A DNA stretch of 41,505 nt from an uncultured Alphaproteobacteria bacterium (GTDB lineage Bacteria > Pseudomonadota > Alphaproteobacteria > SP197): NCBI GenBank assembly GCA_938048755.1, contig CALIUG010000211.1, forward strand, positions 1 to 41,505, read 5' to 3'. The notes beneath the pieces are model-generated. The model had not been told where the DNA came from, made no database searches, and was given only the letters and a program-made list of their open reading frames with translations. Positions 1 through 41,505 of the stretch are shown here, in pieces. The position numbers and the translations under genes were made by a program. Each line of letters opens with the position of its first letter. Position 1 is the stretch's first letter.

Positions 1-520
1 TGGCTTTCAGGCGTGCGATGTCTTCTTCCTTTTCGGGCTGGAAGGGATCAAGGATCGCCTTGTTCTTGCCGGTCGTGTGCACACGCCGTTCGATGCCCAG
101 CTTGGCGATGGCCTCGACAAAGCCGAAGCCGGAGGAAACGACCCCGATGGAACCAATGATGGAGGATGGCTGGGCGTAGATTTCCTCGGCGGCGCAGGCG
201 ATCCAGTAGCCACCCGATGCCGCAGCGTCTTCAACAAATGCAAAGACGGGAATGTTCTTTTCATCGGCCAGCGCACGGATGCGGTCGTGGACCAGCGCTG
301 ATTGGGCGGGGGAACCGCCGGGCGAATTGACGACCAGGGCAACGGCCTTGAGGCGCTTGCCTTCAAATGCCTCTTCAATCGCCTCTTCCATGCCCTCGAT
401 CGAGATGCCCTTCTGGAACCGTCCCGGGGTTCCGATCACGCCCTCGAGACGCAGGACGTTGACGCGCGGCGCACGCCGGAAAAGGCCGCGAAGGCGCGCG
501 CGCAGGGTACGTTTGGCCAT
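1..520 (-). CDS. S49 family peptidase (SppA/SohB-like), C-terminus cut by window edge
   Basis: The frame runs from an ATG at 518-520 off the left edge, giving 173 residues without a stop. A basic N-terminus (MAKRTLRARLRGLFRR) precedes a ClpP/crotonase-like fold: VVNSPGGS around residues 63-70 and the signature A-S-G-G-Y around 101-105, whose Ser (about 102) is the expected nucleophile of the S49 Ser/Lys dyad. The following segment IIGSIGVV (about 121-128) is also typical of SppA/SohB. The catalytic Lys would lie beyond or near the visible end. The family cleaves leftover signal peptides or membrane-protein fragments at the inner membrane. No strong signal peptide is visible, so this may be the short cytoplasmic-facing type common in alphaproteobacteria. 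It lies 24 bases downstream of the methyltransferase on the same strand, so co-transcription is likely. Family call is firm; substrate is unknown. Confidence 0.9.
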   Translation of the reverse strand, partial: MAKRTLRARLRGLFRRAPRVNVLRLEGVIGTPGRFQKGISIEGMEEAIEEAFEGKRLKAVALVVNSPGGSPAQSALVHDRIRALADEKNIPVFAFVEDAAASGGYWIACAAEEIYAQPSSIIGSIGVVSSGFGFVEAIAKLGIERRVHTTGKNKAILDPFQPEKEEDIARLKA

Positions 521-544
521 GGTCACTCCAATCAACCGGAAGCC

Positions 545-1315
545 TTACTTGGTACCGCGTTGCGCAAACGCAACCCACTCGAGCGCCGCACCATGGCGCA
601 GGATGGCTTCTGCGGCATCCGTGTTGGAGCCGTCGGCCCGGTGCAGGGTCAGCGGGCGGGCGTGGGTCCGGGGCCCATTCTCACCCATGCGGGCACGAAC
701 GAGGACGCGTCGTGCCGGCGCGTTGTCAGCGCCCCCGGCAAGAAGTTCCATGATGGTGGCAGAGCCTGCCTGACGCTCGAGGATCCCTGCCACCTCCTCG
801 ACACGGTCGGCACGGTGCACCACGACAATCTCGCCGCCGGGTTTGAGCACACCAAGGCACGCCTCAAGCCAGGCTTCCAGCGGCATGCTCTCCACGGTGG
901 CGGCATGACGCAAGGGATCGGGTGAGCCGCGTGAGCCCCTGGGATCGAGATAGGGCGGGTTGGTCATGACACCATCGTACCGTTGCGCAGGGGGCGTCTG
1001 CGCAAACTCGGCCAGATCGCCTTCGACAACGTCGACCCGATCACCAAAGCCATTGGCCAGAATGTTGTTGCGCGCGGCCTGTGCCGGTGCGGATTCACGT
1101 TCCAGTGCGGTCACCCGAACGCCGGAGATACGCGCAGCAAGGCACAGCCCCGCGCCACCGCTGCCTGAACCGGCGTCAAGAACATGCATGCCCGGCTCAG
1201 CGTTCATGGCAGCGGCCAGCAGAACGGTGTCGGTGGTGGGGCGCAGCCCATCGGTCGAAGGCATGACGACGGCACCGCCCAGGAGCGCAAGACCACGTTC
1301 AGAGCTGGCGGACAT
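545..1315 (-). CDS. tRNA1(Val) (adenine(37)-N6)-methyltransferase-like protein (TrmN6/YfiC type)
   Basis: 256 residues with a Rossmann SAM-binding fold: VLDAGSGSGGAGLCLA (about 45-60) is motif I and TNPPY (about 118-122) is the N6-adenine methyltransferase catalytic motif. The N-terminal segment with LRPTTDTVLLAAA fits the YfiC/TrmN6 group, which methylates A37 of tRNA-Val. Other members of this broad group methylate rRNA or protein, so the exact target is inferred. I chose the ATG at 1313-1315 because it gives the expected N-terminus and overlaps the 3' end of the DUF2007 gene by 17 bases; the frame stays open further upstream, but that stretch lies inside the DUF2007 gene. The order DUF2007, methyltransferase, S49 peptidase on one strand, divergent from the polyprenyl synthase, is a neighbourhood I recognise from alphaproteobacteria. 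Confidence 0.85.
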   Translation of the reverse strand: MSASSERGLALLGGAVVMPSTDGLRPTTDTVLLAAAMNAEPGMHVLDAGSGSGGAGLCLAARISGVRVTALERESAPAQAARNNILANGFGDRVDVVEGDLAEFAQTPPAQRYDGVMTNPPYLDPRGSRGSPDPLRHAATVESMPLEAWLEACLGVLKPGGEIVVVHRADRVEEVAGILERQAGSATIMELLAGGADNAPARRVLVRARMGENGPRTHARPLTLHRADGSNTDAAEAILRHGAALEWVAFAQRGTK

Positions 1316-1517
1316 CGATGCCCGCGTCACCCAGGATCTTGAGCGCTTCCTCGGCATCCTCATCCAGGACCAGCAGCCTGCGCTGGATGGCCATGATGCT
1401 GCCTTCGAGCATGCTGGTATGCTGATCGAAGACATCGTTGGGAATGTCGGCGTCCTTCAGCAGGGCCTGAGCAAAGGACAGGGTTGCAAGGTCGTTGGTG
1501 CGCATGATTTCCTTCAT
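1299..1517 (-). CDS. DUF2007 domain protein (putative signal-transducing protein)
   Basis: 72 residues matching the small DUF2007 family by its opening MKEIMRTNDLATLSFAQALL and the pattern of a helix, a short hydrophobic strand (RRLLVLDEDAEEALKIL) and an end at DAGIDV. The fold resembles a PII-like or ferredoxin-like half domain. No biochemical role is established. The start at 1517 gives the usual family N-terminus; a second Met four codons in has a better Shine-Dalgarno-like AAGGAA before it and could also be used. The 3' end overlaps the methyltransferase start by 17 bases, so translational coupling is likely. It is divergent from the polyprenyl diphosphate synthase across about 146 bases. 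Confidence 0.8.
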   Translation of the reverse strand: MKEIMRTNDLATLSFAQALLKDADIPNDVFDQHTSMLEGSIMAIQRRLLVLDEDAEEALKILGDAGIDVRQL

Positions 1518-1663
1518 GGAATCGTCACACAGGGCCGTGATTTTGAATGGGTTTCATGGCCCGCCGCCAGTTGCTACATTCGGTTGCACCGGAGCGAAGC
1601 TGAACCCTTATCGCCTACCCGGTCAAGACAATGCCAATATGAGGGTCTGGACCGGAGCCGTAC

Positions 1664-2686
1664 GTGTCAGCAGCCGTTTCTCTTGTGAACCACAATGCCA
1701 GTACAACGCGTCAGACGTTCGAGCGATTGCGCGAACTGGTCGCTGACGATCTGTCGGGCGTCAATCAGGTCATTGTCGATTACCTGCAGAGCCCCGTTGC
1801 GCTGATCCCACAACTGGCCGGACACCTGGTGTCATCCGGCGGCAAACGCCTGCGCCCGATCCTGACCCTGACCACGGCCCGCATGTGCGGCTATGAAGGT
1901 GCACGCCATATCAGCCTGGCGGCCTGCGTGGAGTTTATCCATACCGCAACGCTGCTGCATGACGACGTGGTTGATGACAGCGCCCTGCGTCGCGGCAGTG
2001 CAACGGCCAATGCCGTGTGGGGCAACAAACCCTCTGTGCTGGTGGGTGACTTCCTGTTCAGCCGTTCGTTCCAGTTGATGGTCTCGGACGGCTCGCTGGA
2101 TGTTCTGCGTATTCTTTCGGAAGCCAGCGCGATCATTGCCGAAGGCGAAGTCGATCAGCTGATGATCTCCAACGATGTCTCCACCGGCAAGGACGCCTAT
2201 ATGGGTGTGATCCAGGCCAAGACCGCAACGCTGTTTGCCGCGGCCAGCGAGATCGGCGCGGTGGTCGCCGACCGGTCCACCGAGGATCAGGCCGCCCTTC
2301 GCACCTATGGCATGAGTCTTGGCATCGCATTCCAGCTTGTCGATGACGTGCTGGATTATTCAGCCAAGCAGGCTGATCTGGGGAAAACCGTGGGCGATGA
2401 TTTCCGCGACGGAAAGATCACCCTGCCGATCGTTTACGCCATCGAACGCGGGGACGACGCCGAACGTGCTTTCTGGCGTCGCACCCTGGAAGACGAAGAG
2501 CAGACCGATGACGACCTGGAAGAGGCCATGTCCATCCTGGCGCGCCACAACGCCCTGGAAGACGCCATGGGGGAAGCCCGGCGCCACGGCGAGGAAGCCC
2601 GCAACATGCTGGAACGCTTCCCCGACAACGCCTATAGTGCCGCCCTGCTGGAACTCGTCGACTTCTGCGTTGACCGCGAGTTCTGA
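1664..2686 (+). CDS. ispB: Polyprenyl (octaprenyl-type) diphosphate synthase
   Basis: 340 residues, normal length for long-chain trans-prenyl diphosphate synthases. The first aspartate-rich motif is LLHDDVVDDSALRRG around residues 98-111 and the second is QLVDDVLDY near 225. The basic GGKRLRP near 59-65 binds diphosphate. The enzyme extends farnesyl diphosphate with isopentenyl diphosphate to make the ubiquinone side chain; chain length (C40 to C50) cannot be read from the sequence. The start is a GTG at 1664, with the frame open from there; another start a few codons inside is possible. It is divergent from the DUF2007 gene and only 17 bases upstream of hyuA, so read-through into the hydantoinase pair is plausible although the functions seem unrelated. 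Confidence 0.93.
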   Translation: MSAAVSLVNHNASTTRQTFERLRELVADDLSGVNQVIVDYLQSPVALIPQLAGHLVSSGGKRLRPILTLTTARMCGYEGARHISLAACVEFIHTATLLHDDVVDDSALRRGSATANAVWGNKPSVLVGDFLFSRSFQLMVSDGSLDVLRILSEASAIIAEGEVDQLMISNDVSTGKDAYMGVIQAKTATLFAAASEIGAVVADRSTEDQAALRTYGMSLGIAFQLVDDVLDYSAKQADLGKTVGDDFRDGKITLPIVYAIERGDDAERAFWRRTLEDEEQTDDDLEEAMSILARHNALEDAMGEARRHGEEARNMLERFPDNAYSAALLELVDFCVDREF

Positions 2687-2703
2687 ATCACAAGTCAGGT
2701 CCC

Positions 2704-4782
2704 ATGAGTCAGGTCGAGTTGCTTCCACCACAATCCCCATGGCGCGTTGGCGTTGATATCGGCGGAACCTTCACTGATCTGGTCCTCCATGATGCCGCAG
2801 GTCTGCTGCATGTCGCCAAGGTTCCTTCGACACCGGATGATCCCGCACGCGGCGTTATGGCTGCGCTGCAGGCGCTGGCTGACCGCCATGCCATGAGCAT
2901 GGGCGACCTGCTGGCGGGCTGTGACCTGTTGGTGCATGGCTCGACCGTGGCGACCAACACCATGCTGGAAGGCAAGGGTGCCAGGACCGGCATGCTGACA
3001 ACGGAGGGGTTCCGCGACAGCCTGGAGATACGCCGGGGTATCCGCGAGGACATGTGGGACCATCGCGCACCCTTTGCGCCGGTTCTGGTGCCGCGTCACC
3101 TGCGCTTGGGCATTCCCGGACGCATCGACCGCGACGGCATCGAGATCGCTCCCCTTGATGAAGAGGCCGTTGAAGCAGCCGCGCAGACCTTCAAGGCCGA
3201 AGGCGTCGAAGCCGTTGCGGTATGCCTGCTCAACTGTTTTCTCAATACCGACCATGAACGCCGTTGCGGCGAGATTCTGGCGCGTCATTTCGACCGGCAT
3301 CACATTGCCCTGTCCTCAGAGATCGCACCGATCATCGGTGAGTATGAACGCGGTTCCACCGCGGTGGTGAACGCAACGCTGTCGCACAGGGTCGTGCCCT
3401 ACCTCAACCGTCTCGACAAGACCCTGACCGAAGGTGGACTGCGTCACCCCATGCTGCTGGTTCAAAGCAATGGCGGCGCGGCATCGGTCGCGCAAGTCAC
3501 AAGCCGGCCGGTCAATCTCACCTTGTCGGGGCCTGCCGCAGCGGTCGGTGCGCTCAATCTTGTCGCTGAACAGACCGGTCATGACGATCTGATCTCCATG
3601 GAAATCGGCGGCACCAGTTGCGATGTCGTGATGATGCGGGGCGGTCAGGTCGCGCTCAGCGATGATCTCATGATCGCGGGCTACCATGTCTCGACCCCCG
3701 CCGTGGACGTCCATACCGTGGGTGCCGGTGGCGGTACGATCGCGCGCGTCGATGCCGGTGGCATGCTGCAGCTTGGACCCGAAGGGGCCGGCGCCGATCC
3801 CGGTCCGGCATGTTACGGCAAGGGCGGAACACGCCCCACGGTGACCGATGCCCTGCTTGTTCTGGGCCGTTTGCGCGAAGGGCCGTTGGCGAACGGTGCC
3901 GTGACACTGGATCTGCCACGCGCCCGCAAAGCCCTGGAGACCCATGTCGCCGGTCCTCTCAAGCTGAGCGTTGAAGAAGCGGCCGCCGGGGTGATCAGCG
4001 TGCTGGAGCAGAACCTGCTGCATGCAGTCGAGCGCATCAGCATCGAGCGCGGTTATGATCCGGCCAGTTGTTACCTGGTTGCCGCCGGTGGTGCCGGCCC
4101 CATGCATGGCAGCGCGGTAGCGCGCCAGCTTGGCTGCAGCACAGTCTATATTCCGCGTCAGGCCGGTGCGTTCTGTGCTCTTGGCATGCTCAACGCCGAC
4201 GTCCGCCGCGATCTCTCACAGGTCCTGTTTGGTGACCTCGACACGATGGATGCCTCATCGGTCGATACGGGCTTCTCAAGTCTGGAGAAGCAGGCTGTGG
4301 AGATTCTGGCCATGGAAGGATTTGAGGGCAAGCGGGTTGATCTCGAACGCAGCGCCGACCTGCGTTACCGCGGCCAGCAGTTTCCTGTTCGCGTCCCTGC
4401 CCCGACGTTTGACCGCGCTGCGATCCGGCTTGCCTTCGAGGATCAGCATCAGCGCATGTTCGGGCACATTCAGCCCCAGGGCGAACTGGAACTGACGGCA
4501 CTGCATGTCACCGGGCGCGGCCTGATTCCGCGCATCGACCCCGCGCGGGATACGCGCAGCACCGAGGGCCCCTTGCCGATCGAAACACGCGATGTGCATG
4601 CGGATCTGAACCACGGGATTCTGGCGACACCGGTCTATGCATCCGACGATCTTGCCAGCGGCGTGACGCTGACCGGACCGCTCCTGATCGAGGAAGCCAC
4701 CACAACGCTTTATGCAGGGCCCGGCGATACCGTGACGGTCGACGCCTATGGCAACTATCGCGTCACTCTGGAGGCGACATGA
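2704..4782 (+). CDS. hyuA: Hydantoinase/oxoprolinase family protein, subunit A
   Basis: 692 residues, full length for the HyuA/OplA-A family. The N-terminal nucleotide-binding segment VGVDIGGTFTDLVL lies at about 16-29. The second half carries EIGGTSCDVV, the Gly-rich GAGGGTIARVD, and the PGPACYGKGG-TVTDA signature. The family hydrolyses cyclic amides (5-oxoproline, N-methylhydantoin) in ATP-dependent reactions as an A/B complex in the cytoplasm; acetone and acetophenone carboxylases are relatives, so the substrate is not fixed by homology. The gene ends in a 4-base ATGA overlap with hyuB, the usual arrangement. No transporter or carbamoylase is adjacent, so the pathway cannot be inferred from context. 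Confidence 0.92.
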   Translation: MSQVELLPPQSPWRVGVDIGGTFTDLVLHDAAGLLHVAKVPSTPDDPARGVMAALQALADRHAMSMGDLLAGCDLLVHGSTVATNTMLEGKGARTGMLTTEGFRDSLEIRRGIREDMWDHRAPFAPVLVPRHLRLGIPGRIDRDGIEIAPLDEEAVEAAAQTFKAEGVEAVAVCLLNCFLNTDHERRCGEILARHFDRHHIALSSEIAPIIGEYERGSTAVVNATLSHRVVPYLNRLDKTLTEGGLRHPMLLVQSNGGAASVAQVTSRPVNLTLSGPAAAVGALNLVAEQTGHDDLISMEIGGTSCDVVMMRGGQVALSDDLMIAGYHVSTPAVDVHTVGAGGGTIARVDAGGMLQLGPEGAGADPGPACYGKGGTRPTVTDALLVLGRLREGPLANGAVTLDLPRARKALETHVAGPLKLSVEEAAAGVISVLEQNLLHAVERISIERGYDPASCYLVAAGGAGPMHGSAVARQLGCSTVYIPRQAGAFCALGMLNADVRRDLSQVLFGDLDTMDASSVDTGFSSLEKQAVEILAMEGFEGKRVDLERSADLRYRGQQFPVRVPAPTFDRAAIRLAFEDQHQRMFGHIQPQGELELTALHVTGRGLIPRIDPARDTRSTEGPLPIETRDVHADLNHGILATPVYASDDLASGVTLTGPLLIEEATTTLYAGPGDTVTVDAYGNYRVTLEAT

Positions 4783-6494
4783 CCAATCCTGTTCGCCTTG
4801 CGCTGGTGCAGAATCGGCTGGACCACATCTCCCTGCAGATGGGCTGGGTCATGACGCGCACGGCGCGCAGTCCGATCTTTAGCCAGAGTCATGACTTCTC
4901 GTGCTTTCTGGGCGATGCATCGGGCATCCTGATCAGCCAGGCGGACGGCATCCCCATCCATACTGGCGGTGGCGGGCTGGCACTGCGTGTGCTGATGCAG
5001 ACCTTTGCCGATGACATCGATGACGAGGATGTCTTCCTGCTGAACGACCCCTATGTCGCGGGCGGCAACCACCTGCCCGACTGGGTCATCGCACGGCCAG
5101 TCTTCTTTGACGGCCACCATGTCGGATGGGCCTGCAACCGGGCACACCAATCCGATATCGGGGGTGGTGCAGCGGGCACCTATAATCCCCAGGCTACGGA
5201 GATCTTCCACGAGGGCCTGCGCATTCCACCCATGAAGCTGATCGAGCGCGGCAAGCTGCGCCAGGACGTCTGGAACCTGCTGCTGCTCAATTCCCGCACG
5301 CCCGATCTGATGGATGGCGACCTGCGCGCCATGCTGGGGTCGACCCGCATCGGCATGGAACGCCTGCAGGCCGTGGTCGCCGATCTGGGGCTGGAAGAGG
5401 CCCTGGCCTGTTTCGAGGGTATTCTGGACCATGGCGACCGCATGTTGCGCGCCTGTCTGGCCGAGGTGCCCGACGGCACCTGGTACGGCGAAGACGCCAC
5501 CCTGAACGACTGTTTCGAGGATATCCGCACCGAGATCAGAGTCGCGCTGATCGTCGAGGGTGACCAGGTCACGGTCGACTTCAGCGAGACCGGCCCACAG
5601 ATGAAGGGTTTCAAGAACAGCTCGGTCGCCAACACCATGTCGGCCGCCTATATGGCGCTGGGATCGTTCTTTCCCGAAGACCTGCCGCGCAACGAAGGCA
5701 CGTTCCGTTCGGTCAAACTGATCATGCCCGAGGGCAGCGCGGTCAACCCACGGCCCCCTGCCCCGATGACCATGAACACGGTCTTCATCGCGCACCACAT
5801 CGTGCACGCGATCTGGCAGGCCCTGGGCGATGCACGGCCCGATCTTGCCTGTGCAGGCTGGGGTCGTAGCGTGCATCCGACCTGTTCGGGACACGATGGC
5901 GCGCGCAACCGCGATTACATCATGTATCACTGGCACGGCATGCCCGGTGGCGGCGCCCTGGAAGGCCGCGACGGGTTTGCCCAGATCGGCCACCTCTCCG
6001 CTCTGGGTGGCCTCGCGATCTCCAACCTGGAGGATTACGAGCAGCTTTATCCCGTGCGTTACCGCAAACACGAACTGCGGTGTGATGGCGGCGGCGTCGG
6101 CGAGTATCGCGGCGGCAGCGGCGTGGAATACGAAGTCGAGATGCTCGACCCCGTGACCTTCTACTTCCGCAGCGAGGGACTTGGCCCGCCCAGCGGCTAC
6201 GGCACGCGCGGCGGTCGCGAAGGCCTGGGCGGCTTCATGGAAGTCACCCAGAGCGACGGCAAGCACGACCTGCCTACAGCCTATGGCACGCGCCACTACG
6301 AAACCTGCACCTATCACGCCCTGTCACCGGGCGGCGGCGGATGGGGCGATCCACGCAAGCGGCCGGTCGAAAAGGTTGCACGTGACGTCCGCGACGGCGT
6401 GGTCAGCAGGGATGCCGCCGCCACGTTCTATGGCGTTGCCGTAGGCCCCGACGGCACTCTGGATGAGGAAGCAACCCGGCGCCTGCGAGGATAA
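4779..6494 (+). CDS. hyuB: Hydantoinase B/oxoprolinase family protein, subunit B
   Basis: 571 residues, full length for HyuB. Family hallmarks include SHDFSCFLGDASG near residues 45-57, a DPYVAGGNHLPD segment near 90-101, NRAHQSDIGG near 118-127, the GGGGWGDP segment near the C-terminus and a Gly-rich YRGGSGVEYEVE stretch. It is the partner of HyuA and contributes much of the catalytic, metal-binding part in this superfamily. The start codon overlaps the hyuA stop (ATGA), with GAGGCGAC just upstream as ribosome-binding site, so stoichiometric translation is expected. The 163-base gap to the tRNA gene shows no clear terminator. Confidence 0.92.
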   Translation: MTNPVRLALVQNRLDHISLQMGWVMTRTARSPIFSQSHDFSCFLGDASGILISQADGIPIHTGGGGLALRVLMQTFADDIDDEDVFLLNDPYVAGGNHLPDWVIARPVFFDGHHVGWACNRAHQSDIGGGAAGTYNPQATEIFHEGLRIPPMKLIERGKLRQDVWNLLLLNSRTPDLMDGDLRAMLGSTRIGMERLQAVVADLGLEEALACFEGILDHGDRMLRACLAEVPDGTWYGEDATLNDCFEDIRTEIRVALIVEGDQVTVDFSETGPQMKGFKNSSVANTMSAAYMALGSFFPEDLPRNEGTFRSVKLIMPEGSAVNPRPPAPMTMNTVFIAHHIVHAIWQALGDARPDLACAGWGRSVHPTCSGHDGARNRDYIMYHWHGMPGGGALEGRDGFAQIGHLSALGGLAISNLEDYEQLYPVRYRKHELRCDGGGVGEYRGGSGVEYEVEMLDPVTFYFRSEGLGPPSGYGTRGGREGLGGFMEVTQSDGKHDLPTAYGTRHYETCTYHALSPGGGGWGDPRKRPVEKVARDVRDGVVSRDAAATFYGVAVGPDGTLDEEATRRLRG

Positions 6495-6657
6495 GCAGGT
6501 CTCCACGCGATGGAGCCTGTTGCAGGCCCCAGAGACAACGGCTATAAGCCGCTCACTCGCGTTCCGATACCAGCCGCGCCAAGCTCCCCGATGCTGGCGA
6601 AACCAAACGGACCCCGAACGCGTACGCCAGTTATCCCCTGTCCAGACGGGATCACGG

Positions 6658-6734
6658 CGGAGTGTAGCTCAGCCTGGTAGAGCACCGTCTTCGGGAGGCG
6701 GGGGCCGGAGGTTCGACTCCTCCCACTCCGACCA
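6658..6734 (+). tRNA. tRNA-Pro, anticodon CGG, CCA end encoded
   Basis: A complete cloverleaf can be folded by eye. The acceptor stem pairs CGGAGTG with CACTCCG; the D stem is GCTC/GAGC; the anticodon stem CCGTC pairs with GGCGG (one G-T pair) around the seven-base loop TTCGGGA, placing CGG at the anticodon (reads CCG, proline). The T arm is GGAGG-TTCGACT-CCTCC. The discriminator A and a genomically encoded CCA follow at 6731-6734. No T-run terminator is visible directly after it. tRNA genes are frequent integration sites, but no duplicated 3' end was noticed in this window. Confidence 0.96.
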
Positions 6735-6768
6735 TCTTCACCTATGTTCTTTGCAGAACCGCTCCGCG

Positions 6769-7200
6769 TTACTTCGGCGTGACCGAAAACGCGATGGTCT
6801 GGGCGACGATCCTGCCGTTTTCGATAACGAACGTATCGCTGGCGTAGTGATAGATGTTCTCGGCCGTGTCGGCGGTCCAGACGATGTAGGCGATGTAGGC
6901 GATGTTGCCGTTGACCTTTTTTTCCTTCAGTTTGAAGTCCAGTCCCGGCAGCGCAAACTCGGCCATCTGGGCAACAAAGAAAGTCCGGATCTGATTAGGG
7001 CCCTGCAGAATGGCATCGGGCGTGATCATGAACGCGTCAGGCGCATAGAATCCCATGACGGCGGGAAGGTCACGGTCGCCGACGAGTTCCAGATGCTTTT
7101 CGAGCACCTGGGCGGTCGTCATCGGTTCCTCCTCGGCCATGGCCGCGCCAACAAAAAACGTCAGGGCGATTGCTGCGCTCAAGGCTTGCATGCGTCTCAT
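6769..7200 (-). CDS. Exported SnoaL/NTF2-like (DUF4440-type) protein
   Basis: 143 residues from the ATG at 7198-7200. The N-terminus MRRMQALSAAIALTFFVGAAMA is a good Sec signal peptide with cleavage after AMA. The mature part has the cone-shaped NTF2/SnoaL pattern: a helix with LEKHLELVGDRDLPAVMGFY, then APDAFMITPDAILQGPNQIRTFF, and C-terminal strands ending in FVIENGRIVAQTIAFSV. Such domains bind small hydrophobic ligands or act as cyclases or isomerases; no specific reaction can be assigned. An upstream in-frame start would add 14 residues but would place charged residues ahead of the signal peptide, so the shorter start is preferred. The gene faces tRNA-Pro and is divergent from the small membrane protein at 7472. 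Confidence 0.75.
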   Translation of the reverse strand: MRRMQALSAAIALTFFVGAAMAEEEPMTTAQVLEKHLELVGDRDLPAVMGFYAPDAFMITPDAILQGPNQIRTFFVAQMAEFALPGLDFKLKEKKVNGNIAYIAYIVWTADTAENIYHYASDTFVIENGRIVAQTIAFSVTPK

Positions 7201-7471
7201 GTCGTCACTCCGGTGATCATTGGGCCATGCGCTCTGCGGCACGAGTATTGCGAAAATTCGTTCGGATCAACAGGGGCGCAGCACACCGGAACTCGTGAAG
7301 TTCAAGGCCGGGAAATGGATCACGTAGCGCGTTCAAACCCGCACCGAAACGGCACATTTCACATAGTGGAAGGTACCGAATTGGGACTCATGATCCAAAT
7401 CTGGATAACCCTGGGATGAGGCTATACCCCAGCCTTGATCTTCGGGGGATCGCGTTTCACGAGATTAGGCC

Positions 7472-7843
7472 ATGTTTGTTCACGCTCCGTTTGTCCTGCT
7501 GGCTCTTCTGACCTTTCTGTTCGGGTTGAGTCTGGAACTGGCCACGCTCCTGCTGGATGTCGAATTGCGCGATCTCGTCAAGGAAATGCGGATCTCGGAA
7601 AACACGTTGCGGTCGGCCTTCTACATTGTCGCGATTATCGCAAGTGGCCTTGGTATCGTGGTGTTGCGCCTGTTTCCACGCGACTACGCCCCCCATGACG
7701 TCATGGGTCTGGATACAACAGCCAGCGCCGTGCCTGATGGAACCCAGCCTCCCCGGATTCCCCATGCCAACGATCCGCTGCAATCGATCTATGTGGCGGT
7801 GATCATGATTTCCGGCGTCTTGCTGATCGGCACGGTGAGCTGA
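7472..7843 (+). CDS. Small integral membrane protein, function unknown
   Basis: 123 residues with about three hydrophobic segments: residues 4-28 (FVLLALLTFLFGLSLELATLLL), 47-65 (LRSAFYIVAIIASGLGIVVL) and 106-121 (SIYVAVIMISGVLLIG). A proline-rich hydrophilic stretch, about 68-102, separates the last two. I do not recognise the family. The 271-base upstream region separates it from the divergent SnoaL-like gene and shows no other gene. It ends 13 bases from the convergent GT2 gene. No Shine-Dalgarno sequence stands out before the ATG, so the start is less certain than the frame. Confidence 0.55.
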   Translation: MFVHAPFVLLALLTFLFGLSLELATLLLDVELRDLVKEMRISENTLRSAFYIVAIIASGLGIVVLRLFPRDYAPHDVMGLDTTASAVPDGTQPPRIPHANDPLQSIYVAVIMISGVLLIGTVS

Positions 7844-7856
7844 GGTCGACACGGGC

Positions 7857-9053
7857 CTAACCACTCCGTCTGGCACGCAACCGTTCCCGCTGCACTGCCG
7901 CAGTATTTGCTTCAGGCGTATCCAGGCCGTCTGTACACGCTGCATCGAGCAGGTCCAGGGCTAGTTTATCATCCTCCTGCCAGAGTGCCGCCTGTGCCGC
8001 AAAAAACGACAGGCGGGGACCGTCTTCGGACAAATCGAGATTCTCCAACACGTCCTGCGGCGTGGTGCGCTCCAGGAGAACATCGGCGACGCGCATGAAT
8101 TCTCGCGAAACGTGGAGTTTTTCATCAGAAACCTCACGCAATGCGGCGCGCGCTGAGTCCCGTTCACCCATCCAGCTACGCTCAACACAGAGCCAGCATT
8201 TGCCAAGAATGCCCGGCGTGGCGATGCGGCAGAGGTCTTCGAACGCGGCAAGCGCATCCTCATACCGAGCTTCACCAAACAGGCGATATCCCGCAAAGCT
8301 TCCAATGCGTTGGGCCGTGATCCAGGAGATGCGCCGCTGGTGCGCGCTGTTTCCGGGCTTCATGACGTAAAAACAGGTCGCCTGGCCTGTTCCCTTGTCC
8401 TGGAAATCACGTTTCAGAACATGGAAGACATTCCTGTCCGCACCACGGGATCGTGGGTTGCCCGCTGCCGGGACGGACCAGTACCGCAGGACCGGCTCAC
8501 AGCGTGCGGCATCGATCATCAGGCAGTTGGGATCAACAAAGCCGCCATGGGTATCGCGGAAATGTCCGGCATCGGGCCCGACCGACTCCCATTGATCAAT
8601 GGCAAGTACCTCGCTGGTATCGACGCGCACGAAATGGCGCAGGGACCAGGCCCAATCCAAGCCTTCCAGCGCCGCGCACAGAGTGGAGAGATGATCAGGC
8701 ACCCACCAGTTGTCTTCGTCGAGATAGGCAATGCGTCGCGCGTGGGCCATGTAGGAAAGGATCGTGCGCAGCGCGCCGCCGTCGTGGCTGCGATGGAACC
8801 CGCCATGGGCCTGCGATGTGGAATAGCCGGGGTCGAACACGGTGACGGTGACGTGCGACGGGGCTGACGCCACCAGGTCCTGGAGGGTTTCGCGCTCGCC
8901 TTCGGCCCTGTCGATGCCGATCAGAAGCTGGATGCGACCGGCGATATCCTGAGCAAAGACCGAACGAACGGCACGCTCCAGCGTTGACCGCAGCAAGGTC
9001 GGCATGACCACTGCGACATCGAACAGGGCCGGGTTGGCAGCCGGCTTAGCCAT
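7857..9053 (-). CDS. Family 2 (GT-A) glycosyltransferase with helical C-terminal domain
   Basis: 398 residues from the ATG at 9051-9053. The N-terminal GT-A Rossmann fold starts at DVAVVMPTLLRSTLERAVRSV (about 12-32). The metal/nucleotide-sugar motif is YLDEDNWWVPDHL at about 110-122, with D112/D114 as a DxD-like pair. Residues after about 270 are alpha-helical and repeat-like (FEDLCRIATPG..., ALREVSDEKLH..., ALDLLDAACTDG), resembling TPR-type helices. The start overlaps the stop of the upstream amidohydrolase by 8 bases, suggesting one transcript with it and the DMT exporter, although no shared pathway is obvious. A longer start 13 codons upstream lies fully inside the amidohydrolase gene. 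Acceptor and sugar are unknown. Confidence 0.8.
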   Translation of the reverse strand: MAKPAANPALFDVAVVMPTLLRSTLERAVRSVFAQDIAGRIQLLIGIDRAEGERETLQDLVASAPSHVTVTVFDPGYSTSQAHGGFHRSHDGGALRTILSYMAHARRIAYLDEDNWWVPDHLSTLCAALEGLDWAWSLRHFVRVDTSEVLAIDQWESVGPDAGHFRDTHGGFVDPNCLMIDAARCEPVLRYWSVPAAGNPRSRGADRNVFHVLKRDFQDKGTGQATCFYVMKPGNSAHQRRISWITAQRIGSFAGYRLFGEARYEDALAAFEDLCRIATPGILGKCWLCVERSWMGERDSARAALREVSDEKLHVSREFMRVADVLLERTTPQDVLENLDLSEDGPRLSFFAAQAALWQEDDKLALDLLDAACTDGLDTPEANTAAVQRERLRARRSG

Positions 9054-10482
9054 CCGCGATTGGCAGGGAGGTCGGCGCAATCGCGTGGGCATCGCGGCCG
9101 GACCAGTGCAGTGCAGGAACCTGCGCCTCGCTGCGCTTCTGAGCGGCCTCCAGAGCCGTCAACGCTGCATCGTGATCGAGACTAAGCACCTCGCCGTTTT
9201 CAACGACCAGGCGACCGTCGACATAGACATCGCGCACGGCGCGCTCGGCAGCATGAAACAGCAGCACGCGCAGGGGATCACGACCGGGCCGCATGGCGGC
9301 ATGGTTGAGATCGACCAGAACCAGATCGGCTTTTGCACCGACAGCCAGACGACCGATATCGTCGCGTCCCAACGCGCGTGCGCCGCCCACGGTGGCGGCT
9401 TCGAAGACATCGCCGGTCATGACGGCATCAAGGTTGCCATCGGCGACCTTGCCCAGGACGCAGGCCCAGCGCATTTCATCGAGCATGTTGTGGGGCGTGG
9501 TGTCGGTACCGATCCCCAGATTGATGCCGCGTTTGCGGTAGGCACCGAAACTCTCCAGCACCGCTCCGTAGCGCGCAAACGGCGTGGGGCAATGGGCGAC
9601 ATTCACGCGCGACTGGGCAATGAGATCGATGTCCTCATCCGTCGACCATGTGATCCAGCTGTGGGTATCGGCATAGATCGCGTGAGCAAGGATGGTGCGC
9701 GGGGTGAGCAGGCCACGATCGGCAAGGAACCGGATGGGCGTGACACCATGACGACGCCGGATCTCCTGCACCTCATGCACGCTTTCGGACGCATGGATAT
9801 GGAACTTCCAGCCCTTCTGCTGGCACACCCCCATGATGTCACCCAGAAGCTGTTCGCTGCAGAGGTCCGGTGTGGACGGTGCGGGCATCCCCGCAAGACG
9901 CCCGCTTTCGTGAGCTTCGGCCTGTTCGATGGTGGCAATCGCCTGTTCGAGGCCTGACTGGCCATCGTCGTCGTACCAGTCGTATTCGACATTGCGGCCG
10001 TCCCTGGTATGCCAGGTTGCCGAACCAAACATGGGCGCGACGTAGCCACGCAGGCCGCTGCGGGCGAAGAGGTCGATCCAGCCATCGAAGGGCGATGAAA
10101 GATCGACAAGGGTGGTGACGCCTGATTTCAGGAGTTCGGCAAAGGCGACCTCTGTGGAGGCGGGGATACCCTCTGCATCGGTGTCGAAGACGAGCTTGTT
10201 GTCGTAAAGGCCACTCCACCAGAGTTCGGGATTGCCAACCTCCTCGCACAGTCCCTTGTAGAGCGGCTGGGACGTGGTGTGGCTGTGAATGTCAACCAGG
10301 CCCGGCATGACAAAAAGGCCGGAGCCATCGATCTCCTCATCAACGGGACCTTCATACCTGCCGCCGACACAGACTAGGTCCGCGCCATCAAAGGCGACAT
10401 CGCCGTTGCGCAGATAGACATGGGCATTGCGTGCGTTCTCCCAGGCGGCAATCCAGGCGGCATTGCGGATGACAGTGGTCAT
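9046..10482 (-). CDS. Amidohydrolase family protein (Atz/Trz/chlorohydrolase-like deaminase group)
   Basis: 478 residues from an ATG at 10480-10482 with GGAGG a few bases upstream. The composite beta-sandwich/TIM-barrel architecture of metal-dependent amidohydrolases is clear: VMPGLVDIHSHT gives the HxH metal pair, FHIHASES the third His, ILAHAIYAD the fourth, and IGTDTTPHN the catalytic Asp. The C-terminal GAKADLVLVDL and VRDVYVDGRLVVENG complete the family pattern. Relatives include hydroxydechloroatrazine, S-adenosylhomocysteine and guanine-type deaminases; the substrate is not deducible. The gene lies 46 bases downstream of a DMT transporter, which could move its substrate or product. Its stop overlaps the GT2 start. 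Confidence 0.88.
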   Translation of the reverse strand: MTTVIRNAAWIAAWENARNAHVYLRNGDVAFDGADLVCVGGRYEGPVDEEIDGSGLFVMPGLVDIHSHTTSQPLYKGLCEEVGNPELWWSGLYDNKLVFDTDAEGIPASTEVAFAELLKSGVTTLVDLSSPFDGWIDLFARSGLRGYVAPMFGSATWHTRDGRNVEYDWYDDDGQSGLEQAIATIEQAEAHESGRLAGMPAPSTPDLCSEQLLGDIMGVCQQKGWKFHIHASESVHEVQEIRRRHGVTPIRFLADRGLLTPRTILAHAIYADTHSWITWSTDEDIDLIAQSRVNVAHCPTPFARYGAVLESFGAYRKRGINLGIGTDTTPHNMLDEMRWACVLGKVADGNLDAVMTGDVFEAATVGGARALGRDDIGRLAVGAKADLVLVDLNHAAMRPGRDPLRVLLFHAAERAVRDVYVDGRLVVENGEVLSLDHDAALTALEAAQKRSEAQVPALHWSGRDAHAIAPTSLPIADG

Positions 10483-10528
10483 GGTGAGGTCCTCCCAGAA
10501 AGAAAAATAGATCAATCGCAGGGGCAGG

Positions 10529-11470
10529 TCATGGCTTCTCGGGACTGTCGCGTGAGATCGTGAGGGACAGGCCGACCAGCAGCAGGCCCAGGGCGACCCA
10601 GGTCACAAGCTCCAGGCGTTCGCCGAAGATCACCGCGCCCCAGGCGATGCCGGCAAAGAGCGAGAGATACATGGCAAAGGAGACCAGCACGCCACCCGTG
10701 GCGCGGATGATGGCGAAGTAGAGGAAGACTTCGGTAAGGACGCAGCCAGCCACGATCAGGATGGCGATTTGGCCAATGGGCCATGCAGCATCATAATGCA
10801 GCGGCTCGCCCACTGCCCAGTGGATGGGAATGACGGTGAGGAGCGCCAGAAGCGATTGGCCCGCGCCGATCTGCATGGGCGTGAGGTCGTCGGGCCAGGC
10901 CCAGGAGACATATACGGATTCCACGCCATAGGTCAGCGGTACGACAAAGACGAGAAGCAACCACAGGAGATTGCCGGCCTGAGGCAGACTTGCTTCAGGC
11001 ACGAGCACCAGAAATGCTGCGGCCAGACCAAAGGCGACGGCAAGGATGCGGTGCGGCGAAACACGCTCGGTCCGGCACAGGAGTGCGGTTGCCACGGTGA
11101 CGACCGGTGTGAACGAGGCGATCAGCGACATCAGACCTGCAGGCACGTAGGGTGAGGCCCAGAGCGCTGCCAACAGTGGCAGCACATAGCCCAACAACGC
11201 CAGCATCAACAGGAAAACCACGGTGCGCCGGGTCAGCCGGAACCATGCGTGCTGGGCAGCAATGATGATCCAGAAAACCAGCGCGACGATGGCCAATGTG
11301 ACCAGGAGAACACCGGTTTCGGGATAGCCTGCCTCTACGGCAAGCTTGAGCATGGAGAATTCCAGGCCCCAGGCAGCACCCATGATCACCAGCAGGCCAA
11401 GGGTGCCCAGCCCCGACGGTTTCCGCTCCGGCTCGCTCAACGTTGCTCTCCTCACCTGCCGGGCCACCAT
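10529..11470 (-). CDS. DMT superfamily transporter (EamA domains)
   Basis: 313 residues from the ATG at 11468-11470, with about ten hydrophobic segments in two homologous EamA halves. The first runs from LGLLVIMGAAWGLEFSML and includes the typical ALWASPYVPAGLMSLIASFTPVV segment; the second ends in AGIAWGAVIFGERLELVTWVALGLLLVGLSL with the characteristic GE-L motif. Members export amino acids, metabolites or drugs through the inner membrane. Likely the first gene of a minus-strand run with the amidohydrolase and GT2. The region between it and the divergent class III aminotransferase (89 bases) must carry both promoters. The frame is open further upstream but into the divergent gene's leader. 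Confidence 0.88.
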   Translation of the reverse strand: MVARQVRRATLSEPERKPSGLGTLGLLVIMGAAWGLEFSMLKLAVEAGYPETGVLLVTLAIVALVFWIIIAAQHAWFRLTRRTVVFLLMLALLGYVLPLLAALWASPYVPAGLMSLIASFTPVVTVATALLCRTERVSPHRILAVAFGLAAAFLVLVPEASLPQAGNLLWLLLVFVVPLTYGVESVYVSWAWPDDLTPMQIGAGQSLLALLTVIPIHWAVGEPLHYDAAWPIGQIAILIVAGCVLTEVFLYFAIIRATGGVLVSFAMYLSLFAGIAWGAVIFGERLELVTWVALGLLLVGLSLTISRDSPEKP

Positions 11471-11559
11471 TGCAGATACCCGGTTCCGTGGCGAGGCGTT
11501 GCAACAGGGCGCTTCCCGCGCTATCGGAACAGAGCACATCAGCCCGGAGCGCCTCTGTC

Positions 11560-12879
11560 ATGATCAACGATCCTCTCGCCGCCCTTCCCCGCGTTGCCTC
11601 GGGCAAGGGGATCTATGTCTGGGACCAGGACGGTAGGCGTTACATCGACGCCTCCGGCGGTCCGGCGACCTTCTGCATCGGTCACGGCAATGAGGAGGTC
11701 AACGAGGCGATCAAGGCGCAGCTCGACAAGATCGCCTTCGGCTACCGCTATCATTTCCGCAGCGATGCGGCTGAGGAACTGTCCGAGGTCATCCGAGAAA
11801 AAGCCGGCGGCAACCTCAAGCACATGATTTTCACGACTGGCGGATCGGAATCGGTCGAAGGCTGCCTGAAGCTGGCGCTGCAATACCACACAGCACGCGG
11901 CGAAATGTCCCGTCGCCGCTTTATCAGCCGCGAACGTTCCTGGCACGGCAACACGATCGGTGCGCTTTCGGTTTCCGGATTCAAGGCCAGGCAGGATCCC
12001 TATGTCGGATCGATGCTGGAAGTGAGTCACCTTTCGCCGGTGAACGCTTATCGCCCGCCAGCCAATGTCGCGGTCGAGAACCTGGCTGAGTTCTGCGCCA
12101 ACGAACTGGAAGAAGAGATCCTGCGCGTGGGCCCGGATCAGGTTGCAGCGTTCATCTTCGAGCCTCTCGTGGGTGCAGCCGGCGGCGCTGTCCCTGCCCC
12201 GGACGGTTATGCGCAGCGTATCCGCGAGATCTGCGACCGGCACGGTGTGCTGATGATTGCCGATGAGGTCATGTGTGGGGTCGGGCGCTGCGGCACCTGG
12301 CGCGCGCTGGAACACGATGGCGTCGAGCCTGACCTGATGCCCATCGCCAAAGGCCTGGGCGGTGGTTACCTGCCCCTGGGTGCAGCGGTCTATTCAGAGA
12401 AGGTTGCCGAGCCGATCTATGAAGTCCACGGCATGCCGATCACAGGCCATACCTTCACGGCCCATACGGCATCCTGTGCAGCAGGCCTTATGGTCCAGAA
12501 GATCATGGAGCGCGACAATCTGGTCGCCAAGGTTGCCGATGACGGCCTCTATCTGCGGCGGCGCCTTGAAGAAGCCCTTGGCGGTCACGAGCATGTCGGA
12601 AACATCCGTGGCCGTGGGTTCTTCCAGGGCATCGAACTGGTCGAAGATCGGGAAACCAAGGAGCCGTTCAGTCCTGGCGTGCGCATGTTCCAGCGCGTCA
12701 TGAAAACCGGTTTCGAGAACGGCCTGATCGTCTATCCCACCGGCGGCAATGTCGACGGCGTGAAGGGCGATCAGATCATCGTCGCGCCCCCCTATAACGC
12801 AAGCCGTGAGGAACTCGATGAGATCGTCACGCTGCTGGCCAGCACCATCGATCAAGCGATCGCGTCTTCACGATCATGA
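11560..12879 (+). CDS. Class III pyridoxal-phosphate aminotransferase (omega-amino type)
   Basis: 439 residues from the ATG at 11560. The fold-type I signatures are clear: TGGSESVEGCLKLALQYH (about 93-110) contacts the PLP phosphate, SWHGNT (about 127-132), DEVMCGVGRCG (about 235-245) holds the Asp that pairs with the pyridine nitrogen, and PIAKGLGGGY (about 261-270) holds the Schiff-base Lys264. The family transfers amino groups from omega-amino acids, diamines or amines to pyruvate or 2-oxoglutarate. The specific amino donor is unknown. Its stop overlaps the start of the downstream GT4 gene by ATGA, so the two are co-transcribed. The frame extends 39 codons upstream, but that part overlaps the divergent DMT gene and lacks family character. 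Confidence 0.88.
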   Translation: MINDPLAALPRVASGKGIYVWDQDGRRYIDASGGPATFCIGHGNEEVNEAIKAQLDKIAFGYRYHFRSDAAEELSEVIREKAGGNLKHMIFTTGGSESVEGCLKLALQYHTARGEMSRRRFISRERSWHGNTIGALSVSGFKARQDPYVGSMLEVSHLSPVNAYRPPANVAVENLAEFCANELEEEILRVGPDQVAAFIFEPLVGAAGGAVPAPDGYAQRIREICDRHGVLMIADEVMCGVGRCGTWRALEHDGVEPDLMPIAKGLGGGYLPLGAAVYSEKVAEPIYEVHGMPITGHTFTAHTASCAAGLMVQKIMERDNLVAKVADDGLYLRRRLEEALGGHEHVGNIRGRGFFQGIELVEDRETKEPFSPGVRMFQRVMKTGFENGLIVYPTGGNVDGVKGDQIIVAPPYNASREELDEIVTLLASTIDQAIASSRS

Positions 12880-14621
12880 CCAAGGCACCGGTGAAAAAGC
12901 CGCGCAAGGCCAAAGGCCCTTCGCAAACCAAGCCAACACGCAAGCGCGCGCCGCGGGCTGAAGTCGCAAACGCCGCGATCCACTTTGCCTTCGATGCCTA
13001 TGACACCTCGCGGCCCAAACTGATGGGACGCCATACAGCCGGCGAAGGGTTCATTGCCGGCTTTGCCAAACATGCCGTTGCCGACGAGATGTTGTGTTTT
13101 GCGCGCAACCAGAAGGACTTCACCGGCTTCAAGTACCTGCTGGGGCGCCATGGCAACCGCCGGCCTTCGGTGTGGTATCCCTATCATGAGCCACACAAGC
13201 TGGCCGAGGCCGGCTGTCTCTAGACCCCCGACCCCAACATCACGCGTTATGCCTGGTTGCGTCGGCACCATGATCAGCGCGCCTACAGTCTGGTCGGCGT
13301 CTTTCATACGACCGCCAGCCACGGTGTGATGTCGGAAATCTGCAACACGCTGGTCGCACCCGTACAGCCCTGGGATGCCGTGATCTGCCCGACCAAGGCG
13401 GTGCGTTCCAAGGCCGAGCGTCTGATCGAGTGGCAGGCCGATTACCTGAACCACCGGATCGGCGGCAAGGCCAAGCAGGTCCATCAGCTTCCGATCATTC
13501 CCTTGGGCGTTGATTGCGACCAGTTCGACCCATCGACCAAGGAAGCCCAGGAAGCGCGCAGAGCCTTCCGCAAGCGGTTCGATGTGGGCGAGGACGACAT
13601 TGTCGTTCTGTTCGTGGGCAGGCTGGCATTCCATGCCAAGGCAAACCCGATGCCGATGTATGCCGGCCCGGAAGAAGCGGCCAAACGTACGGGCAAGAAG
13701 ACAGTCCTTGTAATGTCGGGCTGGTTCGGGTCCGACACCGTGCGCGACCAGTTCGCAAGTGCCGCGAAGATTCTGTCACCGACCCTCAAGGTCGTGTCGG
13801 TGGACGGACGCAAGGACGATGTGCGTTTCCGTGTCTGGCAGGCCGCCGATATCTTTGCTTCGATGTCCGACAACATCCAGGAGACCTTCGGTCTGACACC
13901 GATCGAGGCGATGGCAGCGGGCCTTCCCGTGGTCTGCAGTGAGTGGGACGGCTACCGCGACACCGTGATCAACGGCGAAACCGGAATCATGGCGCCAACC
14001 CTGATGGCACCGCCCGGAGACGGCGACGATCTGGCCTATCGCCACGACGCCGGCACCGATGATTACGATCATTATGTCGGCACGGCCGCGCAATTCACGG
14101 CAGTGGATCCGTTCAAGGTTGCCGATGCCTTTGAAGCCCTGATGGTCAATGCGGATCTGCGCCGCAAGATGGGGGAAGCCGGCAGGCGGCGTGCTGAAAC
14201 AACCTATGACTGGAAGGTCATCATCGGTCAGTACCAGCAGCTTTGGGCGGAACTGGAAGGCAGGCGTAAGAAATCACGGGCGGTTGCACCCAAGCAGACC
14301 GGTTCACCCGCCTACCCTGCCCGCGCCGATCCCTTTGACCTGTTCCAGCATTACCCCACCGCAGTCGTTGACGACGATCGGGTGTTTGATCTGGGCGACA
14401 AGACGGTGCAGCAGGCTGTCGACCTTGCCTTCATGGCGCGTCTCAACTCCACCATGAACGCGCCGGATCATCACATCGCCGCCGTGCTGCATCATCTGCA
14501 GGAACACGGCCCTACAGAGACCGGCGTTTTGCTCGATCTTGTCGGCCGCCATGCCAAGGTGAGACTGCGCCGCACCCTGGTCTGGCTTGCCAAGGTCGGC
14601 GTCCTGAAGATCGTCTGGTAA
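12876..14621 (+). pseudogene. GT4-type glycosyltransferase interrupted by an in-frame TAG
   Basis: One continuous reading frame of 582 codons, including the terminal stop, is broken only by TAG at 13221-13223 (codon 116). Both sides are in the same frame, and the sequence after the stop (TPDPNITRYAWLRRHHDQ...) has no start of its own until codon 128. The N-terminus is Lys/Arg/Pro-rich and followed by an Asp/His-rich part of the acceptor domain. The C-terminal GT-B half has LFVGRLAFHAKANP, then IQETFGLTPIEAMAAGLPVV, in which E-x7-E binds the nucleotide sugar. Beyond about residue 490 lies an extra helical domain (HHLQEHGPTETGVLLDLVGRH). Translation would give a 115-residue fragment, or a late re-start near 13257. 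Either a real nonsense mutation or a sequence error. Coupled by ATGA to the aminotransferase. Confidence 0.8.
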
Positions 14622-14689
14622 CAGGGCCAACGTGGCGATCACACAGCGTTGACTGGACGATGATCGTCAGTCTGCCGCAGGCTTGTGAT

Positions 14690-15663
14690 ATGAAAACGCG
14701 CCTGATCCTGCCTGCACTGGCTGTCCTGTTGGTTTTCGGCGGTACAGCCCACGCTCTGGACCTCTGGTCAAACGAATGGCCGGTCACGGATTTCGAGAAC
14801 CGGTCCATCGAACTCGATGAAATCCTGTCGGGCGGTCCGCCCAAGGACGGCATTCCCTCAATCGACGATCCCGTGTTTGTGCCTGCCGCTACGATGGATG
14901 ATCTTCCCGACCTGGAGCCGGTCATAAGCGTCGTGGTTGATGGTGAGGCCCGCGCCTATCCCTTGCGCATTCTGATGTGGCACGAAATCGTCAACGACAC
15001 CGTGAACGGCATGCCGCTGACCATCACGTTCTGCCCCCTGTGCAATACCGGCATTGTATTCGAGCGGGAGATCGACGGTGTCGTCTATGATTTCGGCACG
15101 ACGGGCAAGCTGCGCAATTCCGATCTGGTCATGTATGACCGGCAGACCGAAAGCTGGTGGCAACAGTTTCTTGGGCTGCCATCGTGGGGGACATGAACGG
15201 CACGCGCCTGACCCCTTATCCTTCCAGACTGGAGTCCTTTGCCCGGTTCAAGGAACGGCATCCCGACGGCATGGTTCAGGTGCCCAACAACGAAGGCAGC
15301 CGACAGTACGGGTCGAACCCCTATGCCGGCTATGACAGCCGCGATGCGCCCTATCCCTTCTTCAAGGGCGATCTGCCCGAGAATGTGCCACCCCTTTCAC
15401 GCGTCGTCCGGGTTGATGATCAGGCATGGGCGCTTGCGTTCGTACAATCACAGGGACGGATCGAGGACGGCGATCTGGTCATTACCTGGGAACCCGGCCA
15501 GGCGTCGGCCCTGGACGAACGCGAAATTGCCGCAAGTGTGGATGTCGGCAACATCGTCGTGCAGCGCCGGACAGAAGAAGGTCTGGTCGATGCGGTCTAC
15601 ACCGTGGACTTCGCCTTTGCCTTCTTTGACTTTTATCCCGACAGCGTGATCAGGACGGAGTAG
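14690..15663 (+). pseudogene. DUF3179 exported protein, split by a one-base frameshift
   Basis: The first part (14690 to about 15174) starts with a signal peptide (MKTRLILPALAVLLVFGGTAHA) and contains AYPLRILMWHEIVNDTVNG and the DUF3179 hallmark TFCPLCNTGIVFER. It runs to WWQQFLG and then enters a stop at 15194-15196. The second part continues in another frame from about 15175 as AAIVGDMNGTRLTPYP through FFKGDLPENVPPLSRVV to the natural end at 15661-15663. Adding one base beside the GGG at 15173-15175 restores an uninterrupted L-G-A-A-I-V-G join. No canonical -1 slippery heptamer is seen, so a lost base (mutation or sequencing) is likelier than programmed shifting. The family is of unknown function and usually exported. 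The upstream in-frame ATG at 14660 is an alternative start. Confidence 0.8.
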
Positions 15664-15703
15664 CCGGGCAAAGATCAACCGTCAGGCAATCATGCCAAGG
15701 TTG

Positions 15704-16840
15704 TCAGTGCGCCTCATCGGGCGCGGTAAAAAGTGTGAGCACACCGGTATAGGCATAAAGCCGGTCAAACGAGATTTCTCCGTTACCAAAGAAACCGACG
15801 ATCGGGAGATCACCCAGAACTTCCTCGATAATCGCGAGTTCACGTCCCTCTTCACCGAACATGCCAGGCCCCCTGGCAAGGCAACTGAAATAGAGCCCAC
15901 CAACGGGACGTACTGCGCGCGCCTTGAGATCATGCAACATGCGACGGAGGTCCGCCTCGGCTGCTTCCTGGTCTCGCTTGCAGAACATGAGCGCGTCACC
16001 AGGTTCGACGTCGTCACCGATCATGATGGTGCCCGCATCGGGATCAAGCCCGACAAGATTGCGCACAAGGTAATCGCCCATGTCCGACCCCGTGACAGGC
16101 AGCGCGACATGCAAAGCGCCCGAGAGCTCGCGCAGGTCCGAAATGCCGGCATCAGAGAGGGTTTCGACAAAGACATCCATGGCGGGCTTGCCATCAAGTG
16201 CGATCACCAGATTTTCGCGCGCCTGCGTCACCTGATGATAGCCACCCAATGGCGTGCAACCCTGGGTCAGGCCCGTGGCAACCCTGGCATTGGTCATCAG
16301 AAGACCCCCGAGGCTTGCATCAGCGGGACGCCCCGCGAGCTGTGCAAAGGAAGCCCGCGAAGACGTCAGGGCGCCAACCAGAAAGCCGTCGGTATCGCGT
16401 GCGAGCCGGGGAACGTCACCCATCAGCTCCTGGCGTCTGTGGTCACCATGGACAACACAGAAGGCGCCACCAGGGGCCGACCCCATTTCCGCGTAACTGG
16501 TGATCGCCTCATCGAGAGACGTGAAAAGGGCGTGGTTGCTGCAGGGGAACGAACACGTCATGGCAACCACGGCCGGACGGTCGAAGTATTCCACTCCGGT
16601 CGCGCAGATGCCGATACCGACGGTGCCGCACCAGTTCAGCGTACCGGTTGCTCCGGCCAGAAACGAAGCAATGTCGCCCAGATGCTCGCTCAGGTGGTCC
16701 GTGACGTAAACGAACCCCAGCTCGTCGTCATCCCGGTCTCCGAGTTGCTCGGCCACAGCACGCGCGGCTTCCTGCCAGGTTTCGCCGGCGGCATGACCCA
16801 GGGCAAACCGGCGGCCTGAAAGTTGTGAGAGATCATCCAT
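15704..16840 (-). CDS. FIST N/C-domain signal-sensing protein
   Basis: 378 residues covering both FIST domains: the N-terminal part with LGFVYVTDHLSEHLGDIASFL and the GxxxxGEYF-like CGTVGIGICATGVEYFDRPAV, and the C-terminal part ending in GRELAIIEEVLGDLPIVGFFGNGEISFDRLYAYTGVLTLF, which is close to the FIST_C consensus. FIST domains are thought to bind small ligands, perhaps amino acids, and usually sit beside or inside histidine kinases, chemoreceptors or cyclases. Here no kinase or receptor is adjacent, so the partner is unknown. No transmembrane segment is seen, so it is cytoplasmic. The start at 16840 is followed upstream by about 230 bases without a convincing gene. Confidence 0.88.
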   Translation of the reverse strand: MDDLSQLSGRRFALGHAAGETWQEAARAVAEQLGDRDDDELGFVYVTDHLSEHLGDIASFLAGATGTLNWCGTVGIGICATGVEYFDRPAVVAMTCSFPCSNHALFTSLDEAITSYAEMGSAPGGAFCVVHGDHRRQELMGDVPRLARDTDGFLVGALTSSRASFAQLAGRPADASLGGLLMTNARVATGLTQGCTPLGGYHQVTQARENLVIALDGKPAMDVFVETLSDAGISDLRELSGALHVALPVTGSDMGDYLVRNLVGLDPDAGTIMIGDDVEPGDALMFCKRDQEAAEADLRRMLHDLKARAVRPVGGLYFSCLARGPGMFGEEGRELAIIEEVLGDLPIVGFFGNGEISFDRLYAYTGVLTLFTAPDEAH

Positions 16841-17074
16841 GCCTGCACCTTACCCCGCATTGCTCACCATCGCCACGGCAAGTACCCGTTCAGAAACACT
16901 GAAACACCTGCCTGATGCCCTCGTTGCGCCATGCACAGACATGAACCGTCCCAACAAACCGGCATGGGACCGGATACATGAGACCCGGGCGCGCCCGATG
17001 CCGGAAGCTGCGCGATCATCATGGGCAACCAGAGGACAGTTGACGGGACGCGTGTGTTGACTCACCGTTACGCC

Positions 17075-18079
17075 ATGTTTGTTATCGGTAAAAGTTGGCT
17101 TGGCGCGTGGCTGGTGATCTTCATGATCGCTTGCGCCTGTCCTGCCCGGGCAGACTATGATGCCGGTGTCGAGGCCTATACCGCCGGTGACTATGCCGCC
17201 GCGCTTGCCGAATGGCAGGAATCGGCAGAGGCCGGGGATCCAGAAAGTCAGTTCGGCATGGGACTCATCTATGAGAGTGGGCGCGGCGTGGGACGCGATT
17301 ATCGCACGGCTGTTACATGGTACAGGCAGGCCGCGGAACAGAACCACGCGCCGGCACAGTTCAACCTGGGACACCTGCTGCGCCTGGGTGCCGGTGTCGA
17401 ACCAGACATGGAAGAAGCCGTACGCTGGTGGACGGCAGCAGCCGAAAACGGCCTTGCCCAGGCACAGGTCATGCTGGGCCTTGCCTACCAGCGTGGCGAA
17501 GGTGTGCCTTTCGATCAGGCCCAGTCGATCCACTGGTTCCAGCGCGCGGCCGATCAGGGAAACCCGATGGGCCAGTACGCGATCGGATTTGCCTATGAGA
17601 CCGGCTCTGGTGTGACGCAGGATCTGGATCTCGCGCGGACCTACTATGAGCAGGCAGCAGCCGGTGGTCTCGAACAGGCGGTTGATCGGCTGACCGCCCT
17701 CGCCTTCCCGCCAACACAAGAAGAACCGCCCCCGCCACCAAACGAGAGCGACGTCATGGACCGCATGGCCAGCGATGTGGGGTACGCAGGAACCGAGCAG
17801 GAAGTCCTGGTTGTCGGATCGGAACGGGCAGGTCCGGTGTTTATCCAGATTGCGGCCTATGTTGATCAGGACCGGGCCGAACGGGAGTGGGACAACATGA
17901 TGTCACGTCATGACGACCTGCTGGGCGGATTGCCCTATCGGGTTGTGACGGTTGAGCGCGACGACAATGATCCGGTCTACAGGCTGCAAGCCGGACCCAT
18001 GCCCATTCTTGCCGAAGCGGAAATCATCTGCGCAAATCTGAAACAACGTGGCGCAGACTGTTTTCTGGTCAAGGAATAG
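17075..18079 (+). CDS. Exported Sel1-repeat protein with C-terminal SPOR domain
   Basis: 334 residues from the ATG at 17075. The N-terminus (MFVIGKSWLGAWLVIFMIACACPARA) is a signal peptide. Residues about 28-215 hold Sel1-like repeats with the pattern A-x-Y-x-L-G-x-x-Y-x-x-G-x-G-V and W-x-x-x-A-A-x-x-G: QFGMGLIYESGRGVG, QFNLGHLLRLGAGVE, QVMLGLAYQRGEGVP and QYAIGFAYETGSGVT. A Pro-rich linker (EEPPPPPNE) leads to a SPOR-type domain in the last 80 residues (FIQIAAYVDQDRAEREW... to ...ADCFLVKE). SPOR domains bind denuded peptidoglycan at division sites and Sel1 repeats bind protein partners, so a periplasmic scaffold in envelope remodelling is the natural inference. An upstream ATG at 17021 would put 18 hydrophilic residues ahead of the signal peptide. 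Confidence 0.85.
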   Translation: MFVIGKSWLGAWLVIFMIACACPARADYDAGVEAYTAGDYAAALAEWQESAEAGDPESQFGMGLIYESGRGVGRDYRTAVTWYRQAAEQNHAPAQFNLGHLLRLGAGVEPDMEEAVRWWTAAAENGLAQAQVMLGLAYQRGEGVPFDQAQSIHWFQRAADQGNPMGQYAIGFAYETGSGVTQDLDLARTYYEQAAAGGLEQAVDRLTALAFPPTQEEPPPPPNESDVMDRMASDVGYAGTEQEVLVVGSERAGPVFIQIAAYVDQDRAEREWDNMMSRHDDLLGGLPYRVVTVERDDNDPVYRLQAGPMPILAEAEIICANLKQRGADCFLVKE

Positions 18080-18091
18080 AACCCGAAAGAG

Positions 18092-18475
18092 TCATTCCGC
18101 ATCAGGGCTGTTTGCCTTGAGATAGGCAATGACATCGGCGATGTCCTGTGGGTCGTTCAGCCGGAAGGTCATCTTGGCGCCCGCAATGAACTGTGCTGGA
18201 CCCTGGAGCCACGCACTCAAAGTTTCCTCATCCCAGACGATACCCGATGAAGCGACTCCGTCGGAGTAACGGTCGAACCCTTCGGAGGTTCCGGCCGTGC
18301 GCCCGTAGACGCCGAAGAGATTGGGCCCCTGCTTGGCGCGCCCGCCCTCATCGATCGTGTGGCAACTCTGGCAGCGTTTGAAGAGGTCTTCACCGGCGGC
18401 TGGGTCGCCATCGGCATGAACACCAGGAGAAAGCAACAAGGCAGCGGCAAAGACGGAAGGTATATGCTTGTTCAT
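18092..18475 (-). CDS. Class I (c2-type) periplasmic cytochrome c
   Basis: 127 residues. A signal peptide (MNKHIPSVFAAALLLSPGVHA) precedes the mature domain DGDPAAGEDLFKRC. The haem c site CQSCH lies at residues 35-39 and the likely distal ligand is Met102 in AKMTF; QGPNLFGVYGRTAG and the C-terminal DIADVIAYLKAN helix are standard for class I cytochromes c. It is a soluble single-haem electron carrier in the periplasm. It is last in a minus-strand series with the rhodanese and the cysteine-rich P460 protein (gaps 53 and 5 bases), so it is a plausible electron acceptor for the P460 domain. That partnership is inference from gene order. Confidence 0.92.
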   Translation of the reverse strand: MNKHIPSVFAAALLLSPGVHADGDPAAGEDLFKRCQSCHTIDEGGRAKQGPNLFGVYGRTAGTSEGFDRYSDGVASSGIVWDEETLSAWLQGPAQFIAGAKMTFRLNDPQDIADVIAYLKANSPDAE

Positions 18476-18528
18476 GAAGAAACCTCAGGCGTTAACATTG
18501 ACGTCGATGGCGCTCAGGAACGCTTCCA

Positions 18529-19017
18529 TCAGGAGCATTCAGAGCACGGTTCGGTGGGAAGGCCTCGGGCGATCCAGCCGGGACCATCTCCACTTCCAAG
18601 CATGCCTTCACCGACATCGAGAACCTGCGTGAAACCCCGATCACGCAACAGGTCGGCTGCGAACGCGGTACGCACGCCACCGGCGCAAATGAGGGCAATC
18701 GGACGGTTCCTGTCACCATTGGCGGCTTCAAGAATTTCAACGACGAAATCGAGATTGGGCACGCCCCAGTCGCTGTAGAGACTGACCAGCACAGCATCAG
18801 GAGGAATGCCGGTTTCTTCCCACTCCCCCTGCGTTCGGATGTCAATGATCAGGAGTTCATCTTCCTGGGCACGTTCCCAGGTATCCTGGGGTGTGATCAA
18901 TCCGGTTTCGTCGGCCTGGACTGCGGTTGAAAAGCAAACCAGGCACAGAACGAACAGAAGGGACGGGCCGGTGATGGCCCATCCCTTCCTGCTCGCGACC
19001 TCAAGAAAGGTCGTCAT
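18529..19017 (-). CDS. Exported rhodanese-domain protein
   Basis: 162 residues. After a basic start, residues about 12-35 (WAITGPSLLFVLCLVCFSTAVQA) form a signal peptide. The rhodanese domain shows DELLIIDIRTQGEWEETGIPPDAVLVSL and the active-site loop ICAGGVRTA with Cys111 followed by an Arg, then VLDVGEGMLGSGDGPGWIARGLP. The catalytic Cys and the Asp/Arg pair are present, so sulfur transfer from a sulfane donor to a thiophile is plausible in the periplasm. The protein ends in an additional CSEC, a vicinal pair that could bind metal or receive sulfur. It sits 5 bases after the cysteine-rich P460 gene, suggesting a shared transcript and a role in sulfur handling for that protein. Confidence 0.87.
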   Translation of the reverse strand: MTTFLEVASRKGWAITGPSLLFVLCLVCFSTAVQADETGLITPQDTWERAQEDELLIIDIRTQGEWEETGIPPDAVLVSLYSDWGVPNLDFVVEILEAANGDRNRPIALICAGGVRTAFAADLLRDRGFTQVLDVGEGMLGSGDGPGWIARGLPTEPCSECS

Positions 19018-19022
19018 GCCTC

Positions 19023-20873
19023 TTACATCCGGAACTCTTCGGGGATGAAGAGAACGGAGTCACGCTCTGCATAGACATGGCAGTCAATACAGAAGGCGAC
19101 ATCGCCCGAACCCGCACCGTTGGTGGTCCCGATAACGTTGCCGTTGGGCATCACCAGGGTATAGCGCCAGTCTTGGCTTTCGGCATCGAAGCCTGCAGGC
19201 ATCTTCTCCATGACAAAGAGCGGACCGGCAACCACAGTTCCCTTGCCCGAGACAGCAAAGCTGTCCTTGGCCAGGACCGTGCCGACCGGCAAGGCTGCAC
19301 CATCTTCATACTCGCCGTAACTTGCGGCACCATCGCCGTTGGCAATGTTGTTCACGAAGCGTCCACCGTGTGTGTAGGACTTGTAAGCCACAGTATTGAA
19401 CTGCTCCCAGGCACCATAGGAATCAGCGATCTCGAGCCCGCTGGCCGACATCAGGCCGGACTTGGCATAACCGGCATGAAGCTGACCCTTGATGCAGTCA
19501 TAGGCGGCCTGGGCCTCTTCGTTGGTGAGGTCGATATCGGCACCGGCACCGCAGGCGCCACAGCCACCGCACGCATCGCAACCGCCACAGCCGCCGCAGC
19601 CCGCGGCACAGGGATTACAGGCCGCGCAGGGCTTGCACGGATTGCACGCTGCGCAGGGATTGCAGCCACCACAGGCCGCTGCACAGGGGTTGCACGCACC
19701 GCAGGCTCCGCAAGCGCCACAGGCCGAGCAGGCTCCGCATGCGCTGCAGCCAGCAGCCCAGCCCGATGCCTCGGGAAGACTTGCGCCGCAGGCACCACAG
19801 CCACCGCACGCACCACAACCACCGCAGGGATTGCTGGACCACGCGATACGCGGCACTTCACAGCCTGAGTCATGCGCTGCTGCGCAAGGATTGCAGCCGC
19901 CACAGGCACCACAGGCCCCGCACGCTCCACAAGCGCCACATCCGCCACAGCTGGCAGCACACGGATTACAAGCACCACAGGCCGCTGCGCAGGGGTTGCA
20001 AGCAACACAGGCACCGCATGCGCCGCAGCCTGCAGCCATACCGGTCGCGACTGCGAGGTTCGCACCACAACCGCCGCAGCCGCCGCACGCGCCACAACCG
20101 GCTGCACAGGGATTGCAGGGATCACAGGCCGCGCAGGGGTTACAGCCACCGCATGCAGCTGCGCAGGGATTGCAGGCCGAGCAGGCGCCACAAGCGCTGC
20201 AGCCGGCAGCCATGCCGGTCGCTACTGCGAGGCTGGCACCGCATCCGCCACAACCACCGCACGCACCACAACCGGCCGCACAGGGATTGCAGGCATCACA
20301 TGCAGCACAAGGATTGCAGCCGCCACACGCTGCTGCGCAGGGATTGCATGCCGAGCAGGCACCACAAGCGCTGCAGCCCGCAGCCATGCCGGTCGCTACT
20401 GCAAGACTGGCGCCGCAGCCGCCACATGCACCGCAGCCGGCCGCACAGGGATTGCAGGCGTCACAGGCCGCACAAGGGTTGCAGGCACCGCACGCTGCCG
20501 CACAGGGATTGCAGGCCGAGCAGGCATCACAGCCGGCAGCCATGCCGGTCGCAACATCAAGACTTGCTCCGCAGCCGCCACAACCACCGCACGCGCCACA
20601 AGCACCACATCCTGCAGCGCAGGGATTGCAGGCACCACACGCTGCTGCACAGGGGTTACAGGCTGAACAGGCATCGCAGGCGCTACAGCCTGCCGCCAAC
20701 CCGGTGGGAGCCGGAACGGCCTCCGGGTTCGTTGCTGCGGGAGCCGCGTAGGTCGCATTCGACGATGCACGGCCACAAGGGACCGGCGTTGCGCCGATGG
20801 CGATCACCGCGCCTGCACCCATGACCGCGGGGAACACCGTGGTCGACAGCAGATTGCGCTTGAGTTGGAACAT
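19023..20873 (-). CDS. Exported protein with about 100-Cys CxxC-type repeats fused to a cytochrome P460 domain
   Basis: 616 residues, GGAGGC upstream of the ATG at 20871-20873. Residues 1-40 look like a signal peptide with an Ala/Gly-rich core. Residues 63-445 form six repeat blocks of 52, 52, 58, 58, 93 and about 70 residues, opening with CSACxACSACNPC-like units and, except the last, closing with a spacer like GASLAVATGMAAG (variants in blocks 1, 4 and 5). I count about 100 Cys there, almost all spaced C-x2-C, with Gly, Ala, Asn and Pro between. Residues about 446-616 match the cytochrome P460 family: HGGRFVNNIAN, GTVLAKDSFAV, GPLFVMEKMPAGFD, WRYTLVMPNG and the haem c site CIDCH at 595-599. 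P460 enzymes oxidise hydroxylamine or NO, or detoxify them; whether the Lys-haem crosslink exists is not decidable here. The Cys array could bind metals or Fe-S, or store sulfane sulfur. It reads with the rhodanese and cytochrome c. Confidence 0.9.
   Translation of the reverse strand: MFQLKRNLLSTTVFPAVMGAGAVIAIGATPVPCGRASSNATYAAPAATNPEAVPAPTGLAAGCSACDACSACNPCAAACGACNPCAAGCGACGACGGCGGCGASLDVATGMAAGCDACSACNPCAAACGACNPCAACDACNPCAAGCGACGGCGASLAVATGMAAGCSACGACSACNPCAAACGGCNPCAACDACNPCAAGCGACGGCGGCGASLAVATGMAAGCSACGACSACNPCAAACGGCNPCAACDPCNPCAAGCGACGGCGGCGANLAVATGMAAGCGACGACVACNPCAAACGACNPCAASCGGCGACGACGACGACGGCNPCAAAHDSGCEVPRIAWSSNPCGGCGACGGCGACGASLPEASGWAAGCSACGACSACGACGACGACNPCAAACGGCNPCAACNPCKPCAACNPCAAGCGGCGGCDACGGCGACGAGADIDLTNEEAQAAYDCIKGQLHAGYAKSGLMSASGLEIADSYGAWEQFNTVAYKSYTHGGRFVNNIANGDGAASYGEYEDGAALPVGTVLAKDSFAVSGKGTVVAGPLFVMEKMPAGFDAESQDWRYTLVMPNGNVIGTTNGAGSGDVAFCIDCHVYAERDSVLFIPEEFRM
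19539..20687 (-). repeat. Coding tandem repeat region (six Cys-rich blocks)
   Basis: This is the DNA encoding residues 63-445 of the P460 fusion protein. The blocks are 156, 156, 174, 174, 279 and about 210 bases and share the GASLxVATGMAAG boundary or a variant of it. On the plus strand the region is dominated by gca/acag-type triplets because nearly all Cys codons are TGC. Blocks 3 and 4 are nearly identical in protein, pointing to recent duplication; blocks 5 and 6 are longer and more diverged. Within blocks a second level of repetition exists (CNPCAA and CGACGGC units of 6 to 9 residues). Such an array is prone to copy-number change by slippage or recombination. Confidence 0.9.
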
Positions 20874-21009
20874 GGGTTGGGAAGCCTCCGGTTATCATGT
20901 TTGAACGTCACGACTTTGTGTCGGACGGACTGTCGCGAAGTCTGGAACACTTGCCCCTCGACAACAGCCCTCGATGCAAACCATATCCATTCCCCGCGAG
21001 GACAAACCA

Positions 21010-21915
21010 ATGAAAGGCTTTCACGTTCGTGTGAGACCGCAAGTTCTTGATACCCGCGCCCTTGCGGCGATTCTGGTCAGTCTGATGTTTGTGCTTCCCA
21101 CCGCATGGGCGGACGAGTCGGGAGCCGACGATCTGTACCTTGAGACCATCGAGATACCAGCGGGCCCGTTTATCGCCGGATCGGATCAGGCAGAACGGGA
21201 GACCGCTTATGCCCTGGACGAAGCTGCCTATGGTCACAGCATGACCCGGGAATGGGGCTGGTACAATGACGAACGTGACCGCCAAACCCTTGATCTGCCG
21301 ACCTATTTCATTACGAAGAACCTGATCACCCAGGCCGACTATGCGCGCTTCGTGGATGCCACCGGCCACCGAGCGCCCGATATCGACCAGGCAACATGGG
21401 ATGCCTATGGGTTGATCCACCCTTACGAGCGCACCCGTCCCTATGCCTGGGTCGATGGCGCACCGCCTCCCGACCGTCTGCATCACCCTGTGGTGCTGGT
21501 CAACCATGCCGATGCCCAGGCCTTTGCCGCATGGATGTCGGACATCACCGGCCAGACCTGGCGGTTACCCACTGAGCTTGAACTGGAGAAAGCCGCACGC
21601 GGCACCGATGGACGCCTGTTTCCATGGGGCGATGTCTGGGACCCGAATCGGTTGAACAGCCATGATGCGGGTCCCTTCGGGACCGTCCCCGTGGGGTCCT
21701 ATCCAGCCGGGGCCAGCCCGTTCGGCATGCTTGATGCCGTAGGGCAGGTGTTTGAATGGACAGCAGACGAGCAACGCCCCGGACGCTATTGGGTCAAGGG
21801 CGGCTCATGGGATGACAAAGGTTGCGGTGTCTGCCGGCCGGCATCGCACCATGGCCGGCCTGAGGGCATTCAGCACATTCTGATCGGCTTCAGATTGGTG
21901 CTGGAATCCTCATAG
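21010..21915 (+). CDS. Exported SUMF1/FGE-fold protein (formylglycine-generating-enzyme-like)
   Basis: 301 residues from the ATG at 21010, chosen over 20974 because GAGGA precedes it at the right distance. Residues about 1-34 form a signal peptide ending in PTAWA. The SUMF1 (C-type-lectin-like) domain follows: IPAGPFIAGS, YFITKNLITQADYARFVDATGH, VNHADAQAFAAWMSDITGQTWRLPTELELEKAARGTDGRLFPWGD, then GSYPAGASPFGMLDAVGQVFEWTAD, KGGSWDDKG and the end GFRLVLESS. True FGE uses two Cys in a C-x4-C-type copper site; here the only nearby pair is C272/C275, spaced C-x2-C, so canonical FGE activity is doubtful. It is divergent from the Cys-rich P460 gene across 136 bases and may modify or organise that protein in the periplasm (inference). 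Confidence 0.85.
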   Translation: MKGFHVRVRPQVLDTRALAAILVSLMFVLPTAWADESGADDLYLETIEIPAGPFIAGSDQAERETAYALDEAAYGHSMTREWGWYNDERDRQTLDLPTYFITKNLITQADYARFVDATGHRAPDIDQATWDAYGLIHPYERTRPYAWVDGAPPPDRLHHPVVLVNHADAQAFAAWMSDITGQTWRLPTELELEKAARGTDGRLFPWGDVWDPNRLNSHDAGPFGTVPVGSYPAGASPFGMLDAVGQVFEWTADEQRPGRYWVKGGSWDDKGCGVCRPASHHGRPEGIQHILIGFRLVLESS

Positions 21916-22220
21916 GCCGCCAGCGATATCATGGGACGCACGCCCGTCTCTTCGAGCCTGGCAAGACCGCGTTCTTCGGCCAAATCGTACGAGGTTGCGG
22001 CAGGCGCCGATTCCACGGGAATGCCTGCCAGGACCGGGTTGGGGTTCCAGGTCCGGGAATGAGGCAGGGTTACACCGGCGACAATGTCATGACTGCAAAC
22101 TTCCTGATCCATGCCGGCATAGGCTCGCGCCGGGGCATCATTTCCCCAAATCGCAGTAAGGGCCAGTGCCAGGGCACCAACAACAATCCATGCACCAAGA
22201 TGATCGGAGATCGTTCGCAT
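21870..22220 (-). CDS. Small exported protein, function unknown
   Basis: 116 residues from the ATG at 22218-22220. The N-terminus (MRTISDHLGAWIVVGALALALTAIWG) is a hydrophobic anchor or signal peptide. The rest is hydrophilic, with a Pro-rich centre (TLPHSRTWNPNPVLAGIP) and one Cys in MDQEVCSHD. I do not recognise a family. Its 3' end overlaps the 3' end of the convergent SUMF1-like gene by 46 bases. It is divergent from the DUF6969-like gene. Position inside the P460 neighbourhood and an export signal suggest membership of that group, but a role cannot be given. The reading frame extends further upstream without family support. Confidence 0.5.
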   Translation of the reverse strand: MRTISDHLGAWIVVGALALALTAIWGNDAPARAYAGMDQEVCSHDIVAGVTLPHSRTWNPNPVLAGIPVESAPAATSYDLAEERGLARLEETGVRPMISLAAYEDSSTNLKPIRMC

Positions 22221-22413
22221 CTGCGTGTTCCTTGTTCTTCCAGGCCTTACACGGGCCAGCAATGATCGGTCATACGCCGGCATGCGCCTTCTGGATCGCA
22301 GAGATGGTGATGACCGGCACATTTACGCAAACAACTTGGATCACCAGCAGTTGATGCAGGCCGCAGGGCTTCAGCCGGTTGAAAGCGCGGCTGCAAATCG
22401 CCATCCTCTCTGC

Positions 22414-23172
22414 ATGGCCAGTGCAACTCCATCGACGACACAGGTTCCGGCAGCGTCGGATATCCCGCCCCGCACAAAGCTCGAAGATCTCGACCGGGAG
22501 ACGCTCGAACGTATGCTGGAGGCGGGCAAGGATGTTCTGGAGTGCTATCGCGTCCTGAAGAAAACCAACGACAACATCGTTGGCGAGCTGCTGCGCGATA
22601 CCGGCACGTTCTATCAGTGGCAGCATTACCCCAAGGGCGACATCTTCGACCGGGACAGTCACAGCCAGTACTATTATCACGCCCACCCGAAGGATCAGCG
22701 TCCGGGAGAACACGGCCATTTCCACACCTTCAAACGTGCATCGGGCATGAAGCGCGGCGTCGAGCCGGTTCCCTATGATGGTGACGCAACCTGGCCGGTG
22801 GGCACCGATGCGCTGAGTCACCTGATCGCCATTTCCATGGACCCCAAGGGCTTTCCCATCGGCATGTTCACGGTCAACCGCTGGGTCACAAGCGAATCCT
22901 GGTACAAGGCGAGCGACGTGTGCGACATGGTCGATACCTACGAGATCGACCACGCCCGCCCGTCATGGCCGGTCAACCGTTGGATCACCGGCATGGTGGG
23001 TTTGTTCAGCCCCCTGGTGAAGGATCTGATCCGCGAGCGTGACCTGGCCCTTGAAATCCGCCGCAGCACCCATCCTGGCGATGTCTATGAAGACAAGGGG
23101 CTGGAGGTCACCTCGCAAAGCCCCATCTCGGTGGAAAAGCAGATCACCCGCCTGCGCGCGCTTCTGGCCTGA
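22414..23172 (+). CDS. DUF6969-like cytoplasmic protein
   Basis: 252 residues from the ATG at 22414. No signal peptide is present. The sequence begins with a helical region (TKLEDLDRETLERMLEAGKDVLECYRVLKKTNDN) and then has a His-rich core: QWQHYPKGDIFDRDSHSQYYYHAHP followed by GEHGHFHTFKR, then ALSHLIAISMDPKGFPIGMFTVNRWVT and a second VNRWITGM segment. The H-x-H patterns resemble metal-binding sites, but the reaction is unknown. The frame is open upstream to 22225 and a start at 22282 is possible; neither has a good Shine-Dalgarno sequence. My assignment to DUF6969 is from memory of the conserved motifs and should be checked. A strong terminator follows at 23263. Confidence 0.6.
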   Translation: MASATPSTTQVPAASDIPPRTKLEDLDRETLERMLEAGKDVLECYRVLKKTNDNIVGELLRDTGTFYQWQHYPKGDIFDRDSHSQYYYHAHPKDQRPGEHGHFHTFKRASGMKRGVEPVPYDGDATWPVGTDALSHLIAISMDPKGFPIGMFTVNRWVTSESWYKASDVCDMVDTYEIDHARPSWPVNRWITGMVGLFSPLVKDLIRERDLALEIRRSTHPGDVYEDKGLEVTSQSPISVEKQITRLRALLA

Positions 23173-23262
23173 GCCCGCCTCGACACGAGTCGGCCCTTCC
23201 CTTCCTTTATACGCACTGCGTCACAACGATGGCGTCGGCTTTGCCGAACCACGAAACAAATG

Positions 23263-23304
23263 CGCGCCGCCCTGGCGGGGAGACCAGGGGCGGCGCGTCT
23301 TTTT
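23263..23304 (+). terminator. Rho-independent terminator
   Basis: A G+C-rich hairpin pairs 23263-23275 with 23284-23297 (13 and 14 bases with one bulged base) around an 8-base loop, followed by TCTTTTT. It lies about 90 bases past the DUF6969-like gene and would end its transcript. The remaining 200 bases to the convergent class V aminotransferase gene (23305-23505) show no gene or other structure that I can support. Confidence 0.85.
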
Positions 23305-23505
23305 CGAACATCGTTGCCTGAGAGATCGAAGGCCGGGGACACAGCTTTCGATCTGGTATCGGGCTCGCTCGGGGGGAGTAAGCGGTCTGCCCGGTATCGG
23401 ACCATCTAGTCCGTCAACGACGTCCTATGGATTGGATATGTGGTTGCCGGATGCACGCGACAAGGTATGCAACGCATGCTCCCGACGATGTGATCGCTCG
23501 AAAGA

Positions 23506-24618
23506 TCAGCGTGAGGAAAGCCAGTCGAGATAACGCGCTATATCGTCGGCTGAATTGTAGAGATGCGTGGTGGCACGCAAGCGCCCGCTTCCGCTCCAAA
23601 GCAGGATCCCCGCGTCGCGCGCTTCCTTCTCCAGGGGTTCCGTATCGGCAACAGCGAACGAAACGCTGCTGCCCCGTTCGTTCCGGCTGGCTGGAGTCAC
23701 GACCTCCAGTCCCAACGCGACCAGACCTGCGTGAAGCGTGTCGACAAGATTTCCGGTATGAGCAGCAATCGACTCGATGCCGTAGTCCAAAAGGTAATCG
23801 AGGGACTCGTTCAGCAGATAGACGTCCAGATAGTTCGTGTTGCCGATCTCTGCACGGCGGGCATCGGCATGGGGTGTGTAGGACGTCTTGTCGGAAGTGA
23901 GCGAGCCGGACGCCCAACCGACATTGAGTGGTCGAAAATCCGGACGGCGCTCGCGGTTCCAGGCAAAGACGCCCAGATGCGGTGCGCAGAGAAACTTGTA
24001 TCCGCTGGAGACCGAAAAATCGGCAAGCCGTGCATCGACCGGCACCACGCCCAGGGCATGACTGATATCGAGCAGGAAGATGACATCACGTTCGGCAAGT
24101 GCCTCTGACATTGCCGCGACATCGAATTGCTGGCCGGTCAGTGATGTGACCTGGCTGAGATAAAGCAGGCGCGTGCGCGAATCGCAGGCATCGAGAAGGC
24201 CCTGGGGGTCGATGTACCAACCCTCACAGGGCACAACTCTGGGTTCAACTCCCAGGTCTGCAAGGCGTACCAGGCCGGCAAGTCCGGAGGCATAATCATT
24301 CTGCGACACGACAACGTTGTCGCCGGGCTGCCAGGTGATCGAGGAGAGAACCCGTCCGATGCCTTCGGACGCGTTGCCCAGAAAGGCGTGATCCTGGGCC
24401 GGAAGATGGGTGAGTTGCGCAATCTGCCGTTTGGCGCACTCCGCGATCTCCATATGCGCAACGTATCCTGGCTCTCCAGCCGCCTTGTCAGCCATGAAAC
24501 GCTCAAACGCGGCACGGTGCCGCACAAGCATCGGAGATTGACCGCCACTGGCCAGATGCACACGGCCGTCATCAAGACCAACAAAATCAGCCTTGGGTGC
24601 AGGCAGGGATTTGGCCAT
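23506..24618 (-). CDS. Class V pyridoxal-phosphate aminotransferase / cysteine-desulfurase-fold enzyme
   Basis: 370 residues from the ATG at 24616-24618, preceded by GGGAG at good spacing. Fold-type I features: GNASEGIGRVLSSI (about 81-94) for PLP phosphate, LLDISHALGVVPVD (about 182-195) with Asp184 and His187 stacking the cofactor, and SSGYKFLCAPHLG (about 204-216) with Lys208 as Schiff base. The C-terminal part has GNTNYLDVYLLNESLDYLLDYGIESI and the closing small domain. This group includes kynureninase-, isopenicillin-epimerase- and cysteine-desulfurase-like enzymes; no conserved desulfurase Cys loop is obvious, so the reaction is open. An IS5 element is inserted about 20 bases before the start, leaving only the ribosome-binding site, which may have cut the gene from its native promoter. 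Confidence 0.85.
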   Translation of the reverse strand: MAKSLPAPKADFVGLDDGRVHLASGGQSPMLVRHRAAFERFMADKAAGEPGYVAHMEIAECAKRQIAQLTHLPAQDHAFLGNASEGIGRVLSSITWQPGDNVVVSQNDYASGLAGLVRLADLGVEPRVVPCEGWYIDPQGLLDACDSRTRLLYLSQVTSLTGQQFDVAAMSEALAERDVIFLLDISHALGVVPVDARLADFSVSSGYKFLCAPHLGVFAWNRERRPDFRPLNVGWASGSLTSDKTSYTPHADARRAEIGNTNYLDVYLLNESLDYLLDYGIESIAAHTGNLVDTLHAGLVALGLEVVTPASRNERGSSVSFAVADTEPLEKEARDAGILLWSGSGRLRATTHLYNSADDIARYLDWLSSR

Positions 24619-24637
24619 GGCGATCACTCCCAAGTTG

Positions 24638-25399
24638 CTAGGCTGTGGACTCATAAACGCGTAGCCAGATTCGAATCGCCGCTAGCTTGACGAATGCAAG
24701 AAAATTTGCCGCTCGCTTCTCGTACCGCGTGGCTATGCGGCGGCAATGTTTGATTCGGTTGAAGAACCGCTCGACCAGGTTCCGATCGCGATAGAGAAAC
24801 GGGCTGAAGCAGATCGGATTACGCCGATTATGCAGAGGCGGTATGTTTGCCCAGGCACCGTTCGCAGCGACAAGAGACCTGATCGCATCCGAGTCATAGG
24901 CCTTGTCGGCCAGAAGCATCCCGTCCTCGGGTATATCGCCGAGAAGATCAGCTGCGCTCAGGCTGTCATGTTGATGCCCGGGCGTTAGGGCCAACTTAAT
25001 CGGCAAGCCGTTTGCGTCGACCACCGCATGGATCTTGGTCGTCAATCCGCCGCGGGACCGGCCAAGCTCTTCATCAGTGCCACGCTTGATGCACGTGGCG
25101 TGCTGGTGCGCCCGAACAATCGTGCTGTCAATCATCTGAACCTCGGCATGGTCGCGATGCGAGATGGCGATCAGGATGCGGTCCCAGACGCCTGCACATC
25201 GCCAGCGGACGAACCGGTTGTAACATGTCGTATAAGGGCCGTATCGTTCTGGAAGGTCGCGCCATGGCGCTCCCGATCTCAAAATCCAGAAGATGCCGTT
25301 CAGAAACCGCCTGTCGTCCACGCGTGGGACACCTCGCGGCTTGTAGGGCAAGACGGGTTTGATGAGACACCACTCGGCGTCAGTGAGTGCATAGCGCAT
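24638..25399 (-). CDS. IS5-family DDE transposase
   Basis: 253 residues from the ATG at 25397-25399 (MRYALTDAEWCLIKPVLP). The N-terminal helix-turn-helix/DUF4096-like part includes DDRRFLNGIFWILRSGAPWRDLPERYGPYTTCYNRFVRW. The catalytic triad is visible: Asp in MIDSTIVRAHQH, Asp in LLADKAYDSDAIR, and Glu in NLVERFFNRIKHCRRIATRYEK, where the Y-2-R-3-E-type signature is met by R-F-F-N-R-I-K. The frame is intact and near full length for one-ORF IS5 elements, so it could be active. The frame extends nine codons further upstream, but MRYALTDAEW is the usual start of this family. Confidence 0.93.
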   Translation of the reverse strand: MRYALTDAEWCLIKPVLPYKPRGVPRVDDRRFLNGIFWILRSGAPWRDLPERYGPYTTCYNRFVRWRCAGVWDRILIAISHRDHAEVQMIDSTIVRAHQHATCIKRGTDEELGRSRGGLTTKIHAVVDANGLPIKLALTPGHQHDSLSAADLLGDIPEDGMLLADKAYDSDAIRSLVAANGAWANIPPLHNRRNPICFSPFLYRDRNLVERFFNRIKHCRRIATRYEKRAANFLAFVKLAAIRIWLRVYESTA

Positions 25400-25474
25400 T
25401 TGGCCTCCTCCCTTTCGGCGCTTCAAAAGAGCGCGACCCGGCCCTTAGCAGCTTGGCGGCGAAAATCTACAGTT
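24638..25474 (-). mobile_element. IS5-family insertion sequence (approximate ends)
   Basis: A single DDE transposase gene fills this roughly 0.83-kb unit. The transposase stop (TAG) is formed at CTAG (24638-24641), which matches the YTAR-type target site favoured by IS5 relatives. Near the left end, CTGTGGACTC resembles the complement of the sequence near 25464-25472 (CTGTAGATTT), suggesting short imperfect inverted repeats. I could not find a clear matching target duplication on the right, so the right boundary is approximate and the element may be slightly decayed. The flank to the right is visibly more A+T-rich than the rest of the window. Confidence 0.65.
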
Positions 25475-25519
25475 GCAGCGCCTGCTCCAGGCAGGCACCC
25501 ATAGGTGACGAACTCAGCT

Positions 25520-26491
25520 TTACCCGCGGCCTGTCTTGCGAAGCGTTTCATTCATGGATGCCGCATAGGTGTCTTCAGCTGAGGCGGGCGGTTCGTCTGG
25601 CGTGGTGCTGAACGCGTTGCCGCTGGAGTAGAGATTTGGCTCCAGAAAGAAGACCATGGACTGCCGCGCATTGCCGGTGTCGTAGACTCTGTGGTTCGTC
25701 GCGCGAAGATGCCCGCTAGACTGCTTTTCTAGCGCCTCACACAGGTGTACCGAGAATCCGTCGCGGATGTTGGGCACCCCTATCCATTCTCCTTCGGTCG
25801 TCTGAACCTGTAGTCCCGGTTCATCCTGCCATTGAAACGTCAGGCCGCCGTTGTCGGTATGCTCTTCTGCGCTCAAGGCGACCTCGCGCCCGCCGACGAG
25901 TCGTTTTGCACCCTTTTCGCCGCCGATGACCACGTTGTCGGGCCGTTGGGGATACCTGAGGAACCGCAGCGTCGATGCGCTATTTTCATAGCGTGCGCCA
26001 GCGGCGGAGGGGTCGACCCCTAAAGACCACGCTATCGATTGGATGATCCTGATACCGAGGTCTTCCATTAGCGCAAAATGTCCGATCAGCGCGGTCCTCC
26101 AGCCGGGAAACGGCTCTTGCGACGGCCAGACGTTGCGGTTGAGAAGCATATCGATGCCGTCAATGTCGACAGCAGGCGGCAGTGTTTCCTGGCCTAGATC
26201 GAACATTTCACCAAATGCGAAGCCGCCTGAGAGCTTAGTGTAGCCACGTACGGTATAGGCGCTGTCCGGTCGCATTTGGCGCGTTGCTATCTTGTATAGT
26301 TCCTCCTCCGGGAGGTCGAAAATCTCGAAGAATCTTTTGATCGGGATGTTTTCCTGCTGCAGTTTCTTGGGCAGTCCGGTTACGACGAACCCACCCTTTT
26401 GGCGGCAGGCATCTCCGATTGCCCGATCAATCGGTGCCCAATGGTCGGGCTGATCGGAATAGAGGGGGGCCACGTTGACAATTGGCATCAT
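25520..26491 (-). CDS. 2-oxoglutarate/Fe(II)-dependent oxygenase (isopenicillin N synthase family)
   Basis: 323 residues. An N-terminal DIOX_N region (IVNVAPLY..., GGFVVTGLP) precedes the jelly-roll. The iron ligands are His211 and Asp213 in EEHTDNGG and His267 in HLRATNHRVYD; Arg276-x-Ser278 in ARQSMVFFLEP binds 2-oxoglutarate. All residues needed for an active enzyme are therefore present. Family members hydroxylate, desaturate or cyclise small molecules, including plant-hormone-like and amino-acid substrates; the substrate is unknown. The gene lies between an IS5 element and a 470-base gene-free stretch, and its codons use more A/T than neighbours, so acquisition by transfer is plausible. 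No clear Shine-Dalgarno is seen; either Met of the initial MMP could start. Confidence 0.85.
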   Translation of the reverse strand: MMPIVNVAPLYSDQPDHWAPIDRAIGDACRQKGGFVVTGLPKKLQQENIPIKRFFEIFDLPEEELYKIATRQMRPDSAYTVRGYTKLSGGFAFGEMFDLGQETLPPAVDIDGIDMLLNRNVWPSQEPFPGWRTALIGHFALMEDLGIRIIQSIAWSLGVDPSAAGARYENSASTLRFLRYPQRPDNVVIGGEKGAKRLVGGREVALSAEEHTDNGGLTFQWQDEPGLQVQTTEGEWIGVPNIRDGFSVHLCEALEKQSSGHLRATNHRVYDTGNARQSMVFFLEPNLYSSGNAFSTTPDEPPASAEDTYAASMNETLRKTGRG

Positions 26492-26958
26492 GTTTTAGTG
26501 AGAAGACATGGTTTTTCCTTTTTGTGAGACGGCCATCCCACACGCTCGGATGCGGCTCCGGAGGCGCCAACAGAGGGCTTTCCGCCTGCAACCAGGGGAG
26601 GGCTTGTCCAAGATTTGGTACTTATGTTCCGTTCAATTGTTTTAGTGATTGGGAAGATCGTGCGGTCAAAATAATTGAAGTTCTTCAATCATTCGGTGAG
26701 CCACTATCCAGCTCGGTAGACTTGCCAGAAAACTGCAGGCCTAAGACAGGCAGTCCATTCGTTTGAGTACGAGCCAGTAATGAATCATGGTCTGTGAGTA
26801 GGAGACTTCGCCAAGAAAGACAAATAGAAACTCCCTACCCGCTCTGAAATCGCAGTTGCCCGAAGTACGGTTGGGTTCTGAGCTCAGACATCGACCGCCG
26901 CGCAATGCATGAACGGTTAACGGCTGAAACCCGGCGCCAATATTAATGAGTACACGGC
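26492..26958. other. Gene-free, A+T-richer stretch
   Basis: Between the 2OG oxygenase and the Ni/Co transporter lie about 470 bases with short open frames only (up to 94 codons on the plus strand, 77 on the minus strand). Neither has a recognisable motif, a good ribosome-binding site or composition like real genes nearby. No hairpin with a T-run, tRNA or repeat was found by eye. It may be the remnant of transferred DNA associated with the neighbouring IS5 element, or a decayed gene that I do not recognise. Confidence 0.5.
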
Positions 26959-27675
26959 CTAGAACACCGTCCATGCAAGCGCACCGGTTTCAATCATGAC
27001 ATCGATGCCAAGTCCTATTGCCAGAACGCCTGCTCCGATGCTGAGACATCCGTGCAGCCATCGTGCGCGGCCTTCCACGGCGCTGAGCGGCCAGGACGCA
27101 ACGAAGGTCAGCGTTGCCATGCCCAGGATCGAACCGGCACCAAAGAGGGCAATGTAACCCAGTGCGACGACCGGGTCCCTTGTCGCGCCAACGGCAAGGA
27201 CCAGTAGCCCCGCGGAACCGGCCGCTCCGTGCACCAGACCGATGGCCAGCGCCTTCAGAGGCAGACCTTTGGGGTGTTCATGGACGTGCTGGTCCTCGCG
27301 ATGGGGGACATCAGCACCATGACTGTGAGCATGGAGATGCGGCCTGCTGTCATCGTGGCTGTGCACATGGAAGTGCACGCGCTTCTTGCGGAAGCGATAG
27401 ATCACATCGATGCCGAGCAGAACGAGCATGATACCGACAACAAACTCCATCGCCGCACTAACCTGGTCGGTCAGGGTGAGCCCCAGTAGGATCACCACCG
27501 AGCAGACGAGAAACAGCGTGATGGAATGGCCCAATCCCCACGCCGCGCCACGCAGAACCAGAGCCCGGCGGGATGACGGGCGACCGGCAATTATGGCTCC
27601 AACGGCAGCGAGATGATCGGCTTCAAGGGCATGCTGCATGCCGATCAGGAATCCAAGTGCGAGGAAACCTTCCAT
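26959..27675 (-). CDS. Nickel/cobalt transporter-like membrane protein (HupE/UreH/NiCoT group)
   Basis: 238 residues with about six hydrophobic segments. The signature HALEADH (residues 15-21) matches the H-x4-D-H metal motif of nickel/cobalt permeases and is followed by a GLGHSITLFLVC second helix motif. A long hydrophilic loop, about residues 96-137, contains twelve His as HxH pairs, with many acidic residues, and is a probable metal-buffering segment. The last half carries IGLVHGAAGSAGLLVLAVGA and GAGSILGMATLTFVASWP. It would move Ni2+ or Co2+ across the inner membrane. No urease, hydrogenase or B12 gene lies nearby to say which metal. It is divergent from the FMN-riboswitch leader across about 60 bases. 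Confidence 0.85.
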   Translation of the reverse strand: MEGFLALGFLIGMQHALEADHLAAVGAIIAGRPSSRRALVLRGAAWGLGHSITLFLVCSVVILLGLTLTDQVSAAMEFVVGIMLVLLGIDVIYRFRKKRVHFHVHSHDDSRPHLHAHSHGADVPHREDQHVHEHPKGLPLKALAIGLVHGAAGSAGLLVLAVGATRDPVVALGYIALFGAGSILGMATLTFVASWPLSAVEGRARWLHGCLSIGAGVLAIGLGIDVMIETGALAWTVF

Positions 27676-27738
27676 GATTTCTGACTTTCCAGGTGGCGAG
27701 AGATGGCGGAACGAAGTTTGGTGTGGCTAGATTTAGCC

Positions 27739-27878
27739 GTTCTCAGGGCGGGGTGAAACTCCCCACCGGCGGTATGCAGAAAATTTTGCGAGCCCGCGAG
27801 CGCCCTCCCTGTTGGAGGGGTCAGCAGATCAGGTGAGAAACCTGGGCCGACGGTTATAGTCCGGACGGAAGAGAACGA
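27739..27878 (+). promoter_or_regulatory. FMN riboswitch (RFN element)
   Basis: The conserved RFN blocks appear in order: TCTCAGGGCGGGGTGAAACT, CCCCACCGGCGGTATGCAG, AGCCCGCGAGCG, GGTCAGCAGATC, GGTGAGAAACC, GGGCCGACGGTTATAGTC and CGGACGGAAGAGAACGAG. The outer stem pairs GTTCTC at the start with GAGAAC at the end. The element sits directly upstream of ribH2 in the same direction, so binding of FMN would reduce expression of this riboflavin gene. Confidence 0.96.
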
Positions 27879-27912
27879 GCAGCCCGTGCATCAGCAATGC
27901 CGGAACCTGCCC

Positions 27913-27958
27913 GTGATCGCCTTGGGTGACGTGTCTGTCGTTAACGCAAGGAGATCAC
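27913..27958 (+). promoter_or_regulatory. Probable ribosome-site sequestering hairpin of the FMN riboswitch
   Basis: GTGATCGCCTT at 27913-27923 is complementary to AAGGAGATCAC at 27948-27958 at ten of eleven positions. The latter includes the Shine-Dalgarno sequence AAGGAG just before the ribH2 ATG at 27960. Pairing would hide the ribosome-binding site, which fits translational control by the upstream RFN element; no T-run terminator hairpin is seen between them. The base pairing is read directly; that it is the regulatory switch is inference. Confidence 0.75.
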
Positions 27959-27959
27959 C

Positions 27960-28397
27960 ATGACACCCACCCGCTACGCTTTCATCAAAGCCAACTGGCA
28001 TGCCGCGATCGTGGATCAGGCGCTTGCCGGGTTCTGCCAGATCATTCCCGAAGCACAGGTCGACGTCTTCGACGTGCCCGGGGCCTTCGAAATGCCGCTG
28101 CTTGCCAAAAAACTGGCCGCAAGCGGACGTTACGCCTCGGTTGCTGCGGCAGCCTTCGTTGTCGATGGCGGCATCTATCGCCATGACTTTGTCGCCCAGG
28201 CTGTGGTGAACGGCCTGATGCAGGCAGGCCTGGAAACCGGCGTGCCGGTTCTCTCGGTTTCCCTGACACCGCACCAGTATCAGGAAACGGACCATCACAA
28301 CCGCATCTTTCAGGAGCACTTTGTCCAGAAGGGCCGCGAGGCCGCCAGGGCAGCGCTGATGCTGGAAGAACAGGCCGCCGTTTCCGACGCTGCGTGA
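27960..28397 (+). CDS. ribH2: 6,7-dimethyl-8-ribityllumazine synthase, type II (RibH2-like)
   Basis: 145 residues. The opening YAFIKANWHAAIVDQALAGF, then VDVFDVPGAFEMPLLAKKLA and AAAFVVDGGIYRHDFVAQAVVNGLM match the decameric type II lumazine synthases known from Brucella and Mesorhizobium rather than the icosahedral type I. The enzyme condenses 5-amino-6-ribitylamino-uracil with 3,4-dihydroxy-2-butanone 4-phosphate, the penultimate step to riboflavin. AAGGAG precedes the ATG. It stands alone, without ribD, ribE or ribBA, under its own FMN riboswitch, as is usual for such second copies; a housekeeping ribH1 elsewhere is expected. The reverse gene of hutU order suggests no operon link beyond the 62-base gap. 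Confidence 0.93.
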   Translation: MTPTRYAFIKANWHAAIVDQALAGFCQIIPEAQVDVFDVPGAFEMPLLAKKLAASGRYASVAAAAFVVDGGIYRHDFVAQAVVNGLMQAGLETGVPVLSVSLTPHQYQETDHHNRIFQEHFVQKGREAARAALMLEEQAAVSDAA

Positions 28398-28459
28398 CGG
28401 TGGCGTCCGCATCGTGGTGGTGCTAGAGCGAATATCCGAAGAAACACGAGGGGATCGTC

Positions 28460-30136
28460 ATGTCAGAAGACCGTTTTGCCAATTCGCGTGAGGTCAGATC
28501 ACCCACCGGAACGGAACTCACAGCCAAGAGCTGGATGACCGAAGCGCCGCTGCGCATGATGATGAACAATCTGGATCCCAATGTGGCCGAGAAGCCTGAA
28601 GAACTGGTGGTTTATGGCAGCATCGGCCGGGCTGCCAGGGACTGGGGCAGCTTCGACAGGATCTGTTCCTCCCTGCGCGAATTGGAAGATGACGAAACCC
28701 TGCTGGTCCAGTCGGGCAAGCCGGTCGGGGTGTTCCGCACCCACAAGGATGCGCCCCGTGTCCTGATCGCCAATTCCAATCTGGTCGGTCACTGGAACAC
28801 CTGGGACCATTTCCACGAACTCGATCGCAAGGGCCTGATGATGTACGGCCAGATGACGGCCGGGTCCTGGATCTATATCGGCAGCCAGGGGATCGTGCAG
28901 GGCACCTATGAGACCTTCGTTGAGGCGGGCCGTCAGCACTTTGGCGGTGACCTCACCGGAAAGTGGATTCTGACCGGCGGTCTGGGTGGTATGGGCGGCG
29001 CACAACCGCTGGCCGCAACCATGGCAGGGGCCAGCATGCTGGCCATCGAATGCCGGCCCAGCCGGATCGAACGGCGCCTGGAAACGCGTTATCTCGACAA
29101 GAAGGCCGACTCACTCGAAGACGCTCTCAACATCCTTGAGCAGGCCAAGGCATCAGGCGAAGCGGTATCGGTCGGCATCGTCGGCAACTGTGCCGAAATC
29201 CTGCCCCAGATGGTTGAGAAGGGTATCCGCCCCGACATGGTGACGGACCAGACCAGTGCCCATGATCCGATCAACGGCTATTTGCCCGCTGGCTGGACGC
29301 TGGAAGAATGGGAAGACCGTGGCAAGAGTGATCCAGCAGGAACGGAAAAGGCCGCGCGCGACTCCATGGCGACCCACGTGAAAGCGATGATCGCGTTCAA
29401 GGAGATGGGTATTCCAACCTTCGACTACGGCAACAACATCCGCCAGATGGCGCTGGAAGTCGGCGTCGAAAACGCCTTTGCCTTCCCCGGGTTCGTACCG
29501 GCCTATATCCGGCCCCTCTTCTGTAGTGGTGTCGGCCCGTTCCGCTGGTGTGCCCTGTCGGGCGATCCGGAAGATATCTATCGCACCGACGAAATGATGA
29601 AGGAGGTTGTGCCGGACAATCCGCACCTGCATCGCTGGCTCGACATGGCCAGGGAGCGCATCAGCTTCCAGGGGCTTCCGGCACGCATCTGCTGGATCGG
29701 TCTGGGTGATCGTGCCCGCGCCGGTCTGGCCTTCAACAAGATGGTGCGCGACGGCATTCTGAAGGCGCCCATCGTGATCGGTCGCGATCATCTCGATTCC
29801 GGCTCTGTCGCCAGCCCCAATCGCGAAACAGAAGGCATGCGTGATGGCTCGGACGCGGTGGCCGACTGGCCCCTGCTCAACGCCATGCTGAACGTTGCCT
29901 CGGGCGCGACCTGGGTTTCGATCCATAACGGCGGCGGCGTGGGTATCGGTTACAGCCAGCATTCCGGGATGGTTGTGCTGTGCGATGGCAGCGAAGATGC
30001 GGACCGGCGCCTGATGAATGTGCTGACCAACGACCCCGGCACCGGTGTCATGCGCCATGCCGATGCCGGTTATCAGGAAGCCATCGACTGCGCCCAGGAG
30101 CAGGGTATGAACCTGCCGATGCTGAAGCAGGCGTGA
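28460..30136 (+). CDS. hutU: Urocanate hydratase
   Basis: 558 residues, normal for HutU. GAGGGG precedes the ATG. The NAD+ cofactor region shows [22 protein letters not shown] (about 170-191), the substrate region has [33 protein letters not shown], and the catalytic Cys lies in [23 protein letters not shown]. The C-terminal [33 protein letters not shown] and [19 protein letters not shown] are highly conserved. The enzyme uses NAD+ as an electrophile to add water to urocanate, giving 4-imidazolone-5-propionate, the second step of histidine degradation. The partner genes hutI, hutF and hutH lie 5 to 10 kb downstream. A 62-base gap separates it from the sarcosine-oxidase-like gene on the same strand. 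Confidence 0.97.
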
Positions 30137-30198
30137 GATGAGAAATGGCGCAAGACAAAGCCGTGGACCGAGTGAGACTACACAAACGGGAAGAACGC

Positions 30199-31644
30199 AT
30201 GCGCCTGCCTAACGCACCGGTCGAGCCGGTATCTTTCCTTTGGAACAACACAAGGATCGAAGGCAGAAAAGGCGACACGGTCGCAGCCGCCCTGCATGCT
30301 GCTGGAATACGTCGGCTGACCCCTTCCCGAAAATTCCACTAACCCCGGGGGTTGTCGGGCAGCTTTATCGCGGGGCACATGGCCACGGTCGACAGCGTTC
30401 CGAATTGCCGGCTGGACCAGATGATCCTGCGCGAAGGCATGGAGGTCGTAATGCAAGGCGTCTGGCCTTCGCCCGGCTTTGACCTGTTCCGATGCGCTGG
30501 TCTGATCCCCAGGAAACGGTTGCGTGGCGGATTCGAGCATCCGACATGGATACCGGATCAATCGGTTTTCTGGCACCCCTGGGAACGGATGCTGGCCTTT
30601 GCAGCGGGAGGAGCCAAACCTCCGAAAGCCGCGGAGGGGTCTGTTCCCGAGGGAAACCGCATCCATGCCGACATCGTAATTATCGGTGGCGGATCGGTCG
30701 GTGTGGCCGAAGCTCGGGCCGCAGCGGAAACGATGTCAGTTTCCGTCGTCCTAGTCACACAGGGAACTCTTTCCGAGACCCTGCCCAAGAATGTCATCGT
30801 CTATCCGCTGCACCGGGTTTTTGCCCTCTACAACGGCGGAAGACTGGTTGCCGCGGCTCCGATCGATCCCCGCGAACCAGCGCTTCTCATTGATGCCGAT
30901 CACGTTGTTCTGGCGACCGGTGCACGCTCGACGCCGCCGGTTGTGCGCGGCGCCGCGCTGCCCGGCGTGCTTGACGCCGGATTGGCCATGCAGCTTGCAC
31001 TTGATCACGGTGTCGCGGCAGGGGCACGCGTAGCGGTGATCGGCACTTCCAGGCGGCACGACGTCACCGAACAGTTGGAAACTATGGGCGTCCACGTCGT
31101 CGGCTCCTTCGATGTCGCTGCAGTCGCCTCGATTCAAGGCCGTGGGCACGTCACCGGCATCGAGACAGGGGACCGGTCGGTTCCCTGCGATGCCGTGGTT
31201 CATGCCGGTCCGTGGCGGCCCGACCCAAGCCTGCCGTTCCAGGCATCCTGGAGCGGCGAACTGAGGCTGACGGCCGGCGAGGTTCCCGACAACGTGCGTG
31301 TCGCCGGATGGGCGAGCGAGGCGCCTGAACCGGTCAGCTTTGGCGCACGCGACCAACCTGACGCACATGCCTTTGTTTGTCCGTGCATGGATGTGACGGT
31401 CGAGGAAGTTCTCACGCTCGTTGCCCGTGGGACCGTCCATGTCGAGGAGATCAAACGCCTGACCGGCTGCGGCATGGGTCCCTGCCAAGGTGTTCCGTGC
31501 TGGGATCTGCTGGCCGCCGTTGTCGGATGGGCAACCGGAAAACCCACCGGGACGGTTGGCCACCCGACCTATCGTCCCCCGCGCGCGGCCCTGACCTTCG
31601 GCCAGGCGGCGGGCCTGATCGACGCTACGGAGGTCGCGCCATGA
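30199..31644 (+). pseudogene. Sarcosine oxidase alpha-like FAD/NAD oxidoreductase subunit with in-frame TAA
   Basis: A single 482-codon frame, terminal stop included, is cut only by TAA at 30340-30342 (codon 48). The N-terminal piece has EGRKGDTVAAALHAAGIRRLTPSRKFH, the Fer2-like start of SoxA, and after the stop the same domain continues as PRGLSGSFIAGHMATVDSVPNCRLDQ, which the upstream part needs to fold. The Cys ligands of a [2Fe-2S] cluster are absent from this N-domain. Next come DIVIIGGGSVGVAEARAAA (dinucleotide binding) and, at the end, CPCMDV...GCGMGPCQG, a BFD-type [2Fe-2S] site with four Cys. GGAAGAACGC precedes the ATG at 30199; an ATG at 30145 is possible. It ends by ATGA overlap with the SoxB-like gene. 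A real lesion would leave the pair without its alpha subunit unless a start near 30379 is used. Confidence 0.8.
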
Positions 31645-32807
31645 GCGCGACCGAAAGTGCCAACATCGTGATCGTGGGCGGCGGCATCCAGGGGCTGCTC
31701 CTCGCCTTCAATCTGGCGGACCGGGGCCAGAAGGACATTGTCGTGCTCGACGCGGGTTATTGGCAGGGCGGCGCATCTGGTCGCAACGGAACCCTTGTGA
31801 GAGGCGGTTTCTCATCGACCGAGTGGACCCGGTTTTTCGAGCATTCCGTCGACCAGTGGCGGGGCCTCTCGCGTCGCCTGGGCCACAACGTGATGTATAC
31901 ACGGCGCGGATACGCCATCGTCGCAGAATCCGAACGCTCCAGCGCGGTCCTCGATACTGCCTTACAGACACACCGCGAATGCGGCGTTAGTTCGGAACGC
32001 CTGAGCCGCCCGCGCATGGCCCAGGTGCTGCCTGCAGCTGACCAAACCCGCATCGTCGACATGATCCACCTGGCCGACGGCGGCACTGCACCGCACCATG
32101 CAGCCATGAAAGGTGCGCTTACGGCGTGCCGGAAAAAAGGTGTCGACCTGCGGTATGGCACAGAGGTCACGGACTTCGAGCGTCAGAACGGGCGGATCAG
32201 CGCCGTCGTCTGCGGCGATACACGCATTGATGCCGACCTGGTGGTGATCGCGGCGGGAGCGCACAGCGCCGACCTTGCCACCAAGGCCGGTGTGGTACTG
32301 GACGCGCAACCGTTCCGCATCGAGGCGATGGCGAGCGAACCTGTGCGTCCGATGATCGGGCCAGCGGTCGCACTCATCGACCGTCTCACCTATGTCCACC
32401 AGACAGCACGCGGGGAGATTGTAGGCGGTAGTGAACTGGCAGGAGAGAGCGCGAAACGGAATATCATCTCCACCGAGTATGTCATGCCGCGTTATGCGCG
32501 CCACATGGTCGATATGTTCCCCGGCATCGCAAGGATGCGCATCCTTCGTCAATGGGGCGGGATGCTGCACCCTGCACCCGATGGTGGCCCGCTGCTGGGT
32601 GCACACCCCGATCTCGAATCGCTCTGGTTCAGCGCCGGATGGACCTATGGGATAGCTGGCGCACCCGGCGCGGCAGACCTGTTGGCCAAGGCAATCGTGA
32701 CGGGCGAAATCGACGAACGCATGCGACCCTTCGCAGTCGACCGTTTCCGGCGCGGCAAACCGGTGATGGAAGCCTCAGCAGTCATCGACAACGCAAGCGT
32801 AGGCTGA
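31641..32807 (+). CDS. FAD-dependent DAO-family oxidoreductase (sarcosine oxidase beta-like)
   Basis: 388 residues from the ATG at 31641, overlapping the upstream stop (ATGA). The FAD-binding Rossmann motif IVIVGGGIQGLLLAFNLADRG is at about 9-29, followed by GGASGRNGTLVRGGF, in which the ASGRN-type loop is the family hallmark near the flavin. Later segments are ALTACRKKGVDLRYGTEVTDFE, DLVVIAAGAHSADLA and the C-terminal WFSAGWTYGIAGAPGAADLLAKAI. DAO-family beta subunits oxidatively demethylate or deaminate N-methylated amino acids or opines together with an alpha partner. The alpha gene next door is interrupted by a stop, so function of the pair is uncertain. The location beside hutU suggests a substrate in histidine metabolism (inference). 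Confidence 0.85.
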   Translation: MSATESANIVIVGGGIQGLLLAFNLADRGQKDIVVLDAGYWQGGASGRNGTLVRGGFSSTEWTRFFEHSVDQWRGLSRRLGHNVMYTRRGYAIVAESERSSAVLDTALQTHRECGVSSERLSRPRMAQVLPAADQTRIVDMIHLADGGTAPHHAAMKGALTACRKKGVDLRYGTEVTDFERQNGRISAVVCGDTRIDADLVVIAAGAHSADLATKAGVVLDAQPFRIEAMASEPVRPMIGPAVALIDRLTYVHQTARGEIVGGSELAGESAKRNIISTEYVMPRYARHMVDMFPGIARMRILRQWGGMLHPAPDGGPLLGAHPDLESLWFSAGWTYGIAGAPGAADLLAKAIVTGEIDERMRPFAVDRFRRGKPVMEASAVIDNASVG

Positions 32808-32813
32808 AACGGC

Positions 32814-34013
32814 CTACAGACGTCGCAGGGACGGCGAAATCATGAGGGCAACGGCGATGGTTACGACGACCAGACTGCCGTTGCCGATAAGGGCCCATTC
32901 GGTTCCGATGGCACCGGCCAGCAGACCGATCTGCAGGTGTCCGATGGGTGCCGATCCAATCGCGAACCCCCAGGCACCCATGGCGCGTCCGCGCAGGTGT
33001 TCGGGCACCGAAAGCTGCATCATACTCTGGGTCAGGATATCCCAGGCACTGATCGCTGCGGCGATCAGGCCAAGAACCACGAGCATGACAACCAGACCGT
33101 CCGCCCAGGCCAGCACGACGATCATCAGGCCCAAGCCCGCGATCACGGCGGCATAGGCATAGACTTCACGGCTTCGAACGGGCACGGAAAACAGGATGAT
33201 CACGGCAATGAGAGCGCCAGTTGCCTGTGCCGCAAACAGCCATCCCACGCCTTCAGCACCAAGGCCCAGACGATCTTCGGAAAGCCGGGGAACGAGCGTC
33301 GAGAAGGACGTACCGAAAACTTCCACCACTGCGGTTACCAGGACGAGCGCCAGCAGCAGTTGGTTACATTTCAGTTCCGCCCCGCTTTCCCGGAGGTTTT
33401 CCATCAGGGGTTTGCGGTCAAGAACCTGCGCCGATGTGACTGGTGCCAGGTGCCCGAGACAGAACCACGCCGCTCCATGCGCCAGCGCCATGATGGCCAA
33501 TGCGCCACTGACACCAAGGTTCTGGGCAAGCGTGCCTGCAGAAAGCGCCCCGATGATCATGCCGACTCGTGTGCCCAGGCTGACGCCGGCCACACCTCCC
33601 ATGGCATTGTTGGCACCGGCCAGATCGTAGGCGAAGCTAAGCCGGACCGGGTTCTGAACTGACCGGATGCAACCAAGAACCAGTGGCATGATGAGAACAT
33701 GCGCCAGGCCCGGGGCAGTCAGGGCAAAGGCAAGGGCCAGAAGAATCAGGGTCGCACATGCCGCAAGTTCGAGCAGACGCAGGAAGCCATGACGGCTGTA
33801 ACGATCTGCGAGCGTGCCTGCGGGAACACCCAGAAACAGCATTGGAGCGAAGAGCAGCGCAAAGGCTGTACCCGTCCAGGCCGCATCGCCGGTGACCGAA
33901 TGGGCAAGCCAGCCGACCAAGACGAAGTCACCACCCATGCTCATCGCGTTGAAGACCGAACTGATCCACAAGCGGCGAAAGGCAGGAGAACGAACGACGG
34001 GATTGAGAGGCAC
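32814..34013 (-). CDS. Major facilitator superfamily transporter
   Basis: 399 residues with about twelve hydrophobic segments. The motif between helices 2 and 3 is GVPAGTLADRYSRHGFLRLLE, the MFS loop signature, and a pseudo-symmetric second half follows from LLLALVLVTAVVEVFG. The central loop carries PEHLRGRAMGAWGFAIGS, common in EntS-type exporters. Substrate and direction are unknown; proximity to the hut and sarcosine-oxidase-like genes leaves both uptake of amino-acid-like compounds and export open. It converges with the SoxB-like gene, six bases apart. The first ATG at 34011-34013 is taken as the start. Confidence 0.87.
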   Translation of the reverse strand: MPLNPVVRSPAFRRLWISSVFNAMSMGGDFVLVGWLAHSVTGDAAWTGTAFALLFAPMLFLGVPAGTLADRYSRHGFLRLLELAACATLILLALAFALTAPGLAHVLIMPLVLGCIRSVQNPVRLSFAYDLAGANNAMGGVAGVSLGTRVGMIIGALSAGTLAQNLGVSGALAIMALAHGAAWFCLGHLAPVTSAQVLDRKPLMENLRESGAELKCNQLLLALVLVTAVVEVFGTSFSTLVPRLSEDRLGLGAEGVGWLFAAQATGALIAVIILFSVPVRSREVYAYAAVIAGLGLMIVVLAWADGLVVMLVVLGLIAAAISAWDILTQSMMQLSVPEHLRGRAMGAWGFAIGSAPIGHLQIGLLAGAIGTEWALIGNGSLVVVTIAVALMISPSLRRL

Positions 34014-34138
34014 GATGCTGACCTGAAAAACGCGACCGGCAATATCGTCCGGCAGATCAGTCTAACGTCGACAGCCAACCACCGATATGGCGGTCAGAGC
34101 GTGCTCTTAGGCATCAATCACCAAGAACATCCTTCAGA

Positions 34139-34657
34139 TCACAGGGCGTTCCAGAGCGAGTCCGGCTTGCGGCTGAAACGTGCGCTGCCGTCTTCGACCT
34201 GTGATTCGACACGTTCCCAGTTCCGGCGCCCGGTCTCGATACCCATGGCGATGTTGTTGCCGAGCCATTTGTCACGCACCCGCGGATCCCAGTTGAGGAA
34301 AAGCTCACCATCACGCACGGTCCAAGCAGTATCGGGTTCAACCTCGGCGGCGTATTGGCCCTGCGAAAGCGCATAGGCACACCAGCCACCGAATTGCGGC
34401 GCATAGGCTTCCGGGTCGCCGGCAAACAGGTCGCGGTTTTCGGCGCTGGAGAAGTACCAGGTGGCACCGTTTCAATCATGGGCGATCTCAGGACTGCCTT
34501 CCACGGCGCGGTTCTCGGTGAAGTAGGCCACCGTGTCCCAGCCGCCGATGGCAACACCATCAGGGGTGACATTGACCGAAGTTTCTGCGTGCGCTCCAGC
34601 AGCAGCGATGGAAAGGCCAACGGCCACAAAACTCACGGCAATCAGTTTACGCAACAT
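34139..34657 (-). pseudogene. Exported YHS-domain protein interrupted by an in-frame TGA
   Basis: The ATG at 34655-34657 opens a signal peptide (MLRKLIAVSFVAVGLSIAAAGAHA) and then VAIGGWDTVAYFTENRAVEGSPEIAHD. The frame stops at TGA (34472-34474, codon 62) and continues in the same frame as NGATWYFSSAENRDLFAGDP, APQFGGWCAYALSQGQ, DGELFLNWDPRVRDKWL and ends at a stop at 34139-34141, giving 171 sense codons in all. The YHS family usually has a residue such as W or Q in the H-x-x-NGATW position; a one-base change (TGG to TGA) is sufficient. YHS proteins are periplasmic and linked to metals and copper in particular; their role is unclear. Other genes here use TGA as normal stop, so recoding as Trp is unlikely. 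Confidence 0.78.
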
Positions 34658-34879
34658 GGTCAGTCCCCTCTGGTCTGGCCGCCCACCGGCCTACTGGTGA
34701 AGAAATAGGGATACCTGCAAGCCACTGCCAGATTCCATGCTTCACAATTTCGCCAGCGGCCCTGTCATGTTTTGTAATCGGGCTGGCTGCGCTCGAGCAT
34801 GCGCAAGAGGGCAGCTGAACTGAACCGTCAAACGGCCTTTGCGAAGCCCTTGAAAAACCCTGCTGACTCTCGACACCGA

Positions 34880-36103
34880 TCATCGGAGCGTCATGTCGCC
34901 ATCGCGGACAGCACAATGGAGCGGGTTGAAGCCGATGCGATAGGAAAGTTCGGCAGGACGTTCGATGTTCCAGACGGCGAGGTCCGCGGCCTTGCCGACT
35001 TCCAGCGTGCCCCGCTGATGGGCCATGCCCAGGGCACGTGCGGCTTCGCGGGTCGTGCCGGCAAGTGCTTCCTCGGGCGTCATGCGGAAAAGCGTGGCAG
35101 CCATGTTCATCATCAGCAACAGAGACGTGGCGGGCGAACTGCCGGGATTGCAGTCGGTCGAAACCGCCATGGGCACACCGGCACGGCGGAGCAGGTCGAT
35201 GGGCGGGACGTTGGTGTCGCGCAGGAAATAAAATGCGCCAGGCAGCATCACCGCAACGCTTCCGGCCTTTGCCATGGCTGATGCTCCCTCTTCCGAAAGA
35301 AACTCCAGATGGTCACAGGAAAGCGCGTTGTAGCGGGCGGCCAGCGCCGCGCCGCCCATGTCGGAGAGCTGTTCTGCATGGAGTTTGACCGGCAGTCCAA
35401 GTTCCTGGGCTTTCTGGAAAACCCGTTCGGTCTGATCGGTGTCAAAAGCAATGTGCTCGCAGAAGGCATCGACCGCATCGGCAAGGCCTTCGGCGGCAAC
35501 CGCCGGCATGGCTTCCTGACAGACGAGGTCGATATAGGCATCAGCCCTACCCTCGAACTCCGGCGGCAGGGCGTGTGCGCCCAGAAAGGTCGTGGCGATG
35601 TTGACCGGGCACAGCTCCCCAATCCGGCGCGCTGCGCGCAACATGGTGGTCTCCGCAGCGATGTCGAGACCATAACCGGATTTGATCTCGATGGTGGTAA
35701 CGCCTTCGCCGATCAGCGCATCGATCCTGGGCAAGGCGCGTGCGACGAGCGTGTCCAGACTTGCCTCACGGGTCGCACGCACGGTCGAGAGAATGCCGCC
35801 GCCGGCCTTCAGCAGTTCCTCATAGGTTGCGCCTTCGAGACGCATTTCAAATTCGGCAGCGCGATCGCCGCCGTAAACCGCATGGGTGTGGCAATCGACC
35901 AGACCGGGCGTGATCCAGCGGCCTTCGGCATCATGAACCCCAAGCGCCAGACTGCCCGGACGATCCGGTAGATCGGCCGCGGCCCCACAATAGACGAGGA
36001 CTCCGTCCTTGATGCCCAGCGCTCCATCCTCGATGGCACCATAGGGCGTGGCTCCGGCAACCATGGTTGCCAATCGAGCGTTAATCCAGAGCGAATCCCA
36101 CAT
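34880..36103 (-). CDS. hutI: Imidazolonepropionase
   Basis: 407 residues from the ATG at 36101-36103. An amidohydrolase with the HutI signature [12 protein letters not shown] (His72-x-His74), [43 protein letters not shown] with two further metal His, and [25 protein letters not shown] with the catalytic Asp. It hydrolyses 4-imidazolone-5-propionate to N-formimino-L-glutamate, the third step after HutU. It is divergent from hutF across about 140 bases; no HutC-type palindrome is recognisable in that gap. The gene is adjacent to the broken YHS gene, but 220 bases separate them. Confidence 0.96.
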
Positions 36104-36245
36104 GACGTTTTCCCGGCTTTTGACGAGCCTAGGGTCAGAGCACAAAGGCGGGCAAGGGTTGCAGGGCGCCGCAGGGTCGGGTTAAGTCGCTGCATCAAAG
36201 ATAACGAGAGCGGGAAACACTGCTCCGGTCTGGGATGGGGACAGT

Positions 36246-37625
36246 ATGACTGACTATTTCGCCAGGGCAGCGTTGCTGCCCAAGGGCTGGTCCGACGATG
36301 TATTGATCGGTGTCGATGACGCCGGATCCATCACGTCGATCAAGGCGAATGTGAAACCCTCTCGTGGGGCCGTGCGCCTGTCCGGCCCGGTCCTGCCTGG
36401 CATGGCGAACCTGCACAGTCACGCTTTCCAGCGGGCCATGGCCGGGCTGGCCGAGCGCGCCGGGACCGGCAGCCAGGACAGCTTCTGGACCTGGCGCGAC
36501 ATCATGTACAAGTTCCTGGCGCGCCTGGATCCCCAGCAGGTCGGCGCGATAGCAGCACAGCTCTATGTCGAGATGCTGAAATCCGGTTACACGACCGTGG
36601 GCGAGTTCCACTATCTGCACCATCAGCCCGACGGCAAACCCTATGACAGCCTGACCGAGATGGCCGACCAGGTGATCGGGGCCGCCGGTCGCACGGGCAT
36701 CGCCATGACCATGCTGCCGGTGCTCTACACCTACAGTGGGTTTGGTGCGAAACCACACGCGCCCCAGCAGCGCCGCTTCATCAATGGCGCTGACCGCTTC
36801 CTGCGCATATTCGAAGATCTGCACAGCAGGCACGTGGACGACCCGCAGGTCCGGCTGGGCATCGCACCCCATTCCCTACGCGCGGTCTCGAAGGGTGTGC
36901 TTTCGGAGGCCATTACCGGCCTCAACCGCATGGACCCGACCGCACCGATCCACATTCATATCGCAGAGCAGGCCAAGGAAGTCGAAGACTGCAAGGCGTG
37001 GTCGAACCTGCGTCCGGTGACCTGGCTCTACACCAACTTCAATGTCGACGAGCGCTGGTGCCTGATCCATGCCACCCACATCAACCGGATGGAAACCTGG
37101 ATGGTGGCCCACAGCCGTGCGGTGACGGGCATCTGCCCGACCACGGAAGCCAATCTGGGCGACGGCATCTTTCCCCTGGGTCTCTACATGCGTGGTGAAG
37201 GCAGGTTCGGTATCGGATCGGACAGCCACATATCCGTCAGTCCGATCGAGGAGTTACGATGGCTTGAATATGTGCAGCGTCTGCGCCGCGAGATCCGCAA
37301 CGTGATGTCGACCGACAAGCAGCGCCATGTCGGCGCACGCCTGTGGAATGCCGCCCTCTCCGGCGGCGCCCAGGCGCTGGGTCGCCCCATCGACGGATTG
37401 AAGGTGGGCAACCGCGCTGATTTCATCGCACTCGATGCCAACCATCCCGTTCTGTTCGGCCGCAGGGGCCACGCCCTGACCGACAGCCTGGTGTTCTCCG
37501 GCAACAGCAATTCCATCAGCGATGTCGTGGTCGGTGGCCAGCAGGTCATCAGCGATGGACACCACAAAGACGAAGAGAAGATCGCCCGGGCCTATCGCAA
37601 GGCCGTCGGCGATCTGATGGCATAA
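36246..37625 (+). CDS. hutF: Formimidoylglutamate deiminase
   Basis: 459 residues, GGGGAC before the ATG. An amidohydrolase with GMANLHSHAFQRAMAGLAERAG (His57-x-His59), TTVGEFHYLHHQPDGKPYD, IAPHSLRAVSK, IHIHIAEQAKEVEDC, LIHATHINRMETWMV and GIGSDSHISVSPIEELRWLEY, all matching HutF. It converts N-formimino-L-glutamate to N-formyl-L-glutamate and ammonia. This places the organism on the two-step HutF/HutG route (as in pseudomonads and many alphaproteobacteria) rather than direct HutG formiminoglutamase. A HutG formylglutamate amidohydrolase is not seen in the window. Divergent from hutI and convergent with the GST gene. Confidence 0.96.
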   Translation: MTDYFARAALLPKGWSDDVLIGVDDAGSITSIKANVKPSRGAVRLSGPVLPGMANLHSHAFQRAMAGLAERAGTGSQDSFWTWRDIMYKFLARLDPQQVGAIAAQLYVEMLKSGYTTVGEFHYLHHQPDGKPYDSLTEMADQVIGAAGRTGIAMTMLPVLYTYSGFGAKPHAPQQRRFINGADRFLRIFEDLHSRHVDDPQVRLGIAPHSLRAVSKGVLSEAITGLNRMDPTAPIHIHIAEQAKEVEDCKAWSNLRPVTWLYTNFNVDERWCLIHATHINRMETWMVAHSRAVTGICPTTEANLGDGIFPLGLYMRGEGRFGIGSDSHISVSPIEELRWLEYVQRLRREIRNVMSTDKQRHVGARLWNAALSGGAQALGRPIDGLKVGNRADFIALDANHPVLFGRRGHALTDSLVFSGNSNSISDVVVGGQQVISDGHHKDEEKIARAYRKAVGDLMA

Positions 37626-37630
37626 AGCTG

Positions 37631-37737
37631 TGTCACCCCGGACAAGCGGCCCCTGGCCGCGCTGATCCGGGGCCTCGAAAGTTCAGCGCCACTCTGTCGA
37701 GGTCCCGGCTCTCCGCTGCGCTGCGGCCGGGAAGACA
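37631..37737. repeat. Palindromic intergenic repeat element (two hairpins)
   Basis: Between the convergent hutF and GST genes lie two inverted repeats. CCCCGGAC (37636-37643) pairs with ATCCGGGG region (37665-37672) around an inner GCGGCC/GGCCGC. A second arm TCCCGGC (about 37703) pairs with GCCGGGA (37726-37732). TGTCA/AGACA near the outer ends completes an overall inverted layout. The composition matches a dispersed palindromic element seen in alphaproteobacterial intergenic regions, though other copies lie outside this window. It could also act as a bidirectional terminator, but no T-run follows. Confidence 0.6.
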
Positions 37738-37747
37738 CAACAGTTTT

Positions 37748-38383
37748 CTAGGAAGCAAAGCCCCAGGCCAGGCCTTCCTGGCTCATCATGGCGCGAATGC
37801 ACTCCTGATCCTGCATGTCCTGGAGCCAGGTCGAGATGTTGTCCCAGCGGCTGGGTGGCATCTTCATGCGGCGCGACCAGAAACACAGCATGAAGAGCAT
37901 CAAGTCGGCCGTCGTCATGGTGTTACCCGTTAGATACGAGCGATCATCGAGTGCGTCATCCACCCGGCCCCACAACTCCGTCAAGCGTACTTCCGCTGCC
38001 AGCTTCACAGCAGCCTGCTCGGGAGCGCCAACGACATAGTCGTCCGGGTGATACCAGCGCAACAGGGCCTCCTCGACCGTGTTCCCCAGCAAGACCATCC
38101 ATAGATAGTAACGACTGCGATCGGGATCGATGTCTGGCACAAGACCGGCATCGGAGAACCGGTCCGCCAGATACATGGCGATGGCAGAGGACTCGTGCAT
38201 GATGACCCGGCCATCCACGAGCGCAGGAACACGGCCATCTGGGCTGAGTTCGAGAAACTCCTCACTCTGGGTCTCACCGCTGTCGCTGTTGACCGGCTTG
38301 AGTTCGTAGGGTGTACCGATGTGTTCAAGAACAGCGTGGACGACCATGTTGGCGCCACCGGGAACGTAGTACAGGCGGATCAT
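37748..38383 (-). CDS. Glutathione S-transferase family protein
   Basis: 211 residues. The thioredoxin-like N-domain runs from [28 protein letters not shown] to [28 protein letters not shown], with the cis-Pro (VPAL) and the glutathione gamma-glutamyl site (ESSAIA). The all-helical C-domain has [18 protein letters not shown] with the conserved N-capping box. The reaction is unknown; bacterial GSTs conjugate, isomerise or reduce small molecules. Its ATG overlaps the hutH stop by four bases (ATGA), so it is translationally coupled to histidine ammonia-lyase, an unusual partner. Start and stop are clear. Confidence 0.9.
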
Positions 38384-39912
38384 GCAATCTCCGTCAGGTC
38401 AGCGGGAACAAACTCTCGAAAAGCGCCGTCGCGCACCAGAGCACCAACCCCGGCGATGTCAGGGGCCATCAGGCGATCTTCATCCCAGAATGCGGCTTTG
38501 GAACGAACCAGGCCGTGCGCCTTGGTCAGGGAGTCAGACGTCACAAGAGGCTTGCGGAAATCAATCCCCTGGGCAGCAGCCAGCAGTTCAATCGCGATGA
38601 TGTCGGCAAGGTTGTCGTTCATGTCGGCCAGACGTCGCGCACTGTGAGTCGCCATCGAAACATGATCTTCCTGATTGGCCGAGGTCGGCATGCTGTCGAT
38701 GGAACCAGGCGCCGCGCGCTGCTTGTTTTCGGCGGCCAGAGCTGCGGCCGTAACCTGGGCAATCATGAAGCCGGAGTTCACCCCGCTGTCTTCGACCAGG
38801 AAGGGGGGAAGCTCGCTCATGCGCGAATCCGTCAGAAGGGCGATGCGCCGCTCGGCAATGGACCCGATCTCGGCCAGCGCCAGAGCCATGACATCCGAGA
38901 CCATCGCCACGGGTTCTGCATGGAAATTGCCGCCTGAGAGCACGTCACCCTCGTTGGCAAAGACCAGCGGGTTGTCGGTCACGGCATTGGCTTCGCGCAG
39001 CAGCACGCCTGCGGCAAAGCGCAGGTGATCGAGGCACGCGCCCATCACCTGGGGCTGGCAGCGCAAGGAGTATGGGTCCTGAACACGGTCGCAGTCCTCA
39101 TGGGACTTGCGGATCTCGCTGCCATCCAGGAGGTCGCGATAAACCTGTGCGGCAGCGATCTGGCCGGGCTGGCCGCGCACATCGGAGATGCGGGGATCGA
39201 ACGGGGTATCAGCCCCCAGGGAAGCATCGACGCTCATGGCGCCCGAAACCATCGCGGCAGCAAAGTTGTCACCGGCACGGATGAGCCCGTCCAGGGCCAG
39301 CGCGGTGGAAACCTGGGTACCGTTGAGGAGGGCCAGCCCCTCCTTGGCTTCGAGATCCAGTGGTTCCAGACCGATGCGCGTCAGCCCTTCGGTAGCCGGC
39401 ATGGTTTCGCCATCGATACAAATTTCACCGACGCCCATCAGCGCCGTGGAGAGATGCGCAAGCGGTGCCAGATCACCCGAGGCACCGACGGAACCCTTCG
39501 ACGGCACGACCGGCAGGGCATCGGCATTGTAGAGAGCCAGCAACCGTTCGATGACGACACGGCGGCAACCCGAAAAGCCCTGAGCCAGCGCATTGATCTT
39601 GAGCGCCAGCGTCAGCCGCACGATGGGATCAGCCAGGGGCTCGCCCACGCCTGCCGCATGGCTGAGGACGATACGTCGTTGCAGATCACGCAGCCTGTCC
39701 CGTGCGATCGAGGTCTTGGCCAGACTGCCAAAGCCGGTGTTGATGCCATAGACCCGCTCGTCACCTTCGGAAACATCGTGAACCAGGTTGGCGGACGCCT
39801 CGATGGGGGCCCATGCTGAATCATCCAAGGCAAGCGCGACCCCACCATCGCGCAGGGCGACGAGGTCACGATGGGTCAGGTGCCCGGGCTTCACGGTGAT
39901 CGAATGCGACAT
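38380..39912 (-). CDS. hutH: Histidine ammonia-lyase
   Basis: 510 residues from the ATG at 39910-39912, with GGAGGAAG upstream. The MIO cofactor forms from Ala144-Ser145-Gly146 in [16 protein letters not shown]. Other family landmarks are [12 protein letters not shown] (about 54-65), [27 protein letters not shown], the [20 protein letters not shown] stretch and [25 protein letters not shown]. The enzyme removes ammonia from L-histidine to give urocanate. A relative, ergothionase, uses the same scaffold on a trimethylated substrate, and the two cannot be told apart from motifs here; the neighbouring hutI and hutF favour histidine. The gene is divergent from the MttB-family gene by 130 bases and coupled to the GST gene. 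Confidence 0.95.
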
Positions 39913-40042
39913 ATGACTTCCTCCGCGGATCGCGCGCAACCTGACTGCGCACGAACGTTGCGCTTAATCGTCTGTTTACACCGTACCGGCGCGGCCCTAA
40001 TAGCGTTTATGCGGGGATTCACACACAGAGCAAGGGGGCTTC

Positions 40043-41505
40043 ATGGCAAGGGAAGGTAGACGGGCACGTCGTTCGACCAGTTCGCCGATCAAACAGTCGC
40101 CCTGGCGCGAGGTGGTCAACCGCTTTCCGCCCATGGAACCGCTTTCCCGGGACGAGCTGGAGTTTCTGCAGGACCGGTCCCTGAAGGTGCTTGAAGAGAT
40201 CGGCATCGAGTTCCTGCACGACAAGGCGCTCGACATTCTGGCCGACGCCGGCGCCGACGTGAACCGCGACACGAAACGTGTCCGGTTTGACCGTGATCTG
40301 GTCACCGAATCCGTCGCCAAGGCCCCATCGGAATTCACGCTACATGCCCGTAACGCGGAGCGTGACATCACCATTGGCGGCAACCGGATCGCATTCTGCC
40401 CCGTGGCAAGCCCGCCCTTCTGCCATGACCTCGATGGCGGACGGCGTGAAGGCAACTTCAAGGACTATTGCGACTTCCTGCGGCTGGCGCAGAGCCTAAA
40501 TTGCCTGCATTTCTTCGGTGGTTATCCCGTCGAGCCGACCGACCTGCCCGCTGCCAGCCGTCATCTCGATTGTCTGGCAGCCTTCGTCACCCTGACCGAT
40601 CGTGCCTGGCATGCCTATTCCCTGGGCGCCGAACGCATCGATGATGCGCTTTCCATCATCGGCATTGCGCGTGGACGCTCCCGCGATGAACTCAAGAGTG
40701 AAGCCAGCATTGTTACCGTGATCAATGCCAACTCACCCCTGCGTTTCGACACCCCGATGCTCGACGGCATGATGGCCATGGCCGAACACGGCCAGCCGGT
40801 CATCGTCACGCCCTTCACGTTGTCGGGTGCCATGGCTCCGGCCACCGTCGCCGGAGCTCTGACCCAGCAGAACGCGGAAGCCCTGGCCGGACTCACCATG
40901 GTGCAGCTCACCAATCCCGGTGCACCGATGGTCTATGGCGGCTTCACCAGCAATGTCGACATGAAGACCGGCGCCCCGGCCTTCGGCACGCCCGAATACA
41001 CCCGCGCTGCCATGATCGGCGGCCAGCTTGCACGCCTGAACGGCCTTCCCTACCGGTCGAGCAACGTCAATGCATCAACCTCGGTCGATGCCCAGGCGGC
41101 CTATGAAAGCCAGATGTCCCTGTGGGCCGCGACCATGGGCCACGCCAACATCATGCTGCATGGCGCCGGTTGGCTGGAAGGCGGCCTGGTTGCCAGCTTC
41201 GAGAAGATGGTGATCGATGCCGACACGATCCAGATGATCGCCGAGACCATGCAGCCCATCGACGTCACCGACGACGCCATCGGGATCGAAGCGATGCGCG
41301 ATGTGGGACCCGGTGGCCATTTCTTCGGCACGCAGCACACACTGGATCGCTACGAGACCGCCTTCTACGAACCCATGATTTCGGACTGGCGCAACTTCGA
41401 AGCCTGGGAGGAAGCAGGCTCTCCTGACGCCGCCCGGCGCGCCAACACGCTCTACAAGAAGCTTCTGGAGGCCTATGAGCCGCCGCCGCTGGATGCAGCG
41501 ATTGC
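40043..41505 (+). CDS. Trimethylamine methyltransferase (MttB)-family protein, C-terminus cut by window end
   Basis: 487 codons are open to the window end, starting at the ATG at 40043 after AAGGGGG. The N-terminus is basic (MAREGRRARRSTSS), followed by PMEPLSRDELEFLQDRSLKVLEEIGIEFLHDKALDIL, then LHARNAERDITIGGNRIAFCP and PVIVTPFTLSGAMAPATVAGALTQQNAEALAG, LTNPGAPMVYGGFTSNVDMKTGAPAFGTPEY and WAATMGHANIMLHGAGWLEGGL, all characteristic of the MttB superfamily. There is no in-frame TAG anywhere in the visible part, so it belongs to the non-pyrrolysine branch, which includes methyltransferases acting on quaternary amines such as glycine betaine or proline betaine with a corrinoid partner. Substrate is unknown; the hutH neighbour is suggestive only. 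A corrinoid protein gene would be expected beyond the window. Confidence 0.9.
   Translation, partial: MAREGRRARRSTSSPIKQSPWREVVNRFPPMEPLSRDELEFLQDRSLKVLEEIGIEFLHDKALDILADAGADVNRDTKRVRFDRDLVTESVAKAPSEFTLHARNAERDITIGGNRIAFCPVASPPFCHDLDGGRREGNFKDYCDFLRLAQSLNCLHFFGGYPVEPTDLPAASRHLDCLAAFVTLTDRAWHAYSLGAERIDDALSIIGIARGRSRDELKSEASIVTVINANSPLRFDTPMLDGMMAMAEHGQPVIVTPFTLSGAMAPATVAGALTQQNAEALAGLTMVQLTNPGAPMVYGGFTSNVDMKTGAPAFGTPEYTRAAMIGGQLARLNGLPYRSSNVNASTSVDAQAAYESQMSLWAATMGHANIMLHGAGWLEGGLVASFEKMVIDADTIQMIAETMQPIDVTDDAIGIEAMRDVGPGGHFFGTQHTLDRYETAFYEPMISDWRNFEAWEEAGSPDAARRANTLYKKLLEAYEPPPLDAAI

Follow-up and report, generated by a model that had tools for sequence, protein, structure and literature searches.

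Metallothioneins and the Csp copper storage proteins combine a very high cysteine content with small spacers, and the haem of cytochrome P460 is known for nitric oxide and hydroxylamine chemistry. Bufferins (Buf_EGKCG/oxazolins) are described in excerpts of PMC12452194 as exported, Cys-rich proteins with up to 58 cysteines that depend on a dedicated oxidative MNIO enzyme and protect against copper; the same excerpts report a fusion of bufferin, cytochrome c, and formylglycine-generating enzyme (FGE) that its authors tie to copper. FGE itself is a copper enzyme that oxidizes cysteine within the target site CXPXR, mutation of Cys336 and Cys341 strongly affects it, and its chemistry has been proposed to liberate H2S (excerpts of PMC4505483). 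The haem cross-link position is Lys70 in the P460 of N. europaea and Met79 or Phe61 in cytochromes c'-beta (excerpts of PMC11928373).

Here, we describe a locus that resembles these systems in part. The window, by which we mean the entire 41,505-nucleotide stretch of alphaproteobacterial DNA that was analyzed, encodes a protein in which a long array of closely spaced cysteines is joined to a P460-fold haem domain. Its FGE-like and DUF6969 neighbours were missed in a preliminary description of this DNA, and they carry the strongest functional clue. That arrays are associated with these two proteins suggests a system for handling thiols or metals that has yet to be described. The features are as follows (coordinates, strand, feature, basis).

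18092..18475, minus strand: class I cytochrome c (PF00034) with a signal-like leader (Pfam, tblastn)
18529..19017, minus strand: rhodanese (PF00581) with a signal-like leader (Pfam, tblastn)
19023..20873, minus strand: Cys-array/P460 fusion protein, 616 aa (open frame over 616 codons)
19026..19538, minus strand: cytochrome P460-fold domain, residues 446-616 (profile, Pfam, AF2, Foldseek)
19077..19091, minus strand: haem c site CIDCH, residues 595-599 (sequence, alignment)
19266..19268, minus strand: Lys536, invariant, at the P460 haem cross-link position (alignments; table in PMC11928373)
19539..20687, minus strand: Cys array, residues 63-445, 100 Cys, mostly C-x2-C (sequence, TRF, frame comparison)
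19845..19862, minus strand: mid-array motif CEVPRI, residues 338-343 (alignment of array ORFs)
20784..20873, minus strand: N-terminal signal-like leader, about residues 1-30, a basic start and then a hydrophobic run (by eye; relatives)
20874..20973, no strand: divergent intergenic region of 100 bp between the array gene and the FGE-like gene (coordinates)
20974..21915, plus strand: FGE-like protein (PF03781) with a signal-like leader (Pfam 126.7 bits, Foldseek)
21823..21834, plus strand: CGVC pair of the FGE-like protein, residues 284-287 (alignment)
22225..23172, plus strand: DUF6969 protein (PF22308), five invariant His, no leader by eye (Pfam, alignment)

The array-P460 protein and its relatives

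The preliminary description had read a dense C-x2-C array in residues 63-445 directly from the sequence, and that reading stands. These 383 residues hold 100 of the 104 Cys of the 616-aa protein (26% of the array), together with 107 Ala, 80 Gly, 23 Pro, 20 Asn, and few hydrophobic residues. From each Cys to the next, the protein takes 103 steps; a spacing of exactly three residues (C-x2-C) accounts for 81 of them and a spacing of four for 12. Over all six frames of the window, a stop-free stretch of 100 codons contains 29 Cys in the array and at most 11 elsewhere, so the Cys density of the array lies far beyond chance. TRF resolves the array DNA into a period of 174 bp, with 3.8 copies and 80% matches. 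Our codon comparison within the array comprises a single pair of equal-length units, two adjoining units of 58 residues: 25 of 58 codons differ, 23 of them synonymously and 2 not, and all 15 common Cys are retained although 5 Cys codons differ. Because synonymous changes prevail and the Cys are kept, the array frame is under protein-level selection, with the protein and not the DNA conserved. Chance or a wrong frame as the source of the array is ruled out by the six-frame densities and the codon comparison together. The 174-bp repeats sit in a genome assembly of 301 contigs, which could have altered the exact copy number of the array. That this kind of Cys array is real despite the assembly doubt is evident from the shorter arrays of Pelagibius litoralis (L046; 38 Cys) and Aestuariispira insulae (L006; 32 Cys).

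The AF2 model assigns the array pLDDT values of mostly 30 to 37; that is, it is predicted to be disordered without a ligand. The leader of the array-P460 protein, judged by eye, looks signal-like, so export is likely, and the periplasmic location proposed earlier is probable.

The preliminary description had also assigned the C-terminal part to a P460 domain with the haem c site CIDCH. As a single sequence, the protein falls short of the Pfam threshold: against PF16694 it scores 20.8 bits as a whole and 24.0 bits as the domain alone (cut-off, 27), and phmmer of the domain against the PDB returns no match at E ≤10. Relatives and fold support the assignment. All 33 domain sequences tested, the window's included, match PF16694 at E ≤0.01 (best, 1.6e-11), and a profile built from the domain relatives reaches the solved chains 7s5o (9.9e-6), 7ead (1.1e-3), 8gar (8.6e-3), and 2je2 (1.4e-2). 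AF2 models the domain with pLDDT mostly 90 to 98, and the first 11 Foldseek matches to this model are P460 or c'-beta proteins, 8 of them at E ≤0.001, with 2je2 and 9hrk at the top. The P460 assignment therefore holds despite the sub-cut-off Pfam score, profile and fold having ruled out noise. Within the CxxCH of the domain, C, C, and H are invariant in two alignments (38/38 and 33/33 sequences). Lys536 lies opposite Lys in 8gar, Met in 7s5o, and Phe in 7ead in the profile alignments; because it aligns with the P460 cross-link position, a cross-linked haem is expected in the window domain. E556 is invariant, and at the distal carboxylate position these profile alignments disagree with the table seen in excerpts of PMC11928373.

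The relatives were drawn from a contig scan, which gave 75 loci, and from a search of 96 relatives, in which 15 genomes matched, for 94 loci together. A P460 ORF with at least nine Cys N-terminal of the domain occurs at 56 of the 94 loci (57 ORFs, counting the window itself, the two duplicate loci L077 and L078, and a third ORF at L053 whose Cys derive from read-through upstream of the gene), so the array-P460 fusion reported earlier is present but not unique. The remaining 38 P460 loci have fewer than nine Cys before the domain, and many have none. The window array is the richest in Cys among the loci compared, the runner-up having 60. Our literature search, which covered few subscription papers and is weak evidence of novelty, did not find cytochrome P460 and cysteine-rich repeats together, and the terms "fusion" and "cysteine-rich" are absent from the excerpts of the P460 review PMC11928373.

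Array length and spacing vary freely among these relatives, and the arrays come in several flavours, such as CNPCAAK, NPCAA (one Cys per five residues), and CGACGAC; many also contain Lys. Such freedom is what one would expect of a tether, and the periplasm is an oxidizing compartment. The array could accordingly be an envelope protein whose cysteines pair as disulfides for a structural or redox purpose, forming a stiff tether or thiol sink with P460 at its end. We regard this as unlikely, since it does not explain why arrays keep company with an FGE-like protein and a His-rich DUF6969 protein, as set out below, and AF2 shows no array fold, although disulfides remain compatible with that model.

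FGE-like and DUF6969 genes in array genomes

P460 relatives are found in 58 of 386 alphaproteobacterial genomes. With an array-P460 call defined as at least 5 Cys within 40 residues before P460, the repeat-P460 fusions that the preliminary description proposed to look for were found in 38 of the 386, from the 41 of 58 P460-positive genomes examined; the other 17, mostly with short open frames, were entered as array-negative. An FGE-like ortholog (E ≤1e-40) is present in 30 of the 386 and DUF6969 in 94. Ignoring phylogeny, all three pairs co-occur: FGE-like with array-P460 (both, 24; array only, 14; FGE-like only, 6; neither, 342; Fisher 5e-23), DUF6969 with array-P460 (both, 36; array only, 2; DUF6969 only, 58; neither, 290; Fisher 9e-23), and FGE-like with DUF6969 (both, 28; FGE-like only, 2; DUF6969 only, 66; neither, 290; Fisher 6e-17). 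Arrays in the 17 unscored genomes would weaken the FGE-like/array figure, because none of the 17 has an FGE-like gene. The FGE-like protein is not indispensable, given that 14 of the 38 array-P460 genomes have no FGE-like ortholog. In 25 of 30 genomes, hand comparison of coordinates puts the FGE-like gene no more than 1 kb from DUF6969. Array, FGE-like protein, and DUF6969 are thus associated across these genomes.

Gene neighbourhoods point the same way. We counted them by tblastn of the window genes against 55 other array loci (duplicates included) and 38 non-array P460 loci, and separately within 5.5 kb of the array at 54 array loci (window counted, two duplicates dropped). By tblastn, an FGE-like gene is close to the array gene at 18 of 55 other array loci versus 0 of 38 other P460 loci. 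Within 5.5 kb it is found at no fewer than 18 of 54 array loci, 17 times on the opposite strand, a lower bound because many loci end on that side; the window's own short locus was counted as lacking the gene. The second count also gives DUF6969 at 18 of 54, cytochrome c at 18 of 54, a Sel1 protein at 14 of 54, and rhodanese at 6 of 54, and by tblastn a cytochrome c is near 19 and a rhodanese near 8 of 55 other array loci. Judged by gene orientation, 18092-20873 is plausibly a single transcript, but these two genes accompany a minority of the other arrays. A link to SUF was considered and set aside as local (sufB and sufC clusters in 5 loci each, an Rrf2 regulator in 6). The recurrent neighbour clusters, scanned with Pfam in part, include no recognized copper-transport gene.

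The rhodanese gene suggests another function, in which the array carries periplasmic sulfane sulfur or persulfide, rhodanese loads or unloads it, and the haem partners oxidize the sulfur. A rhodanese with a signal-like leader does lie near 8 of 55 other array loci (the 6 of 54 above with the window counted and duplicates dropped), one array is joined to a cytochrome c domain of SoxA/TsdA type, and H2S release has been proposed for FGE chemistry (excerpts of PMC4505483). This function is improbable, with rhodanese a minority neighbour and no sox gene recognized among the recurrent neighbours, again in the part scanned with Pfam. To our knowledge, P460 has no sulfur role, which also counts against it.

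Arrays also occur stand-alone or fused to cytochrome c, beyond the fusion envisaged in the preliminary description. An FGE-like gene without a P460 match is found in 6 of the 30 FGE-like genomes (G008, G054, G095, G300, G390, and G434), an absence that was repeated by a profile search run without a positive control. Five of the six (G008, G390, G095, G300, and G434) have a stand-alone Cys array near the FGE-like gene; in G008, which belongs to the window's genus, this array has 24 Cys, and in G095 it lies about 1 kb from the FGE-like gene, past DUF6969. No array was seen near the FGE-like gene of G054. At an Aestuariispira locus (L123), the FGE-like gene and the array-P460 gene flank a stand-alone array. 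G749, from another class, has the best FGE-like match outside the Alphaproteobacteria among 397 sampled genomes of the phylum and two tandem arrays on a different contig, one of them fused to the SoxA/TsdA-type cytochrome c domain (30.5 bits; cut-off, 27). G733 has a similar FGE-like gene, and no array was found there. What stays constant in the association with the FGE-like and DUF6969 proteins is the array and not P460.

DUF6969 can be followed into genomes without an FGE-like ortholog: we drew one locus per genome from 60 of the 66 such DUF6969 genomes. A Cys array lies within 300 bp of DUF6969 at 15 of the 60 loci by eye (three of them array-P460 genes), 11 of these being upstream of DUF6969 on the same strand. 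Within 2.5 kb the count is 21 of 60, with none at the other 39, all remaining cysteine-rich frames having been taken by eye as shadow frames. Some DUF6969-linked arrays have quite different repeats (L330, L324, and L338), and the array of L333 has no leader. A composition detector was positive at 23 of the 60 loci, three of which (L283, L331, and L337) were dropped as shadow frames, and at 4 of 34 control loci, apparently on shadow frames. A codon pattern for NPCNPC matches in 25 of 216 genomes; among the matches listed, 12 of 18 multi-match places have a DUF6969 gene no farther than 2 kb away when compared by hand, six of the 12 in genomes without an FGE-like ortholog, and seven NPCNPC loci have no array ORF (L236, L237, L244, L246, L248, L255, and L261). 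Zeros of the NPCNPC and C-x-x-C-x-x-C patterns prove nothing, because known arrays were missed (the window genome; G008 and G300). In an alignment of 39 DUF6969 sequences (the window and 38 of the 60 loci), five His, Asp44, and Asn120 are invariant. The PDB holds nothing convincing for DUF6969 (best E, 1.2), and our literature search, covering few subscription papers, found no mention of it.

The FGE-like protein matches PF03781 at 126.7 bits, and Foldseek places it in the FGE superfamily, with ToxD and CalU17 as its closest solved relatives. FGE-like matches near arrays are 45 to 67% identical to the window protein. Every one of the 14 FGE-like rows with an intact C terminus, the window's included, keeps GGSW[DN]D[KSR]GCG[VI]CR; the pair in all 14 is C-x2-C (CG[VI]C) and not the C-x4-C of the FGE active site. 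Some FGE-domain match (E ≤0.001) is present in 40 of the 46 genomes reached via the loci, and 33 of the 46, the window's included, have an FGE-like match of at least 55% identity, often distant from the array; for most Kiloniellaceae/Pelagibius-type loci, the FGE-like gene sits elsewhere in the genome. Across the phylum, 14 of 397 sampled genomes have an FGE-like match (E ≤1e-50). Family f185, from another class, is missing the first Cys of the pair at 9 of 9 loci in 8 genomes, and no array was seen within 1.5 kb of these nine loci or in five longer stretches; as far as one family goes, this would fit an array-linked role for the CGVC pair. G733 and G749, both outside the class, have an intact pair and no array beside the FGE-like gene, the G749 arrays being on another contig. 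In L124, from the same genome as L032, Trp replaces the first Cys of the pair, and a TGA falls inside the FGE-like match.

Could the FGE-like protein be an ordinary sulfatase-activating FGE whose nearness to the array is incidental? In the window genome we count 9 sulfatase matches, 6 of them with C-x-P-x-R, and just one further, partial PF03781 match (64.7 bits), and sulfatase matches occur in 12 of 14 genomes searched. We nevertheless judge this explanation decidedly improbable. G095 (100% complete) and G237 (98% complete) lack any sulfatase match (E ≤1e-5) and still have an FGE-like gene near the array; 8 of the 14 genomes have another, better-scoring PF03781 protein; and the closeness of FGE-like gene and array persists without P460.

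The array itself might instead be the substrate. Among 57 array ORFs, a non-repeat C-x-[VIL]-P breaks the repeats in 47, and Arg comes next in 42; the motif is absent from the other 10, three of which are truncated by a contig end. This conserved C-x-[VIL]-P(-R) resembles the FGE site CXPXR, as excerpts of PMC4505483 give it, with Pro moved one position, and the Cys pair of the FGE-like protein is conserved. The FGE-like protein could then act on the Cys of the motif or of the array, turning it into formylglycine or a different oxidized residue that serves as a covalent attachment or metal site. Such a conversion is distinctly unlikely, in that Pro stands at +3 and not +2, arrays retain the motif even where the genome has no FGE-like match (e.g., L002/G097 and L082/G073), and it is absent from the FGE-linked arrays L030 and L036 and from the arrays of G300 and G434.

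Candidate function of the array

We tentatively favour, at somewhat less than even chances, a reading from sequence in which the array is an exported metal-thiolate scaffold, most likely for Cu(I), served by DUF6969 and the FGE-like protein. Its close-set thiols, small spacers, and predicted disorder when empty would suit metal-thiolate clusters. The array would act as a mostly unstructured thiol scaffold in the periplasm, binding many soft metal ions, probably Cu(I), much as an outsized metallothionein would. Array proteins, whether stand-alone, P460-fused, or cytochrome c-fused, would have two proteins devoted to them: a putative metalloenzyme rich in His, DUF6969, would work on the array in the cytoplasm before export, and the FGE-like protein, a putative exported copper enzyme, would work on the array Cys after it. 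The P460 haem would be a redox or ligand-binding partner of the scaffold. We infer export, the compartments, metal binding, the choice of copper, and modification of the array by either protein.

Several observations weigh against the metal scaffold. Array-P460 is absent from 58 of the 94 DUF6969 genomes, as the FGE-like ortholog is from 14 of the 38 array-P460 genomes; 39 of 60 DUF6969 loci have no array within 2.5 kb; the FGE-like gene has no array close by in G054, G733, and G749, and sits elsewhere in the genome for most Kiloniellaceae/Pelagibius-type loci; the Pfam-scanned part of the neighbour clusters yielded no copper-transport gene; and the CGVC spacing differs from that of FGE.

A more general proposal, that in Alphaproteobacteria a cytoplasmic DUF6969 and an exported FGE-like CxxC copper oxidase remodel the Cys of modular arrays, some of them attached to haem domains (P460 or SoxA/TsdA-type cytochrome c), into metal-binding or redox groups, is possible and, in our estimate, rather doubtful. 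Array, FGE-like protein, and DUF6969 may together constitute a separate system. If so, many environmental Alphaproteobacteria would have a thiol- or metal-handling system built from genes other than those of the bufferins, DUF6969 would gain a first function, and FGE-like enzymes would gain a non-sulfatase substrate. The role of dozens of exported Cys in an oxidizing compartment would become testable and would be tied to the P460 haem.

Comparison with known systems

The haem domain shares its fold, its CxxCH, and a Lys at the cross-link position with cytochromes P460 and c'-beta (N. europaea P460, 2je2; M. capsulatus P460, 9hrk); unlike them, it is joined to a Cys array and scores below the Pfam cut-off. 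The FGE-like protein belongs to the PF03781 fold superfamily, as does the formylglycine-generating enzyme SUMF1 (1y1e and 6muj), and its Cys pair sits in what we take to be the same C-terminal loop as that of FGE. The pair is C-x2-C in the FGE-like protein, whereas in the excerpted accounts of FGE it is C-x4-C (Cys336/Cys341). The array recalls metallothioneins and Csp proteins in its very high Cys content and small spacers, and many relatives also have Lys near Cys; the array differs from them in being far longer, probably exported, and haem-fused, with no family match and no predicted helical bundle.

Searches for described families agree. The window protein has no bufferin or EGKCG match in Pfam or NCBIfam, and ten array-bearing sequences, nine of them array only, gave no Pfam/NCBIfam match above cut-off except the cytochrome c domain. 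The array family searches returned a single irrelevant match (E, 0.079). MNIO (PF05114) has matches somewhere in the genome in 9 of 14 array or FGE-like genomes searched and none in the window genome (92.66% complete), G008, G300, G095, or G237; an MNIO-type bufferin is therefore improbable for the window. Our literature search, again covering few subscription papers, did not find the terms cysteine-rich periplasmic, formylglycine-generating, and copper together.

As far as excerpts of PMC12452194 describe them, MNIO/bufferin systems resemble the array in pairing an exported, long, Cys-rich protein with a candidate dedicated oxidative enzyme. The partners of the array are DUF6969 and an FGE-like protein, however, and the window shares none of the MNIO/bufferin genes. 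With no MNIO in the window genome and arrays that match no family tested, we would place the array set, by analogy, as one that may work like a bufferin or metallothionein system and is a member of neither.

Neighboring genes in the window

Two features of the window lie outside the module formed by the Cys-array/P460 fusion, FGE-like and DUF6969 genes:
14660-15663 (+), DUF3179 protein in two overlapping frames, 14660-15196 and 15157-15663
24638-25426 (-), ORF near the module, resembling by eye an IS5-type DDE transposase

In a Pfam scan of the window, the two DUF3179 frames matched separate halves of the DUF3179 profile, one per frame, and the split is a frameshift or sequencing error. The transposase-like ORF may mark an edge of the module.

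Gene neighborhoods of P460 fusions and FGE-like genes

At five loci from Pelagibius and its relatives (L013, L042, L045, L046, and L053), the array-P460 gene is flanked by two P460 paralogs, both without a dense array; nearby are several genes for cytochrome c and one for a Sel1 protein. A conserved small protein is encoded upstream of FGE-linked arrays at six loci (L017, at 3146-3676, L018, L024, L036, L044, and L055); judged by eye from its sequence, it looks exported and cupredoxin-like, and a Pfam scan of two of the six proteins matched no family. In f185, a family outside Alphaproteobacteria, FGE-like orthologs (L219-L227) have lost the first Cys of the CG[VI]C pair and read GGSWDDxGG[VI]CR; no Cys array was seen within 1.5 kb of these genes, nor in five longer stretches.

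Arrays with unlike repeats and an array fused to cytochrome c

Three DUF6969 genes from other genomes have neighbors with very unlike Cys-array repeats:
L330, 3182-3520, repeat CCAAEG
L324, 3518-3832, repeat CSPCGAG
L327, 3190-3585, repeat CGGSHAGD

Two of these arrays lie upstream of DUF6969 on the same strand, and the third is convergent with it. In the same phylum and a different class, genome G749 carries a tandem pair of Cys arrays (L268, 1117-2296), the second of which is joined to a cytochrome c domain of the SoxA/TsdA type.
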